Source: a virus. From it: a DNA stretch of 24,492 bases. A program made the position numbers and the translations under genes. Positions 1 to 24,492 of the stretch are shown one piece after another. The first letter of the stretch is position 1. Every line of letters starts with the position of its first letter. Location: positions 1 through 24,492 of IMG/VR virus record IMGVR_UViG_3300042567_001342; one strand, written 5' to 3'. Under the pieces are notes generated by a model. It did not search any database, was not told the origin of the DNA, and worked only from the letters and a program-made list of their open reading frames with translations.

Positions 1-120
1 AACTACTACCGGAGGAACTACTGGAGGAGGAACTACTGGAGGAGGAACTACTACCGGAGGAACTACTACCGGAGGAACTACTGGAGGAGGAACTACTGGA
101 GGAGGAACTACTACCGGAGG
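1..120 (+). repeat. Exact tandem 60-bp repeat (two copies) of Gly/Thr codons
   Basis: Bases 1-60 and 61-120 are identical. Each unit is built from GGA, ACT and ACC codons, and a degenerate third copy continues to about 150. It lies in frame in a coding region, so length changes in steps of 60 bp alter the protein linker by 20 residues without breaking the frame. More copies may lie upstream of the window. Confidence 0.9.
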
Positions 121-877
121 AACTACTGGAGGAGGAACAGGCGGAACCGGAACTGAAAGTAAAACAGAAAGCCAAGGAAAAACTGATTTAGTAGGATCTT
201 CAGTAACAAGCGTACAGAAGGTAGACTCAAAAAATGGAAATAGACCTAATATAATAGCATCTAGTGATTTTGTAGGTTTTAATTTTAAAAATACAGATGT
301 AGATTATGGAGGTAAATTTACTGGAGGTTATACATCGTCTAGATGGGATGGAGAAAGATCTCATGGAATTCTTGTGGACTATACAACTGCATTAAGAGGC
401 CCTAATATTACCGGATTTTATGCACTTATTCATAAAAAAAGAATAGATTTAGTATCTACTACTCTAACCCTAGGCACTGGACCTAAATCTACGCTATATG
501 GAACTTTAGCAATTGGTCAAATGTGGAATTTAGGAAAAAACAAAAAACTGAAAGCTCTTTATATGTTAACTGGATCTTTTGGTAATGTTTATGAACAATC
601 ATTTGTTGGAAGTGCTGTAATAGCAGGTACTATGTATGACCTGAAAATTGGAAAAAGAGTAGAAATGAAATTAATGGGACTTTATGTATACGCTCCTTAT
701 GTTAGCTATTATAATGACATTCTTTTAAAATCTCCACATGTAGTTCTTCCTATAGTAGGAACAAATATAAAAATCACAAAGAAATTCAAAATAAACATAA
801 ATTGCGGTGGAGCTTGGGCAGTAAAAGAGAATGCATTAAATTATACCGTAATGATGGGAACCAGAATGTTATTATGA
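1..877 (+). CDS. Gly/Thr-repeat protein with beta-rich C-terminal domain (5' partial)
   Basis: The reading frame (codons from base 2) is open from the window edge to the TGA at 875-877, so the gene starts upstream; the GTG at 374 is only internal. The first 45-50 codons encode runs of Thr-Thr(-Thr) and Gly-Gly(-Gly). A short polar linker follows, then about 220 residues with alternating hydrophobic and aromatic residues, many Gly, and a hydrophobic last residue. This resembles an outer-membrane beta-barrel or a beta-rich fibre domain. I do not recognise a family. The stop overlaps the next start (ATGA at 874-877), implying translational coupling to a gene with a signal peptide, which favours an envelope role. 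A virion fibre remains possible. The coding call is strong; the function is a guess. Confidence 0.8.
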   Translation, partial: TTTGGTTGGGTTGGGTTTGGTTTGGTTGGGTTGGGTTTGGTTGGGTGGTGTESKTESQGKTDLVGSSVTSVQKVDSKNGNRPNIIASSDFVGFNFKNTDVDYGGKFTGGYTSSRWDGERSHGILVDYTTALRGPNITGFYALIHKKRIDLVSTTLTLGTGPKSTLYGTLAIGQMWNLGKNKKLKALYMLTGSFGNVYEQSFVGSAVIAGTMYDLKIGKRVEMKLMGLYVYAPYVSYYNDILLKSPHVVLPIVGTNIKITKKFKININCGGAWAVKENALNYTVMMGTRMLL

Positions 878-2631
878 GAAAGTTTTTATTGGTATTGTTA
901 TTGAAGTTATTTACAATTAATCTAGTAGCTCAGAGCGTTTCTGCTCCTTCGGCTACTTCTTTTTCACAAAGTACGTCAAACCAAAGTGCTTCAGGTTTTT
1001 CTATTTCAGGTTTTAATGCTACCTCAACTCTACTTATAACAATAGGACTTGTAAATCCTCCTAGTGGTACAACGTTAAAACTAAATACAACATCCGGAGT
1101 TACTGCAAGTATAGGTTATAATTTAACTTCTAATTTTACTAGAATAAGCTTTACTGGAACTCAAGCTAATGTTAATTCTGTGCTATCTTCACTTCGAGTT
1201 AATACTGGATCGGTTCCCGGGAATCTTTATGTTGCAGTTACTGCGACTGAAAATCCAACTGGATATTTTTATTTACCCTCAAATGGCCATTTTTATAGAC
1301 CTATGACCGGTTCAATAACATACTCTAATGCTAAAAGTAATGCATCTTCTCAAACTTTTAAAGGGCAGCAAGGTTATATTGTTACTATAACTAATATAGA
1401 TGAGCAAAATTTTATAAATGCTAACGTACCTGTTAGTAATATTTGGTTTGGTCTTTCTGATTCTGGATTAGAGGGTAGATGGAGAATTGACGCAGGACCT
1501 GAAGTTGGTACTCTCGTCTGGACAGCATCTACTAGCGTAAATAATTCAACTACTGGATCTTATTCTTCTGCTGGGACTACTGCCTCTGGACAATTTACGG
1601 CATGGGCTTCTGGCGAACCTAATAATGCTGACGGTTCTATTGGAGAAGATCATGCAGTGACAAAATGGGGAGGAGCTAATACGTGGAATGATTTAAGAGA
1701 TGGAAACAGCTCTAGTATTGGAGGATATGTTGTTGAATTTGGAACATGGACAGATCCGGCTAATCAAACTTTCACAAATTTTTATACCGGTTTTGTAACT
1801 CATCAAATTGCTTGTAGTCCTGCAACTTCTCCAGCAGCACCAACTGGAATCAATGGAAGCAGAACAAACGCCGGAACCGTAAACTTATCAGTAACTACTG
1901 GAACTGGAATTACGGCAGATTGGTATGCTAATTCAACTGGAGGTAATGTACTAACAGGAGGACTCGGTACCTTGTCTTATACAACTCCAAGTATTTCTGC
2001 AACTACGACATATTACGTTCAGTCTAGAAATTCGACTACCGGATGTGTTAGTTCATCAAGAACCGCTGTTATAGCTACTGTTAATTATCCAACTCCTTTT
2101 TCATATTCAGGAATTATTTATAATTCAGTAGGAGTAGGTATTCCTAACATATCTGTTAAGCTGTATTCAAAAACTAAAGCTGGATCTTCTTATTCACTAT
2201 ACCAATCTTATACAACTGATGCTTTCGGAATTTTTACAATTTCAATGGCATTAGATGTTACACTATATGATTTTCAAGTTGTTATAGATGGTTTGTCAAT
2301 CTCATCTCCTACTTCATCGGATGCTCAGTCTTTTAATCAAAAGGTATTATCTCAAACTTTTAATGCAAAAGATTATTATAGAATAAACACAAACGGAGAT
2401 TCTGATTTAAGTATAGCTGATATTTTTCTAATTTATAAAAGGATTAATGGAAGCTCTTGGGCGTATGTTCCATCTTACAGATTGTTTACTCAAACTGAAT
2501 GGACTGTTATAAACATGTCTAATTCTAATCTGTCTGCATCTTATCCAGGAAATCAAACTATAACATTAACTAACCCAACAGCAGGTGGATCTTCAACATT
2601 CTACCTTATAAAAACAGGATTTACTCAATGA
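874..2631 (+). CDS. Secreted adhesin: C-type lectin, Ig-like and dockerin-like modules
   Basis: The start at 874 overlaps the upstream stop (ATGA) and gives a signal peptide, MRKFLLVLLLKLF..VAQ; upstream in-frame starts lie inside the previous gene. The product is 585 aa. Residues ~25-130 form a Ser/Thr-rich beta domain. Residues ~140-290 look like a C-type lectin domain: it opens with GHFYRP, has WFGLSD, then GEPNN (an EPN sugar/Ca motif), EDHAV, TWNDL and GYVVEFG. Residues ~325-410 resemble the Ig-like domain of Bacteroidetes surface proteins (ADWYAN, TYYVQSRN). Residues ~415-490 look like a carboxypeptidase-regulatory-like fold, followed by an NTNGDSDLSIADIF segment like a dockerin calcium loop. 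It probably binds glycans on the host surface or on the virion. The family calls come from motif reading only. Confidence 0.85.
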   Translation: MRKFLLVLLLKLFTINLVAQSVSAPSATSFSQSTSNQSASGFSISGFNATSTLLITIGLVNPPSGTTLKLNTTSGVTASIGYNLTSNFTRISFTGTQANVNSVLSSLRVNTGSVPGNLYVAVTATENPTGYFYLPSNGHFYRPMTGSITYSNAKSNASSQTFKGQQGYIVTITNIDEQNFINANVPVSNIWFGLSDSGLEGRWRIDAGPEVGTLVWTASTSVNNSTTGSYSSAGTTASGQFTAWASGEPNNADGSIGEDHAVTKWGGANTWNDLRDGNSSSIGGYVVEFGTWTDPANQTFTNFYTGFVTHQIACSPATSPAAPTGINGSRTNAGTVNLSVTTGTGITADWYANSTGGNVLTGGLGTLSYTTPSISATTTYYVQSRNSTTGCVSSSRTAVIATVNYPTPFSYSGIIYNSVGVGIPNISVKLYSKTKAGSSYSLYQSYTTDAFGIFTISMALDVTLYDFQVVIDGLSISSPTSSDAQSFNQKVLSQTFNAKDYYRINTNGDSDLSIADIFLIYKRINGSSWAYVPSYRLFTQTEWTVINMSNSNLSASYPGNQTITLTNPTAGGSSTFYLIKTGFTQ

Positions 2632-3083
2632 AAAAACTTTTATTTTTATTACTATTTTTACCAGCGTTATCTTATGCTCAAATAAATAAATGCGTTAATA
2701 TTGATTCGGTATACTCAACTGCAAAATTTAAAGATTTAGGCAAAAGAGATATTAGATTCGGAATTAGACAAATGTCAGAAGATATTCTTTCCGAAAAATA
2801 CTGTATCAAACCTGGAAGTTCTAATGTTAATATTGAGATTTTCTTTTTTGGATTACCTAAAAAGACTATTAGAATAGTAGGAGTAGAAAAGACAGATCAA
2901 CTAACTCAAGTTGGAATTAGGATTTACATGGAAGGAAAAGTTTATGAAGCTTATGGAGAATCAGAAACTGAAATAAGAACAATAATGTTAGAAGTAGAGG
3001 AAGGTTCTATACCTTTTTCAAAAATGACTCTTTCAAATGCAATAAAAAAAGCAATTGAATCATGCGTTTTACAAATGCCATAA
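2628..3083 (+). CDS. Small secreted protein, unknown function
   Basis: The 151-aa product starts with a classical signal peptide (MKKLLFLLLFLPALSYAQ), with probable cleavage after SYA at residue ~17. The mature part is a mixed alpha/beta domain with three Cys (residues ~22, 59 and 146) that could form a disulfide in the periplasm. No family is recognised. The start overlaps the lectin gene stop (ATGA at 2628-2631), and the 3' end overlaps the next gene by 22 bases, so it belongs to the same coupled operon of exported proteins. Confidence 0.8.
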   Translation: MKKLLFLLLFLPALSYAQINKCVNIDSVYSTAKFKDLGKRDIRFGIRQMSEDILSEKYCIKPGSSNVNIEIFFFGLPKKTIRIVGVEKTDQLTQVGIRIYMEGKVYEAYGESETEIRTIMLEVEEGSIPFSKMTLSNAIKKAIESCVLQMP

Positions 3084-3532
3084 TATTATTTTTTGTTTTT
3101 ATTTCTAATTTTTCCTATTCTCATGAAATAAAAATTCCTGACGTTGGAGATAAGTGGAAGGGTAAAGTAGATTCAGCAATAGCTTTAATAGAAAATACAG
3201 ATTCTACTTCTTATCATATCTTACTAAAAAATTGTACTGAAATTGAATTTATTATTGCTCCATATTCAACCACTAGACTTCCTAATGTAATAGCTATAAC
3301 TGCACAAGATATGAAAATAGGTTCAATAAACAATATTGCAGCAATACTTGTTCACGAATCTTATCATTTAGAACTATCAGCTAAAAAGGAAATTCTAGAT
3401 AATAACACTGAAGAATATTTATGTTATCAGAAAGAATATGATTTTCTATGTAAATTAACATATGTAGAAGATTGGTTATTTAAGAATTCTATTAATAAAC
3501 TTCTTTATTATCAGTCTAAAAGCAAGCTTTAA
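3062..3532 (+). CDS. Secreted HExxH putative zinc metallopeptidase
   Basis: The 156-aa product has a signal peptide (MRFTNAIILFFVFISNFSYS). Residues 98-102 read His-Glu-Ser-Tyr-His, an HExxH zinc site on a predicted helix (ILVHESYHLEL), and downstream Glu117/Glu118 could supply the third ligand as in gluzincins. At this length it would be a minimal metallopeptidase. It starts inside the 3' end of the preceding gene in another frame, so it is probably translationally coupled. An export signal plus a zinc site suggests action in the periplasm or on the cell surface. The motif is short, so an inactive or unrelated protein cannot be excluded. Confidence 0.75.
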   Translation: MRFTNAIILFFVFISNFSYSHEIKIPDVGDKWKGKVDSAIALIENTDSTSYHILLKNCTEIEFIIAPYSTTRLPNVIAITAQDMKIGSINNIAAILVHESYHLELSAKKEILDNNTEEYLCYQKEYDFLCKLTYVEDWLFKNSINKLLYYQSKSKL

Positions 3533-3561
3533 TCTGATATATAAAATAAAAAAACAGATAT

Positions 3562-4152
3562 ATGAATTATACAAGAGAACAAATTGAAAATGCGCTTAAA
3601 GCAAAAGGTTATGTTTGGTTTGAAGGTGAAAAAGACTTTGACTTAAACATTATAGGGATTAGAAACTCCGCAACCGGTAATAAAGTTACCAACGTATTTG
3701 ATGATACAATTACCGTATCTTATAAAGAAAACGGAGCTTGGAAATTCCAACAATGGTCTTGTACTACCGATCCAGGAACTAAAGGTGTTAAAGAATTTCA
3801 TAATGCAGCAGGTGTTGCTCGTTTAGTTGAAGGTCAATATAGAGGTTCACATACCCTAGGTTTACACCAAGGAAAATATGAAGCTTTAAAACAACAAAAA
3901 CCGGTTAAAGTATATCGTGATGCTAATAAGGATATGACCTATGATGAGTCTAAAATCCAAGAAGGTATCTTTGGTATTAATATTCATAAAGCTGGTGCCG
4001 ATTCAACTTATGTAGAAAACTGGTCTGAAGGATGTCAAGTATTTAAAAAGGCTGCAGATTTTGAATCATTTATGACAATCTGTAGAAAAGCAGCTGCAAT
4101 CCACGGCAAGTCTTTTACATATACATTGATTGAATCCAGCGATATTAAGTAA
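3562..4152 (+). CDS. Probable endolysin (L,D-transpeptidase/peptidase-like)
   Basis: The 196-aa product has no signal peptide. The C-terminal half holds INIHKAG (His142) followed by NWSEGCQVF (Ser155, Gly157, Cys158). This His...S-x-G-C order resembles the active site of YkuD-type L,D-transpeptidases and related phage cell-wall peptidases. The next gene encodes a two-helix membrane protein fitting a holin, so the pair makes a plausible lysis cassette. A TGATATATAA element lies at 3535-3544, just upstream of the ATG. Family assignment is from the motif and neighbourhood; a structural cell-wall-binding role is possible. Confidence 0.75.
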   Translation: MNYTREQIENALKAKGYVWFEGEKDFDLNIIGIRNSATGNKVTNVFDDTITVSYKENGAWKFQQWSCTTDPGTKGVKEFHNAAGVARLVEGQYRGSHTLGLHQGKYEALKQQKPVKVYRDANKDMTYDESKIQEGIFGINIHKAGADSTYVENWSEGCQVFKKAADFESFMTICRKAAAIHGKSFTYTLIESSDIK

Positions 4153-4168
4153 AAAATAAGAAAGAAAA

Positions 4169-4411
4169 ATGAAAAAGAAAATGAAAATGGGATTCAAATC
4201 TTATTTTGCTCCCACTCCTAAGAACATTAGAAAAATAGCAGATAGTATTCTCGCAGCTGCGTTAATGGCTGGTACTTTTTCTTTTGCAATGGAACATAAA
4301 ACAGTTGCCGTTGTGGTAATGGTTATTGGTGTAGTTGCTAAGTTTGTTTCTAATTTATTTGGAGAAGTTCCTGAAGAGGAAGAAGATGACACTACTGATA
4401 CAATAAATTGA
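4169..4411 (+). CDS. Putative holin
   Basis: The 80-aa product has a basic N-terminus (MKKKMKMGFK), two hydrophobic segments (about residues 24-40 and 45-65) and a very acidic tail rich in Glu and Asp. Small size, two membrane helices, charged ends and position directly after the probable endolysin are typical of class II holins. The start at 4169 is the first ATG; 4184 and 4190 are also possible. Sequence identity to a named holin family is not claimed. Confidence 0.7.
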   Translation: MKKKMKMGFKSYFAPTPKNIRKIADSILAAALMAGTFSFAMEHKTVAVVVMVIGVVAKFVSNLFGEVPEEEEDDTTDTIN

Positions 4412-4443
4412 AACTTTTCAATAAATTTTGATATAAAGGTTAT

Positions 4444-4515
4444 AGCGGGATAGAGCAGTGGTAGCTCGCAGGGCTCATAACCCTGAGGTCGCAGGTTCGA
4501 ATCCTGCTCCCGCAA
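4444..4515 (+). tRNA. Initiator-type tRNA-fMet (CAT)
   Basis: A full cloverleaf folds: acceptor 4444-4450/4508-4514, D stem GAGC/GCTC, anticodon loop CTCATAA, T loop TTCGAAT, discriminator A at 4515. Three features mark bacterial initiators. Position 1 does not pair with position 72 (A/A), three G-C pairs sit next to the anticodon loop (GGG/CCC), and the D stem has A11-T24. CCA is not encoded; CAA follows. It lies between the holin gene and the UDP-glucose dehydrogenase gene, far from the main tRNA array. Confidence 0.88.
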
Positions 4516-4529
4516 CAAATATCAAACTT

Positions 4530-5396
4530 ATGAGTGATAAATTAGGTATAATCGGACAAGGCTTTGTAGGATCAGCTGTTCGAGAAGGAATGAAAAATCA
4601 TTTTGAAATATTCGCCTTTGATAAAGATCCTCACAAATTTAGCAATGTCAGTTCAATTTTAGAAGTAATTGAAAATACTGATGTTGCTTTTTTATGTGTT
4701 CCGACTCCTATGCAAAAAAACGGAGAATGTTATCTCGGAATCTTAGGAGCAGCTTTAAATGAAATCGCAGAAGCAGTAGAATCCTTAAAGAAAGATAATT
4801 ATGTAGTGGTGATTAAATCAACAGTTCCTCCTGGAACTACTGATCACTTAAATTCGATTTTTACAAAGTTGGATATTGTCTTTAATCCTGAGTTTTTAAC
4901 TGAAGCTAATGCAGTTGAAGATTATAAAAATCAAAATAGAATTATAGTAGGAGGAGAAAGACCAGGTTCTACGAAAGTAAAACAAGTTTTTCTAAAAGCT
5001 TTTCCTCAGATTCCAATTATTAAGACAAGTTCAAAAATAGCTGAAATGATAAAGTACGTTACAAATACTTTTTTGGCTACTAAAGTTTCATTTGCTAATG
5101 AGATGTATCAAATTTGTCAAGGTTTGGATATTGATTATGATAAGGTAATTGAATATGCAAAATATGACGATAGACTCGGACAAAGTCATTGGTCGGTTCC
5201 AGGCCCTGATGGAGATTTAGGATTCGGAGGACATTGTTTCCCTAAAGATATTGCAGCTCTTCAATTTGTTGCAAAAGGATTAGGAGTAGATGATACAATC
5301 CTTAACGCTGCTATTAGAAAGAATGAACAGGTCAGAACAAATTTAGATTGGACTAAGCAAGTCGGTAGAGCCGTCATTGATGAACATGGTAATTAA
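4530..5396 (+). CDS. UDP-glucose/GDP-mannose dehydrogenase family protein, short form
   Basis: The 288-aa protein starts at ATG 4530; longer in-frame starts lie inside the tRNA. Residues 6-14 form the Rossmann NAD loop GIIGQGFVG. STVPPGTT, NPEFLTEA, KYVTN and GFGGHCFPKD (catalytic Cys236) match the NAD-binding and central domains of UDP-glucose 6-dehydrogenases, which oxidise UDP-glucose to UDP-glucuronate in two NAD+-dependent steps. The usual C-terminal UDP-binding domain is missing (family members are normally about 390-450 aa), so substrate binding may differ or rely on a partner. The gene may supply sugar-nucleotides for glycan or DNA modification; no glycosyltransferase is seen nearby. 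Confidence 0.88.
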   Translation: MSDKLGIIGQGFVGSAVREGMKNHFEIFAFDKDPHKFSNVSSILEVIENTDVAFLCVPTPMQKNGECYLGILGAALNEIAEAVESLKKDNYVVVIKSTVPPGTTDHLNSIFTKLDIVFNPEFLTEANAVEDYKNQNRIIVGGERPGSTKVKQVFLKAFPQIPIIKTSSKIAEMIKYVTNTFLATKVSFANEMYQICQGLDIDYDKVIEYAKYDDRLGQSHWSVPGPDGDLGFGGHCFPKDIAALQFVAKGLGVDDTILNAAIRKNEQVRTNLDWTKQVGRAVIDEHGN

Positions 5397-5751
5397 ATAC
5401 GACTTTTATAAAACAAGTGGAGGCGACTGGTTTGTTGACATTCCTAAATGGGAAGGTGATATAGCCGAACTTCAAATGGTAATGGGAGCAGATCAGTTTC
5501 TCGATATTTTATCAGAAGGTGATGAAAGATTTGCAGTTACTTTATCAACTGAAAAATTTACAGGTAGTGATTGTCTTTTTAAAATAAGAGAAGGCGATTT
5601 AAAAGGTCCAGAATTCGGAACGGGAGCATGGTATATACTTCCTTCATATAAAGGAATTTCATTTGACCATAACATGTGGTTATGTGATGTTACTAAATGG
5701 GTATTTGGAGATTTTCCAGAAGAAATTTACTTTTCTAGAATCAATTGGTGA
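5380..5751 (+). CDS. Conserved-looking phage protein, unknown function
   Basis: The product is 123 aa from ATG 5380 (ATG 5386 is an alternative), overlapping the end of the dehydrogenase gene by 17 bases. It is acidic and rich in Trp, Phe and Asp, with segments GGDWFVDIPKWEGD, ELQMVMGADQFLD and FGTGAWYILPSY. It reads like a compact beta-rich domain. I cannot name a family with confidence. Its stop overlaps the next start (GTGA), so it is co-translated with the DUF4326 gene. Confidence 0.75.
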   Translation: MNMVIKYDFYKTSGGDWFVDIPKWEGDIAELQMVMGADQFLDILSEGDERFAVTLSTEKFTGSDCLFKIREGDLKGPEFGTGAWYILPSYKGISFDHNMWLCDVTKWVFGDFPEEIYFSRINW

Positions 5752-6059
5752 AAACTCGAGTAGTACATTGTAAAAAGGAACATTTCGATGTTTATATTGG
5801 AAGAGGTATTACCAGTGGAGAAAAATCAAAGTGGGGAAATCCATATTCTCATAAAGATGGAACTCTTGCTGAATTTAAAGTAGCTTCAAGAAGAGAAGCT
5901 ATGGAAAAGTTTGAGGAGTATTTATTAAAGAATAAAGATTTAATGAATTCTCTCTATGAGCTAAAAGGAAAGACTCTTGGATGTTGGTGTAAACCGAAGT
6001 CATGTCACGGAGACATTTTAGCAAAATGGGCCGATGGAATTCAAAAAAATCTTTTTTGA
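5748..6059 (+). CDS. DUF4326-family protein
   Basis: The start is GTG 5748 in a GTGA overlap, giving 103 aa. The order VVHCKK..FDVYIGRG, SKWGNPYSHKDGT, ASRREAME.FEEYL, LKGKTLGCWCKPKSCHGDIL is the signature of DUF4326, a family common in phages. Two clustered Cys, another Cys and a His near the C-terminus (CWCKPKSCHGD) suggest metal binding. The molecular function is not established. The next gene begins 11 bases downstream behind a TGATATATAA element. Confidence 0.82.
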   Translation: MKTRVVHCKKEHFDVYIGRGITSGEKSKWGNPYSHKDGTLAEFKVASRREAMEKFEEYLLKNKDLMNSLYELKGKTLGCWCKPKSCHGDILAKWADGIQKNLF

Positions 6060-6070
6060 TATATAACTAA

Positions 6071-7105
6071 ATGCCCAACTCCATCAAATATTCAGTATCT
6101 GCCCAGACTTTAGCTCTCAAGAAGGGCAACTACTGGATTGGCACGGGAGATGTGCCAAAGGGGCCGACCTCAACTACAGATTACTGGAACGGGATTACTC
6201 CATCCGTTGGAGGCTATACCATTTATTTAAACAAGACTTCTCAGGGTCCAAGTATATATGTTGCTGCTAATGATGCTGAATTAATTATTTTAACAAATAG
6301 AATTGCTAGTACAAGTTATACAACTACCAGTGAATGTTTATCTTGGTTTCTAACACAAACGGATAAAATGGTGTTGAATAGAGATTATGAAAGTATCAAA
6401 ACAGATGGTTTAGTATTAGACTTAGATGCGGGATTTGTCTCCTCTTATCCAAAAAACGGTACAACTTGGTATGATTTAAGCGGAAATGAAAATAATGCCT
6501 CATTGGTTAACGGACTTCAATTTAATAACACTAATAGTGGTGAAATTTATATGGACGGAGGTGACGAATATATACAAGTTTCTCCATCTGTAAATTTACA
6601 GTCTTATTTTTCAAATAATAGTTTTACCATTACTTTAATAGTAAAATCAGACAATGTTGTCTATCCGAGAAGTAGATGTCCTATATACGTTAATTCTACC
6701 GTAGTAGGCCCATCATATAAGGGATGGTCTGCTGGACATGGTGCATCAGGATCTAGTATGCAGATTAGAGTTGGAGATGGAACTAATTTGTCACAAACTG
6801 ATATTCCTCATGTAGTATCCGAGTCAACAGTTTATTTAAGAACATTTACAATTGATAGAACTAATGGCGCTTTAACAAAATATTATGTAAACGGATCTTA
6901 TATTGGTCAACATAATGCTACTAATGTTACTGGTTCTATTTATGATGGAACTAATACCGATTTCGTAACAGGTTTTGTTTTTGGTTATGTATGGGGCTGG
7001 AGGTTTATAGGTGGAATTTATAATATTATGGTATACAATAGATTATTATCAGAAACTGAGATCTTACAAAACTTTAACGCACAAAAGGGAAGATTTGGAT
7101 TATAA
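6071..7105 (+). CDS. LamG/concanavalin-like phage tail or fibre protein, copy 1
   Basis: The 344-aa protein has no signal peptide. Residues 1-115 form a conserved N-terminal module (MPNSIKYSVSAQTLALKKGN, WIGTGDVPKGPTS, GITPSVGGYTIYLNK) that may attach it to the virion. Residues ~118-344 form a LamG-type jelly-roll: LVLDLDAG, WYDLSGN, DEYIQVS, YYVNG and the C-terminal NRLLSETEILQNFNAQ strand. Such modules bind carbohydrate and occur in tail fibres and structural proteins. The first ~180 bases are clearly more GC-rich than the rest. The gene is tandemly duplicated at 7127-8093. Confidence 0.82.
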   Translation: MPNSIKYSVSAQTLALKKGNYWIGTGDVPKGPTSTTDYWNGITPSVGGYTIYLNKTSQGPSIYVAANDAELIILTNRIASTSYTTTSECLSWFLTQTDKMVLNRDYESIKTDGLVLDLDAGFVSSYPKNGTTWYDLSGNENNASLVNGLQFNNTNSGEIYMDGGDEYIQVSPSVNLQSYFSNNSFTITLIVKSDNVVYPRSRCPIYVNSTVVGPSYKGWSAGHGASGSSMQIRVGDGTNLSQTDIPHVVSESTVYLRTFTIDRTNGALTKYYVNGSYIGQHNATNVTGSIYDGTNTDFVTGFVFGYVWGWRFIGGIYNIMVYNRLLSETEILQNFNAQKGRFGL

Positions 7106-7108
7106 AAA

Positions 7109-7126
7109 ATGGAATTACAATTATAA
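7109..7126 (+). other. Five-codon mini-ORF, possible remnant of a duplicated gene start
   Basis: After copy 1 the sequence TATAAAAAATGGAATTACAA encodes Met-Glu-Leu-Gln-Leu and stops. After copy 2, TATAAAAAATATGGAAACAC begins the 91-aa gene Met-Glu-Thr-Gln-Glu. The similar junctions suggest that the duplicated block once included the start of the small gene. The match is short and could be chance. Confidence 0.35.
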
Positions 7127-8093
7127 ATGCCGAACTCGATAAAATATAGTACAAACGCGGAGACCCTGGCTCTTAAGAAAGGAAACTACTGGATAGGAAC
7201 TGGCGATGTGCCTAAAGGTCCAACTTCAAGTACTGGATTTTATAACGGAATTACTCCGTCCGTTGGAGGCTATACCATCTATTTAAACAAGGCAAGTAAC
7301 GGACCTTCAATATATGCTGCTGCCAATGATGCTGATTTGATTTCACTTTCTAATCGGATAGCAGGTCAGACGTTTGCAACAGCGGCTGCAGCTCTAGACT
7401 GGTACAACTCACAGAACGACAAAATGGTGTTTAATGGAGACTATCCCGCAATCGTTACTAATGGTTTAGTTTAATTTAGATGCTGGTTTTACCCCAAGTT
7501 ACCCAACAATGGGAACTACTTGGTACGATGTGAGCTCTGAAGGAAATAATGGAACATTAACCAATAACCCAACATACAATTCTTCCAACGGTGGTTCCAT
7601 TGTGTTTGATGGTGTTGATGATTATGTAGATATTGGTTATAAAATAGGTTTATTAAATAGCGATATCACACAAGAAGCTTGGGTTAATACGGATGTTATG
7701 ATTAATTGGCATGGTATTATTTCAAATATGCCAAGTTGGGGTACGGGTTTTAGTTTACAAATAGGTCCCATACAAAACATTGCTGCAATGATTAGTGGTG
7801 AATATTTAACAACATCTTGGACACCATTAGTAGGTGTGTGGTATCACATAGTTGCAACTCATAGAAGTTCCGATAATTTAAATGTTTTATATGTAAACGG
7901 GGTGCAAGAAAATAGTGTAATAAGAGAAATATCGTATGTGGAAAATGCTGTTACAAAAATTGGTGTTTTTTATACTTATAATCAACTTCATTTTGACGGT
8001 AAAATAGGTGTTGTTAGAAGTTATAACCGAGCCCTCTCTGCATCAGAAGTCCTTCAAAATTATAACGCACAAAAAACAAAATTCGGATTATAA
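7127..8093 (+). pseudogene. LamG-type tail protein, copy 2, interrupted by a frameshift
   Basis: The first frame (7127-7474) gives 115 aa nearly identical in plan to copy 1 (KKGNYWIGTGDVPKGPTS, GITPSVGGYTIYLNKA) and stops at TAA 7472-7474 right after GLV. The homologous continuation LDAGF..SYP..GTTWYDV resumes in a different frame from about 7475 and runs to 8093 with the same LamG plan and the C-terminal NRALSASEVLQNYNAQ. Copy 1 has GLVLDLDAGF there, and two bases appear missing. The ATG at 7509 lies in mid-domain and is not a credible start. It may be a pseudogene, a sequencing error, a phase-variable gene, or a +1 recoding site (GTT TAA T). Confidence 0.75.
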
Positions 8094-8098
8094 AAAAT

Positions 8099-8374
8099 AT
8101 GGAAACACAAGAATATACAAATAGACAATTTATGATATTTAATGTATCAGAATTAAATCAAATTAACTTCACACAAGTTTTAGAAACATCATCTGAAACT
8201 GTTCGCAAATCAGTGGACGGTACGAAAACCTTTGTAAAATGGGAAGGTGACCAACCAGCATTCATCTCAACATTAACAACTAAAGAAGGACCTTATACAT
8301 ATAGTGAGATATTGGAAATTTTATCAACACCTGATTGGTCAAGTGCTGGTTTATATGGGGCTGACCGGATTTGA
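8099..8374 (+). CDS. Small protein following the tail genes (possible fibre accessory)
   Basis: The 91-aa product contains RQFMIFNVSEL, FTQVLETSSETVRKS, KTFVKWEGDQPAFI and TKEGPYTYSEILEIL, a compact alpha/beta fold with regular heptad-like hydrophobics. I do not recognise the family. Position after the LamG genes suggests a fibre or capping accessory role. The final codons (ADRI-stop) lie inside the 5' end of the tmRNA gene (8357-8374), so the natural C-terminus may have been replaced when the tmRNA was inserted. Confidence 0.7.
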   Translation: METQEYTNRQFMIFNVSELNQINFTQVLETSSETVRKSVDGTKTFVKWEGDQPAFISTLTTKEGPYTYSEILEILSTPDWSSAGLYGADRI

Positions 8375-8817
8375 CAGGCAGCGGTAGTTCTTTGAGTTGA
8401 TGCAAGCAGTGCTAGCTTTGGAAGCACTTTAATATCCTAGGTAAAATTTTAAATGGCGAAAAGTCAACCTTTACCTTCGAAGACGCAATGTCTTTTGTTG
8501 GAGCTGATGCAGCTGTAGCTGCCTAAGCGTCGGGTGGTAGCAACCCAGGAACAGAAAGCTACAAATCTGCGGAGAAAAAGGGGTTATAGTATCCGCTATC
8601 GAAACCGCCAGAACCCCTGAGGCGCAAGTCGACAGTTCACGGAGTAATTTCCCAGGAGCGCTGTAGTGGTAGGTTCGCTGAGAGTCATGCAAGGAATCTC
8701 TCAGTCCAAACAAAAAATCCTTGCTATTTTTGTCCTTTTAGAAAAAACCGACTAAGCTTGTGAATGAGACGCTTTGAGCAGCTGATCTGGACCAGGGTTC
8801 GATTCCCTGCGGCTCCG
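8357..8817 (+). ncRNA. ssrA: Transfer-messenger RNA (tmRNA)
   Basis: The 5' end GGGGCTGACCGGATTTGACA and 3' T arm CAGGG-TTCGATT-CCCTG with CGGCTCC form the tRNA-like domain; the acceptor pairs G1-C72, G2-C71 and G3-T70, the last being the alanine identity pair. An internal reading frame at 8455-8523 ends in VGADAAVAA and stop TAA (8524-8526). It would encode a 23-residue proteolysis tag if the resume codon is GGC at 8455. The discriminator is G and CCA is not encoded. At about 461 nt it is longer than most bacterial tmRNAs. Its role is to free stalled ribosomes and mark nascent proteins for degradation. A strong terminator follows. Confidence 0.92.
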
Positions 8818-8821
8818 CTTC

Positions 8822-8857
8822 AAAGACCTAGATTTAATTCTAGGTCTTTTTGTTTTA
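8822..8857 (+). terminator. Rho-independent terminator after tmRNA
   Basis: A perfect 11-bp stem (AAAGACCTAGA at 8822-8832 with TCTAGGTCTTT at 8839-8849), a 6-base loop and a T-rich run follow the tmRNA directly. Confidence 0.88.
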
Positions 8858-9050
8858 ACTGGAATTCTTTAGACTTGGAACTGGTCAATAATCTAACCGA
8901 GTAATTTACTACCCTTCACCGGAAACTTCCAGGTAAATTTTATATAGTGCCGTGGAGTGATAGTTTCAATTCGCCAGAAAAATGCAATAAAATAGTTTTT
9001 CATTTTTTTTCTTTCGTTTTATTTGATTAAATTATAAAAAAACATAGAAA

Positions 9051-10088
9051 ATGAATAAAAAATGGAGCCAAGCAGGTAATGATTTTTCTCTTAGAGATGT
9101 CACTTCGTACATTGATGAGTTACCAATAGCAGTATATACTTTAAACCAAAGTATGTTCGGTTTTTATCTAACTAAAACTGAAGAAAGTTTTACTTTTAAT
9201 CATAAGATATATGGATTAGAAGCTGAACTTATCGATAGAGTTGAAAGAACTTGGAAGAACACCGCAAAAAATCTAGGAATTCTTTTAAATGGTTTAAAGG
9301 GAACTGGTAAAACTGTAACTGCAAAAATGATTTGTAATACAATGAAAATGCCAGTCATCCTTGTAAATAGTAATCCAGAAGGAGGAGGTATTCCTGAGTT
9401 TATATCAACTATCTCACAAGACTGTGTAGTTTTTATTGATGAATATGAAAAGATTTTCGGAGAAGATTCAGAGCTTTTAACAGTAATGGACGGAGTATTA
9501 TCTTCTGAAAACAGAAAGCTTTTTCTTCTTACTACTAATAGAGTTCATATAAATGAAAATCTACTCCAAAGGCCTAGTAGAATCAGATATCTAAAAACGT
9601 TTAAAGATCTATCACCTTCTATAATTTCTGAAATTCTGGATGATGTTTTACTCTATCCAGAATTTAAAGAAGATACGGCTAAATTTATTACTAATCTTGA
9701 AATTATCACAATTGACGTCGTAAAGACAATTATCGAAGAGGTTAATATTCATAAACAATCTCCAGAAAAATTCAAGGATGTCTTTAATGTGAAAAAGATA
9801 ACCGGTAAATATACAGTTTATCAAGTAATTGAAAAAGATGAAACGGTAACTGAGAATATCTTTAAAAGAAATGTTAAAGTTTCCCCTAGATCGTTTGATC
9901 CTGATCAAATTGGAGATACTTTCTATTTAGATAGTACTTATTTTGGAACTATTCAAGAAGTAATAAACTTCGATACTATTGTAGTAAAACCGATTCTGAA
10001 AAACAAAAAACCAATCACGTTTAGAATCGAAGCTTATGATACTATTAATACCAATTTTAAATTCTATAAAGGAGATTTTATGATGTAA
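9051..10088 (+). CDS. AAA+ family ATPase
   Basis: The 345-aa protein has Walker A GLKGTGKT (residues 81-88), Walker B CVVFIDEYEK (~125-134), sensor 1 LLTTN (Asn163) and an arginine-finger region RPSRIRYL (~174-181), placing it in the AAA+ group of phage ATPases related to BCS1/FtsH-type modules. Residues 1-75 form a beta-rich N-domain. The C-terminal ~110 residues (VKVSPRSFDPDQIGDTFYLD onward) look like a small SH3-like beta domain. It probably remodels a protein or nucleic-acid complex; the substrate is not evident. It sits alone between the tmRNA and the CCA-enzyme gene, with about 190 noncoding bases upstream. Confidence 0.88.
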   Translation: MNKKWSQAGNDFSLRDVTSYIDELPIAVYTLNQSMFGFYLTKTEESFTFNHKIYGLEAELIDRVERTWKNTAKNLGILLNGLKGTGKTVTAKMICNTMKMPVILVNSNPEGGGIPEFISTISQDCVVFIDEYEKIFGEDSELLTVMDGVLSSENRKLFLLTTNRVHINENLLQRPSRIRYLKTFKDLSPSIISEILDDVLLYPEFKEDTAKFITNLEIITIDVVKTIIEEVNIHKQSPEKFKDVFNVKKITGKYTVYQVIEKDETVTENIFKRNVKVSPRSFDPDQIGDTFYLDSTYFGTIQEVINFDTIVVKPILKNKKPITFRIEAYDTINTNFKFYKGDFMM

Positions 10089-10116
10089 TTCATTTTTCCA
10101 TGTCAGGAAAAAGTTT

Positions 10117-10124
10117 TATATTTA
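10117..10124 (+). promoter_or_regulatory. Possible -7 promoter element before the CCA-enzyme gene
   Basis: TATATTTA follows GGAAAAAGTTT in the 56-base gap before the ATG at 10145. It differs by one base from the TAnnTTTG pattern seen at three other starts. Confidence 0.4.
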
Positions 10125-10144
10125 CTTTATTAAATTAAGAAATT

Positions 10145-10882
10145 ATGCCACAAATTTATCGCGTAGGAGGTTGTGTAAGAGATGAATTTCTCGGATTAGA
10201 TTCCAAAGATATTGATTTTACTTTTGTTCTTGACGATCTTAGAGGAACTGTTGAAGACGGATTTAGCAGAATGGATCAGTGGATGACGGAAGGAGGTTTT
10301 GAAATATTTCTAAGAACTCCTGAAATGTTCACTATCAGAGCAAAGTTTCCGAAGGACCATGAAAACGCAGGTTTAGTCGCCGATTTTGTAATGGCGAGAA
10401 AAGAAACAGGTTACGTTGAAGGAACTAGAAGACCGATACTCCAGCTAGGAACTCTTGAAGATGACCTTATCAGAAGAGACTTTACAGTCAATGCTATGGC
10501 AATCGCTGAAGACGGAACTCTTATTGATTTATTTAACGGTAGAGAAGATCTTAAAAGAAAGACATTGAGAACTCCACTTCCAGCAGAACGGACTATGATG
10601 GACGATCCTTTGAGATTCTTGAGAGCTTTAAGATTCTCAATTACTAAAGGATTTGATATTGATGGCGATATTTTTAAGGCGATGATGCAACCTGACATCA
10701 AAGAAAAACTTCATCAAACAGTGAGTGCTGAAAGAATTAGAGATGAAGTTTTTAAAATGATGAAACATGATACGGTAAAAACTCTTAGAATAATTCAGAA
10801 TGTAGATAATGACTTTATTCCAGGATTTACAGGACTTATATTTGATAGAGGCCTTTGGTTAAAACCGACTTTCGAAAAGTAA
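10145..10882 (+). CDS. CCA-adding enzyme / tRNA nucleotidyltransferase, class II, short
   Basis: The 245-aa protein carries the class II nucleotidyltransferase motifs in order: GGCVRD (residues 8-13), catalytic DIDF (Asp22, Asp24), RRDFTVNAMA (~110-119), DLFNGREDL (~128-136), DDPLRFLRALRF (~153-164) and ERIRDE (~196-201). These enzymes add CCA to tRNA 3' ends. The C-terminal body/tail domains are short compared with the usual 400 or so residues. Most tRNAs in this window do not encode CCA, so the enzyme would fit their maturation or repair of host-damaged ends. Poly(A) polymerases share the head domain, but the EDxxR-like region and small size favour a tRNA role. Confidence 0.88.
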   Translation: MPQIYRVGGCVRDEFLGLDSKDIDFTFVLDDLRGTVEDGFSRMDQWMTEGGFEIFLRTPEMFTIRAKFPKDHENAGLVADFVMARKETGYVEGTRRPILQLGTLEDDLIRRDFTVNAMAIAEDGTLIDLFNGREDLKRKTLRTPLPAERTMMDDPLRFLRALRFSITKGFDIDGDIFKAMMQPDIKEKLHQTVSAERIRDEVFKMMKHDTVKTLRIIQNVDNDFIPGFTGLIFDRGLWLKPTFEK

Positions 10883-10912
10883 TCATTGTTTATAACTTTG
10901 TTTATAACTCCG

Positions 10913-10942
10913 GAGCTTAGATTTTTTAATCTGAGCTCTTTT
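10913..10942 (+). terminator. Rho-independent terminator after the CCA-enzyme gene
   Basis: An 11-bp stem with one G-T pair (10913-10923 with 10928-10938) closes a TTTT loop and is followed by TTTTG. A promoter for the next gene starts immediately after it. Confidence 0.8.
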
Positions 10943-10945
10943 GTT

Positions 10946-10960
10946 TATATTTGTACTATC
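10946..10960 (+). promoter_or_regulatory. Bacteroidetes-type promoter, -7 TATATTTG
   Basis: TATATTTGTACTATC matches the TAnnTTTG -7 pattern and lies 20-35 bases before the ATG at 10981. The leader continues with AAAACAACCACAT, which is repeated at the promoter near 11913. Confidence 0.75.
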
Positions 10961-10980
10961 ATTTTAAAACAACCACATTT

Positions 10981-11406
10981 ATGATAATAGCAGATAGATT
11001 CCCAGAAGTATTTTTAGCTGGAAAATCCAGACTAACAATAAAAAATCCCGAAACAGGAAATCACATTAAAATCCGCATGAAGAGAAAAAAAGATTCTTCT
11101 ATCTTTTATCTTCAACTTGCTCTACTCGATGACAAAGAAGCAGGATATAGATATGCAGGAGCTTATCAATTAGAATCAAAAAAGTTTTTTCCAGCCAAAG
11201 ATATCCAAGAAGGTTCAACTATCGAAAGAATAGCAAACTTTCTTATCGAAGCGGTTTCTAATCCATTTAGATTAAACAAATTAGAAATAATGCACGAAGG
11301 AAAATGTTGCAGATGTGGAAGAACTCTAACCAACCCAGAATCAATTCAACATGGTATAGGACCTGAATGTTCAGGAAAATTAAAAAGAATAAATTATGGA
11401 TTGTAA
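10981..11406 (+). CDS. DUF6011-type zinc-ribbon protein
   Basis: The start is ATG 10981, downstream of the promoter (an upstream in-frame TTG would lie in the promoter itself). The product is 141 aa. The C-terminus reads GKCCRCGRTLTNPESIQHGIGPECSGK, split here as a CxxC and a later Cys (CRCGR, GIGPEC), the hallmark of the DUF6011 zinc-binding motif common in phages. Residues 1-100 form a mixed domain with no recognised family. It may bind nucleic acid. It overlaps the next start by 11 bases. Confidence 0.8.
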   Translation: MIIADRFPEVFLAGKSRLTIKNPETGNHIKIRMKRKKDSSIFYLQLALLDDKEAGYRYAGAYQLESKKFFPAKDIQEGSTIERIANFLIEAVSNPFRLNKLEIMHEGKCCRCGRTLTNPESIQHGIGPECSGKLKRINYGL

Positions 11407-11881
11407 ATGCGGTTCTGAAATTCCTCAGAAAAGATTTGAAATGGGTTATCGTACCTGCACTAGCTGCTCAACTGAGCATCGCTGGACGATAGTTCCTGTA
11501 AATTATCACAAGACTGGAAACACTGCAGAAATTATAAAAGACCCTGAAGTTGCAGCTGACTTTCTTTTTCAATCACAAAGAAAGAATTTTGGAGTTCTTC
11601 GAGGAATGACTTCGAGTAGAAGCAGAAAAACTGAAAGTGTCCATAGAGAAAAAAGACAAATACAAACTACTATACCTCTTATAAAATCTACTGTAAAGGA
11701 AAGATATCTTCCAGAGTATGATTTTGAAAACGTAGGACTTGAAACAATGAATATTTTAGAATCTAAAGGAGCAGAAACCGCAATAATTCACATACAAAAA
11801 TCTTTAGAAGAAAAAAGAATCTTTAAAAAGCAGGCAGATCGATTAATCGAAATTGTTCATAATATGTTAATAACTTCTTAA
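11396..11881 (+). CDS. Zinc-ribbon protein, unknown function
   Basis: The 161-aa product begins with two Cys pairs (CKCG at residues 3-6 and CTSC at ~21-24) spaced like a treble-clef or zinc ribbon, followed by HRWTIVPV. The middle is a basic Arg/Ser/Lys stretch (SSRSRKTESVHREKR), and the C-terminal ~50 residues are predicted helical. This architecture suggests nucleic-acid binding. It overlaps and is co-transcribed with the DUF6011 gene. No family name is claimed. Confidence 0.75.
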   Translation: MDCKCGSEIPQKRFEMGYRTCTSCSTEHRWTIVPVNYHKTGNTAEIIKDPEVAADFLFQSQRKNFGVLRGMTSSRSRKTESVHREKRQIQTTIPLIKSTVKERYLPEYDFENVGLETMNILESKGAETAIIHIQKSLEEKRIFKKQADRLIEIVHNMLITS

Positions 11882-11912
11882 AAAAAAGTTTTTATCAGAA
11901 GCGGTTCCGTAT

Positions 11913-11927
11913 TATATTTGTACTATC
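11913..11927 (+). promoter_or_regulatory. Bacteroidetes-type promoter, -7 TATATTTG, with shared leader
   Basis: TATATTTGTACTATC is identical over 15 bases to the site at 10946-10960, and the leader ends in AACAACCACATG, again like the upstream one. It drives the winged-helix gene at 11950 and probably the following NAD/nucleotide island. Confidence 0.75.
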
Positions 11928-11949
11928 AAATTAATTAAAAAACAACCAC

Positions 11950-12246
11950 ATGACAATTAACGATTTAAAACTTACAGATCTTGAAAAAACGGTTTTAGAA
12001 AACCTTATCAACAATCTTTATGCAGAACCTGGATTCTCAGACGTAGATGCAAACGATATCTCAAAGCAAACTAAAATTCCAACCAAATCAATCAGAGGAG
12101 TTCTATCTTCTTTAGTAAAAAAAGAAATTATTTCTCTTCATGAAACCGAAACTTACGGAGTAGATAAACAGTACGTTATCATTTATCTTAATGAAAAGTT
12201 TTGGTATCTTCACCCAACATGGAGTAAGGAGATATCAAATGCATAA
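11950..12246 (+). CDS. Winged-helix DNA-binding protein
   Basis: The 98-aa product has LTDLEKTVLENLINNLY, then VDANDISKQTKIPTKSIRGVLSSLVKKEII and a hairpin wing (TYGVDKQYVIIYL). This helix-turn-helix-wing order is typical of MarR/DeoR-like domains; with no other domain it could be a small repressor for its own operon. The next ORF's start lies just before its stop. Confidence 0.75.
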   Translation: MTINDLKLTDLEKTVLENLINNLYAEPGFSDVDANDISKQTKIPTKSIRGVLSSLVKKEIISLHETETYGVDKQYVIIYLNEKFWYLHPTWSKEISNA

Positions 12247-12556
12247 GTTTTACCACGCAACAGCTATTGAGAATATCCCTTCTATTATGGAGAAGGGAAT
12301 TCTCCCAACATTCGGAGAAGTTTATCTTACAGATTCTATTGAATCAGCAACGCGCTGGATGGGATTTCGATTAGTTGGACAAACCCGAATAATGGCAGTA
12401 ATCGAAGTAAAGGCTAAAGAAGAAACTTTAGTAGAAGGTACTGATCATTCACCTTTAATGGTACAGCTTTTTGGAGTAGGAAAGTCTTTAGTTTCTCATA
12501 AACGTATACCAAAAAGCAGAATCGGAAAAGTTCATTATTTTAAATTAGGAGAATAA
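12239..12556 (+). CDS. ADP-ribosyltransferase-fold protein (DarT/Tpt1-like)
   Basis: The start is ATG 12239, preceded by a rare good Shine-Dalgarno (TAAGGAGAT); it overlaps the winged-helix gene by 8 bases. The product is 105 aa. It opens HKFYHATAIENIPSIMEKGILP, matching the YHAT...I..I...GI.P start of ADP-ribosyltransferase folds such as DarT, Tpt1/KptA and PARP-like proteins, then VYLTDSIESATRW. It lacks a clear catalytic Glu that I can place. It may use or bind NAD. It sits at the start of a block rich in NAD and nucleotide genes. Function is inferred from fold cues only. Confidence 0.7.
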   Translation: MHKFYHATAIENIPSIMEKGILPTFGEVYLTDSIESATRWMGFRLVGQTRIMAVIEVKAKEETLVEGTDHSPLMVQLFGVGKSLVSHKRIPKSRIGKVHYFKLGE

Positions 12557-12593
12557 TTTTTTCAAGTCGCTATTTATAGTTATAATTATCAAA

Positions 12594-13139
12594 ATGGAAT
12601 ACACAAATCATTCAGGAGGAGCAAAAGGATCAGATTCGGAATGGGACCGTATTGGAAGAGAATTCGGAATCACAGAACATCGTCATTACTGGCATTCAGG
12701 TTCCGCAAAGCCACCTTTAGCAAATATAGAAATAACAGAAGCTCAACTTGAAGAAGGATGGGAAAGAGTAAAGTATGCCAATAAAGTTTTAAAAAGAAAA
12801 CCACACGCTTACAAATCTCTCCTGTCTCGAAATTGGTTTCAGGTAAAAAATTCAGAAGCCGTATTTGCAATTGGATTTTTAGATTTCGATCCACGTGGAG
12901 TTGCAACTGGAACAGACGGTGGAACCGGATGGGCAGTACAAATGGCCATTGATTCAGGAAAATCTGTTTTTGTTTTTGATCAATCTAAAGATCATTGGTA
13001 CAAATGGAATCGCTTTATGTTTATACCTTGTGAAACTCCAACTCTCACAAAGAATTTTGCAGGAATAGGAACTCGTAAAATTGGAGAAAATGGAAAAAGA
13101 GCAATCAGAGAAGTTTATAAATTAACCAAACAATCATGA
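12594..13139 (+). CDS. SLOG/YspA-like nucleotide-binding protein
   Basis: The 181-aa protein begins with SGGAKGSDSEWDRIGREFG, the Gly-rich loop and helix pattern of SLOG (DprA/LOG-like) domains, and later has FAIGFL, GTGWAVQMAIDSGKSVFVFD, the strand-helix-strand expected for a Rossmannoid core. SLOG proteins bind or process nucleotide-derived ligands. Known phage anti-defence proteins can sequester such signals, but nothing here proves that. It overlaps the next gene by ATGA. Confidence 0.75.
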   Translation: MEYTNHSGGAKGSDSEWDRIGREFGITEHRHYWHSGSAKPPLANIEITEAQLEEGWERVKYANKVLKRKPHAYKSLLSRNWFQVKNSEAVFAIGFLDFDPRGVATGTDGGTGWAVQMAIDSGKSVFVFDQSKDHWYKWNRFMFIPCETPTLTKNFAGIGTRKIGENGKRAIREVYKLTKQS

Positions 13140-13405
13140 AAAATTTATTTATCTTAGGATTTTTTCTAACAACAACAGTCTTTATTTTTAAATGGATGGC
13201 TAATGAAGGAGAATTAGTTAAAACTCGAAATGGAATCATAAGTAATCAATATAAAGCAGATTCTGTTGCGTTTTCCAATAAAAACTTAGAAGTTCTTTTA
13301 AAGGAAAAAGATAAAGATATTGAAAAACTTAGAGATATAATCAAGGACAGGGAACATAAAATCAGTTATCTTGGGTTTAGATTGCAACAAAAAGACACTT
13401 TATAA
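13136..13405 (+). CDS. Small membrane-anchored coiled-coil protein
   Basis: The 89-aa product has one N-terminal hydrophobic segment (ILGFFLTTTVFIFKWMA, residues ~5-21) and a charged C-terminal helix (VLLKEKDKDIEKLRDIIKDREHKI) with heptad spacing. This is the topology of an i-spanin or a small periplasmic anchor, though it is far from the lysis genes. Start in an ATGA overlap. Confidence 0.65.
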   Translation: MKNLFILGFFLTTTVFIFKWMANEGELVKTRNGIISNQYKADSVAFSNKNLEVLLKEKDKDIEKLRDIIKDREHKISYLGFRLQQKDTL

Positions 13406-13419
13406 AAAGCAAATAATCA

Positions 13420-14316
13420 ATGAAAATTCTAAATTTGGTCTATCCTGACCTTTCTGATATTCAATATCAGGTATCCCACTTTCCAGACGGTCAACAATCC
13501 GTTACTCTTACAGATGTACTTAAGAATCCAGAAGTCATTTTAATTAAAAGCAAATTATCTTCCTTTAGACATTTGGAGATTATTATTTGTGCTACAAAAG
13601 CTCTTAAGAATTTAGGCATGAAAGAAATTCATCTATATGTCCCTTATTTTATCGGAGCAAGAAGTGATAGAAGATTTGTAGAAGGAGGAACTCATTATAT
13701 CAAAGAAGTTATTGCTCCAATTATTAATAGCCAAGGATATGAATCCGTTATGGTAGTAGATCCGCATTCAGATGTTTTGGAAGCATGTTTAAATAACTTC
13801 AGAAAAATAAGCAATATAGATCTTGTTAGAACTGCATTCACTGCAATTGACAATACCAATGAAGCTAGAGAAAAAATGGTAATTGTTTCTCCGGATGCAG
13901 GTGCCATGAAAAAAATCTACAATGTCGCAGAGCATTTCAATCATGATAAAATCATTATTGCAGCAAAGCATAGAGACGTTAAATCCGGAAAAATTACTCA
14001 CACTGAAGTTCCGGATCTTAATAAGTACCATCCACATTCTAACTTCGTTATTATCGATGATATTTGCGATGGAGGCAGAACTTTTATCGAAATCGCTAAA
14101 GTTATTGAGGCACACGTATGGCCGCATGATGAGTACTTTAAAGGTAAAATATATCTAATAGTCACTCATGGAATTTTTAGCGCAGGCCTCTATGAGCTTT
14201 CAAAACACTTCGAGCGCATCTTCTGCACAAATTCATACTCCGATATAAAAGCAGAAGAGCTTTCAGAATATACAGTATCTAACGATTTTTTAATGCAAAC
14301 TAATATTTACAAATAA
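13420..14316 (+). CDS. Prs-like PRPP synthetase; candidate ADPR-pyrophosphate synthetase (NARP1 Adps)
   Basis: The 298-aa protein shows Prs-family motifs in order: FPDGQQSVTL (~21-30), VPYFIGARSDRRF (~74-86), VVDPHSD (~112-118), VSPDAGAMKK (~156-165), the PRPP loop VIIDDICDGGRTF (~210-222) and VTHGIFSAG (~248-256). Prs transfers pyrophosphate from ATP to ribose-5-phosphate. A phage relative, Adps, instead pyrophosphorylates ADP-ribose as step one of NAD+ reconstitution. Close pairing with a NAMPT-like gene, with only one ORF between, favours that pathway. Which substrate is used cannot be read from the sequence. Its TAA overlaps the next ATG (TAATG). Confidence 0.85.
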   Translation: MKILNLVYPDLSDIQYQVSHFPDGQQSVTLTDVLKNPEVILIKSKLSSFRHLEIIICATKALKNLGMKEIHLYVPYFIGARSDRRFVEGGTHYIKEVIAPIINSQGYESVMVVDPHSDVLEACLNNFRKISNIDLVRTAFTAIDNTNEAREKMVIVSPDAGAMKKIYNVAEHFNHDKIIIAAKHRDVKSGKITHTEVPDLNKYHPHSNFVIIDDICDGGRTFIEIAKVIEAHVWPHDEYFKGKIYLIVTHGIFSAGLYELSKHFERIFCTNSYSDIKAEELSEYTVSNDFLMQTNIYK

Positions 14317-14885
14317 TGATTAACTGGATCAAAAGAAAACTTGGATTCTCTAAGGTAGAATCTCAAACAGAAACTCCAAATCCTTGGAGCAAATTAGAAG
14401 AAGTTGCAACTCCTGAAAAATGGATAGAAATGTACAAAGACTACCAAGAACTTCTTACTAAAGAAGACGTTGCAAGTTGGTATCAAGAACAATTTAATAT
14501 TTGTAGTAGAGAAAGAGACATTTTAAGATTGGCTTCAAAGACTTCTGATATGCCGATGATTTTTGTTTCTTCTCCGTATTCCCATCCAGACCCAGAAAAA
14601 ATGGAAGAAAATTATAGGACAGTATCCTTCTATTCTTCTAAACTTTGTTCAGAAGGGGTAGTAGCAATATCTCCAATTCTATATGGACATACTACGGTAA
14701 AATTTCATCCTATGCCAACTGATTGGGATTTTTGGAAAAATTTCTGTCTTACTATTTTAGACAAATGTATAGAAATACACGTTTTAAAAATGCCAGGATG
14801 GGAATCTTCTAAAGGAATGAAAGAAGAAACGGAATTCGCAAGAAGAAGAAATATCAAAATAACATATATAGAAGAATATGAATAG
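14316..14885 (+). CDS. DUF1937 / nucleoside deoxyribosyltransferase-fold protein
   Basis: The 189-aa product has a helical N-terminal ~85 residues and a C-terminal DUF1937-like domain: FVSSPYSHPDPEKMEENY, GVVAISPILYGH, DWDFWKNFCLTILDKC, VLKMPGWESSKGMKEE. This is the pattern of small Rossmannoid proteins related to nucleoside 2-deoxyribosyltransferases. It sits between the Prs-like and NAMPT-like genes, overlapping both neighbours by 1 and 8 bases, so it is translated with them and may act on the same metabolites. Confidence 0.8.
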   Translation: MINWIKRKLGFSKVESQTETPNPWSKLEEVATPEKWIEMYKDYQELLTKEDVASWYQEQFNICSRERDILRLASKTSDMPMIFVSSPYSHPDPEKMEENYRTVSFYSSKLCSEGVVAISPILYGHTTVKFHPMPTDWDFWKNFCLTILDKCIEIHVLKMPGWESSKGMKEETEFARRRNIKITYIEEYE

Positions 14886-16410
14886 TATGAATCCGCTGTT
14901 TCTGACCGACGGCTACAAAACAGGTCACCACCAACAGTATCCGGAAGGAACTTCGTTGGTTTACTCTAACTTTACTCCTAGGAGTAATAAGTATGCTCCA
15001 AAAGGATGTCATAAAATAGTTTCATTTGGACAACAAATGGTAATGATGCAAATCCACGAAGCGTTTGAAAATAACTTCTTTAAACGTCCGAAAGAAGAAG
15101 TTATCAGTGAAATGAAAAGAGAATTGTCAATGTACTTAAACACTGACTATGACGTTACTCATTTTGAAAAACTTCACGATCTAGGATATCTACCAATCTA
15201 TGTACAAGCAATCGAAGAAGGAACCAGAGTTCCTATGAAAGTTCCAGTGCTGACAATTTACAACACACATCCAGACTTTTACTGGGTTACAAATTACTTA
15301 GAAACTATTCTTTCTAATTTACTTTGGAAACCAATGACTTCAGCTACGATTGCATACCAATATCGTAAGGTATTGACTAAATGGCAAGAACTAACTGACG
15401 CTGAACGCGGTTGGTTTATCGATTGGCAAGGACATGACTTCTCAATGAGAGGTATGGATTCAGTAGATGCTGTAATTAGTTCTGGTCTTGGTCACTTAAC
15501 AAGTTTCTCCGGATCTGACTCTTTGCCAACTATTTTCGGAGCTCGTAAATTTTATGGAGAAACCGGATTTGTAGCAGGATCTGTAAATGCAACTGAACAT
15601 TCAGTTATGTGCGCAGGAACTAAAGAAGATGAAGTTGGTACTTTTAGAAACTTGATGAAAACTTATCCTACAGGAATTCTTTCTATTGTTTCAGATACTT
15701 GGGATTTATGGAAAGTTTGTACTGAACATATTGTTACTCTTAAAGAAGAGATTTTAGCAAGAGATGGTAAGGTAGTTATTAGACCTGACTCTGGTGATCC
15801 AGTCGATATTATTTGTGGTGCAAGTATTATCAAAACAAATATTCATAATGATAATGATACTGTTGCTTATTTAGGTGGAGTAGCTGAGGTTAATCCTACT
15901 GATGAATATCTAAATAAACCAGAAGTAAAAGGAGTTATTGAATTACTTTGGGATGTATTTGGTGGAACTATCAACGAACAAGGTTACAAAGTTTTAGATT
16001 CTCATATTGGAGCAATCTATGGAGATTCAATTACAATCGAAAGAGCAAATGAAATTTGTTCTAGATTAGAAGCAAAAGGATTTGCAAGTACAAACATTGT
16101 TTTAGGAGTTGGAAGTTTCACATACCAATTTAATACTCGTGACACTTTTGGTTTCGCAATGAAAGCAACCTATGTTGAAGTAGAAGGTGAAGGACGTGAA
16201 ATCTTCAAAAATCCAATCACCGATGATGGTACCAAGAAATCTGCAACCGGACTATTAAGCGTTTGGAAAGACGATAATATGGACATTTTCTTACAGGATA
16301 AATGCACATGGGAAATGGTTAAATCTGGAGAGTTGCAATGCATATATCTAAATGGAACTTTTGAAAATACTACAACGTTGGCAGAAATTAGAGAAAGACT
16401 TAAAAAATAA
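14878..16410 (+). CDS. NAMPT-family nicotinamide transferase; candidate NARP1 Namat
   Basis: The 510-aa protein matches the nicotinamide phosphoribosyltransferase family from end to end: LFLTDGYKTGHHQQYPEGT, FTPRSNKY, KIVSFGQQM, DWQGHDFSMRGM, SGSDSLPTIFG, VAGSVNATEHSVM, IVSDTWDLWKV, RPDSGDP, IYGDSIT, NIVLGVGSFTYQ, GFAMKATYVE. Human NAMPT is 491 aa. NAMPT joins nicotinamide to PRPP to make NMN; the phage homologue Namat joins it to ADP-ribose pyrophosphate to make NAD+ directly. Starts at 14878 or 14887 are both possible. The first ~60 bases are more GC-rich than the rest. The enzyme class is firm; the NAD+-restoring role is inferred from gene pairing. Confidence 0.92.
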   Translation: MNSMNPLFLTDGYKTGHHQQYPEGTSLVYSNFTPRSNKYAPKGCHKIVSFGQQMVMMQIHEAFENNFFKRPKEEVISEMKRELSMYLNTDYDVTHFEKLHDLGYLPIYVQAIEEGTRVPMKVPVLTIYNTHPDFYWVTNYLETILSNLLWKPMTSATIAYQYRKVLTKWQELTDAERGWFIDWQGHDFSMRGMDSVDAVISSGLGHLTSFSGSDSLPTIFGARKFYGETGFVAGSVNATEHSVMCAGTKEDEVGTFRNLMKTYPTGILSIVSDTWDLWKVCTEHIVTLKEEILARDGKVVIRPDSGDPVDIICGASIIKTNIHNDNDTVAYLGGVAEVNPTDEYLNKPEVKGVIELLWDVFGGTINEQGYKVLDSHIGAIYGDSITIERANEICSRLEAKGFASTNIVLGVGSFTYQFNTRDTFGFAMKATYVEVEGEGREIFKNPITDDGTKKSATGLLSVWKDDNMDIFLQDKCTWEMVKSGELQCIYLNGTFENTTTLAEIRERLKK

Positions 16411-16424
16411 ATAGACTAAAAAAT

Positions 16425-16895
16425 ATGCAAGTAATAAAACCTACAAGCGACCAACAAAATATGGAGAATAGAATCTCCGTGTTTTTGGCTGGTTCAATAG
16501 AAATGGGTGTTGCCGAGGACTGGCAAGCTCGAGCCGAAAAGGAATTAATTGATCTTAATGTAACTATATTCAATCCTAGAAGAGACGACTGGGATTCCGA
16601 TTGGACACAAGAGGAATCAAATCCACAATTTAACTATCAGGTAAATTGGGAAATGAACAAACTTGAAGATGCAGATATAATCTTTGTCTATTTCTGTCCA
16701 GATACAAAAAGCCCGATTACAATGATGGAACTTGGAATGCACTGTAGAGATGAAATAATGGTATGTTCGCCTCCAGGATTTTGGAGAAGAGGTAATTTGG
16801 AAATAGTATGTACAAGACACAACATTCCACTTTATGATAATTTCAAAGAGGCCATAGGAGCATTAAGAACAAAGATACATCAATTAAGTAGATGA
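16425..16895 (+). CDS. Nucleoside 2-deoxyribosyltransferase-like protein
   Basis: The 156-aa protein contains VFLAGSIEMGVAEDWQ, NPRRDDWDSDW, FNYQVNWEMNKLEDADII, SPITMMELGM and CSPPGFWRRGNLEIV, the order seen in the nucleoside 2-deoxyribosyltransferase-like family (Nuc_deoxyri_tr2). The Glu in MMELG fits the family's catalytic position. Such enzymes cleave or swap N-glycosidic bonds of nucleotides. Immediately downstream of the NAMPT-like gene, it may process nicotinamide- or ADP-ribose-related products. ATG 16461 is an alternative start. Confidence 0.85.
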   Translation: MQVIKPTSDQQNMENRISVFLAGSIEMGVAEDWQARAEKELIDLNVTIFNPRRDDWDSDWTQEESNPQFNYQVNWEMNKLEDADIIFVYFCPDTKSPITMMELGMHCRDEIMVCSPPGFWRRGNLEIVCTRHNIPLYDNFKEAIGALRTKIHQLSR

Positions 16896-16957
16896 AAATA
16901 CTATTAATTTTTTAATCTCGCCTACTTTTGTTATAATTTACTAATAATTACATAATA

Positions 16958-17263
16958 ATGAAAACTTTAACAAACGCAATCGGAACAATTATACTGGCCA
17001 TGCTTATGGGACTTCCAGTAGCCATTTTTGGATGTTATGTCCTTTCGGATATTTCAAATCTTTATCAATTACCACTTCTCTCTAAGCTCAGTTTAATGCA
17101 GTTTTACGGGTTGTCAGTTATTGTTACTCTTTTAATTCCTCATACAAACAAACCTGATGAAGATGAAGGTTTATATGCTCTTTTTGTAAAACTTATACAA
17201 AGAGCTTTTATAGTTCTTATTGCATGGGGAATGGCTTACATATTTTATTCTATTCTTTCATAA
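16958..17263 (+). CDS. Small membrane protein, three predicted segments
   Basis: The 101-aa product has three hydrophobic stretches (about residues 8-30, 45-62 and 75-100). Its family is not recognised. It follows a 62-base AT-rich gap containing TATAATTT-like sequences, so a new transcription unit may begin here. Confidence 0.7.
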   Translation: MKTLTNAIGTIILAMLMGLPVAIFGCYVLSDISNLYQLPLLSKLSLMQFYGLSVIVTLLIPHTNKPDEDEGLYALFVKLIQRAFIVLIAWGMAYIFYSILS

Positions 17264-17268
17264 ATGAA

Positions 17269-17463
17269 ATGACACTAAAAAGAAAAATTGAACAAATTTC
17301 CTTTAAAGATGAAAACGGAAACTATTTAGATGTTACTGTTTGTGATGGATATGTTGAGGTAGCCATAGATGACCATAAAGAACACCGAATATCACTAACT
17401 TTAGATGATTGGAAATCAATAGACAAAGAAGTTAGAAGACTTTTTAAAGATATGGATCTTTGA
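17269..17463 (+). CDS. Small protein, unknown function
   Basis: The start at ATG 17269 avoids the overlap with the membrane-protein gene that the longer in-frame start would make; it lies 5 bases after that stop. The 64-aa product is charged (KRKIEQISFKDENGNYLDV.., KEHRISLTLDDWKSIDKEV). No motif is recognised. Confidence 0.65.
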   Translation: MTLKRKIEQISFKDENGNYLDVTVCDGYVEVAIDDHKEHRISLTLDDWKSIDKEVRRLFKDMDL

Positions 17464-17483
17464 TTTAATTTAATAGGAGAATA

Positions 17484-17789
17484 ATGGAAAGAAATGAATT
17501 TTTAGAATCAGATGGATTATTTTGGGAATCTGACACTCACGAATGGTTTAATGATAAAATTTCTACCAACCATGCACAGAAAAAATCTGTACTATGGGGA
17601 AGTGGAGAACAAGAAGACAATCTGGATATAATGTGCTTTGTAGTTCGTAATAAAGCCACAGGAGATTATGACAGAGTAATAATGGATAAACCTACTAATG
17701 AGGTGATCTATAGTGCTAAGAGTCTTGAAGATTTAGGTTCTTATATTGATAAGTTAAAAATAATACAAAGATTAAAAGACAATGAGTGA
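17484..17789 (+). CDS. Unknown 101-aa protein with good Shine-Dalgarno
   Basis: AATAGGAGAATAATG gives one of the few clear ribosome-binding sites in the window. The acidic product includes SDGLFWESDTHEWFND, GSGEQEDNLDIMCFVVR and YIDKLKIIQRLKDNE. No family is recognised. It overlaps the next gene by 8 bases. Confidence 0.7.
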   Translation: MERNEFLESDGLFWESDTHEWFNDKISTNHAQKKSVLWGSGEQEDNLDIMCFVVRNKATGDYDRVIMDKPTNEVIYSAKSLEDLGSYIDKLKIIQRLKDNE

Positions 17790-18051
17790 TCTAGAAGAAC
17801 TTAAAAAATGGATTAAGATTAATGAATGTGAAAATTCAAAAGATCTTGCCGATGCCGTTTTAAGTATAGCAGACGAAGAAGGAGAAATCCAAGGCAGAAA
17901 GAAAAAGTTTAAAGCTAAAAAAATAGCAATCTATGTAGAAGGTGTGATATTAGGCGCATTACCTCCCAATCTTCTTACTAGAGAATATGGAATCAGACAA
18001 CAGGCTCTTTATATCAAAGAATCTGAAAGATTAGAAGAATTAATAAATTAA
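17782..18051 (+). CDS. Unknown 89-aa helical protein
   Basis: The product is mainly helical with a Lys-rich centre (GRKKKFKAKKIAIYV) and ends ESERLEELIN. It overlaps the upstream gene and ends two bases before the Thg1-like gene, so it belongs to that transcript. No family name is claimed. Confidence 0.7.
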   Translation: MSDLEELKKWIKINECENSKDLADAVLSIADEEGEIQGRKKKFKAKKIAIYVEGVILGALPPNLLTREYGIRQQALYIKESERLEELIN

Positions 18052-18052
18052 A

Positions 18053-18946
18053 ATGAAAGATCAATTAGGCGACAGAATGAAGGACTTCTATGAAGACCGA
18101 ACCCGTTTCAAGTTGGCACGTCGCACCAACACAATCATCCGTATCGACGGAAAAGCCTTTCACACCTATACAAAAGGACTTCAAAGTCCATTTGATGCTG
18201 GGTTGATAGAAGACATGAACAAGACAACTGAGTACTTGTGCCAGAATATCCAAGGTGCAAAATTTGGATACGTTCAATCAGATGAAATCTCAATTCTCAT
18301 CACTGATTACGATGACATTACAACTCATGCTTGGTTTGATGGAAACCTCCAGAAGATGGCAAGCATTGCTGCTTCATTGGCAACATGTGAGTTTAATAGA
18401 CTAAGAACTAAACGTTACCTTCAACATGAGCTTTATTTTAATCATAATGCAGGTTCTGATGAAACCCCTAAAGTAATAATCAATGATCCCGACTTTTTAG
18501 AAAACTGGCCTAGACAAGCACAATTTGATGCTCGTGTTTTTCAAATACCCTATCAGGAAGAAGTGCTTAACTATTTTATCTGGAGACAGCAGGATGCTAC
18601 TCGTAATTCAATTTCTTCAGTTGCTCAGAGCTTATATTCTACAAAGGAACTGCATGGAAAAAAGACCAATGAGATGCAGGAGATGATTTTTCAGAAAGAC
18701 ATTAATTGGAATGACTATACTCCTAGGGAAAAGAGAGGCGGTCTTATTCGTAGAGTCGAGAAAAAGTTTGTTCGAAGGGATACTGACGCAATAGTATCTG
18801 ACAAAACTTCGGTGATTCCTCAGTCTGCAATCTATACTCGTAATGTATGGGAAGCAGATCCAGAAACTCCAATCTTTTCTCAGGATAAAGGTTACCTTCG
18901 CTGGTTAATGCCTAAGGGTCCAGATGATAATTCACCAATGATGTAA
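18053..18946 (+). CDS. Thg1-like tRNA guanylyltransferase (3'-5' RNA polymerase)
   Basis: The 297-aa protein carries the Thg1 signature RIDGKAFHTYTKGLQSPFD (residues 30-48; metal Asp32) and YVQSDEISI (Asp77, Glu78), followed by the conserved helix of the family. Thg1 adds G-1 to tRNA-His in a reverse, 3'-to-5' polymerisation; Thg1-like relatives repair 5'-truncated tRNAs. The phage tRNA-His in this window (22812-22883) already encodes G-1, so a repair role is attractive. The first ~100 bases are GC-richer than the rest, and no recent insertion is evident. Confidence 0.9.
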   Translation: MKDQLGDRMKDFYEDRTRFKLARRTNTIIRIDGKAFHTYTKGLQSPFDAGLIEDMNKTTEYLCQNIQGAKFGYVQSDEISILITDYDDITTHAWFDGNLQKMASIAASLATCEFNRLRTKRYLQHELYFNHNAGSDETPKVIINDPDFLENWPRQAQFDARVFQIPYQEEVLNYFIWRQQDATRNSISSVAQSLYSTKELHGKKTNEMQEMIFQKDINWNDYTPREKRGGLIRRVEKKFVRRDTDAIVSDKTSVIPQSAIYTRNVWEADPETPIFSQDKGYLRWLMPKGPDDNSPMM

Positions 18947-18948
18947 TC

Positions 18949-19080
18949 GTGAATGAACTGAAGATAATTCCGGTGACACCGCCAAAAAGCAAATTGATTA
19001 AACAAATAATCATATATCATGCAAGTAAGAGTGTCGAAATGTTAATAACTTCTAATAAAAAGTTCGCGCTTTCTTTTTAA
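18949..19080 (+). CDS. Possible 43-aa ORF from GTG
   Basis: An uninterrupted reading frame (NELKIIPVTPPKSKL... to TAA 19078-19080) fills the gap after the Thg1-like gene. It has a GTG start, no ribosome-binding site, and overlaps the promoter for the next operon, so it may be non-coding sequence. Confidence 0.25.
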   Translation: MNELKIIPVTPPKSKLIKQIIIYHASKSVEMLITSNKKFALSF

Positions 19081-19091
19081 ATTTGTACCAT
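19078..19091 (+). promoter_or_regulatory. Promoter, -7 TAAATTTG, for the internal-protein operon
   Basis: TAAATTTGTACCAT matches TAnnTTTG and the TTTGTACYAT extension seen at 10950 and 11917. It lies about 20 bases before the ATG at 19112. Upstream, a 15-base sequence ATGTTAATAACTTCT (19039-19053) is identical to one at 11864-11878. Confidence 0.75.
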
Positions 19092-19111
19092 AAAGTTTGA
19101 TATATAACAAT

Positions 19112-19531
19112 ATGACAGCACTATTAAATTACAAAGCATTTAATGAATCATTCGGAAGCGATACTTATCGCGATGAAGTTGATAACCACGGTAAGATGAG
19201 AAATTTTACCATCTATAATACTGACCCAAAAGGAAAGTACGCAAATGTCGAAGACATTAAAGGAACAGTTGAATTCAATATGGATTTTACTTATAAAAGA
19301 AGCGGAATTGAAGATTTAACTGTATCTCGAATGGATTTTGCACTTTTAATGGAAACTTCAAATGACAATGGTGAAACCGAGGAAATTGAAGTTGAATTTA
19401 CTGCCAGAAATCCAGATTATGAAACAGGAACGTTTCCTCTCTATCTTGATGATATAGAACTTGACATGAAAAAATCAGATGATCCTTCTAAATGGGTAGT
19501 TAGCTTTAAAATAGGAAATTTTAAAAAATAA
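19112..19531 (+). CDS. Tagged internal head protein candidate 1
   Basis: The start at 19112 is the first ATG after the promoter; the longer in-frame TTG is within the leader. The 139-aa product begins MTALLNYKAFNESFGSD, a variant of the tag seen in the next five genes, ending in Phe-Asn-Glu followed by Ser. This fits the hydrophobic-x-Glu cleavage rule of T4 gp21-type proteases. The remainder is acidic and beta-rich with no recognised family. Confidence 0.75.
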   Translation: MTALLNYKAFNESFGSDTYRDEVDNHGKMRNFTIYNTDPKGKYANVEDIKGTVEFNMDFTYKRSGIEDLTVSRMDFALLMETSNDNGETEEIEVEFTARNPDYETGTFPLYLDDIELDMKKSDDPSKWVVSFKIGNFKK

Positions 19532-19541
19532 AAAATAAAAG

Positions 19542-19829
19542 ATGAAGGTTAAACTATTAGAAGAGTTCAACGCAGAACATATTAATGAAGCATCATACGG
19601 TCAAAACTATATTTTTGAAATCGCTACTCCTGCTCCAACTTCTACGTTAGTTAAAGAATTAAAAGCATTATTTGGTAATGATCTAATTACAACAAATTGG
19701 AAAAGTCCAGAGGGATTTGAATCCGTTGCAATGCTCAATTTAACACCAGCTGATATTAAAAAAATCAAATCTGAAATCGGTGACGTTCTAGTTTTTAGAA
19801 TGGAAATCACAAACAGACATGAGATGTAA
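19542..19829 (+). CDS. Tagged internal head protein candidate 2
   Basis: The 95-aa product begins MKVKLLEEFNAEHINEASYG; the Ile-Asn-Glu before Ala fits protease cleavage. The rest (YIFEIATPAPTSTLVKELKA..) resembles a small ferredoxin-like alpha/beta fold. Function unknown. It ends just before the next tagged gene. Confidence 0.75.
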   Translation: MKVKLLEEFNAEHINEASYGQNYIFEIATPAPTSTLVKELKALFGNDLITTNWKSPEGFESVAMLNLTPADIKKIKSEIGDVLVFRMEITNRHEM

Positions 19830-19831
19830 TT

Positions 19832-20401
19832 ATGGAACGTGTAAAACTATTTAAAGAATTCGTAAATGAAGATCTATCGGAAATTAATTTCTTAAATGAA
19901 ATTGAACCGATCAATGAAATAGCTATGAGCTCTGCAGGTGTTAGATCTTTTTTAAGAGCAATATACACTAATGTGGATGTCTTAAAAAAGATGGGCTTTA
20001 AAACTTTTAAAGATTTAGTAGGTTATATTAAATCTAGCGGTTTACAAGATTGGAATGAATTAAGAGATGAAGCCAAAGAATATGGCTTAGTAATAGCTGA
20101 AGCTACCATAAATGAAGCTAAAACTTTAACAAGAGATGAAATGATGAACATTATGCGTACTAAGTACGGTCTTAGTTTCGTAAAAACATCTGAAGAATTT
20201 GACGGCGAAAAAGGAGGTATTTGGTTAGGTAGTAGTTCAGACTTATTAATGCCAAATGCTAAAGATTCAATGTTTGATTATTATCATGGCGGATCTAAAT
20301 TTCCTCAAGGTATTCATAAAGATCTTGCTAAATTTCTAGAAAAATGCGGTTGGTACGGTCAATTCGCAGATCCAGGAACCGTAATGCTTTGGCCAAAATA
20401 A
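19832..20401 (+). CDS. Tagged internal head protein candidate 3
   Basis: The 189-aa product begins MERVKLFKEFVNEDLSE and repeats related sites (FLNEIE, PINEIA, TINEAKT). The C-terminal half has RDEMMNIMRTKYGLSFVKTS, FDGEKGGIWLG and a GTVMLWPK end. No family is recognised. Several hydrophobic-Asn-Glu sites could allow more than one processing step. Confidence 0.75.
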   Translation: MERVKLFKEFVNEDLSEINFLNEIEPINEIAMSSAGVRSFLRAIYTNVDVLKKMGFKTFKDLVGYIKSSGLQDWNELRDEAKEYGLVIAEATINEAKTLTRDEMMNIMRTKYGLSFVKTSEEFDGEKGGIWLGSSSDLLMPNAKDSMFDYYHGGSKFPQGIHKDLAKFLEKCGWYGQFADPGTVMLWPK

Positions 20402-20412
20402 AAAAAAATACA

Positions 20413-20967
20413 ATGAAATTTAAACTATTTGAAGAATTTATAAATGAAGCTAGCAAATATGAACTTAAAGTGCTTAAATCTTCACTAAATGATGCTCTTG
20501 CGCTTTTAAGAAAAGAAGACTTTAATTTTAAGCAAATAAACGGAAAGCCAGCTGATAATTTTGTTATTGTTAAATTCACATCCGCTGATGAATTACAAGC
20601 GGCAAAGGAAGTTCTAGATACACAAAATAACAGAAAAAGTTACTTAGCTGAATCTGCCGTAAAAGAAGCCAAATTCAAACCGATGGGTTTGAGTAAGGAC
20701 GAGACTTTAAAAGTAGCTAAAACCTATGCTGAAGCAATTTCTAAATTAGATGGAATTAAGTGTACTGTAAATATGAAAAGCTTGGAAGAAGATTCTTTTG
20801 ATTTAGATCTTCCAGGAGATGAATATGCAGGTGGATCTTATTCTATCGATTCTGAAGGAAATGTTTATAATGACGGAATGGGAGTCGGAATGAAAACTCC
20901 GCCGATTTACGGTAAGTATAACGACTCTGTATCAACCATCATCAAAAATATTGAAAAAATAAAATAA
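20413..20967 (+). CDS. Tagged internal head protein candidate 4
   Basis: ATG 20413 is chosen because it restores the tag MKFKLFEEFINEASKYE; a longer frame would overlap the previous gene. The 184-aa product has an N-terminal alpha/beta part and a C-terminal part with KPMGLSKDETLKVAKTYAEA, DLPGDEYAGGSYSID and PPIYGKY. Ile-Asn-Glu before Ala is a good protease site. No family is recognised. Confidence 0.78.
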   Translation: MKFKLFEEFINEASKYELKVLKSSLNDALALLRKEDFNFKQINGKPADNFVIVKFTSADELQAAKEVLDTQNNRKSYLAESAVKEAKFKPMGLSKDETLKVAKTYAEAISKLDGIKCTVNMKSLEEDSFDLDLPGDEYAGGSYSIDSEGNVYNDGMGVGMKTPPIYGKYNDSVSTIIKNIEKIK

Positions 20968-20968
20968 C

Positions 20969-21481
20969 ATGAAAAACATTAAACTATTTGAAGACTTCAT
21001 AAACGAAGCTAATGAAGAAATTAAAGCACAAGAAACTTGTAAAAGTGCCATTTTTCAAGTTCAGAAGGAAATTAATTCTCTTTATGGAGATATGCAGAAG
21101 AAAGGTTACCTTGATTCTTTTAAGACTAAAGTAGAGGTTTGGAACAGAGGATATCAAATTGTACAACAATTTAAGAATACAAATCTTTGGAAACAGGATG
21201 GTACAATTCCAGAAGACAAAGTATTAATTGCCTCAAGAGTTATTGGAAGTGGTCAACTATTTCTTCAGCCATCAACTTTCTTTGAAGATTATTTTGAAGA
21301 AGGTAAAAACGCCAATCTTGAAGGTAAAGTTTTTACCTTTAAAGAAGAGAAGCAGTCTTATGAAGAAACATATCCTAGATTTCCTATTAAAACGAAAAGT
21401 GATATTCCTAAAGCAGGAAAGGAATATGTTGACATTATTAAATCTCAGATTGCAGATATTAGAAAAATGTTAGATATCTAA
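20969..21481 (+). CDS. Tagged internal head protein candidate 5
   Basis: The 170-aa product begins MKNIKLFEDFINEANEEIK, again with Ile-Asn-Glu before Ala. The mature part is Lys/Glu-rich and helical at both ends, with no recognised domain. It starts two bases after the previous stop codon. Confidence 0.78.
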   Translation: MKNIKLFEDFINEANEEIKAQETCKSAIFQVQKEINSLYGDMQKKGYLDSFKTKVEVWNRGYQIVQQFKNTNLWKQDGTIPEDKVLIASRVIGSGQLFLQPSTFFEDYFEEGKNANLEGKVFTFKEEKQSYEETYPRFPIKTKSDIPKAGKEYVDIIKSQIADIRKMLDI

Positions 21482-21499
21482 AATAATAATTCAACCATT

Positions 21500-21964
21500 A
21501 TGAAGTATGTAAAGACATACGAAAGTTTCTTAAATGAAGAACTTATGAAAGATACCTTTTCTTCGTCAGACATCATTAAAAGAGCTGTTGATAATGGAAA
21601 GTCTCAAGCGGAAGCGATAAAAATTGAAAAAGAAGTTTCTCAACTTCTAAAAGAAATTGATAAAGAAAGAAATCCCATCACGATATACCGAATTATTGCT
21701 GCTAAAGATGAAAATTCTATCAATAAAAACAAATTAGGCACGCATTTCGTTCTTACAAAGAAAGCATTTACGGAAGAATTCTTAAGTAGTATTTCCGTAA
21801 AGAAAGATGAGAAACTTTGGGTGATTGAATGTAGCGTGGATAAGAAGTTTATAAAGGTTGGCCGAACAGTTGACCAAAACATCGAGTTTCCCGAAGAGCG
21901 AGAGATATATGTAGAGAGTAGTGCACCTATCAAAGTACACAAAGTAGAAGAATTTGTTCTATAA
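21500..21964 (+). CDS. Tagged R-S-E-type ADP-ribosyltransferase-like protein
   Basis: The 154-aa product begins MKYVKTYESFLNEELMKD, the same tag type. After a helical linker, residues ~58-154 follow an ADP-ribosyltransferase layout: TIYRIIA (Arg64), LGTHFVL (residues 79-85, STS-like site), LWVIECSV, then FPEEREIYVES with ExE at Glu133/Glu135 and IKVHKVEEF. T4 Alt is a packaged ADP-ribosyltransferase of the same R-S-E class injected with DNA, so an analogous effector is plausible. The catalytic call rests on motif reading; no alignment was made. Confidence 0.75.
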   Translation: MKYVKTYESFLNEELMKDTFSSSDIIKRAVDNGKSQAEAIKIEKEVSQLLKEIDKERNPITIYRIIAAKDENSINKNKLGTHFVLTKKAFTEEFLSSISVKKDEKLWVIECSVDKKFIKVGRTVDQNIEFPEEREIYVESSAPIKVHKVEEFVL

Positions 21965-22028
21965 AAAATAATTAAAAAAGTTTTAGAAAAACTGAAACTT
22001 TCCAAAACTAAGTAATATATACACTATA

Positions 22029-22145
22029 ATGAAAAACTTAACAAACATATCGTTAATAAGTACATGCTTACTACCGTCGTCTCGCACGCAGAGACCTCAT
22101 GGTAATCGTACGCTTGGACGATATGAAGTAACATTAAGAATGTAA
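22029..22145 (+). CDS. Possible 38-aa ORF or structured RNA
   Basis: ATG 22029 opens a 38-codon frame (MKNLTNISLIST...VTLRM). The same segment holds two stem-loops: GTCTC/GAGAC (22079-22095) and ATCGT/ACGAT (22105-22122). A TAATATATACACTATAATG leader precedes it and a strong terminator follows. It could be a small peptide or a non-coding RNA. Confidence 0.35.
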   Translation: MKNLTNISLISTCLLPSSRTQRPHGNRTLGRYEVTLRM

Positions 22146-22171
22146 AAATACTACTTAAAATATAACTTCTA

Positions 22172-22207
22172 AAACCCAAGCTTTTAAAGCTTGGGTTTTT
22201 CTTTTTT
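22172..22207 (+). terminator. Rho-independent terminator before the tRNA array
   Basis: A perfect 12-bp stem (AAACCCAAGCTT with AAGCTTGGGTTT) closes a 3-base loop and runs into TTTTTCTTTTTT. Confidence 0.9.
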
Positions 22208-22220
22208 ATATTGGTAGTTA

Positions 22221-22236
22221 AGTTCTTTGACATATT
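22221..22236 (+). promoter_or_regulatory. boxA-like antitermination element before tRNA array
   Basis: AGTTCTTTGACATATT resembles the boxA core of rRNA leaders (E. coli TGCTCTTTAACA; 9 of 12 match). Related copies occur at 23213 and 23329. It lies just upstream of the first tRNA of the array. Confidence 0.5.
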
Positions 22237-22244
22237 GGAAATTT

Positions 22245-22328
22245 GGATAGTTAATTGCAGCGGCCTGCAACCTAGTCTTGAAAACTAGTGGTACCTCACG
22301 GTATGGGGATCGACACCTCAGCTCTCCG
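22245..22328 (+). tRNA. tRNA-Ser (TGA), copy 1
   Basis: Class II cloverleaf: anticodon arm CTAGT-CTTGAAA-ACTAG, long variable arm (TACC/GGTA), T stem TGGGG/CCTCA with loop ATCGACA. The acceptor has a T4-C69 mismatch and the T loop lacks TTC, so it is less canonical than the second Ser(TGA) gene. Confidence 0.78.
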
Positions 22329-22334
22329 CAAAAT

Positions 22335-22405
22335 GCACATATGGCCGATCGGTTAGGTGCAGCTCTGCAAAAGCTGTTAGGTTGGTTCGATTCCAACTAT
22401 GTGCT
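22335..22405 (+). tRNA. tRNA-Cys (GCA)
   Basis: Acceptor GCACATA/TATGTGC, anticodon arm CAGCT-CTGCAAA-AGCTG, T arm GTTGG-TTCGATT-CCAAC. CCA is not encoded. Confidence 0.9.
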
Positions 22406-22410
22406 CAAAC

Positions 22411-22481
22411 TTTCCCTTCGTCTAACGGCAGGACATGTGGTTTTGGTCCACAGAATTGAGGTTCGAATCCTTAAGGGAAAA
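22411..22481 (+). tRNA. tRNA-Gln (TTG)
   Basis: Acceptor TTTCCCT/AGGGAAA, anticodon arm TGTGG-TTTTGGT-CCACA, T arm TGAGG-TTCGAAT-CCTTA. Confidence 0.9.
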
Positions 22482-22487
22482 CATAAA

Positions 22488-22562
22488 CGGGATATGGGCT
22501 AATTGGTAAGCCGCCTCATTTGGGATGAGGACATCGTGTCAGTTCAAGTCTGGCTATCCCGA
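22488..22562 (+). tRNA. tRNA-Pro (TGG)
   Basis: Acceptor CGGGATA/TATCCCG, anticodon arm CCTCA-TTTGGGA-TGAGG, T arm with TTCAAGT. It is the only tRNA here followed directly by CCA (22563-22565). Confidence 0.9.
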
Positions 22563-22566
22563 CCAC

Positions 22567-22640
22567 GGTTCTGTAGCTCAATTGGATAGAGCACAGGTTT
22601 TCTAAACCTGCGGTTATAGGTTCGATCCCTATCAGAATCA
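22567..22640 (+). tRNA. tRNA-Arg (TCT)
   Basis: Acceptor GGTTCTG/CAGAATC, anticodon arm CAGGT-TTTCTAA-ACCTG, T arm ATAGG-TTCGATC-CCTAT. It reads AGA, frequent in AT-rich genes. Confidence 0.92.
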
Positions 22641-22642
22641 CA

Positions 22643-22727
22643 AAAGATCTCTGGGTGACTGTGGCACATACCTTAGCCTTAAACTCTGAACCTGGGACCA
22701 GAATGGTTAGTAGCATTTGAGATCTTT
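22643..22727 (+). other. tRNA-sized element closed by a 9-bp stem (possible degenerate tRNA-Leu)
   Basis: AAAGATCTC (22643-22651) pairs exactly with GAGATCTTT (22719-22727). Inside, TTAGC-CTTAAAC-TCTGA could be a weak anticodon arm (TAA, Leu) and a D-arm-like GGT/ACC is present, but there is no standard TTC T-loop. It occupies a tRNA-sized slot between tRNA-Arg and tRNA-Thr. Confidence 0.35.
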
Positions 22728-22730
22728 AAC

Positions 22731-22803
22731 GCCGATGTAGCTCAGCTGGTAGAGCCTTTGATTTGTAATCAAGAGGTCGCAGGTTCGATTCCTGTCGTCG
22801 GCT
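22731..22803 (+). tRNA. tRNA-Thr (TGT)
   Basis: Acceptor GCCGATG/CGTCGGC, D arm CTC/GAG type, anticodon arm TTTGA-TTTGTAA-TCAAG, T loop TTCGATT. Confidence 0.93.
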
Positions 22804-22811
22804 CCCTGTAT

Positions 22812-22883
22812 GGTGAGTATGGTGTAAGGGTAGCACGACAGATTGTGGTTCTGTTAGTTTCGGTTCGAATCCGTGTATTCACC
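22812..22883 (+). tRNA. tRNA-His (GTG) with encoded G-1
   Basis: Acceptor GTGAGTA/TATTCAC is extended by G-1 (22812) opposite C73 (22883), the bacterial tRNA-His feature. Anticodon arm ACAGA-TTGTGGT-TCTGT; T loop TTCGAAT with one stem mismatch. Confidence 0.9.
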
Positions 22884-22911
22884 CAAAGTAAGGAAGTAAT
22901 TCTACGGATGT

Positions 22912-22971
22912 GGTCCCGAGTTTGTAGTTTGAAAAATAGACCCTTATGAAAGTCAATGGCAATCGGGATCC
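22912..22971 (+). other. 60-nt element closed by a tRNA-acceptor-like stem
   Basis: GGTCCCG (22912-22918) pairs with CGGGATC (22964-22970), one G-T pair. The interior has GAC/GTC flanking TTATGA but no D arm or T arm can be drawn. It lies between tRNA-His and tRNA-Ser(GCT). Confidence 0.3.
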
Positions 22972-22973
22972 AT

Positions 22974-23059
22974 GGAGAGTAATCCTTGACGGTGATAGGG
23001 TCCGCCTGCTAAGCGTGACATGCGTTAATTCGCATACGGTTCGACTCCGTTGCTCTCCG
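22974..23059 (+). tRNA. tRNA-Ser (GCT)
   Basis: Class II: acceptor GGAGAGT/GCTCTCC, anticodon loop CTGCTAA, long variable arm ATGCG/CGCAT, T loop TTCGACT. Confidence 0.9.
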
Positions 23060-23064
23060 CAATT

Positions 23065-23138
23065 GGTCCTTTAGCTCAGTTGGTTAGAGCGGCGCACTCA
23101 TAATGCGAAGGTCGTAGGTTCAATCCCTACAGGGACCA
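23065..23138 (+). tRNA. tRNA with CAT anticodon (elongator Met or Ile2)
   Basis: Acceptor GGTCCTT/AGGGACC, D arm GCTC/GAGC, anticodon arm GCGCA-CTCATAA-TGCGA, T arm GTAGG-TTCAATC-CCTAC. The paired first base excludes an initiator; the acceptor resembles Ile2, which needs C34 lysidine, but Met cannot be ruled out. Confidence 0.9.
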
Positions 23139-23200
23139 CATAAAGAGAAGACATAAGAAAATGGAATCCCTTCTAAATTTTTCTTGTCGAGAAAAAGTAT

Positions 23201-23230
23201 TATATTTGAATAAGTTATTTGACATATTAG
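23201..23230 (+). promoter_or_regulatory. Promoter with -7 TATATTTG followed by a boxA-like element
   Basis: TATATTTG (23201-23208) fits the Bacteroidetes -7 consensus. AGTTATTTGACATATT (23213-23228) repeats the element found at 22221. Together they form a leader for the second tRNA-Ser and the downstream genes. Confidence 0.6.
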
Positions 23231-23237
23231 AAACAAT

Positions 23238-23324
23238 GGAGAGGTACCAAAGTGGTTTACTGGACCGGTCTTGAAAACCGGCGATCGCGAAAGCGATCCG
23301 TGAGTTCGAATCTCACCCTCTCCG
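23238..23324 (+). tRNA. tRNA-Ser (TGA), copy 2
   Basis: Class II, fully canonical: acceptor GGAGAGG/CCTCTCC, anticodon arm CCGGT-CTTGAAA-ACCGG, variable arm with GATCGC/GCGATC, T arm GTGAG-TTCGAAT-CTCAC. Confidence 0.95.
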
Positions 23325-23328
23325 CAAA

Positions 23329-23339
23329 AGTTCTTTGAA
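23329..23339 (+). promoter_or_regulatory. Third boxA-like element
   Basis: AGTTCTTTGAA repeats the core found at 22221 and precedes the endonuclease gene. Confidence 0.4.
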
Positions 23340-23385
23340 ATGCATTTATACCAAATTTACCATGATATATAAAATAAAGAAGTTT

Positions 23386-24126
23386 ATGTATGATTGTAAA
23401 TGCGGTAAATCTTTTGAAAGACCGTCTTCTCTAAAATCTCATGGAAGATTTTGTACTTTATACGAAAGGAAAGAAAAGGGAAACAAATACCTTACAGAAA
23501 ATGGATATCAGTGTGAATGTGGAAGATTTTTTGAAAAGCCACAATCGTTGAATTCCCATTTTAGTAGATGTTTGATTCACAGAAAAGGAGAGAAGCCTTC
23601 TGACAGAAAAAATGGAGGAGGTTGGAGTAAAGGTCTTACAAAAGAATCTAATCAAAGTTTAAGAATAATGGCTGAAAAAATGAAAGCCAAATCTAGAACT
23701 TGGACGGATGAACAAAAGGAAAAACTATCTGAATCTCTAAAGGGTAAAACTGGAGGTTATAGAGAAGGATCTAATAAGTGGAGAGGTAGCTATACAAAAC
23801 AAACTGATGGTAAAGAGGTATGGCTAGATAGCTCTTATGAAGTAAGATTTGTTAATCTTTTAGATTCTTTTGAAATTAAATGGAAGAAAAATTATCAGAA
23901 GTTTCCATATTCTTTTGAGGATAAAACTAAAAACTATATACCAGACTTCTATCTCTATGATTATGATCTATGGATAGAAGTAAAAGGATGGGAAAAAGAA
24001 TCTGATAGATGCAAATGGAAAGATTTTCCATATCTTTTGAAAATCATCAAAAATGATCTTCTTAAGAAAATGGAAATTATGAAAAAAGAAGCATTCGTGG
24101 CGGAATTGGTATACGCACAAGATTGA
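23386..24126 (+). CDS. Homing endonuclease: zinc fingers, NUMOD3-like, PD-(D/E)XK nuclease
   Basis: ATG 23386 (ATG 23362 possible) gives about 246 aa. The N-terminus has two similar Cys/His fingers (CKCGKSFERPSSLKSHGRFC and CECGRFFEKPQSLNSHFSRC). The middle has KLSESLKGKTGG, a NUMOD3-type DNA-binding repeat. The C-terminus holds SSYEVRF, YIPDFYLYDYDLWIEVKGW: Glu, PDF and ExK arranged as in PD-(D/E)XK homing nucleases related to Vsr. It probably cuts a tRNA-flanking site and spreads itself. The final 12 codons, including the stop, lie inside tRNA-Leu (24091 on), so it abuts its probable target. Confidence 0.88.
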   Translation: MYDCKCGKSFERPSSLKSHGRFCTLYERKEKGNKYLTENGYQCECGRFFEKPQSLNSHFSRCLIHRKGEKPSDRKNGGGWSKGLTKESNQSLRIMAEKMKAKSRTWTDEQKEKLSESLKGKTGGYREGSNKWRGSYTKQTDGKEVWLDSSYEVRFVNLLDSFEIKWKKNYQKFPYSFEDKTKNYIPDFYLYDYDLWIEVKGWEKESDRCKWKDFPYLLKIIKNDLLKKMEIMKKEAFVAELVYAQD

Positions 24127-24173
24127 GGATCTTGGCTTTTTTAAGCATAGGGGTTCGAGTCCCCTCGAGTGCA
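24091..24173 (+). tRNA. tRNA-Leu (GAG)
   Basis: Class II: acceptor GCATTCG/CGAGTGC, anticodon arm CAAGA-TTGAGGA-TCTTG, T arm ending GGGG-TTCGAGT-CCCC. Its 5' 36 bases also code for the end of the endonuclease. Confidence 0.9.
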
Positions 24174-24179
24174 CAAAAA

Positions 24180-24244
24180 TCGAAGCGGAGAAAGGAGTTA
24201 CTTCATTTGGATTGATAACAACACTCCTATCATTATTCTCGATT
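24180..24244 (+). other. Spacer element with nested complementary ends
   Basis: ATCGA (24180-24184 region) pairs with TCGAT near 24239-24244, and AGGAGT pairs with ACTCCT inside. No tRNA T loop is present. It fills the gap between two tRNA-Leu genes. Confidence 0.25.
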
Positions 24245-24248
24245 AAAT

Positions 24249-24330
24249 GCCCATGTGGTGGAATTGGTAGACACGCCAGACTTAGGATCTGGTGCCACAA
24301 GGTGTGCAGGTTCGAGTCCTGTCATGGGTA
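24249..24330 (+). tRNA. tRNA-Leu (TAG)
   Basis: Class II: acceptor GCCCATG/CATGGGT, anticodon arm CCAGA-CTTAGGA-TCTGG, T arm GCAGG-TTCGAGT-CCTGT. Confidence 0.93.
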
Positions 24331-24335
24331 CAAAC

Positions 24336-24407
24336 AGTCAGGTGGTGGAATGGGAATAACATAGACCTAAACGATTGGAGATACAGGTTCGAATCCTGTC
24401 CTGACTA
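24336..24407 (+). tRNA. tRNA-like gene, anticodon uncertain
   Basis: Acceptor AGTCAGG/CCTGACT and T arm ACAGG-TTCGAAT-CCTGT are perfect, with discriminator A. The central part will not make a standard 5-bp anticodon stem with T33; only a CC-AA/TT-GG hairpin with a small loop is seen. It may be a decayed or atypical tRNA. Confidence 0.6.
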
Positions 24408-24412
24408 CAATC

Positions 24413-24484
24413 GGTTCTATAGTTTAATGGATAGAATACACGGCTACGGACCGTATGATGAGGGTTCGAGTCCTTCTAGAACCA
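24413..24484 (+). tRNA. tRNA-Arg (ACG)
   Basis: Acceptor GGTTCTA/TAGAACC, anticodon arm CACGG-CTACGGA-CCGTA (one mismatch), T arm GAGGG-TTCGAGT-CCTTC. A34 would need host TadA to make inosine. Confidence 0.92.
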
Positions 24485-24492
24485 CAAAATGG

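Follow-up and report, generated by a model that had tools for sequence, protein, structure and literature searches.

Organisation of the Adps-Namat locus

The DNA analysed (hereafter the window) is the complete 24,492-base IMG/VR virus record IMGVR_UViG_3300042567_001342 from an environmental phage, and is probably a fragment rather than a whole phage genome. Three uninterrupted, co-directional reading frames were found by ORF analysis to form a tightly packed operon on the + strand; these are predicted to encode an ADP-ribose pyrophosphate synthetase of the Prs fold (Adps; positions 13420-14316, 298 amino acids; assigned from Pfam, PHROG and loop sequences), a guest protein of 189 amino acids with a DUF1937/DUF7768/DUF4406 domain (14316-14885; Pfam, PHROG and AF2 fold) and a nicotinamide ADP-ribose transferase of the NAMPT fold (Namat; 14878-16410, 510 amino acids; Pfam, PDB match and tree). 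The first-pass annotation had described a Prs-like and a NAMPT-like gene with a single gene between them in an overlapping operon, and the intact frames and the Pfam and PHROGs matches agree with this description. Adps and the guest gene share one base in the sequence TAATG, while the second junction is an 8-nt overlap if Namat starts at 14878 or a 1-nt gap if it starts at the ATG at 14887; most of the aligned Namat relatives begin at a position matching the latter, which may be the true start.

The operon continues beyond Namat, outside the span originally annotated, with a gene on the same strand (16425-16895, 156 amino acids) which starts 15 nt past the end of Namat and is predicted to encode a PF15891 nucleoside 2-deoxyribosyltransferase-like enzyme (NDT2; Pfam, PDB 4MCJ and AF2). 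Upstream of Adps, also on the + strand, a DprA/SLOG-like protein is encoded at 12594-13139 (PHROG 768, DprA-like, 4e-10; no match in the Pfam search), and it is possible that this gene belongs to the same gene set as Adps. An action on ADPR derivatives has been proposed for the SLOG domains of viruses.

Elsewhere in the window, a small protein beginning YHATAIENIPSIMEKGILP (12191-12556) appeared ART-like by eye, with no Pfam match and a weak match to a PHROG of unknown function, and a DUF4326 protein is encoded at 5745-6059, a family for which processing of phosphates on ADPR products is proposed in PMC9503650. A tRNAHis guanylyltransferase (Thg1; 18053-18946) and a poly(A)-polymerase/CCA head domain (10145-10882), both recurrent near NARP1 in relatives, were found together with 13 tRNA genes, which suggests a tRNA-maintenance gene set. 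Screening of the window with PADLOC returned weak matches only.

The two-enzyme core

The Namat protein matched PF04095 (5e-38) and PF18127 (1e-7) in Pfam and nicotinamide phosphoribosyltransferase in PHROGs (8e-195). Its best matches in the PDB were structures of the Bacillus phage SPbetaL1 Namat (9W5X/9W5W, 2e-158; 53% identity to the window protein), with human NAMPT matched only at about 1e-56. Specificity for ADPR-PP is conferred on Namat by an adenine clamp consisting of a helix motif, GSX-Phi-X-Phi-X-Phi-TRD with aromatic residues at positions 3 and 7, and a loop of which the third residue is Arg, Lys or Tyr and the fourth stacks if the third is Lys or Tyr (PMC12774641). The helix of the window protein reads GSFTYQFNTRD (codons at 16111-16143, + strand), with the aromatics F3 and F7, and the loop reads SNKY (codons for TPRSNKY at 14974-14994, + strand), with Lys third and Tyr fourth, such that every clamp residue described in PMC12774641 is present. 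The corresponding helices are GSFTYQYNTRD in SPbetaL1 and GSYTYQYMTRD in Escherichia phage Bas63, and the motif GSFTYQ[YF]NTRD was kept in all 80 of the nearest viral Namat relatives. The NMN-type controls lacked the clamp (Haemophilus ducreyi NadV, GAQTYQRNTRD; human NAMPT, GSGGGLLQKLTRD; Klebsiella KP27, GMGGGLLQEVTRD). The nicotinamide- and phosphate-contact residues are also kept (GHDFSMRG, SGSD, RPDSGDP and YGD), and the catalytic core is intact (F, S and R of HDFSMR, D of SGSD, RPDSG and YGD).

In a maximum-likelihood tree the window Namat was placed with those of SPbetaL1, Bas63 and other Prs-linked phage proteins (branch support 100/100), while the proteins of Cupriavidus, Vibrio ValKK3, Klebsiella KP27 and Erwinia pEa49 and the NadM-linked protein of Caulobacter Ccr34 fell outside this group. 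The phylogenetic comparison proposed in the first-pass annotation thus separates the protein from cellular and NadM-linked NAMPTs and, as the adenine clamp is also present, it does not fit an NMN-forming NAMPT. One member of the group is instructive: H. ducreyi NadV (48% identical), which we take to be an NMN-forming enzyme, nests beside the SPbetaL1 Namat, yet has lost the clamp aromatics. For this reason clade alone is insufficient for assignment, while clade and clamp together are sufficient, with the motif outweighing the branch. The NadV sequence is that of PDB 9KE8 (see also 9KEO) and is carried on the V-factor plasmid pNAD1. Its nesting without the clamp aromatics looks as if a Namat-type ancestor had given rise to an NMN-former, or the other way round. 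A Namat-like gene of Prevotella phage Lak-B2 has no clamp motif and no Adps within 5 kb. In Vibrio phage ICP1 isolate 2017_Dha_AE, the Namat frame contains a single in-frame stop if it is read from where the homology match begins, and the gene as annotated starts downstream of this stop.

The Adps protein matched PF00156 (2e-7), PF13793 (4e-5, slightly below its cut-off) and PHROG 619, ribose-phosphate pyrophosphokinase (2e-64), and was 19% identical to E. coli Prs, 29% to the SPbetaL1 and Bas63 Adps proteins and 37% to that of phi92. Two loops, DPHSDV (codons 13759-13776) and DDICDGGRTF (14056-14085), distinguish it from E. coli Prs, in which neither is found. The first reads VDPHSDV in the window, LDPHSNV in Bas63 and IEPHSDV in SPbetaL1, compared to VDLHAEQIQG in E. 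coli Prs; the second is exactly that of Bas63, compared to DDMIDTGGTL in E. coli Prs. Conversely, the E. coli loops DLHAxQIQG and DxxDTGGT are both absent from the window protein, and a DLHAxQIQ or DT[GA]GT loop was found in none of 117 Adps-like proteins encoded beside Namats, while PHS[DN]V and DDICDG(G/A) are common to the window, Bas63 and ICP1 pairs. This loop signature is a comparative one derived in the present analysis rather than a published test; as no Adps structure was known to PMC12774641, the ADPR specificity of Adps rests on the shared loops and on linkage. The N-terminal part of PHROG 12872 (547 positions) matches the Adps core and its end matches the Namat C-terminus, a hint that the two proteins are fused in some phage.

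The complete Namat clamp, the fully supported placement in the Namat group and the Bas63-type Adps loops indicate that the locus is very probably a phage NARP1 operon with a two-enzyme core of Adps and Namat, as the first-pass annotation had suggested; at the level of sequence, the outcome named there as refuting, a grouping with ordinary PRPP synthetase and with NMN-forming NAMPT, was not seen. As in the NARP1 systems of SPbetaL1, Bas63 and the bacterial pfNARP1, both enzymes are present, adjacent and co-directional; the clamp, catalytic residues and clade of Namat are shared with SPbetaL1 and Bas63, and the Adps loops are as in Bas63. By homology, Adps would transfer pyrophosphate from ATP onto ADP-ribose to give ADPR-PP, and Namat would join ADPR-PP to nicotinamide to form NAD+ directly, two reactions which have been shown for homologues, with the result that the phage would be able to refill the NAD+ pool from the debris of NAD+-cleaving bacterial defences.

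Ordinary salvage, in which a PRPP synthetase and an NMN-forming NAMPT supply NMN and a host or unseen phage gene completes NAD+ (classic salvage or NARP2-like), is very unlikely: the fold families are identical, NMN-forming activity is retained by Namat in vitro (PMC12774641) and a PF01467 nucleotidyltransferase domain occurs elsewhere in some relatives, but the window has the complete adenine clamp, the Namat-clade placement and the Adps-type loops, and no NMNAT-type or PF01467 domain was found in its 24,492 nt, itself probably a fragment. Given that Namat also forms NMN from PRPP in vitro (PMC12774641), an additional PRPP-based route may nevertheless be open to this pair. The NARP1 core is of an already known kind, and it is the gene between the two enzymes which may be a new part.

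Genes recurring between and around Adps and Namat

The neighbourhood of Namat was surveyed on 80 IMG/VR contigs of up to 289 kb bearing a Namat 67-83% identical to that of the window in the best segment. Adps was found within about 6 kb of Namat on 67 of the 80, several of the remainder being truncated, and for this reason the pairing is not attributed to chance. Within the same distance, genes for PF15891 proteins were present on 53 contigs, macro-domain proteins on 28, HAD hydrolases on 13 and DUF1937 proteins on 2, and gene order differed among the relatives; on twelve contigs longer than 100 kb the PF15891 gene lay 0.8-6.5 kb from Namat. The macro assignment is based on PF01661 (9e-4, below cut-off), ADP-ribose-1''-phosphate phosphatase (7e-5) and PHROG 335, while that of NADAR is clear (PF08719, 3e-48). 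When the middle protein alone was used as the query in the viral scan no relatives were recovered; its relatives were reached through Namat neighbourhoods. A scan with the phi92 Namat gave one locus.

Scans with the SPbetaL1 and ctKR88 Namats were added, giving 152 Namat loci after dereplication at 95% identity. The clamp motif was present at 138 of these and a nearby Adps at 120; at 70 of the 120 at least one gene lies between the two enzymes. Gene content of this slot was compared with that of equally many genes on either side, which together hold twice the positions, using 10,000 shuffles. Macro-domain (17 in the slot versus 3 in the flanks), HAD (16 versus 1) and DUF1937 genes (4 versus 0) were concentrated in the slot, the observed value being reached in 0, 0 and 144 shuffles, respectively. 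PF15891 was only modestly enriched (17 versus 12; 165 shuffles), and NADAR, although recurrent, had no slot preference among the 120 loci (3 versus 3; 3560 shuffles), nor was any significant preference observed for Thg1 or the poly(A) polymerase head domain. Upon dereplication at 85% the signals for macro, HAD and DUF1937 persisted, with PF15891 less firm, while at 75% Namat identity the guest signal faded and HAD alone was still suggestive. On the Namat tree the minimum number of changes was 8 for macro, 10 for PF15891, 12 for HAD and 4 for DUF1937 (from 4 occurrences), which requires repeated gains or losses of the guests. Beyond the known core there is a recurrent, mixed set of guests from ADPR- or nucleotide-processing families.

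Individual loci illustrate this variety. One lineage found by the SPbetaL1 scan (L156) has exactly the order Adps-DUF1937-Namat, and its DUF1937 protein is 39% identical to that of the window. At locus L139 a divergent macro gene is inside the slot; in Pakpunavirus Henu5 a macro gene directly follows Namat, and in Bas63 one lies about 8 kb off. The guest families are also present in phages without NARP1 nearby. In Caulobacter phage CcrBL9 a DUF1937 relative overlaps a ribosylnicotinamide kinase gene, and PF15891 is encoded by jumbo phages, Caulobacter phage CcrColossus among them, without Adps or Namat nearby. Strict membership of PF15891 in NARP1 was rejected because of this distribution and its modest enrichment in the slot.

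Possible roles of the guest proteins

The middle protein of the window matched PF09152 (3e-16), PF24963 and PF14359 in Pfam and PHROG 355, 'nucleoside 2-deoxyribosyltransferase' (1e-19). Its nucleoside-deoxyribosyltransferase-like domain spans residues ~80-186 and is preceded by an extension of 75-80 amino acids which is missing from relatives; the AF2 model was confident in the C-terminal domain only, which was nearest to 1T1J and then to deoxyribosyltransferases. The motifs PY and GW..S.G...E are invariant in the DUF1937 family alignment. The PF15891 protein (Pfam PF15891, 5e-31; PDB 4MCJ, 3e-25) gave an AF2 model (pLDDT 89.5) nearest to 4MCJ, a putative deoxyribosyltransferase, and then to YtoQ, MilB and DNPH1, and Glu102 and most of the fold core are invariant in its family. 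MilB, a CMP N-glycosidase, and DNPH1 are both nucleotide N-glycosidases. Both guests have the nucleoside N-glycosidase fold with a conserved active-site-type Glu, and on account of the model matches and the invariant Glu and motifs N-glycosidic chemistry is likely for both.

Adps and Namat have no gene between them in SPbetaL1 and Bas63, while in the window the DUF1937 gene lies between and the PF15891 gene after. A third gene is likewise inserted in the NARP1 operon of mycobacteriophage DyoEdafos, where the guest RyDEP has been proven to make ADP-ribose for Adps (PMC13232231, preprint). That guest is a ryanodine-domain glycosidase, whereas the middle protein of the window is nucleoside-deoxyribosyltransferase-like (DUF1937/DUF4406) and gave no Pfam match to the ryanodine-receptor R12 domain (PF02026) of RyDEP-type guests. 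The idea of an ADP-ribose-releasing neighbour has also been raised in a remark on a single phage, Pakpunavirus Adele, where a macro-domain gene downstream of NARP1 was proposed to feed it ADP-ribose (PMC12846349); no macro gene was found in the 24,492-nt window, although its relatives have them. The viral NAD+-ADPr network survey PMC9503650, in the text available, describes Macro, NADAR, SLOG, DUF4326 and NadV from large phages, with NadV regarded as NMN-forming and viral DrHyd domains as ADP-ribosyl cyclases only, and contains no DUF1937 or PF15891 link. No paper linking DUF1937 or PF15891 to NARP1 was found among the open-access papers searched, a scope outside which the founding NARP1 paper lies.

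Extending the RyDEP precedent (PMC13232231) and the macro proposal (PMC12846349) to DUF1937 and PF15891, the guests might cleave ADPR-type immune signals or conjugates to free ADP-ribose or the linked base, and the ADP-ribose would then feed Adps as it does in DyoEdafos; by analogy this is possible, but we propose it tentatively. It is equally tentative to regard the Adps-Namat interval as a modular slot and DUF1937/PF15891 as a new class of counter-defence N-glycosidases handing ADP-ribose to NARP1.

The stronger rival to guest feeding, to which we give about an even chance, is that the guests are nucleotide-metabolism enzymes (for instance dNMP or modified-nucleotide N-glycosidases) which stay nearby because all of them are early genes and which play no part in NARP1. 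The placing of MilB and DNPH1 among the characterised enzymes nearest to the PF15891 model, the jumbo phages carrying PF15891 without NARP1 nearby, and the recurrence of Thg1 and the poly(A) polymerase head domain in the same neighbourhood are all consistent with such a role; the occurrence of macro, HAD and DUF1937 genes in the slot and hardly in equal flanks, unlike Thg1 and the poly(A) polymerase head domain, and the repeated changes demanded by the Namat tree argue against it. It is improbable that the guests, with a TIR/SLOG-related fold, act as a sponge or sensor which binds cADPR-type signals without cutting them: most RyDEP homologues tested bind and do not cut, and the DrHyd, SLOG and TIR domains make up a single clade with binding-only members (PMC9503650), but neither the DUF1937 nor the PF15891 family shows any variation in the Glu at the active-site position.

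The core is a clear added member of NARP1 from a large group of environmental phages. Should the guests feed the pathway, NARP1 would be an expandable system which converts immune signals to NAD+, and the slot between Adps and Namat would be a practical place in which to search for unknown anti-Thoeris and anti-ADP-ribosylation enzymes.
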